From: Bacteroidota bacterium
GTDB taxonomy: Bacteria; Bacteroidota; Bacteroidia; Bacteroidales; P3
Length of the DNA stretch: 64,000 nt
Direction of reading: 5' to 3'
Assembly (NCBI GenBank): GCA_017860255.1
Contig: JAFNAR010000008.1
Location: 1 to 64,000, forward strand
Shown: piece after piece, positions 1-64,000 of the stretch
Layout of the letters: every line of letters begins with the position of its first letter
Position numbering within the stretch: position 1 is the stretch's first letter
The notes under the pieces: generated by a model
Database searches by the model: none
Told to the model about the DNA's origin: nothing
What the model saw: the letters and a program-made list of their open reading frames with translations, nothing else
Translations under genes and position numbers: made by a program

Positions 1-93
1 ATATAAGGTGTAAACTAAAAATAGGACGATAAATCAAAAGTGTAAATATCATTTAGTACAAATTAATAATTTGTCAACCTTATTCAGGACGGG

Positions 94-282
94 TCAAATA
101 GGGAGTTGATGTTGGAATCATGGTATGATGTTCTCGAATTCATGGCATGAATTACTCGGAATCATGCCATGAATTGGTTAGAATCATGCCATGAATTGGT
201 TAGAATCATGCCATGAAATCAACTAAATCATGACATGAATTGGAGTAATTCATGCCATGAATCTGAGAACATCATGCCATGA
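94..282. repeat. Phased dyad array 1 (TCATGCCATGA, 22-bp pitch)
   Basis: Eight copies of an 11-bp palindromic motif, TCATG(C/G/A)CATGA with one TCATGGTATGA, start at 118, 140, 162, 184, 206, 228, 250 and 272, so every step is exactly 22 bp. The 11-bp spacers vary more than the dyads. A weaker element with TCAA/TTGA arms (94-109) lies one step upstream. Degenerate AT-rich elements centred near 298.5, 320, 341.5 and 363.5 (the last around AAGCTT) may continue the lattice. The array lies upstream of the likely promoter of the 622 gene. Function unknown. Confidence 0.9.
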
Positions 283-621
283 ATTGGAGATTAAAACGAA
301 GTTTAATTAGTTTTATACTTGATTTTGAGAGATTAAAACTTCTTTTTTGTAGGTTAAATTAAGCTTCTTTTTTAAGGTATAATTCATTTATATTTTTATA
401 CTTATTTTAGCCCTTGAAATATCTTTATTTTAAACCCCTAAAGACTAAGTTTGTTAATTGAAAATGAAAAGGTATTAAGTTTTTATTTTACCCTAATAAG
501 GTGGTTTTATCAAAAAACTATAATATTTTTGCATAAATTAATTAGAGATAAGAGAGAAATTAAGTGAAAGCGATTAATAACTCTTTGACAATCCCATTTA
601 ATTGGATTCAACTTATAAATT
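283..621. other. Spacer upstream of the GSCFA gene
   Basis: No gene is seen. The first 90 bases may hold decayed members of the adjoining dyad array. A possible Bacteroidetes -7 box, TATTTTTG, lies at 524-531 without a good -33 partner. It is about 90 bp before the start codon at 622. Confidence 0.5.
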
Positions 622-1563
622 ATGATATTTAGAACAGAAATTAATCCTTTAAAGTCAAAACAAAACATTGACCATAAAGACAAAATAATGCTTATTGGCT
701 CATGCTTTACTCAAAATATAGGAGATAAATTAATAAACAGTGGTTTTCAAACTTCAATTAATCCATTTGGAATAATATATAATTCATTCACCATTTCTCA
801 GTGTTTGGATTATGTTTTGGAAAACAAACCCTTTACAAAAGATGATTTAATTGAAAATAATGGTTGGTATTCCTATTCTCATCATGGTTCATTTAAAGGA
901 CATACTCCAGAAGAATTATTAGATAAGATAAACAGTGAAATTGCCCAAAGCCATAAATTTTTAAAAGAAACAAAATATCTAATCCTTACTCTTGGTACTT
1001 CATGGATTTATACTCACAATGAAACCAATAAGATAATGGGTAATTGTCATAAAATTCCTTCTCCTCAATTTACTAAAAGTCTTCTAAGCATCGAAAAAAC
1101 AATAGAAGTTCTTTCTACAAGCCTTGATAAATATATAAAAACAACTAATCAAAATAATCCGAAAGTAATAATTACTGTTTCTCCAATAAGACATATCAAA
1201 GATGGTTATAGAGAAAATCAATTAAGTAAATCAATGCTTCATGTTGCTGTTGAAGAACTCTTAAAACAAAATTCAAAAACAGATTACTTCCCTTCCTATG
1301 AATTAATGATGGATGACTTGAGAGATTATCGTTTTTATGAATCAGATATGTTGCATCCAACTCCTCAAGCAATTGATTATATATGGCAAAAGTTTTCTCA
1401 AACCTATTTTAGTTACGATACAATATCATTATCTAAGGAGTTTGAGAAATTACACAAATTAAAACAACATCGTTCTTTTGACACTACAACCAAAGATTAT
1501 CAGTTGCATTTGCAAAAAATAAAAGAATTGGAAGAAGAATTAGAGAAAAAAAGATTTATTTAA
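622..1563 (+). CDS. GSCFA domain-containing protein
   Basis: A 313-residue protein with the family signature GSCF at residues 26-29 (context LIGSCFTQNIG). A C-terminal DMLHPT motif looks like the Asp/His end of an SGNH/GDSL-type esterase fold. GSCFA proteins are common in Bacteroidetes and thought to be hydrolase-like, but no substrate can be given. No signal peptide is visible, so a cytoplasmic location is likely. The last 40 residues are charged and probably helical (KIKELEEELEKK). The stop is 4 bp before cutC, so the two genes are probably cotranscribed. Family assignment is firm; activity is inference. Confidence 0.88.
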   Translation: MIFRTEINPLKSKQNIDHKDKIMLIGSCFTQNIGDKLINSGFQTSINPFGIIYNSFTISQCLDYVLENKPFTKDDLIENNGWYSYSHHGSFKGHTPEELLDKINSEIAQSHKFLKETKYLILTLGTSWIYTHNETNKIMGNCHKIPSPQFTKSLLSIEKTIEVLSTSLDKYIKTTNQNNPKVIITVSPIRHIKDGYRENQLSKSMLHVAVEELLKQNSKTDYFPSYELMMDDLRDYRFYESDMLHPTPQAIDYIWQKFSQTYFSYDTISLSKEFEKLHKLKQHRSFDTTTKDYQLHLQKIKELEEELEKKRFI

Positions 1564-1567
1564 GACT

Positions 1568-2323
1568 ATGAAAACTAAATTTGAAGTTGAGGTTTGTGTA
1601 GATTCAATTGAATCAGCAATTGTTGCTGAAAATGCTGGAGCAAATAGAATAGAACTTTGTTCTTCTTTAGCTGAAGGAGGCCTAACACCCTCTTTTGCTC
1701 TAATTGCTCTATCTAAAAAGATGCTTAAGATTCCAATTATGGCAATGATACGCCCAAGAGCAGGAGACTTCTTCTATTCTGAACTTGAATTTGAAGTTAT
1801 GAAAAAAGATATTCTTTGTTGTAAGGAATTGAATGTTGATGGAGTAGTCTTTGGAATACTAACTCCTGTGGGAAATATTGATAAGGAAAGGACAAAAGAA
1901 TTAGTCAAACTTGCATATCCAATGGAAGTTTGTTTCCATAGAGCAATTGATATGACAAATGATTATCTAAAAGCTTTTGAAGATATTGTTGAATGTGGTT
2001 GTACAAGAGTTCTGACCTCAGGAAAAGAAAATAAAGCTGTTTTGGGATTAGATAATATTGCTAAAATTCAACTTAATTCCAAGGGAAGAATAGAAGTGAT
2101 GGCAGGTTCAGGAGTAAGTGCTGATAATGCAAAAGAAATATACTCAAAAACCAAGATTAATCATTTCCATTTAAGTGCAAAAACAATTAAAGAAAGCAAA
2201 ATGGAATATAGAAACAAGTGTGTGAGTATGTCAAATGAAGATTTCAATAAGGAATATGATATTCCATATACCGATTCAAAGAAGATAGTAGCAATTATTG
2301 AAGTTTTGAAGGAGTTAATCTAA
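1568..2323 (+). CDS. cutC: Copper homeostasis protein CutC
   Basis: A 251-residue TIM-barrel protein of the CutC family. The N-terminal region VCVDSIESAIVAENAGANRI followed by ELCSSLAEGGLTPS is characteristic, as are MIRPRAGDF and the CFHRAIDM segment. CutC was named for copper tolerance in E. coli, but its biochemical role is unsettled. Length matches the family (about 240-250). It follows the GSCFA gene with a 4-bp gap and ends 28 bp from a convergent gene. No signal peptide; cytoplasmic. Confidence 0.93.
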   Translation: MKTKFEVEVCVDSIESAIVAENAGANRIELCSSLAEGGLTPSFALIALSKKMLKIPIMAMIRPRAGDFFYSELEFEVMKKDILCCKELNVDGVVFGILTPVGNIDKERTKELVKLAYPMEVCFHRAIDMTNDYLKAFEDIVECGCTRVLTSGKENKAVLGLDNIAKIQLNSKGRIEVMAGSGVSADNAKEIYSKTKINHFHLSAKTIKESKMEYRNKCVSMSNEDFNKEYDIPYTDSKKIVAIIEVLKELI

Positions 2324-2351
2324 AAAAGAACTAATTTTTTAATTCAGATTA

Positions 2352-3896
2352 TTAATTATCTTTTTTACGAATTTGATTAAGGTCAATCTCTAAAAGGCTG
2401 TTTCCGTTTTTACCATAAAGCTTTCCTTTGCTAATGTTAGCATAATAGAAATTGGATAAATTTAAAACAGGTACTCCGTCTTTATTAATTAACATTGTTA
2501 GAGTATCTTGAGTTAAAATTTCAAATTCATTATATTTTGAATCCAAGAAATAAAGTTCATCATAAGGTTTTTCTTCAATGGTTTCAAAGCGAGAATTTAA
2601 TAATTGTATATAACCAGTTGAGAAATTAACACAATAGTTGTTCCTTCCCTCTTTAATTAATGACTGATAGATATAATTATTATTGTAATAAACATTACTA
2701 TCAACAAAAGAAGTTATATTGCCATATCTTTCAGTATCAAATTTTCTGTTAGAAATAAAAGAACCATCAATCAAACTATATTTAGAAATTCCATTGTCAA
2801 AAAGAAAGATAATTCTATCTTTACTTATTTTATATTCCAGAACAGATTCACCTTCTAAAATAACAGAGTAAATTAAATTACCATTACTTTCATTATAAGC
2901 CTTAAGAAATGGTTTTCCGTATGCAATCTTTTTCCCCTCTTTTTTTGCATATCCATAATTTACCATAAAAAGAACAGAATCCTTCTTAAATAAATTTGAA
3001 TGGCTTATTTCTTTCTTAGGTAAATCCACTTCCCATAAAGTAAGCTTATCATTAACTATTTTTGATAGTTTATTTCTTGAAGCAAATAATATGGCAGAAG
3101 AATCAATTAAGACATTAGAGCGAATATTATCTACAACACTTGGCTCTGCCTCAGGAATATCATAGGAGCCTGTTAATATTCCTAAAGCAATACTTGCTGC
3201 AGAAACAATAATAACTCCAGTATAATCCTTATCGTCAGTTGTGGCTTTAAAGTCTATGCCTTTACCATCATTAATATTAACGGTGTGAAAACCATTGGCG
3301 TAAATTAAATAAATTGAATCGTTAACAGATTGAATATCCTCCCATCCACTTTCATTTTCAATTTCCCTTTTCCAAAGAGAATTACCAGTGGCTAAGTCAA
3401 GAGCTTCAAGCTTCTCTGAGTTTTGGGTATTAGGATAAGTTAATGCAATTTTCTTTTTTGGAATAGTATAGTAAAGATTTCTATCTGAATTCCACAATTG
3501 ATTTCCATTGCGAATACTCCAAAGTTCAATTTTGCTATTTTCTGAATAAATTAAAAGAGAATCATATTGATAAAAATTTTCATTATCATATGAAATCTTT
3601 TTATCCCACAATATGTCATCCTTATTAAAATCAAATACTAATATATTCCCTTCTGATTTGTATTCCTTTTGGTTCTTTGCGAGCTTTCTTAAAGAAATGG
3701 TTGTAGTATTTGAAGTAGAGTCAATGTAAAAGTTGTAAACTCTATCTTCAAAAGTATATACCTTAGCTTTAATATCAGAATTTGTAATTAAATCCTTTGT
3801 AAGAATTGTATCTGATGTTAAAATTTTTGCATCTTTTTGAGAAAAAGATTGCAGAGCAAAACTAAATATTAGAAAAGCAAAGAAAAGAACTCTCAT
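2352..3896 (-). CDS. PQQ-like beta-propeller repeat protein (exported)
   Basis: A 514-residue protein with an N-terminal signal peptide ending around FALQSFSQ. Repeated strand patterns such as GNQLWNSDRNL, TGNSLWKREI and NGNLIYSV resemble PQQ-enzyme/WD40-like propeller blades (G-x-x-x-W). A hydrophobic stretch near residues 225-243 (VIIVSAASIALGILTG) could be a membrane segment or a buried strand. No catalytic residues are identified; these proteins usually act as scaffolds or envelope binding proteins. It starts 10 bp after the TM2-domain gene on the same strand, so the two are probably cotranscribed. Specific function unknown. Confidence 0.7.
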   Translation of the reverse strand: MRVLFFAFLIFSFALQSFSQKDAKILTSDTILTKDLITNSDIKAKVYTFEDRVYNFYIDSTSNTTTISLRKLAKNQKEYKSEGNILVFDFNKDDILWDKKISYDNENFYQYDSLLIYSENSKIELWSIRNGNQLWNSDRNLYYTIPKKKIALTYPNTQNSEKLEALDLATGNSLWKREIENESGWEDIQSVNDSIYLIYANGFHTVNINDGKGIDFKATTDDKDYTGVIIVSAASIALGILTGSYDIPEAEPSVVDNIRSNVLIDSSAILFASRNKLSKIVNDKLTLWEVDLPKKEISHSNLFKKDSVLFMVNYGYAKKEGKKIAYGKPFLKAYNESNGNLIYSVILEGESVLEYKISKDRIIFLFDNGISKYSLIDGSFISNRKFDTERYGNITSFVDSNVYYNNNYIYQSLIKEGRNNYCVNFSTGYIQLLNSRFETIEEKPYDELYFLDSKYNEFEILTQDTLTMLINKDGVPVLNLSNFYYANISKGKLYGKNGNSLLEIDLNQIRKKDN

Positions 3897-3906
3897 AAAT
3901 AGGAAT

Positions 3907-4245
3907 TTAATTCATAGTAACGAAATTACCATTTTGGTCTTTAAATTGTCCTAAGATGATAAAAATAATATCTACAATATACCAAATACCAAAACCGCCA
4001 CAAGTGATAATCATCAAAATAGCTGTTCCATATTTATGATGATAAAATCTATGTGCTCCAAGATAACCCAAAATGACGCAAAGCAAAAGAGTTATAAGCC
4101 ATTGAGAATTCATCTCTGCATTTATTCTTTGTGGATTATTATTTGAGAAACGGCTTTGTCTTTCACCACATTTAGGACAGGTTTCTGCTTGTTTGTCAAT
4201 AATTGCTCCGCAGTTATGACAATACTTTTCATAATCTTTTTTCAT
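3907..4245 (-). CDS. Zinc-ribbon TM2 domain membrane protein
   Basis: A 112-residue protein. Residues 9-26 form a zinc ribbon (C9-x2-C12, C23-x2-C26). Two transmembrane helices of a TM2 domain follow, with the typical G-x-x-G-x-H-R-F-Y turn (GYLGAHRFYHHKYG) and a GIWYIVDIIFI second helix. An upstream in-frame ATG at 4269 exists, but the -7 box CAAAGATA (reverse complement TATCTTTG, 4267-4274) overlaps it, so I take the ATG at 4245. TM2 proteins are small inner-membrane proteins of unknown role. It is followed by the propeller gene in the same direction. Confidence 0.85.
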   Translation of the reverse strand: MKKDYEKYCHNCGAIIDKQAETCPKCGERQSRFSNNNPQRINAEMNSQWLITLLLCVILGYLGAHRFYHHKYGTAILMIITCGGFGIWYIVDIIFIILGQFKDQNGNFVTMN

Positions 4246-4266
4246 AATGAAATTTATTTGATTTGG

Positions 4267-4274
4267 CAAAGATA
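4267..4274 (-). promoter_or_regulatory. Putative -7 box for the TM2 gene
   Basis: The minus strand reads TATCTTTG, a full match to the Bacteroidetes TAnnTTTG box, 22 bp upstream of the chosen start. No good TTTG -33 element is found at the expected distance, so support is moderate. Confidence 0.5.
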
Positions 4275-4545
4275 GAAAAAAGATTCTTAACTTAATCTAA
4301 AAACTTTGTCTGTTAAATAATATATTTTGTGTGTTTTAAATATTAATAAGCAAAATGTTGTGAGCTTAAAGTCTATTTCTTATATCCCTTAGATTATGCC
4401 TATATCTTTATAGCTAAATGATAGTTTTATACTTTATTGAACAACAGTAATTTTATTTGTTAATATGTCCAGAAAACAAGTAAAATTAAATAGGAAAAAT
4501 AACTTTCTTTTTAGTAAATAGTTAAAAATTATCTACACAAAACTA
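4275..4545. other. Spacer between TM2 and TonB receptor genes
   Basis: No gene is seen. The spacer is very AT-rich. Weak repeats occur (TTTGTCTGTT at 4305 and TTTGTGTGTT at 4326, 21 bp apart; TATATC at 4381 and 4401). They are too few and too degenerate to call a dyad array. No clear terminator for the TonB receptor gene is visible next to its stop. Confidence 0.4.
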
Positions 4546-6906
4546 TTAGAAACTAACTTTTATACCACAAGTCCATGTTGTGCCAAATCCATACCAAACT
4601 AATGCAGTTTCTTTATCATGAGATATACCATCGGCTGCATCTGATATGTATTTTTCATTAAGCAGATTGTTAACATTAGCATAGAAATCAATATTTGTTT
4701 TATAAACGCTAATTCTATAATTCATATTCAAATCTAATGTATAGAATGAAGGTAATTCCCATGAATCAGATTTGTCATTCTCTACTGTTCTGTTTGTAGG
4801 ATCAAAATCTGCATAATAGCGATCATAATAATTAAATGTTCCACCAATATAAAGATTTTTCAAACACTCCCAGCTAAATGATAGTGCAGCAGATGTTTGT
4901 GGTGCATTTCCTACATGTAAATCTTTAATATAAGCATGATATGTTCCAACAGACTGATAATGCTCATCAAAAAGTTCGAAGTTAACATCATTAGTCCATT
5001 TCCATGAACCAACAGAAAGGAATCCGTTTATTCTTAATTCTTTCCATGGTTTATAATTAAATTCTAATTCCAAGCCTTTATGCAAAGCATCTAAATTTGG
5101 AATAAATGCCTTTGGCCCATTCCAACCTCCTATTGTTTTTGATGTTGTTTTATCTGCCCATTTTGTAAAATAGCCATTTACTTGAACAAAGAAATTATCT
5201 AAATACAAACCATAACCTATCTCTACAGAAGTTATCTTTTCCAAAATTGCATTATCCACTATTTTATTATCAGAAAAAGTATTATCCAACCAAGGTGCTC
5301 TTGTTACATAACCACCATTAACAAAAACTTTTTGATGTTTTGTTATTTCAAAATTATACCCAAATTTTATTCCATAAGGTAAAAATGTTTGTGTCTCACT
5401 TTCTAAATCTTCCTTTGGATAAATTGTTTGATTACCATATTCACCATATCTGCCTGGATTCTTTATTTTATACATGTAATCTGTTGCAGTTAAGGACAAG
5501 AAAGCATTGTGACGATCTTTAATATATTGCAATTGTGCAAATGCTCCAATATTTGTTATGTATGAAGCATAATCATAGTTTACTTTATCTCCTACTTTTA
5601 GATGTGTTGAAGGATCTCTCCATGCTAATTTATTATCTATAAAATAGCTCCCTCCTAAAAGGTCTGTTATTACATCATAATGATATCCTTTGTAGTATCT
5701 TCCATCTATTCCACAAGAAAGAGTCCAAATTTTATCAAACTCATGTGTAAATGTAGATATTATACCATACCAATCATGAGAATTTGTTCCCATTGTAAAG
5801 ATAGCTTTTGAGCCTGTTGAAGAATTACGATTTATATTCATTATATTAGAATAGTCTATTTGACCATAAGGAGTGAGATTGGTTGATGGATACGGTTGTC
5901 CAGTTTTGTAATTATATTGTATAAGATTCACTGAATCTCCATAAACTTTTTTTCCTCCTCCGCTACTCATTGAACCATAAACTACAGTTGTCAAACTATT
6001 CTTATTATCAATTGTCCAAAAATGAGACAAAGATAATTGAGGTTTATGATATTCATTATATCCTGAATGAGTAGGTGTCAATTGACCATCTATATATCCA
6101 AAATCTGTATTAGCTCTTATGCCATCAGGATAGTTCTCATAATCAGAAATAAAATGTTTATTGTTCCTGCGGTTATGCCATTGATTAGCTCCCAATGCTG
6201 TAAAAAGAAGTTTGTGATGATTGTTTATTTTTTTAGAAATATTTACAAGGTAACTCCACGTCTCAAAATTAGTTCCTTTAATATATCCATCTCCAGAAGT
6301 ATTTGATAACATAAAAGATGTTGACCAACCTCTTTTGTCTTCTCCACTTGAAAAATCTATTAACCTTTTCTGATAATTATCATTACCTATTCCATAATAA
6401 ACACTTCCCACAGGAGTTTTGTTTGTTGGATTGGTTGCAATATTTATTGTTCCTCCAACAGAATATAATCCAAGTATTGATAAACCTATACCACGTTGAA
6501 CTTGAATCATTCTTGTTACATCACTAAGATCAGACCAATTAGACCAAAAAATAGCTCCATTTTCTGCTCCATTGACAGGCACACCATTTATCAATACTGC
6601 AATATTATCAGAAGAAAAACCTCTTAATGTAATACGAGAATCACCAACTCCACCCCCTTGTTTTGTAGCAAAGACAGATGGTGTAGTCTTTAATATTTCT
6701 GGGAACTCTTGATTACTTAGCTTTGTATCAATTTCGTTCTTGTCAATAGTAGAAAGAGAAACAGGTTCTTGTTGAGGATTGCCTTTAATTGATGAAAATA
6801 TCATAATCTCATCTAAATACTTAACCTTTACAGTGTCAATTTTATTTTGCGAATAAGTAAAATAGCTTAAAGACATTAAGCTTATACATAGTAATAGTTT
6901 TCTCAT
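4546..6906 (-). CDS. TonB-dependent outer-membrane receptor
   Basis: A 786-residue protein with a signal peptide (MRKLLLCISLMSLSYFTYSQ). A plug domain spans about residues 40-165 (ITLRGFSSDNIAVLINGVPV, then GGTINIAT). A long 22-strand-type barrel follows and ends in an outer-membrane C-terminal aromatic residue (CGIKVSF). It lacks the N-terminal carboxypeptidase-regulatory domain of SusC proteins and has no SusD neighbour, so it resembles siderophore/cobalamin/metal receptors rather than glycan importers. Substrate cannot be told. It stands alone, divergent from the secreted-protein gene at 7489. Confidence 0.9.
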   Translation of the reverse strand: MRKLLLCISLMSLSYFTYSQNKIDTVKVKYLDEIMIFSSIKGNPQQEPVSLSTIDKNEIDTKLSNQEFPEILKTTPSVFATKQGGGVGDSRITLRGFSSDNIAVLINGVPVNGAENGAIFWSNWSDLSDVTRMIQVQRGIGLSILGLYSVGGTINIATNPTNKTPVGSVYYGIGNDNYQKRLIDFSSGEDKRGWSTSFMLSNTSGDGYIKGTNFETWSYLVNISKKINNHHKLLFTALGANQWHNRRNNKHFISDYENYPDGIRANTDFGYIDGQLTPTHSGYNEYHKPQLSLSHFWTIDNKNSLTTVVYGSMSSGGGKKVYGDSVNLIQYNYKTGQPYPSTNLTPYGQIDYSNIMNINRNSSTGSKAIFTMGTNSHDWYGIISTFTHEFDKIWTLSCGIDGRYYKGYHYDVITDLLGGSYFIDNKLAWRDPSTHLKVGDKVNYDYASYITNIGAFAQLQYIKDRHNAFLSLTATDYMYKIKNPGRYGEYGNQTIYPKEDLESETQTFLPYGIKFGYNFEITKHQKVFVNGGYVTRAPWLDNTFSDNKIVDNAILEKITSVEIGYGLYLDNFFVQVNGYFTKWADKTTSKTIGGWNGPKAFIPNLDALHKGLELEFNYKPWKELRINGFLSVGSWKWTNDVNFELFDEHYQSVGTYHAYIKDLHVGNAPQTSAALSFSWECLKNLYIGGTFNYYDRYYADFDPTNRTVENDKSDSWELPSFYTLDLNMNYRISVYKTNIDFYANVNNLLNEKYISDAADGISHDKETALVWYGFGTTWTCGIKVSF

Positions 6907-7488
6907 AATATTTTTTATTTCGTTTTCAATAATATCAATAATTTGTAATATTTTATCTTTGTAGATAGTTGTTTAATTAATTGCAGCCAGACTTCATATA
7001 TGCATCTTTTTTTTGTATAGTCATCAAACTAATAGTTCTCTAAAATTGATGCATGAAAGATTATTATTTAGACTAAATGTTTTACGCTTTTCATTCATCG
7101 TTATATTTTTAGTTTACATTTTATCAAAAATAGATTTTAAAACCCAAGATAAATATCTCTATATTCTGCAAAGATATAATTTTATTCCAATTTTTATTTA
7201 TACATAACAGTAATTAATTTCTTCTGTTTTGTGATAGTTCTTCCATTCTCTTTGTATTGTTCTCATTAAGTTATGTGAAGTATCGTGAGTAAGCATATCT
7301 ATACTCGAATGTGCTCTTTTCTAAGTTGAAGTTAAGTAATTATGCCCAAATTTTAATTTGCGTTCATATTGTTTAGAGTTTATTTATTGAGTATTGCAGA
7401 ATTTCTTCCCTCAAACTATTATCTAATATTTTAACTTCCAATGTCTAAAATTTTAATACCTTTGCAAATAACAATCAATATAAATCTT
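6907..7488. other. Long divergent spacer
   Basis: About 580 bp with no supported gene. A 64-codon frame at 7013-7207 exists, but it is low complexity and has no family resemblance. On the plus strand TATCTTTG (6954-6961) matches a -7 box with no clear target, and TACCTTTG (7457-7464) fits the promoter of the 7489 gene. No dyad array is seen here. Confidence 0.4.
7457..7464 (+). promoter_or_regulatory. Putative -7 box for the secreted protein gene
   Basis: TACCTTTG matches the TAnnTTTG consensus and lies 24 bp before the ATG at 7489. It falls inside the longer open frame that begins at 7441, which argues that the upstream start is not used. The -33 region is poor. Confidence 0.55.
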
Positions 7489-8184
7489 ATGAGAAGATTA
7501 ATTTTTATTTTAGTAATGTTTTTTATCTCTCTAAATAGCTTTGCAACAGGGCAAGTGCCTGATTATATTATATACAAAGGGGATACACTTCGTTTACTTA
7601 CTAATCCATTAGAGAGTTATTTTAAAGTTCATAACTTAAAGTTTAGAGACTTATCTTCTGTTGGAAATTTTAGTACTGCATGTTGGAGAGGATATGTTGC
7701 ATATTTTGAAATAAAGGAAGGAAATCTTTATGTTGTTGATGTCTGTGGTGAAGAAAACTATAGAGATGAAAAAGGAAAATATCAGAGTAAGAATATTAAT
7801 GTAATGGATTCAATTTTTCCTAATCAAAAAGAATATTTATTAAAAGAATTCTCAGGGATATTACGTATTCCAATTGGTAAGAAAACAAATTATGTTCATA
7901 TGGGATATGCATCAGATTATGAAGGATACAATTTTATTGAAGTAGAACAAGGAAAAGTACTGAATGAGAAATTTCTATCTAATGAAGAATATAATTTATT
8001 GAAAGAGGCTCAATATAAAGGATATATTAAAACCGATGAGTTTAAGGATACAGTAAGTAAATTAATTGAAAAATCTGAAAGTGAGGATACTAACTTTGAT
8101 TTTTATGAGGAATTCTTATATATGTTTTTTGAGCCAAGTTTAAGTTCTCAAAATGGAAAGTTAGATTTTGGAGGTTTAAAATAA
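7489..8184 (+). CDS. Secreted protein of unknown function
   Basis: A 231-residue protein starting MRRLIFILVMFFISLNSFA, a clear signal peptide. The frame can be extended 16 codons upstream, but that removes the signal peptide from the N-terminus and runs over the likely -7 box, so the ATG at 7489 is preferred. The mature part is polar and contains CWRGYVAYFEIKEGNLYVVDV, which resembles a beta-sheet domain seen in uncharacterised Bacteroidetes periplasmic proteins. No catalytic motif is recognised. It is 29 bp upstream of rsgA and may be cotranscribed. Confidence 0.7.
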   Translation: MRRLIFILVMFFISLNSFATGQVPDYIIYKGDTLRLLTNPLESYFKVHNLKFRDLSSVGNFSTACWRGYVAYFEIKEGNLYVVDVCGEENYRDEKGKYQSKNINVMDSIFPNQKEYLLKEFSGILRIPIGKKTNYVHMGYASDYEGYNFIEVEQGKVLNEKFLSNEEYNLLKEAQYKGYIKTDEFKDTVSKLIEKSESEDTNFDFYEEFLYMFFEPSLSSQNGKLDFGGLK

Positions 8185-8213
8185 TTATTTGTTTATTCGA
8201 TGAGAATTTATTT

Positions 8214-9155
8214 ATGTTAGAAGGAAAAGTTATTAAGACAACAGGGAGTTTTTATACGGTAAGAACTGAGGATGGAAAGATTTTTGACTGTAGGATAAAA
8301 GGGAATTTTAGGATAAAGAATATTAAATCTACTAATCCTATTGCGGTAGGGGATATGGTTGATTTTATTACATCTACCGAAACTTCAGATGGCCTTATTA
8401 CCAATATACACGAAAGGAAAAACACTCTTGTTCGTCGTTCAGTCAATCTTTCAAAACGTTCACATGTAATTGCAGCTAATGTTGATATTGCTTTTTTGGT
8501 TGTAACCATTGCATTTCCTCGAACACCAACTGGTTTTATTGATAGATTTTTAGTTACAACTGAAGCTCATCAAATACCAACAATAATTGTTTTTAACAAG
8601 ATAGATATTTACGATGAAGAATTAAGGGAATATGCCAACGAGATAAAGAGCATATATGAAAGAATTGGATATACGTGTATTGAGGTTTCGGCTCTTGAAG
8701 GAGATAATATTGAGGAGTTAAGACAATTGATGAAAAATAAAACAACTCTTTTCTCAGGGCATAGTGGAGTTGGCAAATCGGCTTTAATAAATGCTATTGA
8801 TAGTAATTTGAATCTTAGAACAGGTGAAATCTCTATAACTCATCTAAAAGGAACTCACACAACTACCTTTGCAGAAATGTTCTCTTTGAGTTTTGGAGGA
8901 GATATTATTGACACTCCAGGCGTTAAAAGTTTTGGAATGTTTGATTTTCAAAAAGAAGAAGTTGGATTATATTTTCCAGAAATGAGGGAAAGACTTAAAT
9001 ATTGCCAATACTATAATTGCACTCATGAGCATGAACCTAAATGTGCCATTAAAGATGCTGTTGAAAAAGGAGAGATTAGTGTTGAAAGGTATATAAATTA
9101 TCTTAATATTATGCATGGAGAAGAGTTAAAGATAGAAAAATGGGAGGATAAGTAA
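8214..9155 (+). CDS. rsgA: Ribosome small-subunit-dependent GTPase RsgA
   Basis: A 313-residue circularly permuted GTPase that acts in late 30S subunit maturation. After an N-terminal OB-fold (about residues 1-70) the motifs run in permuted order: G4 NKID at 128-131, G5 SAL at 159-161, G1 GHSGVGKS at 182-189 and G3 DTPG at 233-236. A C-terminal zinc knuckle uses C264, C269, H271 and C277. Length and motif order are typical. It is 3 bp ahead of dtd, forming a tight operon with dtd and the 9615 gene. Confidence 0.97.
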   Translation: MLEGKVIKTTGSFYTVRTEDGKIFDCRIKGNFRIKNIKSTNPIAVGDMVDFITSTETSDGLITNIHERKNTLVRRSVNLSKRSHVIAANVDIAFLVVTIAFPRTPTGFIDRFLVTTEAHQIPTIIVFNKIDIYDEELREYANEIKSIYERIGYTCIEVSALEGDNIEELRQLMKNKTTLFSGHSGVGKSALINAIDSNLNLRTGEISITHLKGTHTTTFAEMFSLSFGGDIIDTPGVKSFGMFDFQKEEVGLYFPEMRERLKYCQYYNCTHEHEPKCAIKDAVEKGEISVERYINYLNIMHGEELKIEKWEDK

Positions 9156-9158
9156 TTT

Positions 9159-9611
9159 ATGAGAGTAGTAATTCAAAGAGTAAGTAAAGCAAGTGTTAGT
9201 ATAGACAATAGAGTAAAAAGCTCAATTGGGAAAGGAATGCTCATTCTTTTAGGAATAGAGGATTTAGATAATGTGGAAGATATTAATTGGCTATGCGAAA
9301 AAATTTGTAAGCTAAGAATATTTAATGATGAGAATGGTGTAATGAATATTCCAGTAACTGAAATTGATGGTGAAATTTTGTTAGTCAGCCAATTTACTTT
9401 ACATGCAAGCGTTAAAAAAGGGAATAGGCCAACTTATATTAGAGCATCTAAACCCGATTTTGCAATTCCTATGTATGAGAAGTTTATTGACAAACTTCAA
9501 TTTGAACTTGAAAAAGATATTAAAACAGGAGTTTTTGGTGCAGATATGCAAGTAGAACTAATTAATGATGGTCCAGTAACAATAATTATTGATAGTAAGA
9601 ATAAAGAATAG
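9159..9611 (+). CDS. dtd: D-aminoacyl-tRNA deacylase
   Basis: A 150-residue enzyme that hydrolyses D-aminoacyl-tRNA and mischarged glycyl-tRNA, protecting translation. The N-terminus MRVVIQRVSKASVSI and the two signature motifs SQFTLHA and GPVT (context NDGPVTIII) are conserved. Length is normal. It is packed 3 bp after rsgA and 3 bp before the small membrane protein gene, the close spacing expected of one transcript. Confidence 0.97.
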   Translation: MRVVIQRVSKASVSIDNRVKSSIGKGMLILLGIEDLDNVEDINWLCEKICKLRIFNDENGVMNIPVTEIDGEILLVSQFTLHASVKKGNRPTYIRASKPDFAIPMYEKFIDKLQFELEKDIKTGVFGADMQVELINDGPVTIIIDSKNKE

Positions 9612-9614
9612 ATT

Positions 9615-9863
9615 ATGGAAAACATATTATTGATATTCATTATAACAGCAATACTTCTTCTTCTAAGCTTTTGCTTTATTGGAATAAAGATGTTTTTGAA
9701 AAAAGGAGGGGAATTTAAAAAACAATGTTCAACTGTTGATCCTTTAACAGGAGAAAGAATAGGGTGCTCTTGTGGAAAGAAATCTGTTTATGATGAATGT
9801 AAGTCACAAAAAAGATACTCCCCATTAGAAATTAATAAAGAACTATTAGAAGAAACAAAATAA
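9615..9863 (+). CDS. Small Cys-rich membrane protein, NqrM-like layout
   Basis: An 82-residue protein with one N-terminal transmembrane helix (about residues 4-28). A short cytoplasmic tail carries four Cys: QC, then a CSC pair 13 residues later, then DEC. A helix followed by C...CxC...C resembles NqrM (DUF539), the small maturation protein for the Na+-translocating NADH:quinone reductase, but the spacing differs, so this is only a structural resemblance. It is the last gene of the rsgA-dtd operon and ends at a strong terminator. Confidence 0.65.
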   Translation: MENILLIFIITAILLLLSFCFIGIKMFLKKGGEFKKQCSTVDPLTGERIGCSCGKKSVYDECKSQKRYSPLEINKELLEETK

Positions 9864-9895
9864 AAAAGCCTTCAGTTTTTAACTGAAGGCTTTTT
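9863..9895. terminator. Bidirectional intrinsic terminator
   Basis: A stem of AAAAAGCCTTCAGTT (9863-9877) pairs with AACTGAAGGCTTTTT (9881-9895), with a three-base loop and A/T runs on both sides. It serves the rsgA operon on the plus strand and the convergent barrel gene on the minus strand. Confidence 0.92.
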
Positions 9896-9913
9896 AGTAA
9901 GTTAAAATCTATA

Positions 9914-10462
9914 TTAGAATTTGTGAGAAACTCCAATAGTTCCATATGCTATACCATATCCTGTTTCAACATAAACAGCCCATTTTGGGTTGAAATAGTA
10001 ACGAGCTCCAGCAAACCAGCTAAAGTAGAAGCCACCATGACTTTCAGGTTCATAATGAGAAGAATCCCAATTTCCATAAGATGAGGAAGATGAAATATTC
10101 CATCCTAACATTATTCCTGAATATACTTCCAAGTTCTTTACAAAAGTATAGTTCAAATGAGCTCTTGGTCCAATGATAAATTCAGTGTATCTATAACCTA
10201 CGTCAGGATAGTTGTAAAGCTCATAATCTTCACTATAAGTACGAAAACCTAAGTATCCACCAACTCCAAAATTTAATCCTTTAACATCAAAAATGTTATT
10301 TTTTATTCCTTGAGAATAAGCAACTTCAATTGGAAGGCCATAGCTACCAAATCCAATACCAACATTTCCAACTTTGCTCCCTTTTTGAAAAACAGGAGTT
10401 TGGGCAGATGCTGTAAAAGCAAATCCTAAAGCTAAAATAGCTACAAAAATAATTTTTTTCAT
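9914..10462 (-). CDS. Outer-membrane beta-barrel protein
   Basis: A 182-residue protein with a signal peptide (MKKIIFVAILALGFAFTASAQ). It then has alternating hydrophobic strands rich in Gly and aromatic residues (GNVGIGFGSYG, FGVGGYLGFRT, FSWFAGARYYF, WAVYVETGYGIAYG) and ends in Phe. This is the pattern of a small eight-stranded OmpX/OmpW-like barrel. No enzymatic residues. It is a single gene, convergent with the rsgA operon and sharing its terminator. Confidence 0.78.
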   Translation of the reverse strand: MKKIIFVAILALGFAFTASAQTPVFQKGSKVGNVGIGFGSYGLPIEVAYSQGIKNNIFDVKGLNFGVGGYLGFRTYSEDYELYNYPDVGYRYTEFIIGPRAHLNYTFVKNLEVYSGIMLGWNISSSSSYGNWDSSHYEPESHGGFYFSWFAGARYYFNPKWAVYVETGYGIAYGTIGVSHKF

Positions 10463-10957
10463 AAGTTTTCAAATTTTAATTACCTCTACTCATTAGGCTT
10501 TTCGAGTACCGCCTATTATTTAATTAATACAGCAAAAATAGCAATATTTTCTATCAATTATGGATTATTTATTTTCTATTTTACATTAGATGTAATAATT
10601 AACTGAAAATCATCTATGATTTTAGAGAAAAAATAATACAAATAATAAAGAAGTTATAATATTTGTGCGCATAATCGAAGTTTTTTTGTTGATTTCTCTA
10701 TTTATTTTTCCCTTATATTTAAAGCTAAATATAGAAGTTTTTCATAGAGAATATTGAATGTTTTTATCAAATAAAAAAGTATAATTATGTTATGCTTGAA
10801 TTTAATTTATCAAAACTCACATTTATCAACTTCTATATCTTATAGATTGGTAATTCTATTTTGTTGAGTGAAAATAGATTTTAAGTTTAGAGATTAAGGT
10901 TTTTCTCGTATATTTGCAAATTGAATTTAAGGCATTTTGTAACGTTATAACTTTTAG
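10463..10957. other. Long divergent spacer before lepA
   Basis: No gene is seen. Two separate dyads occur, TTACATTAGATGTAA (10581-10595) and AAAATCATCTATGATTTT (10606-10623), centred 26.5 bp apart, so not on the 21-22-bp lattice. A -7-like box for the barrel gene (minus strand TATTTTTG, 10533-10540) and the lepA promoter (10886-10916) flank the spacer. Confidence 0.45.
10886..10916 (+). promoter_or_regulatory. lepA promoter
   Basis: TTTA (10886-10889), 19 bp, then TATATTTG (10909-10916): the -7 box is a full consensus match and the -33 box differs at one base. The start codon lies 42 bp downstream. Confidence 0.65.
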
Positions 10958-12742
10958 ATGAACATAAGGAATTTTTGTATTATTGCTCATATAGACCATG
11001 GAAAAAGCACATTAGCAGATAGATTATTGGAGTTTACAGGAACTATATCTGCTAGGGATATGCAGTCTCAGATTTTGGACAATATGGATTTGGAAAAAGA
11101 GAGGGGGATTACCATTAAATCACATGCCATTCAAATGGAATATAATTATAAAGGTGAAAAATATATTTTAAACCTAATTGATACTCCGGGGCATGTTGAC
11201 TTTAGTTATGAAGTTTCTCGTTCAATAGCTGCTTGTGAAGGTGCATTACTAATTATTGATGCGACTCAAGGTATTCAAGCTCAAACCATATCTAATCTAT
11301 ATCAAGCTTTAGATCATGATTTAGAAATAATACCTGTTCTTAATAAAATGGACCTTCAGAATGCAATGCCTGAAGAAGTAAGTGATCAAATAATTGAATT
11401 AATTGGTTGCAATGAAGAAGATATTATCAAGGCCAGTGGAAAAACTGGATTAGGAATAGAAGATATATTAATTAGAATTATTGATAAAGTTCCATCTCCT
11501 AAAGGAGATGTTAATGCTCCTTTGCAAGCTTTAATATTTGATTCAGTTTTCAATAGTTTTAGAGGTATAATTTCTTATTTTAGAATAATTAATGGAACTA
11601 TTCATACTGGTGAAAAAGTTAAATTTTTTCATACAGGAAAAGAATATGAGGCAGATGAAATTGGAGTTTTGAAACTTAATATGTCTCCAAGAAAAGAATT
11701 AAGTGCTGGAGATGTGGGCTACATAATTTCTGGAATAAAAACTTCAAAGGAAGTAAATGTCGGTGATACAATAACAACTGTAGCAAATCCTTGTCAAAAT
11801 GCAATAGAAGGTTTTGAACATGTTAAACCTATGGTTTTTGCTGGAATTTATCCAATTGATGCAGATGATTATGAAGAACTTAGGGCATCAATTGAAAAAC
11901 TTCAACTTAATGATGCTTCTCTAACATTTGAACCAGAAAGCTCTTTAGCCTTAGGGTTTGGATTTCGATGTGGTTTCTTAGGACTTTTGCATATGGAAAT
12001 AATTCAAGAACGCTTAACAAGAGAGTTTAATATAGATGTTATAACAACTGTTCCGAATGTTAATTATAAAGTTTTTACAACAAAGGGTGAATGTATAGAT
12101 GTTTATAACCCTTCTGGATTGCCAGAGCCTAACTATGTTGAACATATTGAAGAACCTTACATAATTGCCTCAATCATTACAAAAGCAGATTATATTGGCT
12201 CAATACTAACTCTATGTATTGAAAAGAGAGGAATCCTTAAAAATCAAACTTACCTTACTTGCGATAGAGCAGAAATAATATTTGAATTACCTTTAGGAGA
12301 AATTGTATTTGATTTCTATGATAAGCTTAAGTCAATTTCCAAAGGATATGCCTCTTTTGATTATCATCCACACGATTTTAAACCTTCAAAACTTGTTAGA
12401 TTGGAAATACTACTTAATGGAGATCCTGTTGATGCTCTTTCAACTCTAACACATGTTGATAATGCTTATCCACTTGGAAGGAAAATGTGTGAAAAACTTA
12501 AAGAACTTATTCCTCGCCAACAATTTGATATTGCAATTCAAGCTGCAATTGGTTCAAAGATAATTGCTCGAGAAACAGTTAAAGCAGTTAGAAAAGACGT
12601 AACTGCAAAATGTTATGGAGGTGATATTTCTCGTAAAAGAAAACTATTAGAAAAACAAAAGGAAGGAAAGAAGAGGATGCGTCAAGTAGGTAATGTTGAA
12701 GTCCCTCAATCAGCTTTCCTTGCTGTATTGAAATTAGATTAA
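10958..12742 (+). CDS. lepA: Elongation factor 4 (LepA)
   Basis: A 594-residue translational GTPase that binds ribosomes and affects initiation and back-translocation. GTP-binding motifs are G1 AHIDHGKST (residues 10-18), G3 DTPGHVDF and G4 NKMD. Domain II and the EF-G-like domains III and V follow. The LepA-specific C-terminal domain is recognised by [17 protein letters not shown] and the ending [12 protein letters not shown]. Full length. It is monocistronic or cotranscribed with the 12764 gene, 21 bp downstream. Confidence 0.98.
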
Positions 12743-12763
12743 AAACAATTAAAAATAAAAACA

Positions 12764-13303
12764 ATGATTTTAACATCAATAATTTTATCAGTAGCCTTTG
12801 TAGGGGCTATTTTTGCAATGGGTTATTTCAATAATAAATCTATTAAGCAATTTGTTGAAAATGAACAAAAGAAAACTTTACTTGAGATAAAGAAAATACA
12901 AGAATCTGAAACAAGAAAAGTTGTTACTCCAATTCAATTACAAGCATATGAGCGTTTGGTTTTGTTTTTAGAAAGAATGAATCCAGATAATTTGGTTTTG
13001 CGTTGTTATGAGCCTACGATGGATTCGAAACTTCTTAAAGATGTTATGGTTCAAAATATAAGAAATGAATTTGAACATAATCTTTCTCAACAGCTTTATA
13101 TTTCAAATCAAGCTTGGGCATTAATTAAAAATGCTAAAGAAGAAATGATATCAACAATTAACACTGTTTTCACTAAGGAAGAAAAAAATATAACACCAAC
13201 AGGTTTTGCAGGGAAATTATTTGAGCAATTTGCAGGAAAGAAAAATCCTTTAGAGTTGGCTCAAGAAGTTCTAAAGGAGGAAATCCAAAAAAGATTTGCT
13301 TAA
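12764..13303 (+). CDS. Membrane-anchored protein of unknown function
   Basis: A 179-residue protein with one N-terminal transmembrane helix (about residues 3-20, IILSVAFVGAIFAMGYF). A long charged, probably helical cytoplasmic part follows, starting with a coiled-coil-like KQFVENEQKKTLLEIKKIQESE. I recognise it only as a conserved-looking Bacteroidetes hypothetical. Its position between lepA and the hydrogenase cluster gives no functional clue; 81 bp separate it from the cluster. Confidence 0.7.
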   Translation: MILTSIILSVAFVGAIFAMGYFNNKSIKQFVENEQKKTLLEIKKIQESETRKVVTPIQLQAYERLVLFLERMNPDNLVLRCYEPTMDSKLLKDVMVQNIRNEFEHNLSQQLYISNQAWALIKNAKEEMISTINTVFTKEEKNITPTGFAGKLFEQFAGKKNPLELAQEVLKEEIQKRFA

Positions 13304-13384
13304 AGTAATTTTAATTTGCTTTTAGCGTTAATAAACAAATATAAACTTTAAAGACATTCCACACTTGTAACAATACTTTTTTAT

Positions 13385-13633
13385 ATGAAAACGAATATAA
13401 CAATATGTTTGGGTAGTTCGTGCTTTTCGAGGGGGAATAATAAGAATCTTGAAATAATAAAAGAATTTATCTCAACACGAGGATTGGACGCTGAAATAAC
13501 TTTTAAAGGACAATTATGTTCTGAAAATTGTTTTCAAGGTCCAATTTTGATAATCAATGGTAAAACATTTAGTGAGGTTTCCAAAAACAAATTGATAGAT
13601 ATTTTAGAAAAGGAGCTAAATAACCATGAATAA
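13385..13633 (+). CDS. Thioredoxin-like [2Fe-2S] ferredoxin, hydrogenase-associated
   Basis: An 82-residue protein with the four-Cys pattern of the NuoE/HymA C-terminal thioredoxin-like [2Fe-2S] fold: CLGSSC near the N-terminus, then LCSENC about 35 residues later and a following GP. Such small proteins pass electrons to or from adjacent hydrogenase or NuoF-type subunits. The stop overlaps the start of the sensory hydrogenase gene by 8 bp, implying translational coupling and a direct partnership. It is the first gene of the cluster; no good promoter match is visible ahead of it. Confidence 0.85.
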   Translation: MKTNITICLGSSCFSRGNNKNLEIIKEFISTRGLDAEITFKGQLCSENCFQGPILIINGKTFSEVSKNKLIDILEKELNNHE

Positions 13634-15398
13634 ATTATCTTCAATCTATACAGAGAAAAATAATTGTCAAGATTGTTATAAATGTGTAAAAAATTGTCCT
13701 GTAAAAGCTATTAAATTAGAGGATAATTCAGCATCTGTAATTCCTGAATTATGTATTTATTGTGGAAAATGTACACAAGTATGTCCTGCTAATGCAAAAA
13801 AAGTAAGGGATGATTTGCCAGTTGTAAAACAAGCATTAAAAAAAGAAAAAATTATTGTTTCTCTTGCTCCAAGCTATATAAGTGAATATGAAAATATAGA
13901 AACAAATAAAATAATTGCAGCTTTTAAAGAAGCCGGTTTCTATGGAGTAAGTGAAACAGCAATTGGCGCAGAAAAAGTTGCTTTAGAAACAAAGAATTGG
14001 ATAGATAAACAAGAAAATGGAGTTTATATATCTTCTTGTTGCCCTTCAGCAGTCTTGCTTATAAACAAATATTATCCTGAACACTCATCAGCAGTTGCCC
14101 CAATTCTTTCTCCAATGGTTACTCATGCAAAGTTCCTTAAAAAAATTTATCCAGATGCAAAGGTTTTGTTTGTAGGTCCTTGTATTGCTAAAAAGGAAGA
14201 AGTAAATCAATTTGGAGAGTATATAGATTATGTTCTTTCTTTCAAAGATATTAAAGCCTTCTTTGAGGATATTGGAATATTTTTTGAGTTTATGAAGCCT
14301 ACGGAAGATGATGTCTTTATCCCTATTAGAGCAAATAAAGGAAATTTATATCCCATTGATGGAGGAATGTTAACTTGTATGATTGATTCAATTAACTCTG
14401 ATATTGATAGAATTAATCATAATTCCAATAAGAAGGAATCAATTAGATATATGACTTTCTCTGGAGTAAAGAACTTAAAGGAAATAATGAGAGATTTTGA
14501 CTCTATGAAAAATAGTGGCAAAACCTTTATTGAAGTTATGACTTGCGATGGTGGTTGTATTAAAGGTCCTTTAGCAATTAGCAATAAATCTTCAGCTTCA
14601 AAAAGATTAAATGTTTTGGATAAAGTTAGCGTTGAGCCAAGAAATGAAGAAATAGTTAGTAAGCTAAATGAATTAAACATTTCAACTAAATATGACTTTA
14701 TCAAGAAAATAGAAAAGGAAGAATATACGCTTAACCAAATTTATGAGGCACTTAAGATGGTTAACAAAAAGAGTGAGGCTGATGAGTTGAATTGTGGAGG
14801 TTGTGGATATGATAATTGTAGAGAATTTGCAAAAGCTCTAATTGCTGGCAAAGCAGAAAATGATATGTGTATATCATATATGCGAAAGATAGCTCAAGAT
14901 AAAACAAATATTTTGTTGAAGAAAATGCCATCAGGAATAGTTATTGTTAATGATAAATTAAAGGTTGTTGATGCAAATAAAAATTTTGCTGATATATTAG
15001 GAGATGAGGTTAAAATGATATTTGAAGCAAATCCTGGCTTATATGGAGCAGATGTAACCAAACTTATTTCTTATCATAATTTATTTTCTCAAGTGCTTGA
15101 AACAGGTGTTGACATTGTAGAACAAGACATTAGAGATGGCGAGCATTACTTTACGTTATCAGTCTTTTCTGTTCAAAATCATAGTTTAGTATGTGGAATT
15201 ATTAAAAATCTACATGCTCCTGAGGTGAGAAAAGATCTTGTTCTCAATAGAACAAAAGAAGTTATTATGGAAAATATGAAAGTTGTTCAACAAATAGCTT
15301 TCCTATTAGGAGAGAATGCTTCATATACTGAATCTATGTTAAATTCCATATTAGAATCACATTCTAATGATAAAGATGAGCTAACTAATACTAAATAA
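13626..15398 (+). CDS. Sensory-type (group C-like) [FeFe] hydrogenase with PAS domain
   Basis: A 590-residue protein. Two [4Fe-4S] ferredoxin motifs use C14/C17/C20/C24 and C43/C46/C49/C53. The H-cluster domain (about 75-320) has L1 SSCCPS (136-141, C138-C139), L2 GPC at C186 and L3 TCDGGC with C307 and C311. A further Fe-S motif, CGGCGYDNC (C390, C393, C398, probably C415), follows. A PAS domain spans about 430-530 (MPSGIVIVNDKLKVVDANKN). H-cluster plus PAS is the architecture of HydS, proposed to sense H2 or redox state rather than act in bulk catalysis. The ligands are intact, so an H-cluster should be bound. A PP2C phosphatase gene follows 1 bp later. No maturases (HydEFG) occur in the window. 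Confidence 0.92.
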   Translation: MNKLSSIYTEKNNCQDCYKCVKNCPVKAIKLEDNSASVIPELCIYCGKCTQVCPANAKKVRDDLPVVKQALKKEKIIVSLAPSYISEYENIETNKIIAAFKEAGFYGVSETAIGAEKVALETKNWIDKQENGVYISSCCPSAVLLINKYYPEHSSAVAPILSPMVTHAKFLKKIYPDAKVLFVGPCIAKKEEVNQFGEYIDYVLSFKDIKAFFEDIGIFFEFMKPTEDDVFIPIRANKGNLYPIDGGMLTCMIDSINSDIDRINHNSNKKESIRYMTFSGVKNLKEIMRDFDSMKNSGKTFIEVMTCDGGCIKGPLAISNKSSASKRLNVLDKVSVEPRNEEIVSKLNELNISTKYDFIKKIEKEEYTLNQIYEALKMVNKKSEADELNCGGCGYDNCREFAKALIAGKAENDMCISYMRKIAQDKTNILLKKMPSGIVIVNDKLKVVDANKNFADILGDEVKMIFEANPGLYGADVTKLISYHNLFSQVLETGVDIVEQDIRDGEHYFTLSVFSVQNHSLVCGIIKNLHAPEVRKDLVLNRTKEVIMENMKVVQQIAFLLGENASYTESMLNSILESHSNDKDELTNTK

Positions 15399-15399
15399 C

Positions 15400-16602
15400 A
15401 TGCTGTCAAATACCAAGAAACTCTTTATTGAAGCGGGAAGTTTCCAACAAAACAAACATGGTAATATAGTTTGTGGAGATATGGTGTTGATGCATAAATC
15501 TATTGAAGAAAATAGAACGATAGCTGTTGTCTCAGATGGTTTGGGCTCTGGAGTTAAAGCAAATGTGCTTTCAACCATGACTGCTTCAATGGCTTTAAAC
15601 TTTAGTATTAGAAGAGAGCCAATTGTTAGAACAGCAAAAATCATAATGGATACTCTTCCAATTGATAGTGTGCGTAATATTAGTTATGCTACATTTACAA
15701 TAATTGATATTGAATCTAATGGTAATGCTAGGTTTGTTGAATATGATAATCCTCCTATAATATTGATTAGAGATGGAAAATTATTTAAATTAGAGAAAGA
15801 AGAGACTTTAATAAAAAGAGAAGCCAATCAAATGGAAGGTAATGATAGAATGATTATGCTTTCTAATATTGAGCTTCAAAAAGAAGATAGATTAATATGT
15901 TTTTCGGATGGTGTTAGTCAATCAGGCATAGGTAATATGACAATGCCTTTTGGATGGGAGAATGGAGTGAATGATTTTATTATTGAAACCTTAAAAACTA
16001 ATCCATATATTTCAGCTCGAGAACTTTCAAGAATGATTGTAAAGCAATCGGAGTTTAATGATATTTTCAAACCCAAAGATGATACAAGTTGTGTTGTTTT
16101 GTATGTTAGAGAGCCAAGAAAACTTTTAATTTGTACCGGTCCTCCATTTAAAGAAGAAGACGATAAATATTTAGCAGAAATAATTAAAAACTATAAAGGT
16201 AGAAAGATAGTTTGTGGAGGAACAACCTCTAAAATAGTATCAAGAGAGTTGAATCTTGAAATTGAAGTTGATTTAAAGGATGTTGTTTCGTCAATACCTC
16301 CTGTGTCAAAAATGAAAGGTATAGATTTGGTTACTGAAGGAATAATCACATTAGGCTCTCTTGCTGAAATTCTTGAAAAAGAAATTCCACACAATATTGA
16401 CCAAAAAGGTGCTGATTGGGATATTTATAGAATGATTCTTGATGCTGATGTAATAGATATTGTGGCAGGGACAAAAATAAATATAGCACATCAAGACCCA
16501 ACTCTACCAGTTGAGCTTGAAATTAGAAGGAATATAGTTAAAAAGCTTGCTCTACTTTTAGAACAAGAATATATGAAAAATGTTAATCTCAAATTTATAT
16601 AA
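15400..16602 (+). CDS. SpoIIE-family PP2C phosphatase
   Basis: A 400-residue protein. The PPM/SpoIIE phosphatase core (about residues 1-235) has the metal-binding VVSDGLGSG and CFSDGVSQSG motifs and a terminal DDTSCVVLY. A second domain (about 240-400, starting LLICTGPPF) follows, as in phosphatases that sit next to sensory [FeFe] hydrogenases. It probably dephosphorylates Ser/Thr on a regulator under control of the PAS-hydrogenase encoded 1 bp upstream. No membrane segment. The target is not visible in the window. Confidence 0.88.
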   Translation: MLSNTKKLFIEAGSFQQNKHGNIVCGDMVLMHKSIEENRTIAVVSDGLGSGVKANVLSTMTASMALNFSIRREPIVRTAKIIMDTLPIDSVRNISYATFTIIDIESNGNARFVEYDNPPIILIRDGKLFKLEKEETLIKREANQMEGNDRMIMLSNIELQKEDRLICFSDGVSQSGIGNMTMPFGWENGVNDFIIETLKTNPYISARELSRMIVKQSEFNDIFKPKDDTSCVVLYVREPRKLLICTGPPFKEEDDKYLAEIIKNYKGRKIVCGGTTSKIVSRELNLEIEVDLKDVVSSIPPVSKMKGIDLVTEGIITLGSLAEILEKEIPHNIDQKGADWDIYRMILDADVIDIVAGTKINIAHQDPTLPVELEIRRNIVKKLALLLEQEYMKNVNLKFI

Positions 16603-16637
16603 ACAAACAAAATATAAACAATCAAAAACAAATAGTT

Positions 16638-16892
16638 ATGTTAAACGTAAGAATATGTGTTGGAACATACTGTTATATTACAGGTAGTTCTGACTTGATA
16701 AAACTAAAAGATAGACTTCCAGAAGAAATAAAAGATAAAGTTTCATTCATTGGCTCAGCTTGTTTGGGCTGTGACGAAAGTGACGAAAATCCAAATCCTC
16801 CTTATGCAAAGGTTGGAGATGTGTTAATCAAACAATGTAATGAAGAAAAGCTTTTAAATGAAATCTATTCTCAACTTGGTTTAGAAAGATAA
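16638..16892 (+). CDS. Second small [2Fe-2S] thioredoxin-like protein
   Basis: An 84-residue protein with ICVGTYC near the N-terminus and SACLGC about 35 residues later, the Cys pattern of NuoE/HymA-type [2Fe-2S] proteins. It is a diverged paralogue of the 13385 product. It sits 32 bp upstream of the group-B-like hydrogenase, so each hydrogenase in the cluster has its own small ferredoxin partner. An electron-transfer role is inferred. Confidence 0.78.
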   Translation: MLNVRICVGTYCYITGSSDLIKLKDRLPEEIKDKVSFIGSACLGCDESDENPNPPYAKVGDVLIKQCNEEKLLNEIYSQLGLER

Positions 16893-16923
16893 TCATTAGT
16901 TAAATAATTTAAAATTGTTTACT

Positions 16924-18348
16924 ATGGCAATAAATAATGCAGTTGAAATTCGAAGAGAAATTATTTGTCAACTATCAAAATTGATTATTGAAAACAAGGT
17001 AATAGAAAAGATTGACAGAATTCCCTATGAAATGCGTCCGAGAAACAGTGCAAAAACTCGTTGTTGTATTCATAAGGAAAGAGCTGTAATTAGATATAAA
17101 CTAATGGCTCTATTAGGTTATAACATTTATGATGAAACTGATGAAATGACTCCAATTTCAGAATATGCTAAAAGAGCATTTGAAAGAAATGAAACATCAG
17201 ATGTTATGATGACTGTTGTTGATGAAGCTTGTTCTTCTTGTGTCAAGAGCAGTTATATGGTTACCAATTTATGCAGAACATGTGTTGCAAGACCATGTAC
17301 TTACGCATGTAAGAAAGATGCAATAAAAGTTGGAGAACATCAAGCTGAAATAGACCCGTCAAAATGTATTAGCTGTGGATTATGTAAAGAAGCTTGTCCA
17401 TTCCATGCTATAATATATCAACCAGTCCCATGTGAAGAATCTTGTCCTGTTGCTGCAATTTCAAAAGATGAAAATGGAATAGAACATATTGACCCTAATA
17501 AATGTATATATTGTGGGAAATGTATGGTTGCTTGTCCTTTTGGAGCAATAATGGAAAAAACCTTTATGGTTGATGTATTTAAGGAAATCTCTCAAGGTAA
17601 GAAAGTAGTTGCACTTGTTGCTCCTTCATTAGGGGGTCAGTTTAAGTCTGATTATAGAAAAGTTCTAACAGCAATCAAACAGCTTGGATTTGATCAAGTG
17701 ATTGAAGTAGCCAAAGGAGCTAATATTACAACAGAAAAAGAAAGAGAAGAACTATTGGAACGTTTGCATGAGGGAGCTCCTTTTATGACAACTTCCTGCT
17801 GTCCTTCATGGATGAATTTAGTAAATAAACATATCCCTGAAATGAAGCCTTATGTTTCTACAACATCTTCTCCTATGGTATATACTGCCAATTTGGTTAA
17901 AGAAGCTAATCCAGATGCTGTAACTGTTTTCATTAGCCCTTGCGTTGGAAAAAGGAGTGAAGCATTCAGAACAGAAGAAGTAGATTTCGTTATTACTTAT
18001 GAAGAGCTTGAAGCTTTGTTTAAAGCTGCAAATATTAATATTGATGAATGTGAAATAACTGAATTTGACCCAACAATATCAGGACATGGAAGAGGATATG
18101 CAATGGTGTCTGGAGTTGTTGATTCAGTTAAACAAACCTTACCTGATGCTTCAATAGTTAATGAAATAGTTATTGATGGACTTAACAAAGCTAATATTCG
18201 TCAAATAAAACAATATGCTCAAAAGGGTGAGTGCCCAGGCAACTTTATAGAAATAATGTCTTGTTCAGGAGGTTGTGTTAATGGATGTGATACAATTAAC
18301 AATCCAAAAACAGCTGCTCGTACAATATTATCTCAAATTAAAAGTTAG
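16924..18348 (+). CDS. [FeFe] hydrogenase, group B-like
   Basis: A 474-residue enzyme from the ATG at 16924; an ATG 9 bp earlier is also possible. The N-terminal region has a CC pair (47-48) and many Cys (C103, C106, C117, C120, C125, C129). Ferredoxin-type motifs follow near 148-158 and 194-204. The H-cluster domain has L1 TSCCPSW (C292, C293), L2 SPC at C340 and L3 MSCSGGC (C447, C451). All H-cluster ligands and the proton-transfer Cys are present, so activity (2H+ + 2e- to H2) is expected. Group B enzymes are monomeric, ferredoxin-dependent and poorly characterised. It lies in the sensory cluster and may be its output or a second sensor. Confidence 0.92.
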   Translation: MAINNAVEIRREIICQLSKLIIENKVIEKIDRIPYEMRPRNSAKTRCCIHKERAVIRYKLMALLGYNIYDETDEMTPISEYAKRAFERNETSDVMMTVVDEACSSCVKSSYMVTNLCRTCVARPCTYACKKDAIKVGEHQAEIDPSKCISCGLCKEACPFHAIIYQPVPCEESCPVAAISKDENGIEHIDPNKCIYCGKCMVACPFGAIMEKTFMVDVFKEISQGKKVVALVAPSLGGQFKSDYRKVLTAIKQLGFDQVIEVAKGANITTEKEREELLERLHEGAPFMTTSCCPSWMNLVNKHIPEMKPYVSTTSSPMVYTANLVKEANPDAVTVFISPCVGKRSEAFRTEEVDFVITYEELEALFKAANINIDECEITEFDPTISGHGRGYAMVSGVVDSVKQTLPDASIVNEIVIDGLNKANIRQIKQYAQKGECPGNFIEIMSCSGGCVNGCDTINNPKTAARTILSQIKS

Positions 18349-18381
18349 TCTTAAAAGAAAGATTTAAACAATTAAAAATAT

Positions 18382-18714
18382 ATGACAGTACAAGAATTAA
18401 AAGAAAAATTAAACCTTAAAGTGATTTCAGGAGCAAAGGGATTGAATAGGGTTGTTGAAGGAGGTTACACTTCTGATCTTTTGAGTGATGTTATGGGAAA
18501 TGCTGAAATGAATCAGTGTTGGATAACATTGCAAACTCACAAAAATATTATGGCAATAGCTTCTTTAAAAGAACTTGCTTGTATTATTTTGGTGAAAGAC
18601 CTTGAGCCAAATTCTGATACTATTGAACAAAGTAATGAAGAAGCAATTCCTATTCTTTCATCTTCTAAAGAAGCATTTGAAATAACTGGAGAGATATATT
18701 CATTGCTAAAATAA
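18382..18714 (+). CDS. DRTGG domain protein
   Basis: A 110-residue stand-alone DRTGG domain (VQELKEKLNLKVISGAKGLN, then GGYTSDLLSDVM and CIILVKD). DRTGG domains are ligand-binding/regulatory modules otherwise found in Pta and CBS proteins. Stand-alone copies recur beside sensory [FeFe]-hydrogenase genes. It sits 3 bp from the PHP gene in the same operon. Ligand unknown. Confidence 0.88.
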   Translation: MTVQELKEKLNLKVISGAKGLNRVVEGGYTSDLLSDVMGNAEMNQCWITLQTHKNIMAIASLKELACIILVKDLEPNSDTIEQSNEEAIPILSSSKEAFEITGEIYSLLK

Positions 18715-18717
18715 ATC

Positions 18718-19464
18718 ATGCAATCTTTCAAAGCAGACTTACATGTCCATACTGTACTTTCGCCTTGTGGAGACTTGGAAATGAGTCCCACAAACATAAT
18801 TGCTAAAGCGAAAGACTTAGGATTAGACTGCATTGGAATTACTGATCACAATTGCACCTTGCACTCCAAATTAGCCAAACGGTTGGGTAGAGAGCAAGGT
18901 GTTTTTGTTTTGATGGGGGCTGAGGTAACCTCAAAAGAAGAAGCACATTGTCTTTGCTTTTTTGAGGATGATAAAAGCTTAGATGAGTTCCAAATCTGGT
19001 TAGATGAAAAGCTTCCAAAGATAGAACTCGATGAAGATAAGTTTGGCTATCAGCTTGTGGTTAACGAAGAAGAAGAGATTATTGACCAAAAAGAATATCT
19101 TTTAATAAGTGCAATTGATGCTGATTTAGATGAGATATACCAAAAGGTACATTCCTTAAATGGATTGTTTATCCCTGCTCACGTTAATAAAGGAGCAAAC
19201 AGCTTAACTTCTCAACTTGGTTTTATTCCCCCAGACATAAAAGCTGATGCCTTAGAAATATCACATCATATTTCTAAAACAAACTTTATTAAAAAGAATG
19301 CTTACCTTAAGAAGTTCCAATTTATTCAAAGCTCCGATTCGCATTATATTAATACATTAGGAGAAACATATTGCAATCTTATTATGGAAGAGCTTTCTTT
19401 TGATGAGTTTCGTTTGGCAATTGCTGGAAACGATGGACGTTATGTTGAAACAATAATAGAATAA
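18718..19464 (+). CDS. PHP-domain metal-dependent phosphoesterase
   Basis: A 248-residue protein with PHP motifs: DLHVHT (residues 7-12), GITDHN, PAHVNKG and SSDSHY. These provide His/Asp ligands for a two- or three-metal site. It resembles the TrpH-like phosphoesterases that cleave small phosphodiesters or nucleotides. It lies between the DRTGG and HATPase genes with gaps of 3 and 5 bp, so it belongs to the signalling cluster. A role in producing or removing a small-molecule signal is speculation. Confidence 0.88.
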   Translation: MQSFKADLHVHTVLSPCGDLEMSPTNIIAKAKDLGLDCIGITDHNCTLHSKLAKRLGREQGVFVLMGAEVTSKEEAHCLCFFEDDKSLDEFQIWLDEKLPKIELDEDKFGYQLVVNEEEEIIDQKEYLLISAIDADLDEIYQKVHSLNGLFIPAHVNKGANSLTSQLGFIPPDIKADALEISHHISKTNFIKKNAYLKKFQFIQSSDSHYINTLGETYCNLIMEELSFDEFRLAIAGNDGRYVETIIE

Positions 19465-19469
19465 TAGCT

Positions 19470-20018
19470 ATGAAAGACCTATCACTTCACGTTATGGACC
19501 TTCTCCAAAACTCAACTGTGGTTGATTCCTCAATCATAACTCTTGATATTAAAGATAGCATAAAAGAGAATATCTTTAAATTTACAATAACCGATGATGG
19601 AAGAGGAATGAGCAAGGAATTTCTATCTAAAGTTACAGACCCTTACAGCACAACCAGAACAACAAGAAAAGTTGGCTTAGGACTGCCACTTATAAAGATG
19701 AATTCCGAACATTGTGGAGGAGGATTCGAAATAGAAAGCACCCTTGGGAAAGGAACAAAACTTAGTTTTTGGTTTGAACATAATCATTTGGATAGACCTC
19801 CAATGGGAGATTTGGCAGGTGTTTTTGTTCTAACCATTGCACAAAATGAAGCAATTCAATTTAAGCTAAACTATCAAACCGATGTTGATACCTTTGAATT
19901 TGATACCCTTGAAGTGAAAGAAGCCTTGGATGGCATGTCTTTAAACAATATGGATATAATTAAAATGCTTCGTGAAATGATAGAGGAAAACCTCAAAGAA
20001 ATTAAAGCAAACGATTAA
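19470..20018 (+). CDS. HATPase_c domain ATP-binding protein (anti-sigma/kinase-like)
   Basis: A 182-residue protein with a GHKL ATPase fold: an N-box-like LLQNST, G1 DDGRGM, G2 GLGLPLIK and G3 GGGFEIESTLGKGTKLSF. It has no phosphoacceptor-His (HisKA) domain and no sensor, so it is closer to RsbW/SpoIIAB-type Ser/Thr kinases or a detached ATPase domain than to a full histidine kinase. With the SpoIIE phosphatase at 15400 it could form a kinase/phosphatase pair, but no STAS protein is encoded nearby. Confidence 0.85.
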   Translation: MKDLSLHVMDLLQNSTVVDSSIITLDIKDSIKENIFKFTITDDGRGMSKEFLSKVTDPYSTTRTTRKVGLGLPLIKMNSEHCGGGFEIESTLGKGTKLSFWFEHNHLDRPPMGDLAGVFVLTIAQNEAIQFKLNYQTDVDTFEFDTLEVKEALDGMSLNNMDIIKMLREMIEENLKEIKAND

Positions 20019-20030
20019 ATAAAATATACA

Positions 20031-20480
20031 ATGAGCTTAGAAGAAAAAATAAATGCAGACATCAAACAAGCAATGTTTGCAAAGGATAAAGCCAAATTGG
20101 ATGCACTACGTGCTGTTAAGGCTGCCGTTTTATTAGTTAAAACAAGTAAACCACAAGGACAGGAAATAACTCCTGAAGAAGAAATACAAACCCTTCAACG
20201 CCTTGTTAAGCAAAGAAAGGAAGCTTCACTAACTTATAAGGAACAAAATAGAGAAGACCTTTATAATGATGAAGTTTTTCAATTAGAAGTAATTGAACAA
20301 TATTTACCAAAACAACTTTCCGAAGAAGAAATTAGAGAAGCTGTAAAAACAATAATTACTACTCTTGGAGCAACATCACCCAAAGATATGGGTAAAGTTA
20401 TGCAATCAGCTCAAAAAACTTTTGCAGGACAAGCTGATAACAAATTAGTATCTCAAATTGTAAAAGAACTATTAGGATAA
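20031..20480 (+). CDS. GatB/YqeY domain-containing protein
   Basis: A 149-residue YqeY-family protein (SLEEKINADIKQAMFAKDKA, then LPKQLSEEE and TSPKDMGKVMQ). The family shares the C-terminal tRNA-interacting domain of GatB, but its exact role is not established. Length is normal. It begins 12 bp after the HATPase gene and is probably the last gene of that transcript, ending before a hairpin at 20541. Confidence 0.93.
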   Translation: MSLEEKINADIKQAMFAKDKAKLDALRAVKAAVLLVKTSKPQGQEITPEEEIQTLQRLVKQRKEASLTYKEQNREDLYNDEVFQLEVIEQYLPKQLSEEEIREAVKTIITTLGATSPKDMGKVMQSAQKTFAGQADNKLVSQIVKELLG

Positions 20481-20540
20481 ACTTGATTTTCTTTTCACAA
20501 AAAGAGTAATTCACAAAATAAGTATCCTGTTTCATTAAAT

Positions 20541-20569
20541 AACAAGAATTATTTGAATAAATTCTTGTT
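20541..20569. terminator. Probable terminator after the hydrogenase/YqeY operon
   Basis: AACAAGAATT (20541-20550) pairs with AATTCTTGTT (20560-20569) around a 9-base loop and is followed by T-rich DNA. The stem is AT-rich, so it is a moderate candidate. Confidence 0.55.
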
Positions 20570-20653
20570 TATATATTTGCTGTATAAAATATAGGGAAGC
20601 ATAATCTCATTGTATTTATTCATAATAAGAGATTAAAATATTTTCCAAAATAG

Positions 20654-20683
20654 TTGCGAGGTATAAATAATTTTATATATTTG
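20654..20683 (+). promoter_or_regulatory. Putative promoter in the spacer before the lipoprotein gene
   Basis: A TTG (20654-20656) lies 19 bp before TATATTTG (20676-20683), a full -7 consensus. A second -7-like box (TATATTTG, 20572-20579) lies upstream. The start of the annotated lipoprotein gene is about 370 bp away. The promoter therefore drives a long leader or the short frame at 20713. Confidence 0.5.
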
Positions 20684-20712
20684 CAGCGTTAAACAATTAT
20701 ATTTTATACTTA

Positions 20713-20883
20713 ATGCTTAACAATTATATAACCCTAAACAAATTCCCCCTGAAATCTCCTCAGGCAACTGAGGAATTATTGTTTTATTACTTTCTTCCTA
20801 TTCCATATAGTATAATAAGTATAAACATCACAAAATATACATTGTCAGCTTTTTTGATAATGTCAAATAAGATTATATTCTAG
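20713..20883 (+). CDS. Possible 56-codon small protein
   Basis: An ATG at 20713, about 30 bp after a full -7 box, opens a 56-codon frame. The product starts MLNNYITLNKFPLKSPQATE and has a hydrophobic C-terminal half (FYYFLPIPYSIISINI) that could be a membrane segment. Within it a stem TCCTCAG-GCAA-CTGAGGA (20757-20774) forms a GNRA-type tetraloop hairpin. No family is recognised. It may instead be the structured leader of the 21052 transcript. Confidence 0.25.
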   Translation: MLNNYITLNKFPLKSPQATEELLFYYFLPIPYSIISINITKYTLSAFLIMSNKIIF

Positions 20884-20934
20884 AAATAGTCAAGAAGATA
20901 TTTATCATAATGTAAGATTAAGGAGACTTACAAA

Positions 20935-21005
20935 CATGGAGTTTAGTGAGAGCCATGAAAAATAAAGGGTAGCAGAACCATGGAATAGAAAATGCTTAAA
21001 CCATG
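20935..21005. repeat. Weak CATG-centred repeats, possible decayed dyad array
   Basis: CATG cores occur at 20935, 20954, 20979 and 21002 (steps 19, 25 and 23, mean near 22) within related contexts (ACATGGA, CCATGAA, CCATGGA, CCATGTA). The mean pitch matches the clear arrays but the regularity does not. The call is tentative. Confidence 0.35.
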
Positions 21006-21051
21006 TAAAATGAAAAGTAGCATAAATAAGTTATTTAAAAATTATTGATAA

Positions 21052-21741
21052 ATGAAAAAGAAGCTTATTAACTTAAAGGCACTAATCATTGTATTAGTAA
21101 CTTCACTTATTATTCCGTTATTCTTTTCTTGTAATGGAGAAGAAGATTATGAAGATTTAGAGTATTATCCTTATGCTTTGGATGGATATGTAACCGATTA
21201 TCATACTGGCAAACCACTTGCCAATGTTTCTTTTGATATTAGTTGTGGGAAATATTTTGTAGGTATGCAAAATCAAACAGAAAGATATTATTACGAAGGT
21301 GTTGCAACTACAGATTCAAGAGGATATTATAAAATTAGAATTCCAAAAGGGAATAAGGATATGGAATTTGAAGTAATATTCCCTCATCCGCAAGATATTT
21401 CAGGTTATAATTTTGAAGGTGGAGAATTTAGCTGTAAACAATTTGCAACAACCTCTGTAAGAGCAAACATTTCTGCTATAAGTTATGGATATTTGAAAGT
21501 AATTATGCCTAAAAGTGGAGGAGGATGGAATCAAGGTATGATTGGTAGTAGTTATGGACAACCTCGTTATGTTGATAAGTTTCTTTACACAAGAGTTATT
21601 AATGATTCTTTGAAATATGACTTTTATATAGTTGCTGCATCAACAGGCTGGGGTGGGTATTATGCAACTGATACTATAAAAATATTTGATTATGAAATAA
21701 TGAATCCAAGAGATACAATAGTAATAAATGTAAAACAATAG
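21052..21741 (+). CDS. Putative lipoprotein with an Ig-like/carboxypeptidase-regulatory domain
   Basis: A 229-residue protein with a lipoprotein signal peptide; the lipidated residue should be C27 (context PLFFSC), followed by an acidic stretch (NGEEDYEDLE). A beta-sandwich-like domain follows (ALDGYVTDYHTGKPLANVSF, then TTDSRGYYKIRIPKG), typical of CarboxypepD_reg-like modules. It resembles Bacteroidetes putative lipoproteins annotated near radical-SAM genes, but none is here. It is 5 bp upstream of the giant hydrolase gene, so the two form an operon at the cell envelope. Confidence 0.72.
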   Translation: MKKKLINLKALIIVLVTSLIIPLFFSCNGEEDYEDLEYYPYALDGYVTDYHTGKPLANVSFDISCGKYFVGMQNQTERYYYEGVATTDSRGYYKIRIPKGNKDMEFEVIFPHPQDISGYNFEGGEFSCKQFATTSVRANISAISYGYLKVIMPKSGGGWNQGMIGSSYGQPRYVDKFLYTRVINDSLKYDFYIVAASTGWGGYYATDTIKIFDYEIMNPRDTIVINVKQ

Positions 21742-21746
21742 AATAT

Positions 21747-23372
21747 ATGAAAAAGATATTATTAATTATAGGATTATTTTTTACGTCAATAACTCTATTT
21801 TCTCAGACAGAATTTACAAACATATTTGATAATGTTTATAAAAACGTAAAGTTTGATACAGTTTCAAGTGGTATTTTGCATAATAGAGTAATATTTTCAC
21901 TTGCTAATTTGAAAAATTATAATGATGTTCCTGACACAACTAATGCAAAACATTTTATTCAAGCATACTATGAGTTGCAAAATGCAACAGTAACAAAAGA
22001 TAAGATATTTGATAGATCTATAGATGAATTATATTTACCAATGAATATTCCTAATGACTCAAATATTAACATTGGTATTATATATTCAGATTATCATATT
22101 ATAGATACTAATGCTTTCTATAATGGGAAGTTATTAATAATTGATAGTTCAATTTATATAAATGACACTAATTCAAATCCATTATTTACCAAGAAAACAT
22201 TATTTTTATCATCACCATTAATTAATTACACCCATAATCTATATTTGAATTTTTCGATAAATAGTGATTATTATTTTAAAAACACAGAAATTAGCATAAA
22301 TAAATTATTGATTAATTTTGGAGATGGATTAAGCTTTAGAGAGTTTATTATTGATAGTAATTTTAACATTATTCAGAATATAATTTATTCAAATTATGGA
22401 GAAAAAATAATTACACTAAAAGGTATAACAGAATATGGAGATACCCTGACTTCATTTGCCAAAATATTTGTTCGTGCTAAAGCAGATTTGGTAGAGAAAG
22501 AAAGGAAAGCAGATTTCTATATAGTATCAGATATTTCATATAAAGGTAATGGAGAAACAACTGCAATAAAAGGAGAGGCAGAGATGAGAGTCTATTATTC
22601 AGATGAAACAGTAGAGAGCAAACAAATAAAACGACCTATTTTAATTGTTGATGGATTTGATCCTGGCGATAAAAGACAATTTGAAGAAGATATTGTTGAT
22701 AACCCTGCGGATGATAAAGGAGGGATTTGGGGATTATTAAAATATGAATATAATGAAGATACTATTTATTTGGGAGATACTTTATTGAAAAAAGGATACG
22801 ATATTATTATATTAAATTTTCCATTAATAAAGGTTTCTAATCAACATAATAGTTCATTTGATCCAAATGGTTATTATTATCGTGATGGAGGTTCAGATTT
22901 TATAGAAAGAAATGCCTTAGCTTGTATAAAAGCAATTGATACAATAAATTATTTTCTTAAAGAATTTGGGAGTAAAGAACAGTTAGTAATAATTGGTCCA
23001 AGTATGGGCGGACAGATAACTCGTTATGCATTAAATTATATGGAAGATAGTTTACCAAGTAGAGATTATAGAGAACATAATACACGTTTATGGGTATCAT
23101 TCGATTCTCCTCATCAAGGAGCAAATATTCCATTAGGCGCACAAGCAGCAGTAAAATATTTTGGGAACATAAGTTCTGACGCATATCTTAAATACGATAA
23201 TATTTTAAGGTCAACAGCAGCAAGACAAATGTTATTATTACATTTGGAGACATATAATAAAGATAATTATTCTTGCTCTCATGATCCTTTATATTCATTA
23301 TATTATAATAAAGTGTACGATATGGGTTTCCTAGTAAATTACGAAAAGTTGCTATTTCAAATGGCAGTTTGA
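21747..23372 (+). CDS. Secreted alpha/beta-hydrolase, N-terminal part of a frameshifted gene
   Basis: 541 codons with a signal peptide (MKKILLIIGLFFTSITLFSQ) and, from about residue 290, a lipase/PGAP1-like alpha/beta-hydrolase domain: RPILIVDGFDPGD, the nucleophile elbow GPSMGGQ and SFDSPHQGANIP. After YDMGF the frame ends in a short nonsense tail. The +1 shifted frame continues FPSKLRKVAISNGSLK straight into the 23369 frame, so this is one gene of about 1650 codons broken by loss of a single base at 23324-23331 (GGGTTTCC). It may be a real mutation or a sequencing error. Confidence 0.8.
   Translation: MKKILLIIGLFFTSITLFSQTEFTNIFDNVYKNVKFDTVSSGILHNRVIFSLANLKNYNDVPDTTNAKHFIQAYYELQNATVTKDKIFDRSIDELYLPMNIPNDSNINIGIIYSDYHIIDTNAFYNGKLLIIDSSIYINDTNSNPLFTKKTLFLSSPLINYTHNLYLNFSINSDYYFKNTEISINKLLINFGDGLSFREFIIDSNFNIIQNIIYSNYGEKIITLKGITEYGDTLTSFAKIFVRAKADLVEKERKADFYIVSDISYKGNGETTAIKGEAEMRVYYSDETVESKQIKRPILIVDGFDPGDKRQFEEDIVDNPADDKGGIWGLLKYEYNEDTIYLGDTLLKKGYDIIILNFPLIKVSNQHNSSFDPNGYYYRDGGSDFIERNALACIKAIDTINYFLKEFGSKEQLVIIGPSMGGQITRYALNYMEDSLPSRDYREHNTRLWVSFDSPHQGANIPLGAQAAVKYFGNISSDAYLKYDNILRSTAARQMLLLHLETYNKDNYSCSHDPLYSLYYNKVYDMGFLVNYEKLLFQMAV
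23324..23331 (+). other. Frameshift site joining 21747 and 23369
   Basis: In GGGTTTCC, adding one base to any of the three short runs restores one continuous frame reading MGFPSKLRKVAISNGSLK. The overlapping stop (TGA, 23370-23372) and TTG start are then artefacts. Confidence 0.8.
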
Positions 23373-26300
23373 AGGATATTAGGACAGGATATGCAGAAAA
23401 ACCTGTTTTATCAGCTTCAATTAATAATTTATTCTTGTTAGGTTTATCGATAGCTTTTAAAGATCCTATTTACACCTTACTTTCTGATTTAAGAATTTGT
23501 GACATAAAAATGGCTCCACAATATGGTGCAGGTCCCAAGGTAGTATTTAAAGGATTATGGATTATGCCAAATCATGAAGTACAACAATCATCATCAACAA
23601 ATCATTGTAGTTATGATGTTACACATGGGGGTACTTTGGATACTTACAAAGATATTCGGGATATAATGAAAAAATATTCTTTATTTATTTATTCAAGTTT
23701 AGATCAGCCATCTCATTGTTTTATGCCTACAAAAAGCACATTAGCTTATAAAAATGGTCGTCCTGATTTATGTGAAGATTTATCAGATAGAGATTTAGTT
23801 GCTGGTCAATATACCATTTTTGACAACTATTGGGGATCTATAGGTTCAAATATGGCACACGTTACATTTAACAAATCTTTACACGAGTGGTTTAATAAAG
23901 AACTTGATACTTATATTAAAGGAGAAAGAGAGCTTACAATATGTGGTACATATCAATATACTATTAATAGTTTTAATGTAGATAGCACATTACAATGGGA
24001 ATGCAGTGATAACTTACAAATTATCTCAGATCCAAGAAATCATACTTTGTCAATTAAACCTCTTCAACCAGGCAATGGATGGATAAGAGCCATAAATTCT
24101 CCTGATTATAGGCAAGATACTTTAGCTTATTATCAAATATATGTAGGGAGCACAGATTTTATCACATCAACAGAAACAACAGAAAGCACTACTTGGAATA
24201 CTGATTTAAATATTGGTAGTGATTTTACCATAAAAACAGGACATACATTGACTATTCAAAATGCAAGAATATCCATTGCTTACGATGTGAAAATTAAAAT
24301 TGAAGCAGGAGCAAAGCTTATTATTGATAACTCTACACTAACAAATTATTGTGGTAGTAATTATTGGGGAGGAATAGAAGTTTATGGGCATAAAAATCAA
24401 CCTCAATTAGAACAATATCAAGGTACATTAATAGTAAAGAATAATTCAATAATAGAAAATTCACGTAATGCAATATCAACATGGAGGACTAATGATTGGA
24501 ACTCAATGGGAGGAATTGTTAAGGCGGAAAATTCTACCTTTAGAAACAACATACGTAGTGCAGAATTTTTATCATATAAAAATACTAATTCTAACAGTGA
24601 AGAAATATCAAATGTAAGCAGGTTTACAAATTGTACTTTCACATGGGATAGAAGTATGTTCCATCATGATAAAACAAGTCTAAGTCATGTAACCCTATGG
24701 GATGTAAAGGATGTCATGTTTATTGGATGTGATTTTACAGACAACCAAATACTAAATAATTCTATTATAAAACATGGGATACTTGCTGAGGACGCTGGAT
24801 TTAAGGTGTTAGCCAAAATAACTCCATCTTCTCAAGGATTTATCTTGGATAAGAGTCAATTTTCCAGTTTAAACTATGGAATAAGAGTATCAAATACCGA
24901 AAAATCCGTTGAGGTAATGGATTCTTATTTTGATGATAATTTCTGTGGAGTTTTTGCGACATCAGCTAATAACCTTACGATTACTACGAATGAATTGAAG
25001 CTAAAGCCTGTTCTTAATATTAGAGAACTTTATCCAACAGAATTAGCTTATGGTGTTGTTATAGATAATAGTATAGGTTATAAAATTGAACAAAATAACT
25101 TCTTCGGAGAAGAGGAAAACTTAAAAGGAACTGGACTGCAAATTAAAAACTCAGGCAAAGTTGCGAATGAAGTTAGAAACAATATATTTAGAAATTTATT
25201 ATACTCAACTAATGCGATTGGAAGAAACAGAAGAGATTATGATGTTTCGGTTGGGTTAAAATATATTTGTAATGATTTTAAAGATACTAAATATGGAATA
25301 TCTGTTATTAATAATTCTAATGATACCTGGTCTGGTATAGATATATATCAAAATGGAGGGAATATTACTCAACCAGCAGAAAATATTTTTGATAACAAGG
25401 GAAATCCTTTGTTTAGTGATATTTATATAGCAGATGATTCTAGACCAATTTTTTATACTTGTTTTTTAGATGGTAGTAATAAAGATCCTTTGTCTATAAG
25501 TTCTAATATTATAAAAAATGGTGCAGGGAATGGTGTAGCTAGTGAAACAGATTGCACAAGAGATTATGGAATATTGGATGATTTGGAATTACATAATCAT
25601 CATACCTTCATTGAAAATGAGTATCTGACATTACTATATAATTATAATAATTTATTAGATGGAGGTTCAAAAGATGAATTACTTGATAAATTATTAGACT
25701 CATGGGAAGGAGATGTTTGGGACTTAAGACAAGCATATTTAGATGCATCACCTTATTTGTCTCCTGATGTTTTGAAAGAACTTGCCTTATCAGAGAAACT
25801 GCCATTGGCAGTATATTTAGAAGTTGCACTATCAAATCCAGAAGGTACTCAAAAAGATGAATATATTGACTTTATGAAATCAACAGAAGGAGAAAACTTA
25901 TTAACCCCTACAGGAATAGAACTTATTAAAGGCAGCTGGGATACAAAAACATTTAGAGCTACACTTGAAAGTAATATATCATCAAAGCTAAGTGATATGG
26001 AAGAAGTCTCCAGAACAATAATATATAGAATTATTAATGATTCTACAGGAGTAAATATTTCAAACTATAGAGATAGGTTAAACTCAATTAGAAATATTGA
26101 AGCAAAATACGAATTGGTAGACTCATATATTGGAACAAAGGAATACAATACAGCAGAGACCTTGCTCAATACATTACTCACTGACCCTAACAATGAAAAG
26201 TATAATGCTAATGATATTAATGACTATTTATTACTATTAAGCATTATGAGAGATAAAAATGACACTACTAATCTTATCCCAATTGATGAAAGATTAGAAA

Positions 26301-26710
26301 CATTATCTAATTCATCCACAAGAGCAGGAGCAAAAGCAAAAGCTTATTTATACTTTAATAATCAAGAAACAGATTATCATCCTGATTATGTAGATTTAGA
26401 ACTAAACGAAAAATCTAAAGTTATTAGAAGAGTAACATCATCTCTTGATAAATTGTTTGCAGCTAATGTAAAAATTTCTCCTAATCCAGCTAAAGATCAT
26501 ATTATTTTAACTTATAATTTACCTCCAAGACAAATATATACTATAAAGATATATGATAATAAGGGAATAGAATTATTAACAAATACTCTTAAGAATAATA
26601 AGGGAGTGCAGACAATAGAATTAAAAAATTTTAAATCCGGTGCTTATTACTATACTATTACAGATAGTAAGAGCGTGATTAAGTCTGATAAAATAATAAT
26701 TGTAAAATAA
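23369..26710 (+). CDS. C-terminal part of the frameshifted surface hydrolase: beta-helix plus T9SS sorting domain
   Basis: The frame opens at a TTG, not at a credible start, and reads on from the 21747 gene. It holds the end of the hydrolase region. A right-handed parallel beta-helix follows (roughly residues 265-640 of this part, repeated short strands with Asn/Gly turns), then a helical region. The C-terminus is a type IX secretion sorting domain (VKISPNPAKDHIILTYNLPP, then GAYYYTITDSKS and KIIIVK). The complete product would be exported and anchored at the surface. A terminator follows at 26721. Confidence 0.8.
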   Translation: MKDIRTGYAEKPVLSASINNLFLLGLSIAFKDPIYTLLSDLRICDIKMAPQYGAGPKVVFKGLWIMPNHEVQQSSSTNHCSYDVTHGGTLDTYKDIRDIMKKYSLFIYSSLDQPSHCFMPTKSTLAYKNGRPDLCEDLSDRDLVAGQYTIFDNYWGSIGSNMAHVTFNKSLHEWFNKELDTYIKGERELTICGTYQYTINSFNVDSTLQWECSDNLQIISDPRNHTLSIKPLQPGNGWIRAINSPDYRQDTLAYYQIYVGSTDFITSTETTESTTWNTDLNIGSDFTIKTGHTLTIQNARISIAYDVKIKIEAGAKLIIDNSTLTNYCGSNYWGGIEVYGHKNQPQLEQYQGTLIVKNNSIIENSRNAISTWRTNDWNSMGGIVKAENSTFRNNIRSAEFLSYKNTNSNSEEISNVSRFTNCTFTWDRSMFHHDKTSLSHVTLWDVKDVMFIGCDFTDNQILNNSIIKHGILAEDAGFKVLAKITPSSQGFILDKSQFSSLNYGIRVSNTEKSVEVMDSYFDDNFCGVFATSANNLTITTNELKLKPVLNIRELYPTELAYGVVIDNSIGYKIEQNNFFGEEENLKGTGLQIKNSGKVANEVRNNIFRNLLYSTNAIGRNRRDYDVSVGLKYICNDFKDTKYGISVINNSNDTWSGIDIYQNGGNITQPAENIFDNKGNPLFSDIYIADDSRPIFYTCFLDGSNKDPLSISSNIIKNGAGNGVASETDCTRDYGILDDLELHNHHTFIENEYLTLLYNYNNLLDGGSKDELLDKLLDSWEGDVWDLRQAYLDASPYLSPDVLKELALSEKLPLAVYLEVALSNPEGTQKDEYIDFMKSTEGENLLTPTGIELIKGSWDTKTFRATLESNISSKLSDMEEVSRTIIYRIINDSTGVNISNYRDRLNSIRNIEAKYELVDSYIGTKEYNTAETLLNTLLTDPNNEKYNANDINDYLLLLSIMRDKNDTTNLIPIDERLETLSNSSTRAGAKAKAYLYFNNQETDYHPDYVDLELNEKSKVIRRVTSSLDKLFAANVKISPNPAKDHIILTYNLPPRQIYTIKIYDNKGIELLTNTLKNNKGVQTIELKNFKSGAYYYTITDSKSVIKSDKIIIVK

Positions 26711-26720
26711 TAACTTTCTA

Positions 26721-26764
26721 ATTGCAGGTAATTTGATAATTAAGTTTATTGGATTACCTGCAAT
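26721..26764 (+). terminator. Intrinsic terminator
   Basis: ATTGCAGGTAAT (26721-26732) pairs perfectly with ATTACCTGCAAT (26753-26764) over 12 bp, followed by TTTCTTTT. It ends the lipoprotein/hydrolase operon and overlaps the first codons of the longer frame open for the next gene, so that gene starts later, at 26803. Confidence 0.85.
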
Positions 26765-26802
26765 TTTCTTTTACGCTTATAACCAAAATTCACAATATTT
26801 TT

Positions 26803-27906
26803 ATGAAAAACAAGATTATTAAATTCCAAATACTTCTTCTACTTTTATGTGTTGCTTCAATTAATTCATATTCACAAGTAAATATGGAGAGATTTATTGA
26901 GTTTAAATGTAATGTAGGTGCAAATTTTTCTGTTAATCTTGCAGCTGACTCATCAAATACAAAGGCAATAATAAAGAATGGGATGTATGAAAAAATAGTA
27001 AATATTCAGATTGGATTATTTAGTTCCCCGTCTTATAATTTAAATACAAGAGATACAATTATAAGAATATATGGTAATGTAACAAAGATAGACTTTAGAT
27101 GTTCTGATGGTATTATAAGAGGTTTTAATATAGATAGTAATTCTTATTTAACCCAAATATGGGCATATAACTTAGTATATAAAAATGTTTCTTTCAATAA
27201 TTCTAATAATTTGGAGGTTTTGTATTTACAATACAGCAGTATAGAAAGTATTGATGTTCGCAACTTGGAAAACTTAATATATCTTGGTGTCCCAGGGAAT
27301 GAAGAATTAACCAAACTTGATCTAAGAGAACTGACAAGATTAAAAATCTTAATGTTTCAAAATACTGGAGTATCAGATATTAATATTAATGGATTAAATG
27401 AGTTAAGAGACATAGATTGCTATAATACTAATCTTTCAACTATGGGCTATGATTCTCTATTCTGTGCTTTGCCTGAGTGTTCGGACAGCCTTTCTGGAAT
27501 GATTGTTGTAATATATGATTCAACATATTCAGATTTCCCTACCTATATGTCATCAAACTCACAGAATTTAATATCTAAGAATTGGTTTCCTACGGATAGA
27601 AATTATCAATTAATGCCTCCATCTTACGGAACATTTGATTGTAGTTCAATTGGGATGGATGATATTGAATTAGATTTTGTTGAAGCAAAGGTTTATCCTA
27701 ATCCTGCAATTGATTATTTAAGTATTGAAACAAAAGAAGTGGTTCAAATGCTTGAAGTTTATGATGCTTTAGGGAGAAGGGCTATTTCAAAAACTCCTAA
27801 CCAAAATAATTTCTCCCTTGATATTTCCAATCTTGAAAAAGGAATTTATATTCTAAAACTCCAAACCAATGAAGGAATTGGTAGCTATAAGATAGTTAAG
27901 AATTAA
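26803..27906 (+). CDS. T9SS type A cargo protein with LRR-like repeats
   Basis: A 367-residue protein from the ATG at 26803 with a signal peptide (IIKFQILLLLLCVASINSYS). The central region is built of irregular leucine-rich repeats (NLEVLYLQYSSIESIDVRNL, ENLIYLGVPGNEELTKLDLR, LRDIDCYNTNL). The last 80 residues are a T9SS sorting domain (AKVYPNPAIDYLSIETKE, GIYILKLQTNEG). An upstream in-frame start at 26749 lies inside the preceding terminator and is rejected. It is likely exposed at the surface for binding; ligand unknown. Confidence 0.82.
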   Translation: MKNKIIKFQILLLLLCVASINSYSQVNMERFIEFKCNVGANFSVNLAADSSNTKAIIKNGMYEKIVNIQIGLFSSPSYNLNTRDTIIRIYGNVTKIDFRCSDGIIRGFNIDSNSYLTQIWAYNLVYKNVSFNNSNNLEVLYLQYSSIESIDVRNLENLIYLGVPGNEELTKLDLRELTRLKILMFQNTGVSDININGLNELRDIDCYNTNLSTMGYDSLFCALPECSDSLSGMIVVIYDSTYSDFPTYMSSNSQNLISKNWFPTDRNYQLMPPSYGTFDCSSIGMDDIELDFVEAKVYPNPAIDYLSIETKEVVQMLEVYDALGRRAISKTPNQNNFSLDISNLEKGIYILKLQTNEGIGSYKIVKN

Positions 27907-27912
27907 ACAAAA

Positions 27913-27941
27913 GAGAAGTCCAATATTCAATTGAACTTCTC
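27913..27941. terminator. Terminator of the LRR-like gene
   Basis: GAGAAGTCCAAT (27913-27924) pairs with ATTGAACTTCTC (27930-27941) with one mismatch, followed by CTTT. It lies just after the stop codon. Confidence 0.75.
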
Positions 27942-28042
27942 CTTTCATTTTGTTGAACAATTTATTAGTTCAACGGTTTAACTTTTTCCTAAATACCATT
28001 TATAAAATGGCAAGTCGCTACAATGTTTTCCATTTTTTTTGC

Positions 28043-28477
28043 TTAAGGAGTTGAATTCTCCTCTTTGGTTGGTATTTGCAAACCTTTGAAGTCAAGTTGC
28101 TGAGGAGCAACTTTGGCTTCTTTTAGCTTACGGCTAAACTTCTTTGAAGGAGCAAAACGAATATAAACTCGCTTAATGGTTGTTGCATCAACCTCATCCT
28201 TAGAATTTTTTGCTGTTGCAGTGAAGCCAGGAATTAACTTTCCCATTCTTCCAAGTTGCACAGCATTGCCTTCAAAAAATGCCCATTCCAGAACAGTTTC
28301 ATATTGAAGCAAAACGCTTACAATATCACCTTTTGAAAGAGCAGAAGTCTCGGCAATTTTGTCTGCAATGTTCCAGATATCAAGTAAGTCATCTTGGGCA
28401 ATTTTAGCAAGAAACTTAATACCTGGATTAGAACCAACAGAGATTTTTCTCTCTACAATGACATATTTTATTGCCAT
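28043..28477 (-). CDS. HU-family DNA-binding protein (Bacteroidetes type)
   Basis: A 144-residue protein of the HU/IHF-like family found in Bacteroidetes (MAIKYVIVERKISVG, KIAETSALSKGDIVSVL, GRMGKLIPGFTA, VYIRFAPSKKFSRKL). It is longer than classical HU and carries a C-terminal extension. It should bind and bend DNA as a nucleoid protein. The gene is single. The spacer upstream of it carries dyad array 2; a regulatory or structural link between HU-like proteins and the arrays is conceivable but unproven. Confidence 0.88.
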   Translation of the reverse strand: MAIKYVIVERKISVGSNPGIKFLAKIAQDDLLDIWNIADKIAETSALSKGDIVSVLLQYETVLEWAFFEGNAVQLGRMGKLIPGFTATAKNSKDEVDATTIKRVYIRFAPSKKFSRKLKEAKVAPQQLDFKGLQIPTKEENSTP

Positions 28478-28661
28478 AACATTTGGTTTTTAAGTTAATA
28501 CTATGAGAATTTTATTTACAATTCTCCGAAACTTAACAAGGTGTGTATATTAATTAACCCCTTGTATTTTATATAACATCATTAAATGAGGAAAAGTAAA
28601 CTTAAAAAGAATAATTTAAGAATCATTAACATATAAAAAGCTTAATCAAGCCAAACATTCC

Positions 28662-28789
28662 GTTTTACGGCGTAAAATGAGTTGTAAAACGCCTTAATAC
28701 AATCTGTTTTACGCCCTAAAACACCCCTGTAATACGCCGTAAAACAGTTAGTAAAACGGCGTAAAACAAGTTGTAATAGGCTGTAAAAC
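28662..28789. repeat. Phased dyad array 2 (GTTTTACGGCGTAAAAC type, 22-bp pitch)
   Basis: Six 17-bp imperfect palindromes, consensus GTWWWACGSCGTWWWAC, occupy 28662-28678, 28684-28700, 28706-28722, 28729-28745, 28751-28767 and 28773-28789. Their starts are 22, 22, 23, 22 and 22 bp apart. The arms vary between TTTTA, TAAAA and TAATA while the dyad shape is kept. The array lies between the nifJ terminator (28845) and the start of the HU-like gene (28477), outside any reading frame. Confidence 0.92.
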
Positions 28790-28844
28790 GAAAATTATGA
28801 TTTTCTATTGTTAAATTTATTAACAAACAATTTATCATAAAAAA

Positions 28845-28872
28845 AGGCTGAGTTGAAATTTCAACTCAGCCT
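28845..28872 (-). terminator. nifJ terminator
   Basis: A perfect 28-bp palindrome with arms AGGCTGAGTTGAAA and its complement, preceded on the plus strand by a run of A (T run for minus-strand transcription). It lies 28 bp after the nifJ stop. Confidence 0.93.
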
Positions 28873-28899
28873 ATATAGATTAGTTATTTTCTATGTTTC

Positions 28900-31800
28900 C
28901 TATTTCCAATCTTGAGAAGCCATTCTTAAGTAAGAATTATATCTCCATTTAGCATTTTCTTCGCTTAAACGGAATAATTCTTCAGCATCTTGAGGGAATG
29001 CTTTCTTCAAAGAAGAATAACGAACTTCTCCATTAATAAACTCTTGGAATTTTGCCCAATCTGGTTCTTTTGAGTCTAAAGTAAATGGATTTTGTCCTTG
29101 TTCAGCAAGTTCTGGATTATATCTCCATAAGTGCCAGTATCCACATTCAACTGCACGTTTACCTTCTTCTTGAGTTTTTCCCATTCCTGCTCTTAGTCCG
29201 TGGTTGATACATGGAGCATAAGCAATGATTAGAGATGGTCCATTATAAGCTTCAGCTTCTTTAATTACCTTTAAGTATTGAGCTTGGTTTGCACCAATTG
29301 AAACTTGAGCTACATAAACATAACCATAAGTTGTTGCAATCATACCAAGGTCTTTCTTTCTGATACGTTTTCCAGAAGCAGCAAACTTAGCAATTGCTCC
29401 AACAGGTGTTGCTTTTGATGCTTGACCACCAGTGTTAGAGTAAACTTCAGTATCCATTACTAAAATGTTTACGTTTTCTCCTGAAGCAATAACGTGGTCT
29501 AATCCACCGTAACCGATATCATAAGCCCAACCATCTCCACCAAATATCCATTGAGATTTCTTGATGATGTATTGGCTGTTTTCTTTCAATTGTTTGCAAA
29601 TATCGCAGCTGCAAGCATCGAAAGTAGGCATTAACTTATTGTATATATCTTGAGTGATTTCAGCATTTTCACGATTATCAATCCATTTTTGGAATAGTTC
29701 TTTTTGTTCAGCAGAGCAGCAAGTACAAGCTAAACCTTCTTTCATTAGGCTTTCAACTCTGTCTCTCATAACTCTTGTTGCTGTAGCCATTCCTAAACCA
29801 AACTCTGCATTATCTTCAAATAGTGAGTTAGCCCAAGCTGGTCCTTTACCTTCAGCATTCTTAGTGTAAGGCATAGATGGACAAGAACCTCCGTAAATTG
29901 AAGAACATCCTGTTGCATTAGCAACCATCATTCTTTCACCAAATAATTGAGTGATAAGTTTGATATATGGAGTTTCACCACAACCAGCACAAGCTCCAGA
30001 GAACTCGAACAAAGGTTGAGAGAATTGAGAATTCTTAACGTTCTTAGAAACTTCAACCAAATGTGATTTATAGCTTACGTTTTCAGTAATACTTTCCCAA
30101 CGTTTTGCTTCTTCCATTTGAGTTGTTAGAGGTTTCATAACCAAAGCTTTTGTTTTAGCAGGACAAACATCAGCACAGTTTCCACAACCAGTACAGTCTA
30201 AAACACTAACTTGCATACGGAATTGAAGTCCTTCAAATTCTTTTCCAGTAGCTTTAATTGTTTTTGTATCTGCAGGGATTTTAGCTTTTTCTTCATCGTT
30301 GATTAGGAAAGGACGAATAGCTGCATGAGGGCAAACATAAGAACATTGATTGCATTGGATACAGTTTTCTGGTATCCATTCAGGAACGTGAGAAGCTATA
30401 CCTCTCTTTTCATATTGTGATGTTCCACAAGGGAAAGTTCCATTTTCTACTCCAGTGAAAGCTGAAACAGGAAGAGAATCTCCTTCTTGAGCATTAATAA
30501 CATCAACAACATTCTTAATAAATTCAGGACGGATTGTACTTGCTTGTTCAGAAGTAACAGTTTCATTAGCCCATTCTTTCTTAACTTCAACTTTAATTGC
30601 ATCACCTCCACGATCAACAGCAGCGTAGTTCATCTTAACGATGTTTTCACCCTTCTTACCGTATGATTTGTCAATAGCTTTCTTCATTTGAGTTACTGCT
30701 AATTCGAAAGGAATTACGTTAGCAATCTTGAAGAATGCAGATTGAAGAATAGTGTTAGTTCTGTTTCCTAAACCAATTTCTTCAGCGATAGCTGTAGCAT
30801 CAATGATATAGAAATTAATATTTTTTTCTGCTAATTCTTTTCTAATTTTTGCAGGAAGATTCTTAACAGTATCTTCAGCATTATACATTGAGTTTAAAAG
30901 GAAGGTTCCGTTAGGTTTAATTCCTTTTAATATTTCGTACATGTTTAAATAAGCAAATACGTGGCAAGCAACAAAATCAGGAGTTGTTACCAAGTAAGGG
31001 GAACGAATTGGAGTATCTCCAAAACGAAGGTGAGAACAAGTGAAACCACCAGATTTCTTACTATCGTAAGAGAAGTATGCTTGACAATATTTGTTAGTGT
31101 TATCTCCAATAATCTTAATAGAGTTTTTGTTTGCTCCAACAGTACCATCAGCTCCTAAACCATAGAATTTAGCTTCAAAAGTTCCAGCTTCAGAAATTGA
31201 AATTTCTGGAAGAACTGGAAGAGAACGATTAGTAACGTCATCAACTATACCAACTGTAAATTGATTCTTAGGATTTGAAGATTTAAGGTTTTCAAGAACA
31301 GAAACTATTTGCGCAGGAGTTGTGTCCTTTGAGCTTAAACCATAACGACCTCCAATAATCATTGGACGGTTTTCTATATTGTTGAATAATTCAACTACGT
31401 CTAAGTAAAGAGGATCTCCATTAGCTCCTGGTTCTTTTGTTCGGTCTAAAACGCAAATTCTCTTAACTGATTTAGGGAATACGTTAAAGAAGTATTTTGC
31501 AGAGAAAGGACGGTAAAGATGAACACAAATCAATCCAACTTTTTCTCCTTTTTTAGCTAAATAATCAATAGTTTCTTTTATAGTATCATTAACAGAACCC
31601 ATAGCAACAATAATGTTTTCTGCATTAGGTTCTCCATAATATTCGAAAGGTTTATGTTCTCTGCCAGTTATTTGACCAACTTTTTGCATATAGTCATTAA
31701 CCATGTCAGGAATTGCATCATAGAAAGGATTACAAGCTTCTCTTGCTTGGAAGAAAACATCAGGGTTTTGAGCAGTACCTCTTGTTACTGGATGTTCTGG

Positions 31801-32433
31801 GTTAAGAGCGTTTTCTCTATATTCTTTTAAGGCTTTTTGATCAATCAATTTAGCCATATCTTCAGTGTCAAGAGCTTCAATTTTTTGAATTTCGTGAGAA
31901 GTACGGAATCCATCAAAGAAATGCATAAAAGGAACTCTACCTTTAATTGCAGTAAGGTGAGCAACTCCTGCCAAATCCATCGCTTCTTGAACAGAATTAG
32001 ATGCTAACATTGCAAAACCTGTTTGGCGACAAGCGTAAACATCTGAATGATCTCCAAAGATTGAAAGAGCTTGAGCCGCAAGAGTACGAGCTGTTACGTG
32101 GAAAACTCCAGGAAGTAATTCTCCTGCAATCTTATACATATTAGGAATCATCAATAATAACCCTTGAGAAGCAGTAAATGTTGTAGATAGAGCACCAGCT
32201 TGAAGTGAACCGTGTAAAGCTCCAGCTGCACCTGCTTCAGATTGCATTTCTACAAGCTTAACTGTTTCTCCAAATATATTTTTTCTTCCGTTAGCTGACC
32301 ATTCATCAACATATTCTGCCATTGGAGAAGACGGTGTGATGGGATAAATAGCTGCACATTCAGAAAACATATATGCTACATGAGCTGCTGCTTGATTACC
32401 ATCGCAAGTCAAAAATTTCTTTTCTTTTGCCAT
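28900..32433 (-). CDS. nifJ: Pyruvate:ferredoxin (flavodoxin) oxidoreductase
   Basis: A 1177-residue single-chain PFOR that oxidises pyruvate with CoA to acetyl-CoA, CO2 and reduced ferredoxin. The domains are in the standard order. Domain I has YPITPSSPMAEYVDEW (about residue 36). The gamma-like and CoA domains follow. A two-cluster ferredoxin domain has CIQCNQCSYVCP and CTGCGNCADVCP. The TPP-binding domain has CAGCGETPY, GDGWAYDIGYGGLDH and NTGGQASKATP. Length is typical. Reduced ferredoxin would feed the hydrogenases and Rnf; acetyl-CoA would lead to acetate through AckA. Confidence 0.98.
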   Translation of the reverse strand: MAKEKKFLTCDGNQAAAHVAYMFSECAAIYPITPSSPMAEYVDEWSANGRKNIFGETVKLVEMQSEAGAAGALHGSLQAGALSTTFTASQGLLLMIPNMYKIAGELLPGVFHVTARTLAAQALSIFGDHSDVYACRQTGFAMLASNSVQEAMDLAGVAHLTAIKGRVPFMHFFDGFRTSHEIQKIEALDTEDMAKLIDQKALKEYRENALNPEHPVTRGTAQNPDVFFQAREACNPFYDAIPDMVNDYMQKVGQITGREHKPFEYYGEPNAENIIVAMGSVNDTIKETIDYLAKKGEKVGLICVHLYRPFSAKYFFNVFPKSVKRICVLDRTKEPGANGDPLYLDVVELFNNIENRPMIIGGRYGLSSKDTTPAQIVSVLENLKSSNPKNQFTVGIVDDVTNRSLPVLPEISISEAGTFEAKFYGLGADGTVGANKNSIKIIGDNTNKYCQAYFSYDSKKSGGFTCSHLRFGDTPIRSPYLVTTPDFVACHVFAYLNMYEILKGIKPNGTFLLNSMYNAEDTVKNLPAKIRKELAEKNINFYIIDATAIAEEIGLGNRTNTILQSAFFKIANVIPFELAVTQMKKAIDKSYGKKGENIVKMNYAAVDRGGDAIKVEVKKEWANETVTSEQASTIRPEFIKNVVDVINAQEGDSLPVSAFTGVENGTFPCGTSQYEKRGIASHVPEWIPENCIQCNQCSYVCPHAAIRPFLINDEEKAKIPADTKTIKATGKEFEGLQFRMQVSVLDCTGCGNCADVCPAKTKALVMKPLTTQMEEAKRWESITENVSYKSHLVEVSKNVKNSQFSQPLFEFSGACAGCGETPYIKLITQLFGERMMVANATGCSSIYGGSCPSMPYTKNAEGKGPAWANSLFEDNAEFGLGMATATRVMRDRVESLMKEGLACTCCSAEQKELFQKWIDNRENAEITQDIYNKLMPTFDACSCDICKQLKENSQYIIKKSQWIFGGDGWAYDIGYGGLDHVIASGENVNILVMDTEVYSNTGGQASKATPVGAIAKFAASGKRIRKKDLGMIATTYGYVYVAQVSIGANQAQYLKVIKEAEAYNGPSLIIAYAPCINHGLRAGMGKTQEEGKRAVECGYWHLWRYNPELAEQGQNPFTLDSKEPDWAKFQEFINGEVRYSSLKKAFPQDAEELFRLSEENAKWRYNSYLRMASQDWK

Positions 32434-32501
32434 TTCTTTTAATTTTATAAGTATTTGAATTAAATTCGTTTAAAGTGAAAATACCTCACTATTTTAGCTT
32501 G

Positions 32502-32509
32502 CAAAGTTA
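32502..32509 (-). promoter_or_regulatory. Putative nifJ -7 box
   Basis: The minus strand reads TAACTTTG, a full TAnnTTTG match, about 70 bp upstream of the nifJ start. A TTTG on the same strand (CAAA at 32526-32529) is closer than the usual 19 bp, so the -33 element is uncertain. Confidence 0.5.
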
Positions 32510-32743
32510 CAAAAAATATATTGAACAAAAAAAGAAAAGGGATAAGAAATATGGTTTAGGCTTCTAAATTGACTAAAAATTTGATTTTGCGATAGTAAAA
32601 AAGAATTATTGAAGCTATATTATGGGTTAAATTGTAGGGGAATAAGTGGATGAAAAATTAAACAAGGAGTTATTGAAATTTAATTAGCTTTTCCCAAGGG
32701 AAATTTATTTATAAACTTCCAAGCATAACTAAAATATAAATTT
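32510..32743. other. Spacer between nifJ and the T9SS paralogues
   Basis: No gene is seen. Two AT-rich dyads, TTTAGGCTTCTAAA (32555-32568, centre 32561.5) and AAAATTTGATTTT (32576-32588, centre 32582), are 20.5 bp apart and could be the remains of a phased array, but no further convincing members follow. A TTTCCCAAGGGAAA dyad lies near 32690-32703. Confidence 0.35.
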
Positions 32744-32754
32744 CATAAGGCTAA
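32744..32754 (-). other. Junction remnant of a further T9SS paralogue
   Basis: Immediately after the stop of the 32755 gene comes the same 8-bp linker (AAGGCTAA on the plus strand) that separates two of the three junctions in the row, followed by an ATG (32746-32744). The frame then ends after five codons (ATGAAATTTATATTTTAG). This looks like the start of a lost or degenerate extra copy. Confidence 0.55.
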
Positions 32755-33636
32755 TTATTTCTTAATTATCTTTCTAATTATGATATTATCTTTATGTTTA
32801 AGCTTTATTATATAGGCTCCTTCCTTTAGGAAATCTAAATTAATTGCTCTGTTATTATTTATTTCTTTTCTGAAAACTTCCCTTCCAAACAAATCAATAA
32901 TACTTAAACTTATTGGATATTTATCCGAACTAATATTTATTTCTTTATCAATTATTGTAGGATAGACTTTAATTTGGTTTTCTTCTTTTCTAGGATAATT
33001 TATGCCTACAATATTACAATAATTAAATTCAGGATTAGAGTATAGAACATTATCATTATAATAATAACATAATAATTTTTCTATAACTCCTACACCAAAT
33101 AATGATTCATATAATAAACCTGCCTCTAAACAACCTATCTTTTCAACCCAAGTCATATTAGAAATAAAATTTCCTGATAAAATAATTCTCTTTCTCATTT
33201 CATTATTGATTTGAATTGAATCTACACATACATTAAAAGAAAAAACTTCTTCATATATATTAAGGTTAAAAGTATCACCATTAGACAAAGAGAAATCATA
33301 TAATAAATTCTCTCCCAAGATAGAATCCATTCCAGAATGATAATATCTAACATAAGTCTTTTGATTTTCTTCTCTTATTAATGCGTGAAACTCTATATCA
33401 TCTGTTAGGGATAAATCATTATTAGTCCATACTTTTATATAATGTTTTGAATCAATAATTGTATCTCCTTTTAAGTGGATATAATAACTTGTTGGGATTG
33501 ATTCTGCAATAACCAATTCGTTATAAATTGACCAAATACTATTTGTGTCAACAATGGTATTTTGAGACTGAGAATAACTAATCTTGCTTGATAAACTTAT
33601 TAAGCAAATAGATAAAATGATTAATGTCTTTTTCAT
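32755..33636 (-). CDS. T9SS type A cargo, tandem paralogue 1 (long middle)
   Basis: A 293-residue protein. The signal peptide (MKKTLIILSICLISLSSKIS) and the C-terminal sorting domain (IKVYPTIIDKEINISSDKYP, then LSIIDLFGREVFRKEI and KHKDNIIIRKIIKK) are almost the same as in the three genes upstream. The middle (about residues 25-215) is shared only with the 34972 gene (type A: VDTN.IW, DTIIDSKHYIKVW, WVEKIGCLEAG). It would be exported through T9SS and attached to or released from the surface. Function of the middle unknown. The gap to the next gene is 8 bp. Confidence 0.85.
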   Translation of the reverse strand: MKKTLIILSICLISLSSKISYSQSQNTIVDTNSIWSIYNELVIAESIPTSYYIHLKGDTIIDSKHYIKVWTNNDLSLTDDIEFHALIREENQKTYVRYYHSGMDSILGENLLYDFSLSNGDTFNLNIYEEVFSFNVCVDSIQINNEMRKRIILSGNFISNMTWVEKIGCLEAGLLYESLFGVGVIEKLLCYYYNDNVLYSNPEFNYCNIVGINYPRKEENQIKVYPTIIDKEINISSDKYPISLSIIDLFGREVFRKEINNNRAINLDFLKEGAYIIKLKHKDNIIIRKIIKK

Positions 33637-33644
33637 AATGCTAA

Positions 33645-34262
33645 TTATTTCTTAATGATCTTTCTATTTATGAAAGTGTCTTTATGTTTAAGTTTTAATA
33701 TATAGGTTCCTTTCTTTAAGAAGTCTATATCAATAGCTCTGTTATTATATATTTCTTTTCTAAAAACTTCTCTTCCAAATAAATCAATTACATTTAAACT
33801 TATTGGATATTTATCCGAACTAATATTTATTTCTTTATCAATTATAGTTGGATAAATCTTAATAGAATTATTATTAAAAGTTGTTTTAGGAATATCTACA
33901 CCTGCTGTTAAAAACGAAGAAGAGTCACTTTTAATAATGGAAGTATCTGTTCTTACAAATGCTACCACCCAATATTGCTCTGGATTAGGATTGAAAAATA
34001 GAGTAGTATCAAAATTATCATTATTAATTGATAAATGTAGAAAACTTTGATAATAAACTCCTTTTATCTCCAATCCTTTTTCAATTATTGAGTCTGTTCC
34101 CTGAATAAAAGAAGCAAATATACTTGTATTGAACCCTTGAGGAAAGTCTTGAGTGATAGAGTCAATTTTTACTATTGGAGGAATGTAATCTTCTTGAGAA
34201 TAACTAATCTTGCTTGATAAACTAATCAAGAAAATAGATAAAAGGATTAATGTCTTTTTCAT
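33645..34262 (-). CDS. T9SS type A cargo, tandem paralogue 2 (short middle)
   Basis: A 205-residue protein with the same signal peptide (MKKTLILLSIFLISLSSKIS) and sorting domain as its neighbours. Its different, short middle (about residues 25-120) is shared in outline with the 34271 gene (type B: DSIIEKGLEIKG, NNDNFDTTLFFNP). The type B middle has the look of a small beta-sandwich. It is separated by 8 bp from the genes on either side, so all four genes should be on one transcript. Confidence 0.85.
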   Translation of the reverse strand: MKKTLILLSIFLISLSSKISYSQEDYIPPIVKIDSITQDFPQGFNTSIFASFIQGTDSIIEKGLEIKGVYYQSFLHLSINNDNFDTTLFFNPNPEQYWVVAFVRTDTSIIKSDSSSFLTAGVDIPKTTFNNNSIKIYPTIIDKEINISSDKYPISLNVIDLFGREVFRKEIYNNRAIDIDFLKKGTYILKLKHKDTFINRKIIKK

Positions 34263-34270
34263 AAGGCTAA

Positions 34271-34963
34271 TTATTTCTTTATTATCTTTCTATTAATAAT
34301 AGCGTCTTTATGTTTGAGATTTAATATATAGGTTCCTTTCTTTAGGAAGTCTATATCAATAGCTCTGTTATTATATATTTCTTTTCTAAAAACTTCTCTT
34401 CCAAATAAATCAATTACACTTAAACTTATTGGATACTTTTCCGAACTAATATTTATTTCTTTATCTATTATTGTTGGATATATTTTTACATCTAAACTTA
34501 AATCAGAAATCTCTTTAAGACCAACTCCAAATAAATATTGTTCAATAATTGTATCGCTGTAAAATGTATCAATTGTTGTTATTATATATGATTGAAAGTA
34601 AAGATTCCTATAGTCAGGAATAAAATATAATACTGTATCAAATTCTTCATTAATTATTGATACATAAGCTTCAGTTACTTTAATATTTGGATTATCTGGC
34701 AATGGGAAAAGAAGAATGTCTTGCCATTCATTATTCGTTGTAATATATATTCCTTTTTCAATAATAGAATCCGAAACAGAATTTAAACTTGAAAATACTT
34801 CTATTTTGTGGAATCTGTTTAGAACATTAGCAGTATCATATAAGTCATGTGGCGGATTCCACAACAATGAATCCAAGCTAACAATATTATTAACTTGAGA
34901 ATAACTAATCTTGCTTGAAAAACTAATCAAGCAAATAACTAAAATGAACAATACTTTTTTCAT
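34271..34963 (-). CDS. T9SS type A cargo, tandem paralogue 3 (short middle)
   Basis: A 230-residue protein with signal peptide MKKVLFILVICLISFSSKIS and the conserved sorting domain. The middle is type B like the 33645 product (DSIIEKGIYITTNNEW, INEEFDTVLYFIPDYRNLY). Its signal peptide is closest to that of the 34972 gene, while its C-terminal half is closest to 33645, so the copies look mosaic. The 8-bp linker AAGGCTAA follows. Confidence 0.85.
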   Translation of the reverse strand: MKKVLFILVICLISFSSKISYSQVNNIVSLDSLLWNPPHDLYDTANVLNRFHKIEVFSSLNSVSDSIIEKGIYITTNNEWQDILLFPLPDNPNIKVTEAYVSIINEEFDTVLYFIPDYRNLYFQSYIITTIDTFYSDTIIEQYLFGVGLKEISDLSLDVKIYPTIIDKEINISSEKYPISLSVIDLFGREVFRKEIYNNRAIDIDFLKKGTYILNLKHKDAIINRKIIKK

Positions 34964-34971
34964 AAGGCTAA

Positions 34972-35892
34972 TTATTTCTTAATTATCTTTCTATTTATGA
35001 TAGTATCTTTATGCTTAAGCTTTAATATATAGGTTCCTTTCTTTAAGAAGTCTAAATCGATAGCACTATTATAAAATATTTCTTTTCTGAAAACTTCTCT
35101 TCCAAATAAATCAATTACACTTAAACTTATTGGATACTTTTCCGAACTAATATTTATTTCTTTGTCAATAAGTGTTGGATAGACTTTAATCTCTTCATCT
35201 ATTTTAATTTCATCTAAGCCGTAAGTTACTAAACAACCTGTATAGGTGTTTATATAAAGATAATCTTCTCCTTGTTTGACACATAGAAGAGATGAACCTC
35301 CTGCATCTATTATGTATCCTGATTCTAAAAATCCTTGAATACTTCCAATACCTTCTATCCATGCAAAACGAAAGTACCCAGTTTCAGCATCATATAGGTC
35401 AAATATAATTCTTTTTAATAGTATTCCATTAACTTCAACTGAGTCTATTAAGTCAACTACTGCATTACTTGCCATAAAAAGACCATTGTATTCTCCTCCA
35501 AGAATAATTGGCTCATTAAATTCATCGCCAACATTGAGATTAAAATTATAAATGATTATTTCTTCATTAGATACATTATTATTATTTAAGAAATATAGAT
35601 ACACAATATTGGAATCTTCTCTAATTAGATGATTGCAAATCCAATTATTCATTGAAGTATCTTCCCATATACAATACTTATTTGTATATACTTTCTTGTA
35701 TGTCCTATTATCTACTATTGTATCTTCTCCTATTTTGTTAATAATTGTATATACTCCTGTTCCATATCCGTTATTCCTTAATGTATTCCATTGCTTTGTT
35801 GTGTCAACAATAGATTTATTAACTTGAGAATAACTAATCTTGCTTGAAAAACTAATCAAGGAAATAACTAAAATGAACAATACTTTTTTCAT
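34972..35892 (-). CDS. T9SS type A cargo, tandem paralogue 4 (long middle)
   Basis: A 306-residue protein starting MKKVLFILVISLISFSSKIS at 35892. A longer frame opening at 35931 would place 13 residues before the signal peptide and is rejected. The middle is type A as in the 32755 gene (VDTTKQWNTLRNNG, DTIVDNRTYKKVYTN, RFAWIEGIGSIQGFLESG). The conserved C-terminal sorting domain follows. It is the first gene of the row; a -7-like box (minus strand TATCTTTG, 35970-35977) lies about 80 bp upstream. Confidence 0.85.
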   Translation of the reverse strand: MKKVLFILVISLISFSSKISYSQVNKSIVDTTKQWNTLRNNGYGTGVYTIINKIGEDTIVDNRTYKKVYTNKYCIWEDTSMNNWICNHLIREDSNIVYLYFLNNNNVSNEEIIIYNFNLNVGDEFNEPIILGGEYNGLFMASNAVVDLIDSVEVNGILLKRIIFDLYDAETGYFRFAWIEGIGSIQGFLESGYIIDAGGSSLLCVKQGEDYLYINTYTGCLVTYGLDEIKIDEEIKVYPTLIDKEINISSEKYPISLSVIDLFGREVFRKEIFYNSAIDLDFLKKGTYILKLKHKDTIINRKIIKK

Positions 35893-35969
35893 AGGGTTAA
35901 TTTGTTTTGTTCTTATTTTTTTATCTGACAAAAAATCTTTGACAAATAATTATGTTACTAAGAATTAGG

Positions 35970-35977
35970 CAAAGATA
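35970..35977 (-). promoter_or_regulatory. Putative -7 box of the T9SS paralogue operon
   Basis: The minus strand reads TATCTTTG, a full consensus match, 78 bp ahead of the first start codon. No convincing -33 box is at the standard distance. Confidence 0.45.
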
Positions 35978-36106
35978 TAAATTATTTCCATTATTTATCC
36001 TCCAAAATACTTGTTATTTAAATTTTAATCAAATTTCTTTTTAGCTAAATAAGGAGTGAGCTTACTAAAATCAAGAAAAAGTTTATTTAAACAAGGAATA
36101 AATTCT

Positions 36107-36268
36107 TTAAGGTGGCATGATAAAATGATTATGGTACGACCATAAGTTAGTTATGGTCGTACCTTAGCAATATTAAGGTCGTACCTTATGAAATTTATAC
36201 CTTATCTTTTTCAACTATAATAAGGGTTTGATACACTTATATCAAATAAGAATAAATTTATATCAAAT
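36107..36268. repeat. Phased dyad array 4 (GGTCGTACC, 22-bp pitch)
   Basis: Elements are centred at 36115 (TTAAGGTGGCATGATAA, degenerate), 36137 (TTATGGTACGACCATAA), 36159 (TTATGGTCGTACCTTAG) and 36181 (TTAAGGTCGTACCTTAT), each 22 bp from the last. Two TTATATCAAAT copies (36237-36247 and 36258-36268), 21 bp apart, follow and may continue the array with another motif. It lies in the spacer between the hydrolase gene's 3' end and the T9SS operon, upstream of that operon's likely promoter. No reading frame. Confidence 0.85.
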
Positions 36269-36352
36269 TTCCACTTTATAAATCTTATTTTGTAACACTA
36301 TTTTACAAGGGAAATCTCTTGCAATATTTTGAAGAAAGTATGAGGATAGGGT

Positions 36353-37117
36353 TTATTTCAAGAATTCTACAATCTCTTTTATTAGCATTGCAGGATTATC
36401 AACCAAAACCCAGTGTCCTGAATTTGGTATTGTCTTTACCTTGGAGTTTTTAAATACTTCTTTAAAGCTATTTATATCTTCGTCTAAAACATAATTGGAG
36501 TTTTCTCCTCTTAAAAGAAGGGTAGGGATATTATTCTTGCTAATAGATATTTTTTCTAAAACTTTTGAGTAATCTTTTGCAAGAAGTGGAATATTTGATC
36601 TCCAACTTATTTTATTTCTTGAATAATCTACATTTTTCAAGATTAGTCCAATAAAATCGGAAAGGATTTCTTGCTCAATTAAATATTCTTTTAGCTGAGT
36701 TATATTTTTGAATTGAGATATATTGGTTTGAATAAGCGTTGAGACAAGCAATGAATTAATGGCGTTAGGGGTGTATTCTTTGAAATGAATATCAACAACA
36801 ATTAATGATTTAAAATAATCCTTATCAATATTTATCATTTCCATTGCAATCTTCCCTCCCATGGAATGACCAATAATAACAGGTTTTTCTAATTCCTTTA
36901 CTTTACAAAATCCATAAATGATTTCAGCCATTTCTTTATAAGAAAACTCTTCGGTATGAAAGGTTTTACCATGATTGGGTAAATCGGGGATAATTACATT
37001 AAAGCCTTGTGTGGAGAGAAATTTGCCAATTGAAATCCAATTATCACTTACTCCCAACCAACCATGAAGAATAATAACTGGAGTACCTTGACCATACTGA
37101 CGAAAGAAGAAATCCAT
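36353..37117 (-). CDS. Alpha/beta-fold hydrolase
   Basis: A 254-residue protein of the YbfF/BioH-like type. An oxyanion-hole motif HGWLG sits near residue 18. The nucleophile elbow GHSMGG is near residue 93. A catalytic Asp follows in the ENSNYVLDED region, and the catalytic His is in NSGHWV near the C-terminus. No signal peptide; cytoplasmic esterase/thioesterase-like. The substrate cannot be told. It is divergent from rnfA. Confidence 0.9.
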   Translation of the reverse strand: MDFFFRQYGQGTPVIILHGWLGVSDNWISIGKFLSTQGFNVIIPDLPNHGKTFHTEEFSYKEMAEIIYGFCKVKELEKPVIIGHSMGGKIAMEMINIDKDYFKSLIVVDIHFKEYTPNAINSLLVSTLIQTNISQFKNITQLKEYLIEQEILSDFIGLILKNVDYSRNKISWRSNIPLLAKDYSKVLEKISISKNNIPTLLLRGENSNYVLDEDINSFKEVFKNSKVKTIPNSGHWVLVDNPAMLIKEIVEFLK

Positions 37118-37189
37118 CTTTTAGATTTTATTTTTAAGCAACAATTCTATTTATCTGTATGCAAAAATAGAAAATAAATAGATTATTCT

Positions 37190-37220
37190 TTTGACAGGTT
37201 GCAGAATTTTTATAGTTTTG
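37190..37220 (+). promoter_or_regulatory. rnfA promoter
   Basis: TTTG (37190-37193), 19 bp, then TAGTTTTG (37213-37220): full match to the Bacteroidetes promoter. The start codon is 27 bp downstream. It shows that rnfA is the first gene of its transcript. Confidence 0.75.
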
Positions 37221-37247
37221 CATGTTAAAATATAAAAGTATTGAACT

Positions 37248-37826
37248 ATGGAATATGTAGCAATTATTATCTTTGCAGTATTTGTAAACAACGTTATTCT
37301 TTCACAATTCTTAGGAATTTGTCCTTTCCTTGGTGTTTCAAATAAGGTTTCAACTGCAGTTGGAATGGGGGCAGCTGTTGTTTTTGTTATGACTTTATCA
37401 ACATTAGTAACCTATTTAATTCAAATTTATATTCTAAATCCTATAAATATTGGATTCCTTCAAACAATAGTTTTTATTTTAGTTATCGCTGCCTTAGTTC
37501 AGATGGTAGAAATTATTCTTAAGAAAGTTAGCCCAGGATTATATCAAGCTCTTGGAGTTTATCTACCTCTTATTACAACTAACTGTGCAGTTCTTGGGAT
37601 TGCAATATTGGTTATTCAAAAAGATTTTAATTTAATAACTGCACTTGTATATACAATAGGTATTGCTTTAGGATTTACTCTTGCAATGGTTCTTTTTGCT
37701 GGAATTAGAGAAAGAATGGATTTGGTAGGAGTTCCAAAAGGAATGCAAAAGATGCCAATTGTTCTTATAACAGCTGGTATTCTTGCTATGGCATTTATGG
37801 GTTTTGCTGGATTAGTTAAAATTTAA
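37248..37826 (+). CDS. rnfA: Electron transport complex subunit RnfA (RsxA)
   Basis: A 192-residue, six-helix membrane subunit of the Rnf complex, which couples ferredoxin:NAD+ electron transfer to ion pumping. The RnfA signature LSQFLGICPFLGVS has C25, and a second conserved Cys is in TTNCAVLG (C113); these Cys are thought to bind a membrane [2Fe-2S] cluster with RnfE. The sequence is RnfA rather than NqrE (which has FLGMCTFLAVS). It is usually last in rnfBCDGEA, but no other rnf gene is in the window and it has its own promoter. The remaining subunits must lie elsewhere. Confidence 0.95.
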   Translation: MEYVAIIIFAVFVNNVILSQFLGICPFLGVSNKVSTAVGMGAAVVFVMTLSTLVTYLIQIYILNPINIGFLQTIVFILVIAALVQMVEIILKKVSPGLYQALGVYLPLITTNCAVLGIAILVIQKDFNLITALVYTIGIALGFTLAMVLFAGIRERMDLVGVPKGMQKMPIVLITAGILAMAFMGFAGLVKI

Positions 37827-37830
37827 GATT

Positions 37831-38283
37831 ATGAATGATAGCGAAATTAAAAATGTTTCCGCATCAGATGTTTCAAAGGAAGAAACAAAAAAAATAGATA
37901 TTGAACCAATAAAATCTATTGTTAAAGATAAAACCAGTAAGAAACTTTCTAAGGGACTTCAAAAAAAGACAAAGAAACCTTCATGGTGGGTTAGAACAAG
38001 AAGGAAAAAATTAGTTCTTGAACTTAAAACCTCTCTTAAAGAATTAGGAGTAAATAAAGCTTGGGCTCATAAGCATTTTATTAACGCTGAAGAAAAGAAA
38101 GTTAATAACATTACTATTTATATTGAACTTAATAAAACTAAAGCAAATAAATATGATGCTCATCAAATAGATGCTTTAATGGATAAGAAGTTTAAAAGAA
38201 AAGTTATTAATGTTATTGATGTTGCTTCTTTGCAGCCAGCAATAAAAGAATATGTTTCTAAAGATATAACTCCTTTATTATAG
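37831..38283 (+). CDS. Basic protein of unknown function
   Basis: A 150-residue protein, very rich in Lys. The N-terminal 45 residues look disordered. A Lys/Arg patch follows (KKPSWWVRTRRKKL), then a compact alpha/beta-looking domain (NNITIYIELNKTKANKYD, AHQIDALMDKKFKRKVINV). I do not recognise it. It lies 4 bp after rnfA and 6 bp before a glycosyltransferase gene, so it is on the rnfA transcript. The basic patch suggests binding to nucleic acid or a membrane surface, but this is a guess. Confidence 0.7.
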   Translation: MNDSEIKNVSASDVSKEETKKIDIEPIKSIVKDKTSKKLSKGLQKKTKKPSWWVRTRRKKLVLELKTSLKELGVNKAWAHKHFINAEEKKVNNITIYIELNKTKANKYDAHQIDALMDKKFKRKVINVIDVASLQPAIKEYVSKDITPLL

Positions 38284-38289
38284 TTTTAA

Positions 38290-39057
38290 ATGCAAATTTC
38301 GGCAGTAATAATTACATTCAACGAAGAAAAGAATATTGAACGTTGTATCAATTCCTTGCAGGGTGTTGTTGATGAAATTATTATTGTTGATTCCTTATCT
38401 ACAGATAAAACTCAAGAAATTTGTTCAAAGTACGACTTAGTTAAGTTTTATTCTCAAGAATGGCTTGGCTATTCAACACAAAAGAATTATGCTAATAAAT
38501 TAGCTTCTTTCGATACAATTCTTTCTGTTGATGCCGATGAGGTGCTTTCTTTTGAACTTAAGCAAAGTATTTTGACTATTAAGGCTCAGTATGATAATAT
38601 TTCAAATCCTAATATAATCTTTTCAGTTAAACGTTTAACAAATTACTGTGGTTCATGGATAAAACACTGTGGTTGGTATCCCGACATAAAAAAAAGAATC
38701 TTTAATAAATCAGTTCAATGGGTTGGGGATATTCATGAGGAATTGCTTTATTTGCCTTCAATCAAAATTAAACTTCTTAAAGGAGATCTTTATCACTATT
38801 CATTTCATACTACCTCTGACCACATTAAACAAGTTGAGAAATTTACAGATCTAACTGCAAAACAAGCTTTTGAAAAAGGGAAAAAGATTTCTTGTTTTGG
38901 AATTTGGTTTAGACCTAAATGGAAATTCTTCAGAGATTATATTCTTTTAAGAGGAATACTTGATGGATATGCAGGATATCAAGTATGCAAAATATCTTCA
39001 TTCGCAACATTCTTGAAATATACTAAGCTTAGAGAATATTATCGTGAAAAAGAATAA
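38290..39057 (+). CDS. Family 2 glycosyltransferase
   Basis: A 255-residue GT-A enzyme: ISAVIITFNEEKNIERCINS at the N-terminus, then IIIVDSLSTDKTQEI and a DADE metal-binding motif (LSVDADEVLS). The rest, including CGSWIKHCGWYPDIKKRIF, resembles LPS-core glucosyltransferases of the WaaE/KdtX kind. It probably adds a sugar to lipopolysaccharide or another envelope glycan. Its 3' end overlaps the next glycosyltransferase gene by 14 bp. Confidence 0.92.
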   Translation: MQISAVIITFNEEKNIERCINSLQGVVDEIIIVDSLSTDKTQEICSKYDLVKFYSQEWLGYSTQKNYANKLASFDTILSVDADEVLSFELKQSILTIKAQYDNISNPNIIFSVKRLTNYCGSWIKHCGWYPDIKKRIFNKSVQWVGDIHEELLYLPSIKIKLLKGDLYHYSFHTTSDHIKQVEKFTDLTAKQAFEKGKKISCFGIWFRPKWKFFRDYILLRGILDGYAGYQVCKISSFATFLKYTKLREYYREKE

Positions 39058-40135
39058 TATTTTACAAGTGTTTTCTTCTTCCTTTTGGGGAGGGGGAGAG
39101 CTTTATGTTTTTGATTTGTCAAAAAGATTAATAGAAGATAATCATAAAGTTGTCTGCATATCTAAGAAAAGCAGAATAATTGCTGATAAATTAGAGTCAT
39201 CTAATATTCCTTATTATAATTTACCCCTATGTGGAGTTTTTGATTTGTTTTCTGCTCTCAGAATAAGAAAAATAATAAGAGAAGAAAGTATTGATATTAT
39301 TCATGTTCATAATTTTAAAACTCTTTTCCCAATTATTTATGCAAAGATTTTATCTAAGAAAAAACCTAAGATAATTCTTTCAAGACATTTGATTAAGAAG
39401 GCTAAGAATAATCCTTTATATAATTTTCTCTATTCAAAGATTGATAAGATAATCTTTGTTTCAAATATGGCAAGAGAAGAATTCTTCCTCTCTAATCCAA
39501 GAATAGAAAAATCAAAAACTTTGGTTATACATAATAGCATTAAGCCTCAAGAGGGGAGTAACAATACATTAAATATAAGGGAAGAATATAATATTAGTAA
39601 TGATGCTTTATTAGTAACATTCACGGGAAGAATTGTTCCAGATAAGGGTGTTGATGTATTGATAAAGGCTTTTTCTCAACTAAAGTCAGAAAACACATAT
39701 CTTATCATTGCAGGAAGTGGAAAAGAGGAATACTTAAAAGAATTAAATAAATTGGTTGTTGAGAATAATTTAACTTCAAGGGTAATATTCTTAGGATTTA
39801 TTAGAGATATTTCCTCATTAATAAATCAAAGTGATATTGGAGTTTTCCCTTCTGTTTGGAGAGAGCCATTTGGACTTTCAATAATAGAATTTATGCAAGA
39901 AGGCAAGGCAGTTATTACCACAAATAATGGAGCTCAAAAGGAATACATTATTAATAATGAAACTGGAATTCTTATTGAACCAGGAAATGCTGACCAGCTT
40001 AGTTATTCATTGGACATCTTAATTAATAACAAGCAATTAAGAGAAGAGATTGGTCAAAAAGGAAAGATATATTTTGAAAAAGAACTTTCTTACGAGCAAT
40101 TCTATAAGAAGATTATCTCTACTTATAATTCTTAA
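39044..40135 (+). CDS. Family 4 glycosyltransferase
   Basis: A 363-residue GT-B enzyme beginning at a GTG that overlaps the end of the preceding gene. N-terminal acceptor region SSFWGGGELYVFDLSKRL; donor-binding domain with TGRIVPDKGVDVLIKAFSQL and the EX7E motif in REPFGLSIIEFMQEGKAV. It is likely to act with the 38290 product on the same cell-envelope glycan. Last gene of the rnfA transcript, followed by a bidirectional terminator. Confidence 0.92.
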   Translation: MKKNNILQVFSSSFWGGGELYVFDLSKRLIEDNHKVVCISKKSRIIADKLESSNIPYYNLPLCGVFDLFSALRIRKIIREESIDIIHVHNFKTLFPIIYAKILSKKKPKIILSRHLIKKAKNNPLYNFLYSKIDKIIFVSNMAREEFFLSNPRIEKSKTLVIHNSIKPQEGSNNTLNIREEYNISNDALLVTFTGRIVPDKGVDVLIKAFSQLKSENTYLIIAGSGKEEYLKELNKLVVENNLTSRVIFLGFIRDISSLINQSDIGVFPSVWREPFGLSIIEFMQEGKAVITTNNGAQKEYIINNETGILIEPGNADQLSYSLDILINNKQLREEIGQKGKIYFEKELSYEQFYKKIISTYNS

Positions 40136-40178
40136 ATTCTTTCAATCTTTTTACTCAAGAGGATAAATTTTAAGTATA

Positions 40179-40222
40179 AAAAAAGAACTCAAAAACTTTT
40201 TAGGGTTCTTGAATTCTTTTTT
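40179..40222. terminator. Bidirectional terminator
   Basis: AAAAAAGAACTCAA (40179-40192) pairs with TTGAATTCTTTTTT (40209-40222) with one mismatch. It separates the convergent glycosyltransferase and 2-oxoacid oxidoreductase genes. Confidence 0.75.
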
Positions 40223-40251
40223 ATTAAGTATTTAGTTGTGTTGCTCTAAGA

Positions 40252-40803
40252 TTATAGAGTATGAACAGCTTGAACTAATTCTTTTCCTGTTTGAACTGCT
40301 TTTAGGTTTTCTGGAATCATTCCATGATGACGTTCAGGAAGTGATTTCATAAGACCTTTTTCAATAAATTCTTCTGTAACTACAGGTTTTACTTTTAAGA
40401 AACCTCCAAGAACAATCATATTGAAAACTTTAGCTAATCCAAGATCTGCAGCTTTTTCAGTAGCAGCAATTTTATAGATGTTAATATCTGTACGTTTAGG
40501 AGGATTAGTTATTCCGTTTGGATCATATAATAAAACTCCTCCAGGTTTAACACTACTTTCAAACTTATCAAGTGATTGTTGATTAAGAATAATAGCTGTG
40601 TCAAATTGGCTGATAATTGGAGAACTGATTCTTTCATCAGAAATAATTACTGATACGTTTGCAGTTCCTCCACGCATTTCTGGACCATAAGAAGGCATCC
40701 AGCTAACTTCTTTATCTTGCATTGCACCTGAATAAGCAAGTATTTTGCCCATTGATAAAACTCCTTGTCCACCAAATCCGGCTATAATGATTTCTTCTGT
40801 CAT
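40252..40803 (-). CDS. 2-oxoacid:ferredoxin oxidoreductase gamma subunit
   Basis: A 183-residue subunit with the family motifs GFGGQGVLSMGKILAYSG and SWMPSYGPEMRGG. In the complex the gamma subunit contributes to CoA binding and the catalytic core. It is the last gene of a four-gene operon (ferredoxin, alpha, beta, gamma), 15 bp after the beta gene. The complex could be 2-oxoglutarate- or branched-chain-2-oxoacid-specific. Confidence 0.93.
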   Translation of the reverse strand: MTEEIIIAGFGGQGVLSMGKILAYSGAMQDKEVSWMPSYGPEMRGGTANVSVIISDERISSPIISQFDTAIILNQQSLDKFESSVKPGGVLLYDPNGITNPPKRTDINIYKIAATEKAADLGLAKVFNMIVLGGFLKVKPVVTEEFIEKGLMKSLPERHHGMIPENLKAVQTGKELVQAVHTL

Positions 40804-40818
40804 TGCTTTATTATTTTA

Positions 40819-41598
40819 TTATTTTTGAACTAATTCTCCATCAACTTTAATATCTCCAATTGGATATTTAGCGAACATATTTTCAACCATCCATTCATTT
40901 GCTTTTGTTGCTGGCATTTTCCATCCTGAATTACAATTGGAAACAACTTCAACGAAAGAAGTTCCTTTTTTGTTCTTTTGGTTTTCGAATGCTTGACGAA
41001 TAGCTTTTTTTGTTTTTCTAACAGCAGCAGCTGTGTGAACAGATTGACGAGTAACTAAGTATGTTCCTGGCAACTGTGCCAAAAGTTCTGTTATTTGCAA
41101 TGGATAACCATTTAATTCAACGTTACGACCATAAGGAGTGGTTGCTGTTTTCATTCCAACTAAAGTTGTTGGTGCCATTTGTCCTCCAGTCATTCCATAA
41201 ATACCATTGTTGATGAAGATAATAACAATATTTTCTCCACGGTTACATGCATGAATTGTTTCAGCAGTTCCGATAGCAGCTAAGTCTCCATCTCCTTGAT
41301 AAGTAAATGTATGCTTATCTGGATTCAATCTTTGAATAGCAGTTGCTAAAGCAGGTGCTCTTCCGTGAGCAGCTCCTAAAGAGTCAACTTCAAAATAATT
41401 ATAAGCTAAAACTGAGCATCCAACTGGAGCAACGCAAATAGCTTTATCTTGAATACCCATTTCTTCAATAACTTCAGCAATGATACGGTGAGTTGTTCCG
41501 TGTCCACAGCCTGGGCAATAGTGCATAACATTATCTGTTAGCACTTCTGTTCTTTTGTAAACCAAGTTTTCTGGTTTAACTATATCTTGATTAAACAT
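40819..41598 (-). CDS. 2-oxoacid:ferredoxin oxidoreductase beta subunit (TPP-binding)
   Basis: A 259-residue subunit. CPGCGHGTTHRI carries Cys ligands of the Fe-S cluster. GDGDLAAIGTAETIHACNRG and FINNGIYGMTGGQMAPTT are the thiamine pyrophosphate/Mg2+ motif. The complex oxidises a 2-oxoacid with CoA and reduces ferredoxin. It starts 3 bp after the alpha gene; gene order and packing are standard for KOR/VOR operons. Confidence 0.95.
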   Translation of the reverse strand: MFNQDIVKPENLVYKRTEVLTDNVMHYCPGCGHGTTHRIIAEVIEEMGIQDKAICVAPVGCSVLAYNYFEVDSLGAAHGRAPALATAIQRLNPDKHTFTYQGDGDLAAIGTAETIHACNRGENIVIIFINNGIYGMTGGQMAPTTLVGMKTATTPYGRNVELNGYPLQITELLAQLPGTYLVTRQSVHTAAAVRKTKKAIRQAFENQKNKKGTSFVEVVSNCNSGWKMPATKANEWMVENMFAKYPIGDIKVDGELVQK

Positions 41599-41601
41599 AT
41601 A

Positions 41602-42690
41602 CTATTTTCTTTTAATGATTTTTTCTTCCAATGCTTCCAATACTTCTTGTGGGGTATGAATAATCCCACCATAGCGTCCATAATGTTCAATAGGGCAACG
41701 GAACTCAGCTGCTAAACGAACATCTTCCACCATTTGACCTGCACTCATTTCAACAGCTAACATACCTTTTACTTTGGTTGATAGTTCTGCAATTTTCTTT
41801 TTTGGGAAAGGGAATAGTGTAATTAATCTTAAAATGCCAATCTTATATCCTTTTTCTTTTCCTAATTGCATAGCTTTTTCTGCAATACGTGCACTTGAAC
41901 CATAAGCAACAAATATGTAATCAGCATCATCACAGTTAATGGCTTCGAAGCGAACTTCTTTTTCTTCCATTTCTCTGTATTTTGCTTGAAGTTTGTGGTT
42001 ATGTAGTTCTTGTTTTGCTGAATCAAGTTCTAAGGAAGTGATTATATGATGTTTTCTGTCTGTTGGTTTGCCAAAACTTGCCCATGGAGCATTCTTTCTT
42101 AATTCTTCATCTGTCCAACGAGGAACATAATCTCCTACATATAGTTTTTCCATAACTTGCCCAATTGCACCATCAGACAAAATCATAACTGGATTACGAT
42201 ATTTAAAAGCTATTTCCCAGCCAAGAAATACGAAATCGTACATTTCTTGAACTGTTGCAGGAGCAAGAACAAATAGTTGATAGTCACCATGACCACCACC
42301 TTTTGTTGCTTGGAAATAGTCTGCTTGTGAAGGTTGAATTGTTCCTAAACCAGGACCTCCACGAACAACATTAACAACAATTGCTGGAAGTTCAGCACCT
42401 GCAAGATAAGTTAATCCTTCTTGCATAAGGCTAATTCCAGGAGAAGAAGAAGAAGTCATTACTTTCTTTCCAACTCCAGCTCCTCCATATACCATGTTAA
42501 TTGAAGATGTTTCACTTTCAGCTTGAAGCACTACCATCCCTGTTTTTTCCCAAGGCTTTTCTGCCATCAAATGTTCCATTACTTCAGATTGGGGAGTGAT
42601 AGGATAGCCAAAGTATCCATCGCAACCTGAGCGAATTGCAGCTTCTGCAATTGCTTCGTTGCCTTTCATTAATTTTAGCTCTTTTGCCAT
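41602..42690 (-). CDS. vorB: 2-oxoacid:ferredoxin oxidoreductase alpha subunit (VorB/KorA)
   Basis: A 362-residue subunit (EAAIRSGCDGYFGYPITPQS near the N-terminus, SSSSPGISLMQEGLTYL, and a C-terminal transketolase-like domain with GMLAVEMSAGQMVEDVRLA). It is closest in appearance to subunits annotated VorB, the 3-methyl-2-oxobutanoate enzyme, but VOR and KOR are hard to tell apart by sequence, so the symbol is tentative. It starts 23 bp after the ferredoxin gene in the same operon. Confidence 0.9.
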   Translation of the reverse strand: MAKELKLMKGNEAIAEAAIRSGCDGYFGYPITPQSEVMEHLMAEKPWEKTGMVVLQAESETSSINMVYGGAGVGKKVMTSSSSPGISLMQEGLTYLAGAELPAIVVNVVRGGPGLGTIQPSQADYFQATKGGGHGDYQLFVLAPATVQEMYDFVFLGWEIAFKYRNPVMILSDGAIGQVMEKLYVGDYVPRWTDEELRKNAPWASFGKPTDRKHHIITSLELDSAKQELHNHKLQAKYREMEEKEVRFEAINCDDADYIFVAYGSSARIAEKAMQLGKEKGYKIGILRLITLFPFPKKKIAELSTKVKGMLAVEMSAGQMVEDVRLAAEFRCPIEHYGRYGGIIHTPQEVLEALEEKIIKRK

Positions 42691-42713
42691 TTTTTATAAT
42701 GTTTAATTCGTTA

Positions 42714-42929
42714 TTATTTTGCTTTGTAAACAGTAATTACTCCGTCAGGACATACCATTGCGCAAGAAGCACAACCAATACATTCATCCACTACTGCTTC
42801 AGAATAATTATATCCTTTACCATTTACGTTTTTTGCTAAAGCGAGTACACTTTTTGGACATGCTACAATGCAAACTCCACAACCTTTACAACGCTCTTTA
42901 TCAATTACAACTGTTCCTTTTGCTGCCAT
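42714..42929 (-). CDS. 4Fe-4S ferredoxin subunit of the 2-oxoacid oxidoreductase
   Basis: A 71-residue dicluster ferredoxin with CKGCGVCIVACP and CIGCASCAMVCP, each a full [4Fe-4S] motif. It corresponds to the delta subunit that carries electrons from the TPP site to free ferredoxin. First gene of the operon, with a consensus promoter 53-83 bp upstream. Confidence 0.95.
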   Translation of the reverse strand: MAAKGTVVIDKERCKGCGVCIVACPKSVLALAKNVNGKGYNYSEAVVDECIGCASCAMVCPDGVITVYKAK

Positions 42930-42981
42930 TGTTTATTTGTTTTTAATTTGTTAATATTTATTTTTCATTATTTTCAGCCTT

Positions 42982-43013
42982 CAAAATTATAACTTATTTT
43001 TCATTGCCACAAA
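42982..43013 (-). promoter_or_regulatory. Promoter of the 2-oxoacid oxidoreductase operon
   Basis: On the minus strand TTTG (43010-43013), 20 bp, then TAATTTTG (42982-42989), matching the Bacteroidetes consensus. Confidence 0.7.
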
Positions 43014-43108
43014 TATTTCATCCTAAATTAATTTTTAATGCAATATAAGACCAATGATGTCGTTATTTTAAAGTATATTATATTTATTAATTTAAAAACA
43101 AAGAAATT

Positions 43109-43687
43109 ATGTCAAAATTTACATTACCAGCGTTTCCTTTTGCGCAAGATGCATTAGAACCGCATATTTCAAAAACAACTATAGAATTTCACTACGGAAA
43201 ACATCATCAAACTTATGTAGATAATTTAAATAAACTAATCATAGGTACAGAATTTGAAAACTCTACATTAGAAGAAATTGTTTTAAAATCAAGTGGTGGA
43301 ATGTTCAATAACGCAGCTCAAGTTTGGAATCATACTTTTTATTGGAATTGCTTAACTCCAAAATCAAATCTTAAACCTGAAGGTAAACTTTTGGACGCAA
43401 TTGAAAAAGAATTTGGAAGCTATGAACAATTTAAAGAAAAATTCACAAATGCTGCTGTTACTCTTTTTGGTTCAGGATGGGCTTGGTTAGTAAAGGATAA
43501 AGATGGAAAATTAGAAATTGTTCAAACTTCTAATGCTGAAAATCCAATGCGTCAAGGCAAAACTCCACTTTTAGTTTGTGATGTATGGGAACATGCTTAC
43601 TATATTGACAAACAAAACCGTCGTCCAGCATATTTGGAATCATTCTGGAACTTGGTTGATTGGAAGAAAGTTGAAGAAAGATTTTAG
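43109..43687 (+). CDS. sodB: Superoxide dismutase (Fe/Mn family)
   Basis: A 192-residue cytoplasmic enzyme that dismutates superoxide. Metal ligands are in EFHYGKHH (first His), WNHTFYW (second) and DVWEHAYY (Asp and His). The FGSGWAWL segment is conserved. Length and the QVWNHTFYW context suit the Fe or cambialistic type; metal choice cannot be settled by eye. It protects oxygen-sensitive enzymes such as PFOR. Single gene with its own terminator. Confidence 0.96.
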
Positions 43688-43720
43688 AACTTAGTTTCTA
43701 AAGTTAATATTCTATAAGTC

Positions 43721-43749
43721 AAAAGGGATACTCAATAGGTATCCCTTTT
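43721..43749. terminator. sodB terminator
   Basis: AAAAGGGATAC (43721-43731) pairs with GTATCCCTTTT (43739-43749), followed by further T. Confidence 0.93.
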
Positions 43750-43832
43750 TTAGTTTGTTATATTTGCAAAAGATGCTTAGTTTAAAATTGAAGATATTCA
43801 ACAAATCATAAATATTATTCTTTGAAAGGAAA

Positions 43833-43912
43833 TTAATCGGGACTTATTCAAAAATAAACGGCATCTTTTTGAAAAAAGTCGGTGATTAATTTTCATTAAG
43901 TCCGCACTTATT
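43833..43912. repeat. Phased dyad array 5 (AAGTCCGCACTT type, 21-22-bp pitch)
   Basis: Four related elements line up: TAATCGGGACTTATT, TAAACGGCATCTT, AAAGTCGGTGATTA and TAAGTCCGCACTTA. Their shared CGG/CCG cores are at about 43838, 43859, 43880 and 43902, so steps are 21, 21 and 22 bp. Arms are AA../..TT and the core is GC-rich. It fills the spacer between the sodB terminator (ends 43749) and the ackA promoter (begins 43949). The best-conserved member is the last. Confidence 0.75.
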
Positions 43913-43948
43913 TTTTCTTTCTATTATTCAGGCAAATAGAATAATTAT

Positions 43949-43979
43949 TTTGACTATTCATTAATTATTTCTAAATTTG
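43949..43979 (+). promoter_or_regulatory. ackA promoter
   Basis: TTTG (43949-43952), 19 bp, TAAATTTG (43972-43979): full consensus, 40 bp before the start codon. Confidence 0.78.
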
Positions 43980-44019
43980 CAAGCTCAAATATAATTTTAG
44001 AATCTAAAAATAAAAAATC

Positions 44020-45219
44020 ATGAATGTATTAGTGTTGAACTGTGGTAGTTCTTCAATTAAGTATCAGTTAGTTGATATGGCTAATGATGCTGCTGTGTTG
44101 GCAAAAGGATTAATAGAAAGAATTGGTTTGGAAATGGGAGAGTTTACCCATAAACCAACAGGAAAAGATAAATATTATGTTAAGACTCCAATCCCAACTC
44201 ATAAAGTGGGTATAGACCTTGTTCTTAATGCATTGATTGATGAAAAAATAGGTGTTATTAAATCTTTAGATGAAATTAATGCTTGTGGTCATAGAGTTGC
44301 TCATGGAGGAGAAGTTTTTAAATCATCTGTTGTTGTTGGAATTAACGAGAAAGCAAAAATTAAAGAACTATGTGCTTTAGCTCCACTTCATAATCCGGCT
44401 AACTTGGAGGGTATTGAAGCAATGGAAGCACTTTTGCCAAATATAACTCAAGTGGCTGTTTTTGATACTTCTTTTCATCAAACTATGCCTAAGGAAGCTT
44501 ACATGTATGCAATTGACTACAAATACTACACAGATGATAAAATACGTCGTTATGGTTTTCATGGAACAAGCCATAAGTTTGTTGCAGAAAAAGCAGCAAA
44601 GTTGGCTGGTTTAGATATAAATAATTCAAAAATTGTAAGCTGTCACCTTGGAAATGGAGCATCAATTTGTGCTGTTAAAGATGGTCAAAGTGTTGATACT
44701 TCAATGGGATTTACTCCAGTTGAAGGATTGGTAATGGGAACAAGAGCTGGTGATTTAGATATTGGAGCTTTCTTATATATTTGTGAAAAAGAAGGATTAA
44801 ACATAAATGCAGCAAACAATTTAATCAATAAGAAATCTGGACTTTTAGGTATTAGTGGACATTCTGATATGAGAGAAGTTTGCCAAGGAAAGGAAAAAGG
44901 AGTAGAAAGAGATGTTGTTGCTTTTGATTTATTCTGCAATAGAGTAAGAAAATATATTGGAGCTTATGCTGCAACTATGGGAGGAGTTGATTTAATTCTT
45001 TTCACTGGAGGAATTGGAGAAAATGCTGATGATGTTCGTGAAAAGATTTGTGAAAGATTAGAATTTTTAGGAGTTGACTTTGACAAAGCAGCAAATAAAG
45101 ATCAAAGAGGAGTTGATTTAATGATTTCAAAACCATCTTCAAAGGTTAAGGTTATGATGGTTTCTACTAATGAAGAATATGTAATTGCAAAAGACACATA
45201 TTCTTTAGCAAAAAAATAA
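44020..45219 (+). CDS. ackA: Acetate kinase
   Basis: A 399-residue ASKHA-fold kinase that makes ATP from acetyl phosphate and ADP. Motifs: VLNCGSSSIKYQL at the N-terminus, FDTSFHQTMP, RYGFHGTSHKFV, GTRAGDLDIG and FTGGIGENADDVRE. Full length. No phosphotransacetylase gene is in the window. It is followed with no gap by an acyltransferase gene and then aspS, so the three share the promoter at 43949. Confidence 0.98.
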   Translation: MNVLVLNCGSSSIKYQLVDMANDAAVLAKGLIERIGLEMGEFTHKPTGKDKYYVKTPIPTHKVGIDLVLNALIDEKIGVIKSLDEINACGHRVAHGGEVFKSSVVVGINEKAKIKELCALAPLHNPANLEGIEAMEALLPNITQVAVFDTSFHQTMPKEAYMYAIDYKYYTDDKIRRYGFHGTSHKFVAEKAAKLAGLDINNSKIVSCHLGNGASICAVKDGQSVDTSMGFTPVEGLVMGTRAGDLDIGAFLYICEKEGLNINAANNLINKKSGLLGISGHSDMREVCQGKEKGVERDVVAFDLFCNRVRKYIGAYAATMGGVDLILFTGGIGENADDVREKICERLEFLGVDFDKAANKDQRGVDLMISKPSSKVKVMMVSTNEEYVIAKDTYSLAKK

Positions 45220-45786
45220 ATGAGAAGACAGATTGCAAGTTTTCTGTTGTGGCTCTCGGGCTGGAAGCTAATTGGCAAACCAGAACCCCAAATGCAAAAA
45301 TGTATTTTTATTGAAGCTCCTCACACTTCAATGTGGGATTTTGTTTGGGGTTGTCTTGGATTGTGGAAGCTTAAGGTAAAACCTAATTTTCTTATTAAAA
45401 AAGAAATGTTTGTATTCCCTTTAGGAGGAATATTAAAAGCCTTGGGAGGAATGCCTGTTGATAGGGGCAAGAGTTCAAATATGGTAGAGCAAGTTGTTGA
45501 GATGTTTAATCAAAGAGATAGATTTTCTTTAGTTATAACTCCAGAAGGAACTCGAAAACTTACTCATCATTGGAAGAAAGGTTTTTACTATATTGCCACA
45601 AAGGCAAATGTCCCAATCTATCTGGCTTATCTTAATTATAATAAAAAAGAAGGAGGAGCAGTAAAGATATTTTATCCTACTGGCAACTACGAAAAAGATA
45701 TGATGGAAATACAAGAATTCTATAAGGATAAGATTGCAAAATTTCCAAAGAACTTTAATTTGAGCAAAGAAAACCGAAATAAATAA
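45220..45786 (+). CDS. PlsC-family lysophospholipid acyltransferase
   Basis: A 188-residue acyltransferase with the HX4D motif in APHTSMWD and a PEGTRK motif. It is shorter than classical PlsC (about 240) and belongs to the compact 1-acylglycerol-3-phosphate acyltransferase-like group. It probably acylates lysophosphatidic acid or another lysolipid at the inner membrane. Its ATG directly follows the ackA stop and aspS starts 8 bp after its stop. Confidence 0.9.
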
Positions 45787-45794
45787 ATACTTAT

Positions 45795-47546
45795 ATGTTA
45801 AGAACACATACTTGTGGAGAGTTAAATATAAATAATGTTGGCAGTGAAGTAACACTTAGTGGTTGGGTGCAACGTTCACGTGATTTGGGAGGAATGACAT
45901 TTATTGACCTTAGAGATCGCTATGGAATAACTCAGCTTGCTTTCAATATGGAAACAAATTCAGACCTTTGTTTAAAGGCAAGAAAGCTTGGAAGAGAATA
46001 TGTTATTCAAGTTAGAGGAAAGGTTGAAGAAAGAAGTAGTAAGAACACTAAAATCCCAACAGGAGATATTGAAATAGTTGTAGACGAAATTATTATACTT
46101 AATTTATCCAAAACGCCACCTTTTACAATTGAAGATAATACTGATGGTGGAGACGAATTAAGAATGAAATATCGTTACTTAGATCTTCGTCGTAATCAGG
46201 TAAAACAAAATATGGAACTTCGTCATAGACTTTCTATTATTGTTAGAAACTATATGAATGATATGAAGTTTATGGAAATAGAAACTCCATATCTTATTAA
46301 TTCAACTCCAGAAGGAGCAAGAGATTTTGTTGTACCTTCAAGAATGAATCCTAATCAGTTTTATGCACTGCCTCAATCTCCTCAAACATTTAAACAACTA
46401 TTAATGGTTGCTGGTTATGACCGTTATTTTCAGATAGTTCGTTGTTTTAGAGATGAAGATTTAAGAGCAGACCGCCAACCTGAATTCACTCAAATAGACT
46501 GTGAAATGTCTTTTGTTGAACAAGAAGATATTCTTAATTTATTTGAAGGATTGATAAAGCATCTATTTAAAGAAATAAAGCAAAAAGAATTTTCTGACTT
46601 TCCAAGATTAACTTGGGCAGATGCAATGAAGTATTATGGTTCAGATAAACCAGATATTCGTTTTGGAATGAAGTTTGTAGAATTAAATGATGTTGCAAAA
46701 GGTAATGGTTTTTCTGTTTTTGATGATGCAGAATTAGTTGTTGGTATTTGTGCAGAAGGATGTGCTGAATATACAAGAAAACAATTAGATGAACTTGTTG
46801 ATTTCGTTAAAAGACCTCAAGTAGGAGCTAATGGATTAGTTTATATTAAATACAATACTGATGGAATATTAAAATCATCTGTAGATAAGTTCTTTACTCA
46901 AGAACAACTATTAGAAATTGCTAAGAAATTTAATGCAAAAGAAGGGGATTTGATGTTGATAATGGCAGGAAGGGAAGAAAAAACTCAAGTTTCATTAAGT
47001 GTTCTTCGTTTAGAAATGGGTAATAGATTAGGTTTTAGAGATCCAAATAAATTTTCACCTCTTTGGGTTATAGATTTTCCTCTATTGGAGTGGGATGAAG
47101 AAACAAATCGTTTTTATGCTAAACATCATCCATTTACAGCTCCAAAACCAGAGGATTATTCTATGTTATTTACTAATCCAAAAGATGTAAGAGCAAATGC
47201 ATATGACTTAGTTATCAATGGTGTAGAAGTTGGAGGAGGCTCAATTCGTATTTACGATAGAGATATGCAAAATGATATGTTTAAAGTATTGGGTATGAGT
47301 AAAGAGGTTGTGAATTCACAATTTGGTTACTTATTAAATGCTTTTGAATATGGCGCACCACCTCATGGAGGAATAGCATTTGGATTTGATAGATTATGTT
47401 CAATATTTGGAGGAGTAGAATCAATTCGTGACTTTATTGCTTTTCCAAAAAATAATAATGGAAGAGACACAATGGCTGATGCTCCATCTACAATCTCACA
47501 ATCCCAACTTGACGAGCTAAATATACAACTTATAGTAAAAGAATAA
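45795..47546 (+). CDS. aspS: Aspartate--tRNA ligase
   Basis: A 583-residue class IIb synthetase. An N-terminal OB-fold binds the anticodon ([20 protein letters not shown]). Motif 2 is [18 protein letters not shown]. The bacterial GAD-type insertion domain follows. [11 protein letters not shown] and motif 3 GFDRL (context [11 protein letters not shown]) complete the active site. Length is typical of bacterial AspRS. Last gene of the ackA transcript. Confidence 0.98.
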
Positions 47547-47565
47547 ATTTATTCTCCTTTATATT

Positions 47566-47599
47566 AATAAGCTTTAGCAATATTTTGCTAAGGCTTATT
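47566..47599. terminator. ackA-aspS operon terminator
   Basis: AATAAGCTTTAGCAA (47566-47580) pairs with TTGCTAAGGCTTATT (47585-47599) over 15 bp with one G-U, then TGTTTTT. Confidence 0.93.
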
Positions 47600-47628
47600 T
47601 GTTTTTATAACAAATAGATTTCTAAATA

Positions 47629-47659
47629 TTTGTTTAATAATTATTAATTACTACCTTTG
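47629..47659 (+). promoter_or_regulatory. Promoter of the 47703 lipoprotein gene
   Basis: TTTG (47629-47632), 19 bp, TACCTTTG (47652-47659): full consensus, 43 bp before the start codon. Confidence 0.75.
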
Positions 47660-47702
47660 CCCTCATCAAACATTATATTAATCTTTCAAAAAGGAGTATA
47701 AA

Positions 47703-48230
47703 ATGGAAAAAGCACAGAAATTATTAGCTTTTATCTTAATTGCAGTTATTGCAATAGGTTTTACTTCATGTGAAACAGATGATGATTCAAAGCCAACAAA
47801 ACCAGTAACTCCAACCGAAGAAACATATCCAATTCAAATACCTTCTCCTGGTCCTTCCTGCCCATATGCTGTGTATTGGGATACTTTATCGGAACATGGA
47901 AGTATGGAGGATTGGCTTTATATTATTAATGATCAAGAAACTCTAAGCAGATATGTTGATTTGCAAGACAGCACTGGAAACTGCCAAATCAATTTCGTGG
48001 ATAAAACAGTGCTTTTAGCATATACTTGGACAAGGAATCTAAATCCATCAGAAATAAAAGATACCCTTTGGAAACTCTCTTCAAGTGAATTTCGTTGGGC
48101 GTTAACTTATAATTATTCAGTAGCTCAATCTGCAATTGGAAGAAGTGCAAATATGATTGTAGTTCCAAAAATTGCTGATACTGCAACAGTATCTTTATAT
48201 GTATTAGATGAAGGAGTCCCTCATCCATAA
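47703..48230 (+). CDS. Lipoprotein of unknown function
   Basis: A 175-residue protein with a lipoprotein signal; C23 in IGFTSC is the expected lipidation site, followed by an acidic linker (ETDDDSKPTKPVTPTEE). The folded part (about 60-175) contains YIINDQETLSRYVD and DKTVLLAYTWTRN, which resemble a small beta-rich domain seen in other Bacteroidetes lipoproteins. No catalytic motif. Monocistronic with its own promoter; the long array-bearing spacer follows. Confidence 0.78.
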   Translation: MEKAQKLLAFILIAVIAIGFTSCETDDDSKPTKPVTPTEETYPIQIPSPGPSCPYAVYWDTLSEHGSMEDWLYIINDQETLSRYVDLQDSTGNCQINFVDKTVLLAYTWTRNLNPSEIKDTLWKLSSSEFRWALTYNYSVAQSAIGRSANMIVVPKIADTATVSLYVLDEGVPHP

Positions 48231-48304
48231 GAATTAAGTTAATAGTAAGGTTCTGATTTCAAAAGACTTTATCTTTTAACTTTAAAACCTTATTATTTTA
48301 TTCT

Positions 48305-48554
48305 AAGAGCTTATCTTTTTAAGTCTTTATAGTTATCTCATAAAACTTTTATAGTTATCTCAAGTTCAAAAAGTGCGACTTTCTTCCCAGAAAAGTCGCA
48401 CTTTTAGTCTAAAAAGTCGCACTTCCAAATCAAAAAGTCGCACTTTTTAATTGTTAGATAGTTATCATTAACCTTCGAGATAACTATCTTGGAGAAAAAT
48501 AATAGTGTTATTTAGAGAAATATTAATGTTATTCTATAAAATAATAATGTCTTT
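48305..48554. repeat. Phased dyad array 3 (mixed motifs, 21-22-bp pitch)
   Basis: Twelve elements with centres near 48310.5, 332.5, 354.5, 376, 398, 419, 440, 461.5, 483.5, 506.5, 527.5 and 548.5 (steps 21-23). In order: AAGAGCTTATCT; TATAGTTATC twice; AAGTGCGACTT; AAGTCGCACTT three times; GATAGTTATC; GATAACTATC; AATAGTGTTATT; ATTAATGTTATT; AATAATGTCTTT. Some members are reverse complements of others at their core. The phase is kept across the change of motif. Weaker elements may extend upstream to about 48241. No reading frame; it lies between two plus-strand genes, ending 56 bp before a promoter. Confidence 0.88.
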
Positions 48555-48609
48555 GAGGTAGGATTTCATTATCAAAAAGAAAAAAGATTTCGACAAAATG
48601 TAAAAAATA

Positions 48610-48641
48610 TTTGTCATAATAAAAAATAATTTATACTTTTG
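48610..48641 (+). promoter_or_regulatory. Promoter of the membrane protein/HTH operon
   Basis: TTTG (48610-48613), 20 bp, TACTTTTG (48634-48641): full consensus, 39 bp before the start at 48680. Confidence 0.75.
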
Positions 48642-48679
48642 CATCGTTAAAACAATATTAATAATTAAAATATTTAAGT

Positions 48680-49171
48680 ATGAAAAAAACTTTTTTATTT
48701 CCAACTTGTTTTAGGAAAATAGGCTGGATAATTTCAATAGTTACGTTATTATATTTCGTAATTGGAGTAATCTTTTTTGAAGCTAAGTACGACTTTAATT
48801 TTAAGATGCCTGCAATAGTTGGATATGGAGAAATCCCTTTTTTTAGTGAGGAAACGAAGTATTTTGTTTTAGCTCATACTTCATTCATCACTACGCTTTT
48901 CCCTGTATTGATGATTATTGGTCTTGTTTTTATTGCTTTTTCAAGAGAAAGAAATGAAGATGAATATGTTTCAAAAATTAGAGAGAGAGCTTTGGTTTGG
49001 TCAGTTTTGGCTACTTGTGCTGTTTTAATTCTTGCAAATTTGCTTATTTATGGGTTGGATGCACTTTATGTTTTTTGGTTTGACTTCCTTTTCTTTTTAC
49101 TTTTGTTTGTGATAAAGTTTAGGATTGATATTTTTAGGTTTAATCGTAGCGCAAAGAAAGATGAAGAATAA
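48680..49171 (+). CDS. Four-helix membrane protein
   Basis: A 163-residue protein with four predicted transmembrane helices (about residues 13-30, 62-86, 105-126 and 131-148), a short charged loop (FSRERNEDEYVSKIRERA) and a basic C-terminus. It resembles the small membrane proteins often paired with an XRE-type regulator. The HTH gene starts inside its 3' end (11-bp overlap), so the two are translationally coupled. It may be the signal receiver or the target of the regulator. Confidence 0.8.
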   Translation: MKKTFLFPTCFRKIGWIISIVTLLYFVIGVIFFEAKYDFNFKMPAIVGYGEIPFFSEETKYFVLAHTSFITTLFPVLMIIGLVFIAFSRERNEDEYVSKIRERALVWSVLATCAVLILANLLIYGLDALYVFWFDFLFFLLLFVIKFRIDIFRFNRSAKKDEE

Positions 49172-49367
49172 TATTAGAGTTGAAAGGGCTATATTGAAAA
49201 TTTCGCAGCAGGAGTTAGCCGAAAGAATTGGTGTTTCTCGTCAAACGATTAATGCTATAGAATTAGAAAAATATGTGCCTTCAGCAACGGTTATTATGAA
49301 GATTGCATTTATTTTTGGTAAAAAAGTTGAAGATATTTTTGCTTTAGAGGAGAGCGATTGGAAATAA
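49161..49367 (+). CDS. XRE-family helix-turn-helix regulator
   Basis: A 68-residue single-domain HTH protein (MKNNIRVERAILKISQQELA, then RIGVSRQTINAIELEKYVPS), of the YozG/Cro-like type that usually represses its own operon. The frame opens upstream at 49125, but the ATG at 49161 gives the normal N-terminus and overlaps the end of the membrane protein gene. A terminator follows 37 bp after the stop. Confidence 0.93.
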   Translation: MKNNIRVERAILKISQQELAERIGVSRQTINAIELEKYVPSATVIMKIAFIFGKKVEDIFALEESDWK

Positions 49368-49404
49368 GTTATCTTTCTTAGAATAATCTTGTTAAGCATA
49401 AAAT

Positions 49405-49442
49405 AAAAAGCATGATGTTTATTTAAAAATATCATGCTTTTT
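49405..49442. terminator. Terminator of the membrane protein/HTH operon
   Basis: AAAAAGCATGAT (49405-49416) pairs with ATCATGCTTTTT (49431-49442), extended by further A-T and G-T pairs toward the loop and followed by TT. Confidence 0.88.
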
Positions 49443-49670
49443 TTATGCTAAATATCCTGTTTGCAGCAACTAAGCTCTTTTATTTTCCTTTTTTCAATAT
49501 TGTTTTCTAAACGCTCTGAGAATTTAAAAATTGAGAGCAGGCTTAATAAAGGTCTTATTGTTGCAATTCTCATGCTTTAGATTTGTTAATTTTTTTTGAG
49601 CTTTATATCTGTCAGATTTAATTTCTTCTTGTTTGTAAATAATCTTCTTCTTTCTTTGTTTTAGAAAAAT

Positions 49671-49747
49671 GAAACTTGATTCTATTTTATTAAAACTTGA
49701 TTCTAATAAATTATTATTTGATTCCATTTTACTGAAACTTGATTTCA
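49671..49747. repeat. Phased dyad array 6 (GAAACTTGATTTC, 21-bp pitch)
   Basis: TTGATT cores start at 49676, 49697, 49718 and 49739, exactly 21 bp apart, inside longer near-palindromes with GAA/TTC arms (GAAACTTGATTCT, AAAACTTGATTCT, TTATTTGATTCCA, GAAACTTGATTTC). The array lies between the convergent terminators at 49405-49442 and 49779-49808. Because 21 is a multiple of three, an open frame on the minus strand reads through it as a seven-residue repeat (ESSF.K); I regard that frame as a by-product. Confidence 0.85.
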
Positions 49748-49778
49748 ATATATAGAAATAGTATTTTATTGGCAAAAA

Positions 49779-49808
49779 AATAGGCTAAGAAATTAATCTT
49801 AGCCTATT
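49779..49808 (-). terminator. MFS transporter terminator
   Basis: AATAGGCTAAGA (49779-49790) pairs with TCTTAGCCTATT (49797-49808); the A run at 49774-49780 gives the T tail on the minus strand. Confidence 0.92.
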
Positions 49809-49831
49809 AAATATTTTTGTTTAGTTAAAAA

Positions 49832-51490
49832 CTATTTTTGGATATTTGGTAATTCCAAACCAAGTCCTTTTTTCTTATCAATTCTTTTCAATAGCAAACC
49901 AAGTATCAATGCAGCAAGTCCTAAACAAGCTAACATAATAAGTGGATTTGTGTAATTATAACTTTGAGCAGCTACTTCTGGAGTCATTGTTCCGTTTGCT
50001 ACAGCTGAAACTATGTCTGGGTTTGAAGCATCAAGTATTTTTCCAATAAGAAGAGGGAAAAGCCATAATCCTATGTTTTGAATCCAGAAAATTAATGCGT
50101 ATGCAGAACCTATAACCTTGCTATCAACCAATTTAGGAACACTTGGCCATAAACTTGCAGGAACAAGTGAAAATGATGCTCCAAGAACTAAAATGGTAAT
50201 ATAAGCAATTAATACTCCAGCAATTGCATTACCTTTTGCCATTGGAAGTATGAATGCAAATGTTAAGTGACAAGCAATCAAAAGAAGTGAACCAATCATC
50301 AACATAGAAGCTGCTTTACCTTTATTATCAACATATTTTCCTAAAATTGGAGTAATACCTACTGCTAAAAGAGGGAATACTGCGAAAATAGTTTCTGCTG
50401 ATTGACGCATATAGCCCATATAACAGAAAACAACTAAACCAACAACAGATGTTATCAATAGTGCTATTTTTGTGTTTTTCTTTGAGAAATTTGACATAAA
50501 AGCTGTTGCTGCACTGATTAACATTATAACATATTGAATAAATGTTACTGTATTACCTGCCCAGAAACTACCTGCTTCAGGTTGTGTGAAAGTAAGGTTA
50601 CATTGTAGCATATTTACTGCATATTTTTGGAATGGGAAGATTGCTGAGTAATAAAGTACACAAAGCAATGCAACTAACCAAAATCCCCAACTTGTAAGGA
50701 TGCCTTTAAGATCTTTCAAACGGAATGGATCATCTTTTTCTTCAGCTTCACCAGTTTGAGAATCAAGTTTTTTGTCCATAAAGAAATAAACAATAAACAT
50801 AATTAAAGCAACCATCAATAAAATTACACCGAAAGCAACAGAGTGAGAAACATTAGCTCCTCCAAAGATATCAGCCTTTGCTATCATTGGAGAGAATATC
50901 ATACAAGTAGCAACTCCCAATCGAGCCAAAGCCATTTCAGAACCCATAGCCAAAGCCATTTCTCTACCTTTGAACCATTTTACAATTCCACGACTTACAG
51001 TTATACCTGCCATTTCAACTCCACAGCCAAAAACCATAAATCCTACTGATGCAAGTTTAGCACTTGCAGGCATTCCTTCATAGAAAGGTGCAATACCAAG
51101 TTCTTGGAATCCTGGAATATAGTTTAGATTGTTTGTAAACCAATTTTCTAAGCCTGAACCAACAAATGAAGATGATACAGCATACCATTTAATAACTGCT
51201 CCAACTAACATCACTGCACCTGATAAAATTGCAGTGAAACGAACTCCCATTTTGTCAAGGATAATTCCAGCAAAAATTAAAAAGAAAATGAATACATTCA
51301 AAAATGTTTCACTTCCTTGCATTGTTCCAAAAGCTGTTGAATCCCAACCTCTTGTTGATTGCATTAAGTCCTTGATTGGAGAAAGTATATCCATAAAGAT
51401 ATACGAACAAAACATAGCAAACGCTAATAAAACAAGAGCAAACCATCTCATTTTAGGGTTATCTCTCAAAGTTTGAATTTTTTCTGTCAT
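49832..51490 (-). CDS. MFS transporter
   Basis: A 552-residue inner-membrane protein with about 12 transmembrane helices. The motif-A-like loop is FAGIILDKMGVRF between helices 2 and 3, and a large loop with charged residues (MDKKLDSQTGEAEEKDDPFR) lies between the two halves. It looks like the MFS carriers annotated as nitrate/nitrite- or oxalate/formate-like in Bacteroidetes, but the substrate cannot be told. The frame opens at a TTG (51535) that lies within the -7 box; the ATG at 51490 is the better start. Single gene, divergent from secDF. Confidence 0.9.
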   Translation of the reverse strand: MTEKIQTLRDNPKMRWFALVLLAFAMFCSYIFMDILSPIKDLMQSTRGWDSTAFGTMQGSETFLNVFIFFLIFAGIILDKMGVRFTAILSGAVMLVGAVIKWYAVSSSFVGSGLENWFTNNLNYIPGFQELGIAPFYEGMPASAKLASVGFMVFGCGVEMAGITVSRGIVKWFKGREMALAMGSEMALARLGVATCMIFSPMIAKADIFGGANVSHSVAFGVILLMVALIMFIVYFFMDKKLDSQTGEAEEKDDPFRLKDLKGILTSWGFWLVALLCVLYYSAIFPFQKYAVNMLQCNLTFTQPEAGSFWAGNTVTFIQYVIMLISAATAFMSNFSKKNTKIALLITSVVGLVVFCYMGYMRQSAETIFAVFPLLAVGITPILGKYVDNKGKAASMLMIGSLLLIACHLTFAFILPMAKGNAIAGVLIAYITILVLGASFSLVPASLWPSVPKLVDSKVIGSAYALIFWIQNIGLWLFPLLIGKILDASNPDIVSAVANGTMTPEVAAQSYNYTNPLIMLACLGLAALILGLLLKRIDKKKGLGLELPNIQK

Positions 51491-51532
51491 ATTATTATAT
51501 ATTTGTATTACTATTTTGTTATTTTGTGATTG

Positions 51533-51540
51533 CAAAGCTA
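51533..51540 (-). promoter_or_regulatory. Putative -7 box of the MFS gene
   Basis: The minus strand reads TAGCTTTG, a full consensus match, about 43 bp before the ATG at 51490. The -33 element is weak. Confidence 0.5.
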
Positions 51541-51686
51541 TGATATTTTTATTAAACCAAGTTTTATTTACAAGGTTTTTATTTAATTATAGACTTTAAG
51601 CTTTTGATTAAGTGAAAAATAATAGTAGGAAAAAATAAAAAATAGTTTTTTTTCGAATGATATTATGGAGTTATTAAATAATCTCC

Positions 51687-51694
51687 TATCTTTG
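51687..51694 (+). promoter_or_regulatory. secDF -7 box
   Basis: TATCTTTG matches TAnnTTTG and lies 47 bp before the secDF start. The -33 position reads TATG, a partial match to TTTG. Confidence 0.6.
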
Positions 51695-51741
51695 CAAATT
51701 CAAAAAAAAGTGTGATATTACCAAATAAATCATTATAATAT

Positions 51742-54700
51742 ATGCAAAACAAGGGAGCTATTAAAATTATCGTAATTATCTTTTCTTTAGTTTGTTTGTA
51801 TCAACTATCATTCACTTATTTTACTAAAAAAGTAGAAAAGGATGCTAAAGAATATGCATTAAATAGTTATGCTAAAAATCAAGCAAAAACTCTTGCCGCT
51901 GGTAACGCAATAAAAGAACAAGAAATTTTAGATTCAATTTCTAATGAAAGAGAGTTAAATTATTTAGACTCAATTTCTGAGAAACCTGTCTATAATTTTT
52001 TATGGATGCGTCAATTTACATACAAGCAATGTAAGGCAAGAGAAGTTGGGTTAGGACTTGACCTAAAAGGAGGTATGAATGTTAAGATGGAAGTTTCAAC
52101 ATCTGATGTTGTTAAAAATCTTGCTACAAATCCTACCGATCCAGCTTTTTTGAAGATTTATGATAAAGCATTAGAACTACAAAAAAAGACAGGAAGAGAT
52201 TTCTTCACTTCATTCCAAGAAGTAGTACTTAATGAAGGAAATACTGGAAAAGTAAATCTATCTGCTTTTTTCCGTGTTAAATTAAAAGAAAGTGGCATCA
52301 CAACAAATTCCACAAATGAGCAAGTTCTTGCTGCAATTAAGAAAGAATGTACAGATGCTTTTGATAGAACATTCCAAGTTTTAAGTAAACGTATAGATAA
52401 GTTTGGAGTTTCAGAACCAACAATTCAAAAATTAGAATCTTCAGAAAGAATTTTAATTGAACTTCCTGGAGTTTCAGATCCGCAACGTATTAGTCGTTTG
52501 TTGGAAGGAACTGCACAATTAGAGTTTTGGTTAGCAGGTGATGCAGGAAAGGTGTTCCAAGCATTTGGAGCAGCTGATGAGTTTCTTGCTAATGTTGGAG
52601 AAGAAAAAGATACTACAATAGTTAATGATACATTAATTAATATAGATTCTTTACAAACAAAACCACTTGTTAATAAAGATACATTACCAAAAAAATCATT
52701 AGCTAAGAAAGAAACTTTAAAAACTAGACCATTATTAAGTTTATTCACAAGACTAAATAAGGGAGATTTAGCTCCTTCAGTAATTGGTACTGCAACAGCT
52801 GCAGCGAAGAAAGATATTAATCGTCAATTAGAAAGAGCTTCAAAAGTTCTACCTACAGATGTTACATTCTTATGGAGTGCTCAACCAATTCCAAAGACAA
52901 ATGAATTTGAACTATATGTGATACAATATACTAATAAGGCAAAAACTGCACTTTTAGACGGAGATGTTATTGATGATGCACGTCAAGACTTTAATCAACA
53001 AGGACATCCAGTTGTTTCAATGTCGATGAAGGCTGAAGCTGCTAGAAAATGGGAAAAGATAACTGGTTCAAATATTGGTAATAGTATTGCAATTGTTTTG
53101 GATGATGTTGTATATTCTGCGCCAAGAGTAAATAGTGAAATTAGTGGAGGTCGTTCTGAAATATCAGGAAGTTTCACTATAGAAGAAGCAAAGGACTTAG
53201 CAAATATTTTAAAATCTGGTAAATTAACTGCTCCTGCAAAAGTTGTTCAAGAATCTGTTGTTGGTCCATCTCTTGGAGAAGAATCAATTAAAGCTGGATT
53301 TATTTCATTCTTGTTCTCTCTATTAGCAGTATTTTTATTTATGATATTCTTCTATAGTGTAGCTGGTATTGCTGCTTGCATTGCATTGCTATTTAATTTA
53401 TTCTTCCTAATGGGAGTTTTAGCATCAATTGGAGCAGTATTAACTTTATCTGGTATTGCAGGTATTGTTCTTACACTTGCTATGGCAGTTGACGCCAACG
53501 TTATTATTAATGAACGTATAAAAGAAGAACTTGCAGCGGGTAAAAATATTAGTAATGCAATAGCTGATGGTTACAAGGCATCATATTCTGCTATTATTGA
53601 TGGAAATGTGACTACATTATTAACTGGTATCATCTTAGCGTATTTTGGAGCTGGTTCAGTTTTAGGATTTGCAATTACATTATGTATTGGTCTACTTACT
53701 TCTCTATTCACAAGTATTTTTGTAGCACGTTTAGTGATGGAATATATGATAAATAAGAAATCACTTAAAGATAAGCTTAAATTTACAAATAAATTATCTT
53801 CAAAAATTTATCGTGCACCACATTTTCGTTTTGTTGAAAATGCAAAGAAACAGTTAATTATAATGGCTACAGTTGTAATTATTTTAACTGGATTCTTAGT
53901 TGTAAGAGGATTGAATTATGGAATTGACTTTACTGGTGGTCGTACTTATGTTATTAGATACGATCAAGATGTTAATCCAAATGATATTAGACAATCATTG
54001 ACTAAAGAATTTGGTTCTGCTCCTGAAGTTAAATCTTTTGGTCCATCTTATCAAGTTAAGATTACAACTGACTATAAGGTTAAAGAAGATAATGAAGATG
54101 TTAAGAGAGAAGTTATTCAAAAACTATATAATGGTACTAAGACATTCTATAAAAATAAGAATATTACATTAGAAGAATTCCAATCTACTCAAAAATCACC
54201 ACTTGGAATTATTAGTTCTGAAGTTGTTGGACCAACAATAGCTGATGATATTAAGACTTCAGCAATTATAGCGATTATTATTTCATTGATAGCAATATTT
54301 ATTTATGTGGCTATTCGTTTTAGAAATTGGTCATATAGTTTGGGAGGTATTGTAGCTTTAGCATTCGATGCATTCTTTACAATAGGAGTATTTTCAGCAT
54401 TAAATGGAGTATTACCATTTAGTATGGATGTTGACATGAACTTTGTGGCGGCAATTCTTACAATTATAGGATTTTCAATTAATGATACTGTTGTTATCTT
54501 TGACCGTGTTCGTGAAAATACTCACCTTTATCCAAATAGAGATTTTGGTGAAGTTATGAATATGTCAATCAATCAAACTTTAAGTAGAACAATTAACACA
54601 GTATTAACTGTATTTATGTCACTGGTAATTATATTAGTATTTGGAGGAGATGTATTGAGAGGTTTTGCATTTGCTTTGACAATTGGAACCGTTTCAGGTT

Positions 54701-54786
54701 CATTCTCAACATTGTTTATTTCTTCTCCAATTGCATATTTATTAATTAGAAAGCAAAAACAAAAAGAGATAGTAAAAGTTAAATAG
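51742..54786 (+). CDS. secDF: Protein translocase subunit SecDF (fused)
   Basis: A 1014-residue fusion of SecD and SecF, an RND-type, ion-driven helper of the SecYEG translocon. The SecD part has GLGLDLKGGMNVKMEV, the P1 periplasmic domain, and AVDANVIINERIKEEL in its fourth-helix region. The SecF part begins around residue 700 with GIDFTGGRTYVIRYD and has GFSINDTVVIFDRVREN. Twelve helices are expected. Within P1 a Lys/Asp/Thr-rich stretch (about residues 290-335, ending before LLSLFTRLNKGD) is an insertion often seen in Bacteroidetes SecDF. Monocistronic. Confidence 0.97.
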   Translation: MQNKGAIKIIVIIFSLVCLYQLSFTYFTKKVEKDAKEYALNSYAKNQAKTLAAGNAIKEQEILDSISNERELNYLDSISEKPVYNFLWMRQFTYKQCKAREVGLGLDLKGGMNVKMEVSTSDVVKNLATNPTDPAFLKIYDKALELQKKTGRDFFTSFQEVVLNEGNTGKVNLSAFFRVKLKESGITTNSTNEQVLAAIKKECTDAFDRTFQVLSKRIDKFGVSEPTIQKLESSERILIELPGVSDPQRISRLLEGTAQLEFWLAGDAGKVFQAFGAADEFLANVGEEKDTTIVNDTLINIDSLQTKPLVNKDTLPKKSLAKKETLKTRPLLSLFTRLNKGDLAPSVIGTATAAAKKDINRQLERASKVLPTDVTFLWSAQPIPKTNEFELYVIQYTNKAKTALLDGDVIDDARQDFNQQGHPVVSMSMKAEAARKWEKITGSNIGNSIAIVLDDVVYSAPRVNSEISGGRSEISGSFTIEEAKDLANILKSGKLTAPAKVVQESVVGPSLGEESIKAGFISFLFSLLAVFLFMIFFYSVAGIAACIALLFNLFFLMGVLASIGAVLTLSGIAGIVLTLAMAVDANVIINERIKEELAAGKNISNAIADGYKASYSAIIDGNVTTLLTGIILAYFGAGSVLGFAITLCIGLLTSLFTSIFVARLVMEYMINKKSLKDKLKFTNKLSSKIYRAPHFRFVENAKKQLIIMATVVIILTGFLVVRGLNYGIDFTGGRTYVIRYDQDVNPNDIRQSLTKEFGSAPEVKSFGPSYQVKITTDYKVKEDNEDVKREVIQKLYNGTKTFYKNKNITLEEFQSTQKSPLGIISSEVVGPTIADDIKTSAIIAIIISLIAIFIYVAIRFRNWSYSLGGIVALAFDAFFTIGVFSALNGVLPFSMDVDMNFVAAILTIIGFSINDTVVIFDRVRENTHLYPNRDFGEVMNMSINQTLSRTINTVLTVFMSLVIILVFGGDVLRGFAFALTIGTVSGSFSTLFISSPIAYLLIRKQKQKEIVKVK

Positions 54787-54848
54787 AATAATATAGTAGC
54801 GAAAAACTGATAATCGATTAAAGTTTTTTTTAGAAAATAGAATTATAT

Positions 54849-54879
54849 TTTGGTCTTATCAGTTTTTTGTATAAATTTG
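54849..54879 (+). promoter_or_regulatory. Promoter of the 54900 gene
   Basis: TTTG (54849-54852), 19 bp, TAAATTTG (54872-54879): full consensus, only 21 bp before the start codon at 54900. Confidence 0.75.
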
Positions 54880-54899
54880 TGGCAAAATAAAGGTGTAAG

Positions 54900-55247
54900 A
54901 TGAGTGTATATTTAGTACTTGCTTTAATAGGATTTGTATTGATATTCAAAAAGTTGTTTTCTTCTTTTGCTAAGAAAATAATGGAGAATATTCCTCAAAT
55001 GGAAGATCAAATTCCTGATAAAAATATTCATCAACCTGATTTTAGTGACTTTTTTGAAAGAAAAGAAACAATAAAAAAAGTTAAATCTAAAGATAATATT
55101 GAAACCATTGAAAAATATAATAAAATTATTAATACTAAAATAACTAATTCAATTAATGAAGTAGAAATAAAAGAAGAAAATGAATTTGATTTAAGAAAGG
55201 CAGTTATTTATTCTGAGATATTAAATAATCCTTTTCTCTCAAGATAA
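54900..55247 (+). CDS. Small membrane-anchored protein of unknown function
   Basis: A 115-residue protein with one N-terminal helix (YLVLALIGFVLIFKKLF) and a long charged, Lys/Glu-rich tail. The end is FDLRKAVIYSEILNNPFLSR, a motif I recall from small Bacteroidetes proteins that end in a conserved RKAVIYSEIL.PPKA-like sequence. Function unknown. It has its own consensus promoter and lies 52 bp ahead of the large TonB receptor gene, so it may lead that operon. Confidence 0.72.
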   Translation: MSVYLVLALIGFVLIFKKLFSSFAKKIMENIPQMEDQIPDKNIHQPDFSDFFERKETIKKVKSKDNIETIEKYNKIINTKITNSINEVEIKEENEFDLRKAVIYSEILNNPFLSR

Positions 55248-55299
55248 TAAATTGAAAAATTAAATTTCATTCTTTACATAAAAAAATAAATAAAGAAAT

Positions 55300-58200
55300 A
55301 TGTTAAGAAAATTATTCTTTACTCTTGGTTTGTTCTTAACAACCAGTTTAATTTTGTACTCTCAAGGAACATTGACGGGTACAATTACAGATGCTAAAAC
55401 AGGCGAACCTATGCCGTTCGTTAATGTTATTGTTCAACAAAATGGTCAACAAAAAGGTGGAGCCCAAACAGATATGGATGGCAACTACCAAATTAAGCCA
55501 TTAAGTGCGGGTAGCTATGATGTAGTTGCGAGCTTTGTTGGTTACAAAAAGGGGATGAAAACAGGTGTACGTGTAAACGCATCTGGTTATTCCACCGGAG
55601 GTAGTATTGCTCTTGAAGCATCAACTACACAATTAGATGTTGTAGTTATCGAAGCTTATACAGTGCCTCTGATTGACCCTGGTACCCCTGAACAAGGAAA
55701 ACGTATTACCAATGAAGACATCGATAAGATGACTGCGAACACTGTTGAAGGAATTATTGCAACAGTTGGAGGAGTTTCTGATAATGATGGTCAAGCTGGA
55801 ACCACTCGTGGTGAAGGTAGTATGGTAACCTATGTAAATGGAGTTGCTAAAAAAGGAACTGTAAATATTCCTAAACAAGCAATTCAAGAAGTTCAAGTTA
55901 TTCTTGGAGGTACTCCTGCAAGATTTGGTGAATCAATTGGGGGAACAACAAATATTACATTAAGACCTCCTGCAAATAAATTTAATGGAATGGTTGGTTA
56001 TCAAACATCCGAACCTTTTGATACAAGAGGATATCATAGACTTGATGTTTATTTAACAGGACCATTATATAAAAAGAAAACAGCTGATGGTATAGAAAAG
56101 AGTATTATCGGCTTCCGTTTAGCTGGATTCAATTCTTACACTCAAGACCCAAACAATCGTCCAAGTGATAGAGCATTTTATATGCTAAAAGAAGATAAGC
56201 AAAATTTCTTAAATAATAATCCTCTTACTTTTAATTCTGCATCAGGTGCAGTTTATAATACAGCATCATTCTTAAGGTTATCCGATTTTGAACAGGTTGG
56301 AAGAAAACCTAATATGTGGGATAATAATCTTTACTTGGAAGGTGGTTTAGATATTCGTTTTTCTGATAATAGTGCATTATTAATTAATGGTGAATATGTA
56401 AATAGCTTAAGTAAAGATGGATCTTTAAATGGTATGCTTTTAAATAATGCTAATAATTCTGAAACTAAAGACAACAGTTTTATGATAATGGCAGACTTTA
56501 CTCAAAAATTCTCTAATACTTCTGAAACTTCAAAAATTAAAAATATTATATTTAATATTAATGGTTCTTATTCTAGAAGCTATAGAGAAACTTATAATAA
56601 AGATCATGGAGATGATTTATTTAAATATGGTCATATAGGTACTTTCCATACATACAAAAGAAACACTTATCAATTATCAAGAATGGAGATAAATGGTGTA
56701 ATGCAAGATGTAATGGAACATAATGGTTGGTTAGATTATCAAGTAGATTTTACTCCTTCAGATAATAATCCTGGACTTGCAAGATATACTTGGCAATTAT
56801 ATAATGATCCAAGTTTTGCATCGATTAGACCTATGTTATATAATTATGATAATATTAGATCATTCTTAGGATTAACAAATGGTGATGTTCCTAATACAAT
56901 TTATCCAACAACAGATTTTTCTTGGACAAATGTTGGGACACCATATAGTACTTATACAAAAAGTGAAAGACAAGATGTTTATTTCTCAGCAAAAGTTTCT
57001 GCTGATATTGGAAAACATTCATTAGAATTAGGATTCCAATATGACCAATCTACTTATCGTGCATACTCATTAAATGCAAGCGCATTATGGACTATTATGA
57101 AACAAGAAGCAAATTCACATATATTATATAGAGATTTAGCAAATCCAATTATTGATAACTCCGGTTCAATCCCTTATGTAACATACAATAGATCTTATGA
57201 CCAAGCTAGTCAAACATTTTTTGATAGAGCTTTAAGACAAAAATTAGGATTAAGTGTGACAGGAACTGAATTTATTGATATTGATAGTTACGACCCATCA
57301 ACTTTTAGTATGGATATGTTCTCTGCTGATGAGTTATTTAATAATGGAGGAAATAATTCTATTGTAACATATTATGGTTATGATCATAAAGGAAATGTTC
57401 TTAAAGGAAAACAAAATTTACAAAGCTTTTTCTCTGACCCTACAAATAGAACATTAGGTGCATGGCAACCTATTTATATGGCTGGATATATTCAAGATCA
57501 ATTCTTCTTTAAAGATTTAATTTTTAATATTGGTTTACGTGTAGATAGATTTGATGGTAATCAAATGGGACTAAAAGATCCTTATTTGCTTTACTCAGCT
57601 TATACTGCAGGAGAACTTGCAATCCCTAACCGTCCTGCAAATATTGGCGATGATTATGTTGTATATGTAAGTAGTTTAAATGGAAATTCTTCACCTTCCG
57701 ATGTAAACAATGATGGTTTTATTAGAGGATATAGAAATGGAAATACTTGGTATAATGCAAACGGAGAAATAGTATCAGACCCTAAATCAGTTGCTGCAGC
57801 TTCAGGTCAACCTCTTCCTTTCAGAAAAGGAAAATTAAATGACACTGGTTTACCTTATCAAATCTCTACTGATGCATTTGAAGATTATAAACCAATTATT
57901 ATTCCAATGCCTCGTATAGCATTTTCATTCCCTGTTTCTGACAAGTCTGAATTTAAAGCATCATATGATATGATTGCCCGTCGTCCTCAAAACTATTGGC
58001 AGGCAAACTATGTTGATTATTTATTTATGGAAAGACAATCTGGACAAACTTTGAATAACCCTACATTGGAACCAGAAAAAATTACTAACTATGAATTAGG
58101 TTTTACACAAGTATTATCACAATCATCAGTATTGGTTATGTCAGCATATTATAAAGAAACAAGAGATTTGATTGCTTATGTTCAATATGTAGGTGCTGAC

Positions 58201-58974
58201 CCAACATCATTATATTATTCATTCGGTAATCAAGATTTTAGAACAACTAAAGGACTTACTGTTACTTATGAATTAAAACGTTCAAATAATATTCGTATTA
58301 ATGCTAACTACACACTTCAATACGCTGAAGGAACTACAGGTCTTCCAAGAACAACTGTTGTATCTTTAATTCAAGCTGGTTATCCTAATATTAAAATGCT
58401 TTATCCAATCAATGACGATAGAAGACATGAATTTAAACTTCAATTAGACTTCCGTTATTTTGGTGGAAAAGATTATAATGGACCAACAACAAAAAGAGTT
58501 GTTAAAGATAAAGCAACTGGAGAAGACAGATCTCAAGTTATTAATTGGCTACAAAATTTTGGAGTTAACATAACTGGAGTTGCTCAATCAGGAAGACCAT
58601 ACACTAAATATTTCAGTAATACACAAAAAACAATTGTTGGTAGCTTTAATGGAGCTCGTTTACCTTGGGTATTCCGTGTTGATATGAATATTGATAAGAC
58701 TTATAACATAAAAGTAGGTAAAAAAGTAACTCAATTAAACTTATTTGCAAGAATAAGCAACGTGTTAAATATTAAAAATGTTGCTGAAGTATTCGGAGTT
58801 ACTGGAGACCCTGATGATAATGGTTATTTAACTGACCCTGAAACTCAAACTATTATTGCAAACCAATTGGATGAAAATTCATTTAGAGATTACTATATGA
58901 TGTATCTAAATAATTATGAATATAATTATCAACGTCCAAGAATGGTTTACTTGGGAGTAACTTATACATTTTAG
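55300..58974 (+). CDS. TonB-dependent receptor with carboxypeptidase-regulatory-like N-domain
   Basis: A 1224-residue outer-membrane protein with a signal peptide (MLRKLFFTLGLFLTTSLILY). A CarboxypepD_reg-like domain spans about 22-110 (GTLTGTITDAKTGEPMPFVN, GNYQIKPLSAGSYDVVASFV). A plug domain covers about 125-230. A very long barrel follows and ends in GVTYTF. The domain order is that of SusC-like/large TonB receptors, but there is no SusD gene; instead a huge surface protein and a PorV-like protein follow. The first 650 bp seem less AT-rich than the rest. Probably a receptor or assembly platform in a T9SS-linked surface operon. Confidence 0.9.
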   Translation: MLRKLFFTLGLFLTTSLILYSQGTLTGTITDAKTGEPMPFVNVIVQQNGQQKGGAQTDMDGNYQIKPLSAGSYDVVASFVGYKKGMKTGVRVNASGYSTGGSIALEASTTQLDVVVIEAYTVPLIDPGTPEQGKRITNEDIDKMTANTVEGIIATVGGVSDNDGQAGTTRGEGSMVTYVNGVAKKGTVNIPKQAIQEVQVILGGTPARFGESIGGTTNITLRPPANKFNGMVGYQTSEPFDTRGYHRLDVYLTGPLYKKKTADGIEKSIIGFRLAGFNSYTQDPNNRPSDRAFYMLKEDKQNFLNNNPLTFNSASGAVYNTASFLRLSDFEQVGRKPNMWDNNLYLEGGLDIRFSDNSALLINGEYVNSLSKDGSLNGMLLNNANNSETKDNSFMIMADFTQKFSNTSETSKIKNIIFNINGSYSRSYRETYNKDHGDDLFKYGHIGTFHTYKRNTYQLSRMEINGVMQDVMEHNGWLDYQVDFTPSDNNPGLARYTWQLYNDPSFASIRPMLYNYDNIRSFLGLTNGDVPNTIYPTTDFSWTNVGTPYSTYTKSERQDVYFSAKVSADIGKHSLELGFQYDQSTYRAYSLNASALWTIMKQEANSHILYRDLANPIIDNSGSIPYVTYNRSYDQASQTFFDRALRQKLGLSVTGTEFIDIDSYDPSTFSMDMFSADELFNNGGNNSIVTYYGYDHKGNVLKGKQNLQSFFSDPTNRTLGAWQPIYMAGYIQDQFFFKDLIFNIGLRVDRFDGNQMGLKDPYLLYSAYTAGELAIPNRPANIGDDYVVYVSSLNGNSSPSDVNNDGFIRGYRNGNTWYNANGEIVSDPKSVAAASGQPLPFRKGKLNDTGLPYQISTDAFEDYKPIIIPMPRIAFSFPVSDKSEFKASYDMIARRPQNYWQANYVDYLFMERQSGQTLNNPTLEPEKITNYELGFTQVLSQSSVLVMSAYYKETRDLIAYVQYVGADPTSLYYSFGNQDFRTTKGLTVTYELKRSNNIRINANYTLQYAEGTTGLPRTTVVSLIQAGYPNIKMLYPINDDRRHEFKLQLDFRYFGGKDYNGPTTKRVVKDKATGEDRSQVINWLQNFGVNITGVAQSGRPYTKYFSNTQKTIVGSFNGARLPWVFRVDMNIDKTYNIKVGKKVTQLNLFARISNVLNIKNVAEVFGVTGDPDDNGYLTDPETQTIIANQLDENSFRDYYMMYLNNYEYNYQRPRMVYLGVTYTF

Positions 58975-59004
58975 TTAAAATATTAAATAGAAAAATTTTG
59001 CAAG

Positions 59005-62000
59005 ATGAAACATATATTTAAAATAACAACGTTAGTTTTAGTCTGCCTTTTGTTGCAAAATTCTCTTTTTGCAAGAGAATATGTTGGAGCGACTAAAAAA
59101 ACCACAAAATCTGCAAAGGCAGAAACTGGGGTTGAAAGATGTAGAAGAGCTCAAGGTTCGGCTGAATTAAGTATTAATAATGTTAGAGCTCGTATCAATA
59201 CAGGAGGTAATATGTGGTATGATGGAAATACTGCTAGATATTACGTTCCTAAAGATGGTAGTAGTACTGCTATGTTCTGTGCCGCATTATGGATTGGAGG
59301 ACAAGACGAAAATAAACAATTAAGGGTTGCTGCTTTACGTTTTGGTCAAGATGGAGATGATTTTTGGCCTGGTCCTTTAACTGTAGATAAAAATGCTGCA
59401 GTTAATAAATCTGTTTGTGAAAAATGGGATAGACATTTCCGTATTACAAAAGCAGAGGTTGAAGCATTTGTTGCTTCATGTCCAAAGAATGCTCAAGGTC
59501 AAATTATTGGTGGTCCAACTGATCCAAGTTTGATTACGGAAGCTATTAAAACATGGCCTGCTCATCCAGAAAATTATGCTGATTTAAAACAATCAAAATA
59601 TTTAGCACCTTTCAAGGATGTTGATGGAGATGGTGAATATAATTATTCAAAGGGAGATTATCCTTACTATGATTTTAATGGAGACCTTTGTCCAGTTGTT
59701 GCAAAACAAAGTGGTCAAAGATACAATCCAATTAGAACAATGGAAGATTCAATTGGAACAGGAGGAGAACCTGTACATGGTGGTATTTTAGTTGACCAAG
59801 TTTTAAAAGGAGACGAAACTCTTTGGTGGGTGTTTAATGATAAAGGTAATGCGCACACTGAATCAAAATCTCAAAACCCAATTGGTTTGGAAATTCGTGC
59901 TCAAGCTTTCGCTTTCAGTATGAATGATGAAATAAACAATATGACTTTCTATTCATATGAAATTATTAATCGTTCAACATTTACTCTTCAAAATACATAC
60001 TTCAGTCAATGGGTTGACCCAGATTTAGGTTATTCTCAAGATGACTTTGTTGGATGTGATGTTAAAAGAGGTTTAGGTTATTGTTATAATGGAAAAGCAA
60101 CTGATGGACCAGGAACTGGAGCGTATTCAGGAAACCCTCCTGCTGTTGGTATTGACTTTTTCCAAGGACCCTACTTAGATCCAGATGGATTAGATAACCC
60201 TAAAGTTTATATTGATTTAGTATTAGGAAAAGAACCACAAAAATTAGATAAGTATTTAAAAAAAGATGCTAATGGACAACCAATACCTGGAAATTATGAT
60301 ACATTATTAATTACTGCAAACGCTGAAGATTTTATTGATTATTGGTATAATGTAAATGATAAAATTTCAAATGGTGCTAATATTAATGGTGTTAACTTTG
60401 GAAATGGAATTATTGATGATGAACGTTTCGGTATGAGAAGATTTGTTTATTATGAAAATAGTGGACATACAACCAAGGGTGAACCTGATAAAGCAACTGA
60501 CTATTACAACTACTTAAGAGGTATGTGGAAAACTGGTGTTAAGATGACATTTGGTGGAGACGGAACTTCAGGTACTGTTGAATGTGATTTTATGTTCCCA
60601 GGAAATACTGACCCATGGAAATGGGGAACAAAAGGTGTTGACCCTAATATGACAGATCAAAGAGGTTGGACTGAAGAATCTTCAAATAATTCAGCAGGAG
60701 ATAGACGTTTTATGCAATCAGCTGGTCCTTTTGAATTGAAACCAGGAGCAATTAACTATATCACTGTTGGTATTCCTTTTGCTCAAGCAACATCAGGAGG
60801 TCCTTATGCTTCAGTAAATCTTTTAAGACAAATTGATGATAAATGTCAAGCATTATTTGATAACTGCTTTAACTTATTAGAAGGACCAGATGCACCAGAT
60901 TTAACGATAAAAGAACTTAACAGAGAGTTGATCCTTTTCCTTACTAATGATGCACCTTCTTCAAATAACATTAATGAATCATACAATAAGATTGATGTTT
61001 CAATTCCGATTAAATATGAAAATACAAATCTTAAGGATTCAATTTTATATGATAATTCTGGTAATCCATACATTTATACATACGATGCTGATACATCTTG
61101 TATTTACTATAATCAATATTACAAGTTTGAAGGATATCAAATCTTCCAATTAAAAGATAGAACAGTTTCTGTAGCTGATATCTATGATGAAGATAAGGCA
61201 AGATTAGTAGCGCAATGTGACATTAGAAATTTTGATAGCAAGCAAAATGATGCTCCTATTTCAAAATTGATTAACTATTCTAAGGATGATAATATAGGAG
61301 GTTTAGTGCCTAAAGTGATGGTTAATGGATTAAATAAAGGAATTCAACATTCATTTAGAATAAATGAAGATATGTTTGCAACTAGTAATGATAAGACAAT
61401 AGTTAATAATAAAAAATATTATTATGTTGCTGTTGCTTATGCATATAATAACTTTAAACAATATAATCCTGAAGACGCTACAAAACTTGATGGACAAAAA
61501 ACTACTTATTTGGCAAGTAGAAAGACTGGATATGGTAGAAGTATTTCTCCAGTGATTGCAATTCCTCACTTATTAGAACCAGAACAAAATGGAACATTAG
61601 TTCAATCTGCTTATGGAAATAGTCCTGAAATAACTAGAATTGAAGGAAATGGAAATGGAGGAATGATAATTAACTTTAAAAAGGAAACATTAGAACAATT
61701 AATGGGTAAACCTAATGAAGAACCTACTGGTATTTCGTTTGTTCCAGAATTAAAATACGAAAAGAATTTTGGACCTTTGAATATTAAGGTTATTGACCCA
61801 ATTAAACTAAGAACAGGAGCATTTAATATTAAGATAATTCCTTCTGATACATCTTCAAATTTAATGTATGCAAAATGGAAAATTCAGAATGCAGACACTA
61901 ATCTTCCTCTTTACACTGAAAAAATTAATGGAGTTTCTACTGATATATATTCAATAACATCTGATAGAGTAATTGGTGATATTAATGAACAAGTTATCTT

Positions 62001-63756
62001 CCCATTAGGAATTTCAATTTCATTAACAAATCCATTATCAACAGTAGTTCCTCAATATATTGGAAATGATTCATATTCTAAACAAAAAAGAGTTTTTGGA
62101 GGTGAGCTTAGAGAAGGAACTGCATTATATTCAAGTATAGTTGCAAAAGATCCTAATAAAACTTGGTTATTTGGAGTTTCAGATAATGATGGTAGTGACT
62201 TAACAAACTGGATTAGATCAGGAAGTAAAATATCATCTGAATCAATAATTAGAGCATTCGGAACTGATGATAATTCTGAAAGTGTATTTGATTACCTATC
62301 TCAAGACTATTATTATTCTACAATGTCTGTTATTAATGGAGGAAAAGATACTGTATTCTTTAGCCATCCTATAGATAAAGCTCAAGATTATGAAACCTTT
62401 GCAAATGGATGGTGGGCACCATATAGATTAACTTCTCTATATGCTAACTATCAAGGAACAGTTATACCTCACCCAGGTTTCTCTTACTATCATTTTAGTA
62501 GTGAAGCTACTCCAGCATCAATAACAAAATACAGATTAGATCCTTCATTCGTTTATTCAACAGCATCTAATAACATGAATAATATGGCTTCTGTTGATAT
62601 TGTTTTCACAAGTGATAAAACAAAATGGACACGTTGCCCTGTTATTGAAATGGGAAATGATCCAGAACAAACAGAAGGAAAAGCAAAACGTTTCCAATTA
62701 AGAAGACATGCTTCTGTTGATAAAAATGGTAATTCTCTTAATGATCAAACTCAAGGTTGGGGTTGGTTCCCAGGTTATGCTATCAATCTTGAAACTGGCC
62801 AAAGATTAAATATGATGTTTGGAGAAAACTCTCAATTAGGAGTTGGCCAACCAGGAAATGGTAGAGATTTAATTTGGAATCCTACTTCAACACAAACCGA
62901 TGGTGGTGGAGTTGTGTTTGGAGGTATGCACTACATTTATGTATTAGGTGCTTCACAATTTAAACTATATACACCTAATGGACTTGAATCTAACAGAGAT
63001 ATGAGAGATGTTTTTCCTCCTTCATATTATGATAAAGACAACAATGGAGTTATGGACATGGGAACATGGGCATATAATAAACTTAAAAAATTAGATGCGT
63101 TAACTATATCTAACTCAACACCATATAATGATTATAGTAATGATAATTTAACATCTGTATCTGAATTATTTGCTTCAGTTATGTGGGTTGGTATGCCTTT
63201 AGCAACTGCTTTCAATACAAATCCAAGAGCAGAAATACCAACAGATGTTACTGTATCATTAAGAGTTCGTCAAGCATACAAGCAGAACTACATTAATAAT
63301 ATTAATGGAGCTTCTACTTCACCTCAAAATAATAACTACCCAATGTATCAATTCTCCATCACAAAGGATATTGCTACATCAGTAGGAAACGTTGAAGTAG
63401 CTAAGTCAGCTTTAGATCAAATTACTGTAGTACCTAACCCTTATTTTGCTGCTTCAATTTACGAAGGAGACCAAGTTGAAAATCTTGTTAAGATTTGTAA
63501 CCTACCTCCAGATTGTTACATTACTATTTATTCAGTTGATGGAACAGTTGTAAGAAAACTTCGTGGACCTTCAAAGAATGTGGTTTCAGGAACTGGAACA
63601 GCTCTTACATCCGTTGATTGGGATTTGAAAAATCATAAAGGATTGCCAATTTCTGGTGGAGCTTACATTATACATATTAAAGCTGAAGGAGTAGGAGAAA
63701 AAATCATTAAATGGTTTGGAGCATTACGTCCAGTTGACTTAAACTCTTTCCAATAG
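59005..63756 (+). CDS. Very large exported surface protein with FlgD/T9SS-like C-terminus
   Basis: A 1583-residue protein with a signal peptide (MKHIFKITTLVLVCLLLQNS). The N-terminal part has GGNMWYDG and CAALWIGGQDENKQLRVAAL. Asp/Gly-rich loops (DVDGDGEYNYSKGDYPYYDF) look like calcium-binding repeats. The C-terminal about 110 residues (ITVVPNPYFAASIYEGDQVE, ITIYSVDGTVVRKL, GLPISGGAYIIHIKAEGVGE) form an Ig-like FlgD/sorting-type domain. It starts 30 bp after the TonB receptor and 42 bp before a PorV-like gene. Probably translocated by T9SS and displayed at the surface; enzymatic role not recognised. Confidence 0.8.
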   Translation: MKHIFKITTLVLVCLLLQNSLFAREYVGATKKTTKSAKAETGVERCRRAQGSAELSINNVRARINTGGNMWYDGNTARYYVPKDGSSTAMFCAALWIGGQDENKQLRVAALRFGQDGDDFWPGPLTVDKNAAVNKSVCEKWDRHFRITKAEVEAFVASCPKNAQGQIIGGPTDPSLITEAIKTWPAHPENYADLKQSKYLAPFKDVDGDGEYNYSKGDYPYYDFNGDLCPVVAKQSGQRYNPIRTMEDSIGTGGEPVHGGILVDQVLKGDETLWWVFNDKGNAHTESKSQNPIGLEIRAQAFAFSMNDEINNMTFYSYEIINRSTFTLQNTYFSQWVDPDLGYSQDDFVGCDVKRGLGYCYNGKATDGPGTGAYSGNPPAVGIDFFQGPYLDPDGLDNPKVYIDLVLGKEPQKLDKYLKKDANGQPIPGNYDTLLITANAEDFIDYWYNVNDKISNGANINGVNFGNGIIDDERFGMRRFVYYENSGHTTKGEPDKATDYYNYLRGMWKTGVKMTFGGDGTSGTVECDFMFPGNTDPWKWGTKGVDPNMTDQRGWTEESSNNSAGDRRFMQSAGPFELKPGAINYITVGIPFAQATSGGPYASVNLLRQIDDKCQALFDNCFNLLEGPDAPDLTIKELNRELILFLTNDAPSSNNINESYNKIDVSIPIKYENTNLKDSILYDNSGNPYIYTYDADTSCIYYNQYYKFEGYQIFQLKDRTVSVADIYDEDKARLVAQCDIRNFDSKQNDAPISKLINYSKDDNIGGLVPKVMVNGLNKGIQHSFRINEDMFATSNDKTIVNNKKYYYVAVAYAYNNFKQYNPEDATKLDGQKTTYLASRKTGYGRSISPVIAIPHLLEPEQNGTLVQSAYGNSPEITRIEGNGNGGMIINFKKETLEQLMGKPNEEPTGISFVPELKYEKNFGPLNIKVIDPIKLRTGAFNIKIIPSDTSSNLMYAKWKIQNADTNLPLYTEKINGVSTDIYSITSDRVIGDINEQVIFPLGISISLTNPLSTVVPQYIGNDSYSKQKRVFGGELREGTALYSSIVAKDPNKTWLFGVSDNDGSDLTNWIRSGSKISSESIIRAFGTDDNSESVFDYLSQDYYYSTMSVINGGKDTVFFSHPIDKAQDYETFANGWWAPYRLTSLYANYQGTVIPHPGFSYYHFSSEATPASITKYRLDPSFVYSTASNNMNNMASVDIVFTSDKTKWTRCPVIEMGNDPEQTEGKAKRFQLRRHASVDKNGNSLNDQTQGWGWFPGYAINLETGQRLNMMFGENSQLGVGQPGNGRDLIWNPTSTQTDGGGVVFGGMHYIYVLGASQFKLYTPNGLESNRDMRDVFPPSYYDKDNNGVMDMGTWAYNKLKKLDALTISNSTPYNDYSNDNLTSVSELFASVMWVGMPLATAFNTNPRAEIPTDVTVSLRVRQAYKQNYINNINGASTSPQNNNYPMYQFSITKDIATSVGNVEVAKSALDQITVVPNPYFAASIYEGDQVENLVKICNLPPDCYITIYSVDGTVVRKLRGPSKNVVSGTGTALTSVDWDLKNHKGLPISGGAYIIHIKAEGVGEKIIKWFGALRPVDLNSFQ

Positions 63757-63798
63757 TAATAAACAGCACAAAAAAGAATATTTTAAATAAGAGATATT

Positions 63799-64000
63799 AT
63801 GAAAGATATATATAGAATATTTGCTTTGTTCATGTTAGGAGTCATGTTATTTTCTAACACGAACGTTAAAGCAGGGAATGACGACAGAAGAGGAACTGCA
63901 GGAGCAGGCTCACTTTTGATTAACCCTTGGGTAAGAAGTGCTGGCTGGGGAGGAGTTAACACAGCTTGTGGCACTGGAATAGATGCTTTGTTTTCTAACG
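63799..64000 (+). CDS. PorV/PorQ-family outer-membrane protein (partial, cut by window end)
   Basis: The 67 codons present give a signal peptide (KDIYRIFALFMLGVMLFSNT) ending before AGNDD. The N-terminus of the PorV (UPF0164-like) barrel family follows: GAGSLLINPWVRSAGWGGVN, then TACGTGIDALFSN. PorV-type proteins shuttle T9SS cargo from the translocon to the attachment complex. Here it would be a dedicated partner of the 1583-aa protein upstream. The gene continues beyond 64000. Confidence 0.75.
   Translation, partial: MKDIYRIFALFMLGVMLFSNTNVKAGNDDRRGTAGAGSLLINPWVRSAGWGGVNTACGTGIDALFSN

Follow-up and report, generated by a model that had tools for sequence, protein, structure and literature searches.

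Two described systems come closest to the repeats analyzed here. The BrickBuilt MITE of Porphyromonas gingivalis occurs at about 19 copies per genome and consists of tandem 23-nt units at intergenic sites, with an outer leader and tail, predicted long stem-loops, and a unit number that varies among strains (PMC4596501). The REP/BIME sequences of enterobacteria and pseudomonads are intergenic, multicopy palindromes arranged in regular clusters (PMC2817692), and the IS3-family elements IS1397 and ISKpn1 insert into REP palindromes (PMC1525189). In the literature on 21/22-bp intergenic arrays in Bacteroidetes, the relevant work we found was on BrickBuilt and REP only. Bacterial intergenic repeats are usually viewed as mobile leftovers or RNA hairpins; the pattern described below points instead to a binding array on double-stranded DNA.

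The window, a 64-kb stretch of DNA from a draft genome of 2.58 Mb in 72 contigs (G000), contains near its start eight palindromic dyads that begin at positions 118, 140, 162, 184, 206, 228, 250, and 272. Each of the seven intervals is 22 bp, exactly as a sequence-only reading of this DNA had reported. That reading let the array begin at position 94, which is 24 bp too early: the dyads span 118 to 282, preceded by the tip of an insertion sequence (1 to 96, a 100% match) and an outer unit without a dyad (97 to 117). Seven of the eight dyads are exact TCATGNCATGA, and the first copy is TCATGGTATGA. Exact TCATGNCATGA occurs at seven sites in the window, none of them outside the array; with up to one mismatch there are nine sites, compared with 2.8 ± 1.5 in shuffled sequences, and the only one outside the array, at 40317, is a chance site. 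The single pair of identical spacers noted earlier for 172 to 206 is real and lies at 173 to 183 and 195 to 205. The orthologous array in a relative, G002, has seven units rather than eight, and the alignment gap is a clean 22 bp. Together, the identical spacers and the additional unit indicate that a recent tandem duplication added one unit. Coordinates are collected in Table 1.

Table 1. Repeat features in the 64-kb window
Feature	Positions	Strand	Basis
IS3-type insertion sequence, right tip, truncated by contig start	1–96	-	Identical 93–96-bp tip at ten other sites; related intact copy with two IS3-type ORFs
Outer unit without dyad, in or near 22-bp register	97–117		Aligned outward flanks of related arrays; G002 ortholog extends outward here without the IS
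Core: eight TCATGNCATGA dyads, exact 22-bp spacing, 11-bp spacers	118–282		Motif scan and orthologous conservation
Additional 22-bp unit relative to G002 ortholog; placement within repeat arbitrary	184–205		Alignment gap, 8 versus 7 units
Right outer units, AAAACGAAGTTTAATTAGTTTTA type, mirror of left flank	283–370		Outward-flank alignment; outer limit approximate
Second array of class, dyad TTTTACGGCGTAAAA, period about 22 bp	28666–28789		Fold z −6.6
Nested, mirrored locus with several 21/22-bp unit types (ATAGTTATCT, AAAAGTCGCACTTTT, AATAATNNTGTTATT)	48266–48626		Repeat scan; whole-unit gains in G002
Directional 21-bp array, AAACTTGATTC plus variable half	49672–49744		Repeat scan

Several features go beyond the sequence-only reading: the array belongs to a multicopy family and to a wider 21/22-bp class, has outer units in the same register, is roughly mirror symmetric, is bordered on its left edge by an insertion sequence, and takes part in ongoing gain and loss of whole units. 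About 14 loci in G000 together account for 49 overlapping dyad pairs. Of ten other genomes in the genus, eight also have dyad pairs, as do two genomes of one sister genus, with none among 48 further relatives; TCATG arrays are absent from G001 and G007. Counted as ATGSCAT pairs at 22 bp, the motif appears 124 times in G000; 197 others from the order gave counts of 0 to 2, close to the level of a reversed control. A scan of 85,000 species genomes found the pattern to be almost confined to uncultured Bacteroidales, with a few single, chance-like matches elsewhere. Plasmid sequences gave no match to the array motif, and a plasmid-borne origin was rejected, as was a phage origin, the motif pair being found on one viral contig in 2.9 million. 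On viral contig L289 (5722 to 5799), a distance of 45 bp (22 + 23) separates the starts of the dyad pairs. Across 120 distinct arrays, unit number ranges from 2 to 8, and every array element examined is intergenic. At least 9 of 13 G000 loci retain the array at the same site in G002. UBA4866 carries whole-element twins of 279 bp (L086, 1741 to 2019 and 5098 to 5376) that are 99.6% identical and lie 3.36 kb apart; the sequences flanking them on either side are unrelated. Spread of the element within the genus appears to be occasional, with subsequent inheritance at the same site. All of these comparisons draw on draft assemblies.

The sequence-only reading had attributed the array to selection on the dyads and had suggested comparing dyads with spacers in orthologous arrays. 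We compared 24 orthologous array pairs, a list assembled by hand from automatic comparison, flanks, and spacers that covers a few species and includes partly non-independent pairs. The dyad arms differ at 12 of 1320 sites (0.9%) and the spacers at 124 of 1188 (10.4%), an inequality that favors selection on the dyads. When 34 pairs were compared automatically under looser criteria, some of them being paralogous or unequal in length, divergence was 1.5% for arms, 20.5% for spacers, and 14.3% for flanks. Spacers thus diverge at about the rate of flanking intergenic DNA, while dyads change 11 to 14 times more slowly. The spacing is fixed as well: the 120 distinct arrays, which come almost entirely from related uncultured Bacteroidales, contain 400 intervals, and all but one of these measure 22 bp. 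Sequence information in the spacers is limited to A/T-rich edges, and the same dyads recur at distant loci where the spacers differ. Internal units have arm mismatches about four times less often than terminal units (11/272 versus 28/184). Relative to G002, whole units have been gained or lost both at the window array, which has one more, and at the 48-kb locus, which differs by one 22-bp and one 21-bp unit. Units arise by duplication, after which dyads are held and spacers drift, in agreement with the sequence-only reading.

The central base of the dyad behaves differently from the arms. In the 24 orthologous pairs, 26 of 132 centers have changed, and 24 of these 26 changes are C↔G, compared with 8 of 90 among spacer changes involving C or G; A or T at the center is rare (18/520). 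A C↔G flip would be invisible to a two-fold symmetric protein, which would meet the same base pair either way. The flips amount to about 18% of centers, which exceeds the expectation from substitution alone and implies that palindromes are also subject to a mutational process of their own, hairpin template switching. The excess suggests inversion of dyads by template switching, a process that could help keep the arms matched.

An invariant palindrome, a fixed register, free spacers, a C/G-equivalent center, and a lack of orientation are what would be expected if a symmetric protein were bound once per dyad. We therefore favor, with moderate confidence, the explanation that a two-fold symmetric DNA-binding protein binds cooperatively along the array, which lies at the core of a repeat element dispersed over intergenic sites. 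One putative homodimer would occupy each 11-bp dyad, and the 22-bp register would bring neighboring dimers to almost the same side of the helix, where they could contact one another and bind cooperatively; spacers would be free apart from their A/T-rich edges. Against this explanation count the template switching described above and the fact that 22 bp slightly exceeds two turns of B-DNA (21 bp). The proposed role would be architectural or insulating, as has been proposed for BIMEs, rather than control of one gene set. The genes flanking TCATG arrays show no preferred orientation (++ 20, −+ 17, −− 16, +− 15), a spread over all four arrangements by which a terminator or promoter element was ruled out. 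Similarly, the regulon of a single transcription factor was rejected since neighboring genes lack a common function: those in G000 (ruvA, metG, ECF sigma, guaA, tonB, argS, clpS, dapB, hsdM, MFS, and GSCFA) have no functional theme, and no common neighbor gene was found among the array neighbors examined.

The main rival to a binding array is a non-autonomous mobile element, that is, a BrickBuilt-like MITE with an internal minisatellite, whose dyads would be subterminal transposase-binding sites and which would persist mainly by copying itself. We consider this account possible but doubtful. The many dispersed copies share outer units, the 279-bp twins demonstrate that whole elements can be copied, all cases examined are intergenic, and the same kind of element exists in P. 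gingivalis (PMC4596501). However, MITE copies decay, while the G000 loci retained in G002 have kept their dyads, and we argue that long retention in place with conserved dyads means that most copies are kept for function. Moreover, we identified neither terminal inverted repeats nor a target duplication at the arrays, and no transposase that would act as their partner. Around the cores, a different, outward-pointing unit continues the 22-bp register for about four units per side; when these outward flanks were aligned, no common terminal motif emerged, and similarity faded beyond about 90 to 110 bp. Nor is the window locus in G010 a clean empty site, since the core is absent there but outer units are present on one side. 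As to mobility of the arrays, we observed one near-identical 279-bp duplicate and no clean empty site with target duplication at the loci aligned. The two explanations could both hold if the binding array travels on a mobile element.

We also considered whether the conserved feature is a long hairpin formed by the mirror array, acting in RNA or single-stranded DNA as a terminator, an mRNA stabilizer, or an ssDNA structure. The spacers are roughly complementary about the middle of the array, which allows the whole window array to be folded as a single long hairpin (computed fold, −101.9 kcal/mol, z −12.9). Other arrays of the class have strong predicted folds as well, and mirrored spacers match more often than in permuted order (0.52 versus 0.43; 0 of 2000 permutations). 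Against this, the mirrored spacer positions of orthologs contain no compensatory double change (24 pairings broken, 28 gained), and mirrored units show no significant complementarity between their center bases (92/214 versus 84 ± 5), on which grounds a conserved hairpin was set aside. In addition, a quarter of arrays lie between divergent genes, and Rfam has no match in the window, which speaks against a known structured RNA. Selection on the hairpin is accordingly quite unlikely, and we take the hairpin to be a by-product of how the element is constructed, with the selected feature elsewhere. A functionless minisatellite, with units made and homogenized by slippage and palindromic dyads maintained through hairpin template switching, could account for whole-unit gain and loss between close relatives and for center flips above the point-mutation expectation, but it appears improbable given that homogenization would not stop at dyad edges, that spacers diverge freely beside invariant dyads, that distant loci can have identical dyads yet unlike spacers, and that the register is almost never broken (399/400).

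The insertion sequence at the left edge of the window bears a further relation to the arrays. Window positions 1 to 96 match a 93- to 96-bp sequence at ten other places in G000 with 100% identity, nine of them at contig ends. The G000 assembly yielded no IS3 transposase (rve), and the gene was read instead from a related intact copy in G004, which has two IS3-type ORFs and tips TGACCCGTCCTGAATAAAGTTGACA and TGACTTGTCCTGAAAAAAGTTGACA. The missing rve is probably due to collapse of identical IS copies, which appear to have broken the assembly at array loci. In a set of 30 non-redundant IS tips from the genus, an ATGSCAT pair lies no more than 300 bp away on the outer side of 18 tips, compared with 0.8% of sampled G000 positions, a genome-wide rate that would be roughly ten times higher for intergenic DNA only (about one tenth of the sequence). 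Two more tips adjoin arrays outside the ATGSCAT pattern (L181, L196); IS tips border 22-bp arrays of several dyad families. At least one insertion looks common to two species (L180, L183), which makes some of the events non-independent. Judged from these sequence positions, the arrays appear to serve as landing sites for the IS3-type element, a further case of such elements landing beside palindromic repeats.

The binding-array pattern of frozen dyads, frozen spacing, free spacers, and a C/G-neutral center recurs with different dyads across the genus. At least six are present (TCATGNCATGA, TATAATGGCATTATA, AAACAATGGCATTGTTT, AGACGGCGTCT, TTTTACGGCGTAAAA, and AAAGTGCCACTT), with RYGSCRY as the common form of the center, and outer units that look similar by eye adjoin cores with other dyads. 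Tandem-repeat scans, based on small samples for some genomes, revealed a sharp excess of 21/22-bp periods in the genus: 7 to 23 per 100 kb, compared with 2.7 per 100 kb and no 21/22-bp peak in the order's other families. Other genera of the same family have a weaker peak at 21. A census of 264 kb from G000 and 280 kb from G007 counted 62 such arrays, of which 57 lie between genes even though coding DNA makes up about 90% of the sequence. Only 5 of 50 of all 20- to 23-bp arrays in these two genomes lie between divergent genes, compared with 17 of 68 TCATG arrays, and this difference in placement between directional 21-bp arrays and TCATG arrays suggests that the class may not be functionally uniform.

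Further members of the class vary in form. Directional 21-bp arrays (TTAGAATCAAG) dominate in G007 (L156 to L165, L208 to L211) and are scarce there between divergent genes. Arrays of GACATGGGTATGTC units with mirrored spacers and a period of about 22 to 23 bp occur in G005 and G004 (L154, L181), and G054, from another family of the order, has 23-bp arrays with a palindromic ACAAGYTTGT core (L256, 8231 to 8298 and 9647 to 9736). The G002 intergenic region syntenic with the TTTTACGGCGTAAAA array of the window has TATAATG- and GAAATG-type arrays instead. The 48-kb locus may form a single hairpin of nearly 400 nt and lies just upstream of a Bacteroidetes-type promoter. A G002 segment of about 235 bp matches four successive places in window positions 32604 to 35190 and is thus repeated there.

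The diversity of dyads weighs against binding by one protein, as either several proteins are involved or the palindromes are kept by something else. In a broader and decidedly speculative form, the binding-array explanation would describe a genome-wide class of intergenic arrays in this Bacteroidales family, in which helical phase (21/22 bp) is fixed while the palindrome diversifies, and several parallel families, each with its own symmetric protein, organize or insulate the chromosome. Such arrays could bear on chromosome organization in a phylum where it is poorly known.

Plasmid iterons, with a spacing of about 22 bp, are in general terms also repeated binding sites two helical turns apart, but they are direct, lack palindromic symmetry, and belong to a single replication origin, whereas the arrays here are palindromic and dispersed on the chromosome. 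A CRISPR array was excluded on the basis that repeats and spacers are each 11 bp and spacers are related between loci, whereas CRISPR repeats are about 23 nt or more with unique spacers. With REP/BIME sequences the arrays have in common multicopy extragenic palindromes in regular clusters and their use as IS targets, including by IS3-family elements. However, REPs have a GTAG-type 5′ tag and a RAYT transposase, whereas the arrays consist of complete dyads at a fixed 22-bp spacing. Column frequencies of the 22-bp unit contain no GTAG/GTGG-type 5′ tag, and the RAYT domain (Y1_Tnp, PF01797) is present in 3 of 11 genomes and absent from G000 and seven others of the genus; its absence from G000 ruled out a REP/RAYT system. 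BrickBuilt differs in that its 23-nt units have no spacers, its leader and tail are non-repeated where the outer parts here continue the 22-bp register, and it has IS5-type terminal inverted repeats (GAGACCTTTGCA) where the aligned flanks here have no common terminal motif. On the other hand, both are intergenic, are hosted by Bacteroidales, and have tandem units of about 22 to 23 bp with one half conserved and the other more variable. The arrays most likely sit in dispersed elements that resemble BIMEs and BrickBuilt.

Follow-up and report, generated by a model that had tools for sequence, protein, structure and literature searches.

Palindrome arrays at a 21–23-bp pitch and their association with HU-HIG genes in a Bacteroidales lineage

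The window analysed here is a 64,000-nucleotide stretch of contig JAFNAR010000008.1 (assembly GCA_017860255.1), from a Bacteroidota bacterium of the order Bacteroidales. It contains, around 48328–48488, an array of short palindromes that keeps its pitch while its motif changes. Our preferred reading, to which we assign a probability of about two in three, is that this array is an orphan copy of an operator lattice of HU-HIG proteins, whose dimers would sit two helical turns apart; the proposed binding rests on patterns in the sequence. HU-HIG is a greatly expanded family of the HU/IHF superfamily in this lineage.

Layout and distribution of the arrays

Direct reading and a pattern search locate eight strong dyads at 48328–48488, with steps of 22, 21, 22, 21, 21, 22 and 22 bp, which confirms the lattice of 21–23-bp steps described in the first-pass annotation. 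Two TATAGTTATC dyads starting at 48328 and 48350, 22 bp apart (48328–48359), are followed by four AAGTSSSACTT dyads at 48371, 48393, 48414 and 48435 (48371–48445; steps of 22, 21 and 21 bp, also found by TRF) and then by GATAGTTATC at 48457 and GATAACTATC at 48479, again 22 bp apart (48457–48488). AT-rich blocks of 21-bp period, detected by TRF and in phase with the dyads, flank the eight on both sides. The left block consists of TTATCTTTTTACTCTAAAACC repeats (48260–48321; TRF call at 48269–48321 plus congener alignment), and the right block consists of AATAGTGTTATT-like units at a 21-bp step (48496–48550; TRF), and in congener G002 this block is longer by a single 21-bp unit. No strand is assigned to any of these elements or to the other arrays described below. 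Because 21-bp edge units occur on both sides, the lattice spans about 48260–48560, slightly more than was originally delimited, and 12–14 units is a fair count where twelve dyads had been proposed. The units occur in mixed orientation, as originally described (GATAGTTATC/GATAACTATC, GTGCGAC/GTCGCAC), and the dyad-periodicity statistic of the region was attained in only 1 of 500 dinucleotide shuffles.

The motif changes along the lattice are real, but their order is not arbitrary: the composite is built of nested blocks, edge–GATA–AAGT–GATA–edge, an order shared by all seven copies examined in four genomes of the genus. Gain and loss of single units does act inside blocks: the orthologous array of G002 is longer than that of the window by exactly two units, one of 22 bp and one of 21 bp. 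The array is flanked by a small lipoprotein-like gene (47703–48230) on one side and a DUF4870-like/HTH gene pair on the other. The idea that it is a fixed feature of the locus finds no support; congener G007 keeps the flanking aspS and DUF4870-like/HTH genes and lacks both the array and the lipoprotein gene. The neighbouring HTH gene was rejected as a partner of the array because it persists in G007, where the array is missing, and because HTH proteins are not enriched beside arrays.

Similar arrays are abundant in the source genome (G000), of which about 56% was sampled; sequence upstream of almost all its HU-HIG genes was covered as well. There are roughly 200 such arrays, at a density of 80 per Mb. 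Within 1.09 Mb of this genome, TRF finds a period of 21 or 22 in 119 of 440 tandem arrays and in 64 of the 149 with 2.8 copies or more. Among arrays of 20–23 bp, 87 of 90 lie in noncoding DNA. The autocorrelation analysis proposed in the first-pass annotation reveals a large 21/22-bp excess over expectation in noncoding DNA. A strong dyad has another exactly 22.0 bp further on in 113 cases versus 47 ± 6.3 expected (z = 10.5), and the signal recurs at 44.0 bp (z = 8.0). About a dozen palindrome families are represented, among them TCATGSCATGA, ATAATGSCATTAT, AAGGTGGCACCTT, AAAGATGYRCATCTTT, AAGTSSSACTT, GATAGTTATC and AAAGCSGCTTT. The window itself holds a TCATGSCATGA array with a pitch of exactly 22 bp (140–282; TRF), whose motif, in congeners, also precedes a different HU-HIG paralogue, and a 21-bp array of the edge type (AAACTTGATTCTATTTTATTA; 49672–49744; TRF). 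Related genomes (G002, G003, G007, G011 and G021) have 67–192 arrays per Mb in samples of 59–339 kb, as compared to 0–10 in G016 and G012 and 8 in 76 other Bacteroidota loci. Between genomes the motifs change and the pitch stays the same. Searches of the open-access literature returned nothing relevant on the functions of HU-HIG proteins or on Bacteroidales arrays of palindromes at 21–22 bp.

Several local associations were also observed. Elements of the AAAGATGYRCATCTTT family (F5) carry a conserved TTTGCAAATATACAAAA block roughly 110 bp from the array (L030 12103, L042 3235, L052 13335, L060 9482), which reads as a Bacteroidetes-type promoter (TATATTTGC) directed into the array. The palindromic family AAACAATGGCATTGTTT (L238 123–231, L253 18938–19051) has no assigned HU-HIG gene. 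Arrays of the ATATAARGGACATAT family (L032, L027, L053) adjoin a recurring zinc-ribbon protein (MNIQLEKYKGQSTRFTCPKCGRKH...), in two cases together with near-identical HU-HIG genes, perhaps as a small mobile unit. At the start of the window, positions 1–96 belong to an IS3-family element (TGACCCGTCCTGAATAAGGTTGACA...) that is cut by the contig end. At about ten sites in the source genome and congeners, this element lies in or next to a palindrome array, a possible sign of REP-type targeting specificity; the copy in L212 encodes OrfA (HTH_Tnp_1) and OrfB (rve).

HU-HIG genes and their upstream arrays

The partner of the arrays was sought by clustering all ORFs that adjoin them, with no prior candidate. 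Among 90 protein clusters, a single one stands out, comprising proteins of 134–144 residues, 8 of 12 of which have an array beside their gene (p = 2e-4, or about 0.02 when corrected). These proteins are HU-HIG (PF18291; Pfam E values of 1e-21 to 1e-25), with additional hits to PF00216, and a PDB profile search assigns them the HU fold (E = 3e-11). An AF2 model of the monomer (pLDDT 91.9) matches HU (5eka) with Z = 10.3 over 85 residues and the Bacteroides structure 4fmr with Z = 9.7 over 124 aligned residues. The source genome contains about 23 HU-HIG genes, G002, G003, G004 and G006 contain 22–24, and G011 and G022 contain 39 and 42, respectively, whereas G012, G015, G016, G018, G020 and G023 yield 2–3 weak hits at the level of a generic HU. 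Array density follows the same division, at 67–192 per Mb in HU-HIG-expanded genomes versus 0–10 in genomes with generic HU hits only (samples of at least 59 kb).

The arrays lie upstream of the HU-HIG genes. In the source genome, a 20–23-bp array occurs within 350 bp upstream of 14 of the 17 HU-HIG genes for which upstream sequence was available, and of 58 of 1010 controls (5.7%; p = 2e-15), and the same test finds none at the remaining three. Loci L073 and L199, in which an HU gene lies next to an array, were excluded from these enrichment figures and from those for other genomes given below because they had been selected for their arrays. Downstream, no array was found within 350 bp of any of the eight HU-HIG genes tested. 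Outside the source genome, an upstream array precedes 11 of 20 HU-HIG genes, including 5 of 5 in G011 (e.g., four copies of CCCAAAGACTTTGGG at 22 bp), 2 of 3 in G021 (five copies of GATGTACATC) and 2 of 6 in G035, which belongs to another family; the nine at which none was found include both genes of G013 and four of the six in G035. The window provides one example of this arrangement in a minus-strand HU-HIG gene (28046–28477; Pfam E = 1.2e-21), which belongs to the proposed partner family and is not the cognate of the 48-kb array. A 22-bp array of TTACGSCGTAA-type dyads (28666–28789; TRF) lies 189 bp upstream of it. A stretch of about 8 kb with this gene at its right end (20484–28825) is missing from the orthologous stretch of G002, and the right break adjoins the 28666–28789 array. 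Tandem pairs of HU-HIG genes were seen at L268 (G010:C41), L269 (G006:C41), L252 (G000:C42) and L073 (G004:C22); the composite array before the G010 pair combines two kinds of dyad, perhaps one for each protein of the pair.

Individual motifs correspond to individual paralogues. TCATGSCATGA pairs with HU-HIG proteins of the MSKxFGxWKxKF type (G010:C12, G006:C4) and ATAATGSCATTAT with a relative of that type at C54. The paralogues at C61, C20, C56, C42 and C48 pair with AAAGATGCRCATCTTT, AAAGCSGCTTT, AAGTCGGACTT, AAGTGCCACTT and ACACGCCGTGT, respectively, and the window gene at 28046–28477 pairs with TTTACGGCGTAAA. Across pairs, the similarity of HU proteins correlates with that of their motifs (Mantel r = 0.27, p = 0.012), a signal that may be partly due to joint inheritance of gene and operator; motif similarity is 0.74 above 40% protein identity and 0.40 below it. 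The motifs of HU-linked arrays also recur at dispersed sites. At least two copies of such a motif are present in 39 of the 48 strongly palindromic arrays of the source genome, and HU-linked motifs occur in 61 of 114 arrays overall versus 0.15 in column-permuted controls.

The composite type found in the window (GATAGTTATC–AAGTCGCACTT–GATAACTATC) immediately precedes an HU-HIG gene that is intact in a congener (G010:C41), where it is nested as three copies of GATAACTATC, three of AAGTCGCACTT and three of GATAACTATC. Two copies in the source genome run into remnants of a gene of this type: the C27 copy continues into its first dozen codons (MSIKFFKYKRNVPF) and then a stop, and the C20 copy continues into 22 codons (MSIMFFKYKRNVFLYKDLKENY) that are 77% identical to it. 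The window copy has no HU-HIG gene remnant and, given the same composite before G010:C41, is best read as an orphan operator lattice. Within the sampled part of the source genome and its HU-HIG upstream regions, no intact HU-HIG gene carries exactly the window's motif. The nearest intact paralogue there, C42, is 67% identical to the G010 protein and has the motif AAGTGCCACTT. Candidates for a present binder of the window array are the C42 or C56 paralogue, or there may be none. A search of phage records for an analogue of the window locus gave no match.

Evolution and proposed function of the arrays

The first-pass proposal that the spacing itself is the conserved feature holds across unrelated motifs, loci and genera. 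Where WCATGSCATGW dyads have a neighbour at 12–33 bp, the distance is 22 bp in 84 of 84 cases, although these pairs are not independent events because copies share ancestry; the spacers between them comprise 66 distinct sequences with a mean difference of 6.6 of 11 positions (60%). Each motif family has its own pitch of 21, 22 or 23 bp, consistent with two helical turns on one face of the helix. Between G000 and G002, substitutions accumulate in arrays at a nearly normal rate (0.055 versus 0.068 in other noncoding DNA), whereas small indels are depleted (1 per 57 substitutions versus 38 per 437). Four of the six array indels are whole units of 21 or 22 bp. Such gain and loss between congeners would suit a neutral origin, in which an ancestral 21–22-bp array diversified by slippage and homogenisation and the pitch was inherited without selection. 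This is the least probable account that we considered and a most improbable one, as it conflicts with the depletion of small indels, with unrelated motifs in several genera that all repeat at 21–23 bp with hardly another period among the longer arrays, with the specific association with HU-HIG upstream regions, and with the palindromy of the units, 21% of which have at least six of seven pairs versus 0.35% in a column-permuted null. The arrays could also act as RNA, with successive small hairpins in a 3′ or 5′ UTR that control stability or termination. The window array does fold better than its shuffles, with z = −6.1 on one strand and −4.9 on the other, and arrays lie closer to the 3′ ends of genes. 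However, the arms show no co-variation within single units beyond the array consensus (z = 0.5), the sense strand has no significant wobble-pair bias (34 G-T versus 25 A-C mismatches), no Rfam family matches at gathering score, with only sub-threshold microRNA models hit, and RNA linkers would need no exact length, yet the pitch is exact. Sense-strand hairpins were rejected on these grounds, and an RNA role as a whole is very unlikely. Palindromic units without arm co-variation or significant G-T bias favour sequence recognition and fit a symmetric reader rather than selected hairpins. Units that are symmetric and free in orientation are also consistent with a dimer, as the first-pass annotation suggested.

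The leading alternative, though an unlikely one, is that the arrays are selfish extragenic repeats like REP/BIME, copied or mobile and maintained by a mechanism of replication or transposition. HU-HIG would then belong to the selfish element itself, in the role that RAYT has with REP, and would not be a host nucleoid protein. In line with this idea, the array families are dispersed elements whose shared flanks extend beyond the palindromes, their motifs are lineage-specific, and 9 of 11 sampled ends of an IS3-family element lie within 100 bp of an array versus 15% of noncoding positions (two ends of one insertion may both count), as IS elements target REPs (PMC1525189). On the other hand, HU-HIG has no catalytic domain, an exact pitch is not a REP feature, the window units bear no GTAG/CGTC tag, and neither the source genome nor G002 has a Y1/RAYT transposase. 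Because they are absent from the source genome, such transposases were rejected as the source of the palindromes; PF01797 has no hit in G000, G002, G006 or G010. Less probable still is that a different regulator binds the arrays and that HU-HIG genes are favoured members of its regulon. Arrays upstream of HU-HIG genes do occupy the usual operator position, but this model requires a dozen regulators of distinct specificity, no other protein cluster is clearly enriched beside arrays, and the motif follows the HU sequence.

Under the preferred reading, an HU-HIG operator lattice, one homodimer would occupy each palindrome, so that neighbours sit on the same face of the DNA at intervals of two helical turns. 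Lying side by side, the dimers may form a cooperative filament that bends or stiffens the DNA. An array before an HU-HIG gene would then mediate autoregulation, and dispersed arrays might mark or organise intergenic DNA. Copies may have spread by duplication of gene and operator followed by loss of the gene, with arrays evolving through gain and loss of whole units. Several observations count against this reading: the three source-genome HU-HIG genes and the nine in other genomes at which no array was found, the failure to find in the source genome an intact gene with exactly the window's motif, the lack of sequence specificity of textbook HU, and the fact that the GATAGTTATC blocks and AT-rich edge blocks are assigned to no binder. 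A broader proposal, which we hold tentatively and at somewhat less than even odds, is that a genome has dozens of HU paralogues whose homodimers each recognise a separate palindrome. Each paralogue would coat a two-turn lattice of that palindrome, both at its own promoter and at tens of sites between genes, and protein and lattice would co-diversify rapidly between species. One bacterium would then contain parallel, sequence-addressed histone-like systems.

A 2017 survey reportedly recognised novel HU/IHF clades, and to our knowledge most of the numerous divergent HU-like proteins in Bacteroidota await characterisation. HU as classically described binds DNA without sequence specificity, and a comparative study left aside divergent HU-like proteins that failed to align (PMC5683647). 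HU proteins count as unspecific DNA packers. If the pairing of HU paralogues and lattices is true, it would give a function to the divergent HU-like proteins and would explain a whole class of Bacteroidales intergenic repeats. The protein/site pairs would form a natural collection for reading the recognition code of the HU fold, and the helical phasing of a bacterial chromatin-like array would become directly testable.

Comparison with known systems

HU-HIG shares the fold of HU/IHF (PF00216), with a core match to HU and a near full-length match to a known HU-HIG structure (PF18291; PDB 4fmr, BVU_2165). Unlike HU, known as non-sequence-specific, the family here has about 23 paralogues with paralogue-specific palindromic arrays, and unlike the single asymmetric sites bound by IHF, these arrays are palindromic and tandem. 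REP/BIME elements are similar in being extragenic palindromes of about 100 or more copies, arranged in arrays and lineage-specific in sequence, with a cognate RAYT gene flanked by its own repeats and with IS elements that target the repeats (PMC2817692, PMC1525189, PMC3733652). The arrays described here differ in their exact 21–23-bp pitch, in the lack of a GTAG/CGTC foot next to the stem in the window units as read directly, and in a cognate gene that encodes an HU-fold protein and has the array only upstream. A CRISPR was rejected, as it would have near-identical repeats of 24–48 bp and unique spacers of similar size, whereas this array has 21–22-bp units with dyads of 10–13 bp and motif changes within it. 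Pneumococcal BOX elements are modular and intergenic, and their edge modules enclose central repeats that vary in number. The window array shares this plan and differs in unit length, symmetry and partner gene. In autoregulated repressors with multi-site operators and in plasmid iterons, tandem sites about two helical turns apart precede the gene of the binder. By analogy, the HU-HIG arrays are likewise tandem, at about two turns, before the gene of the putative binder, but they number in the hundreds on the chromosome, many gene/motif pairs exist in parallel, and the putative binder has an HU fold.
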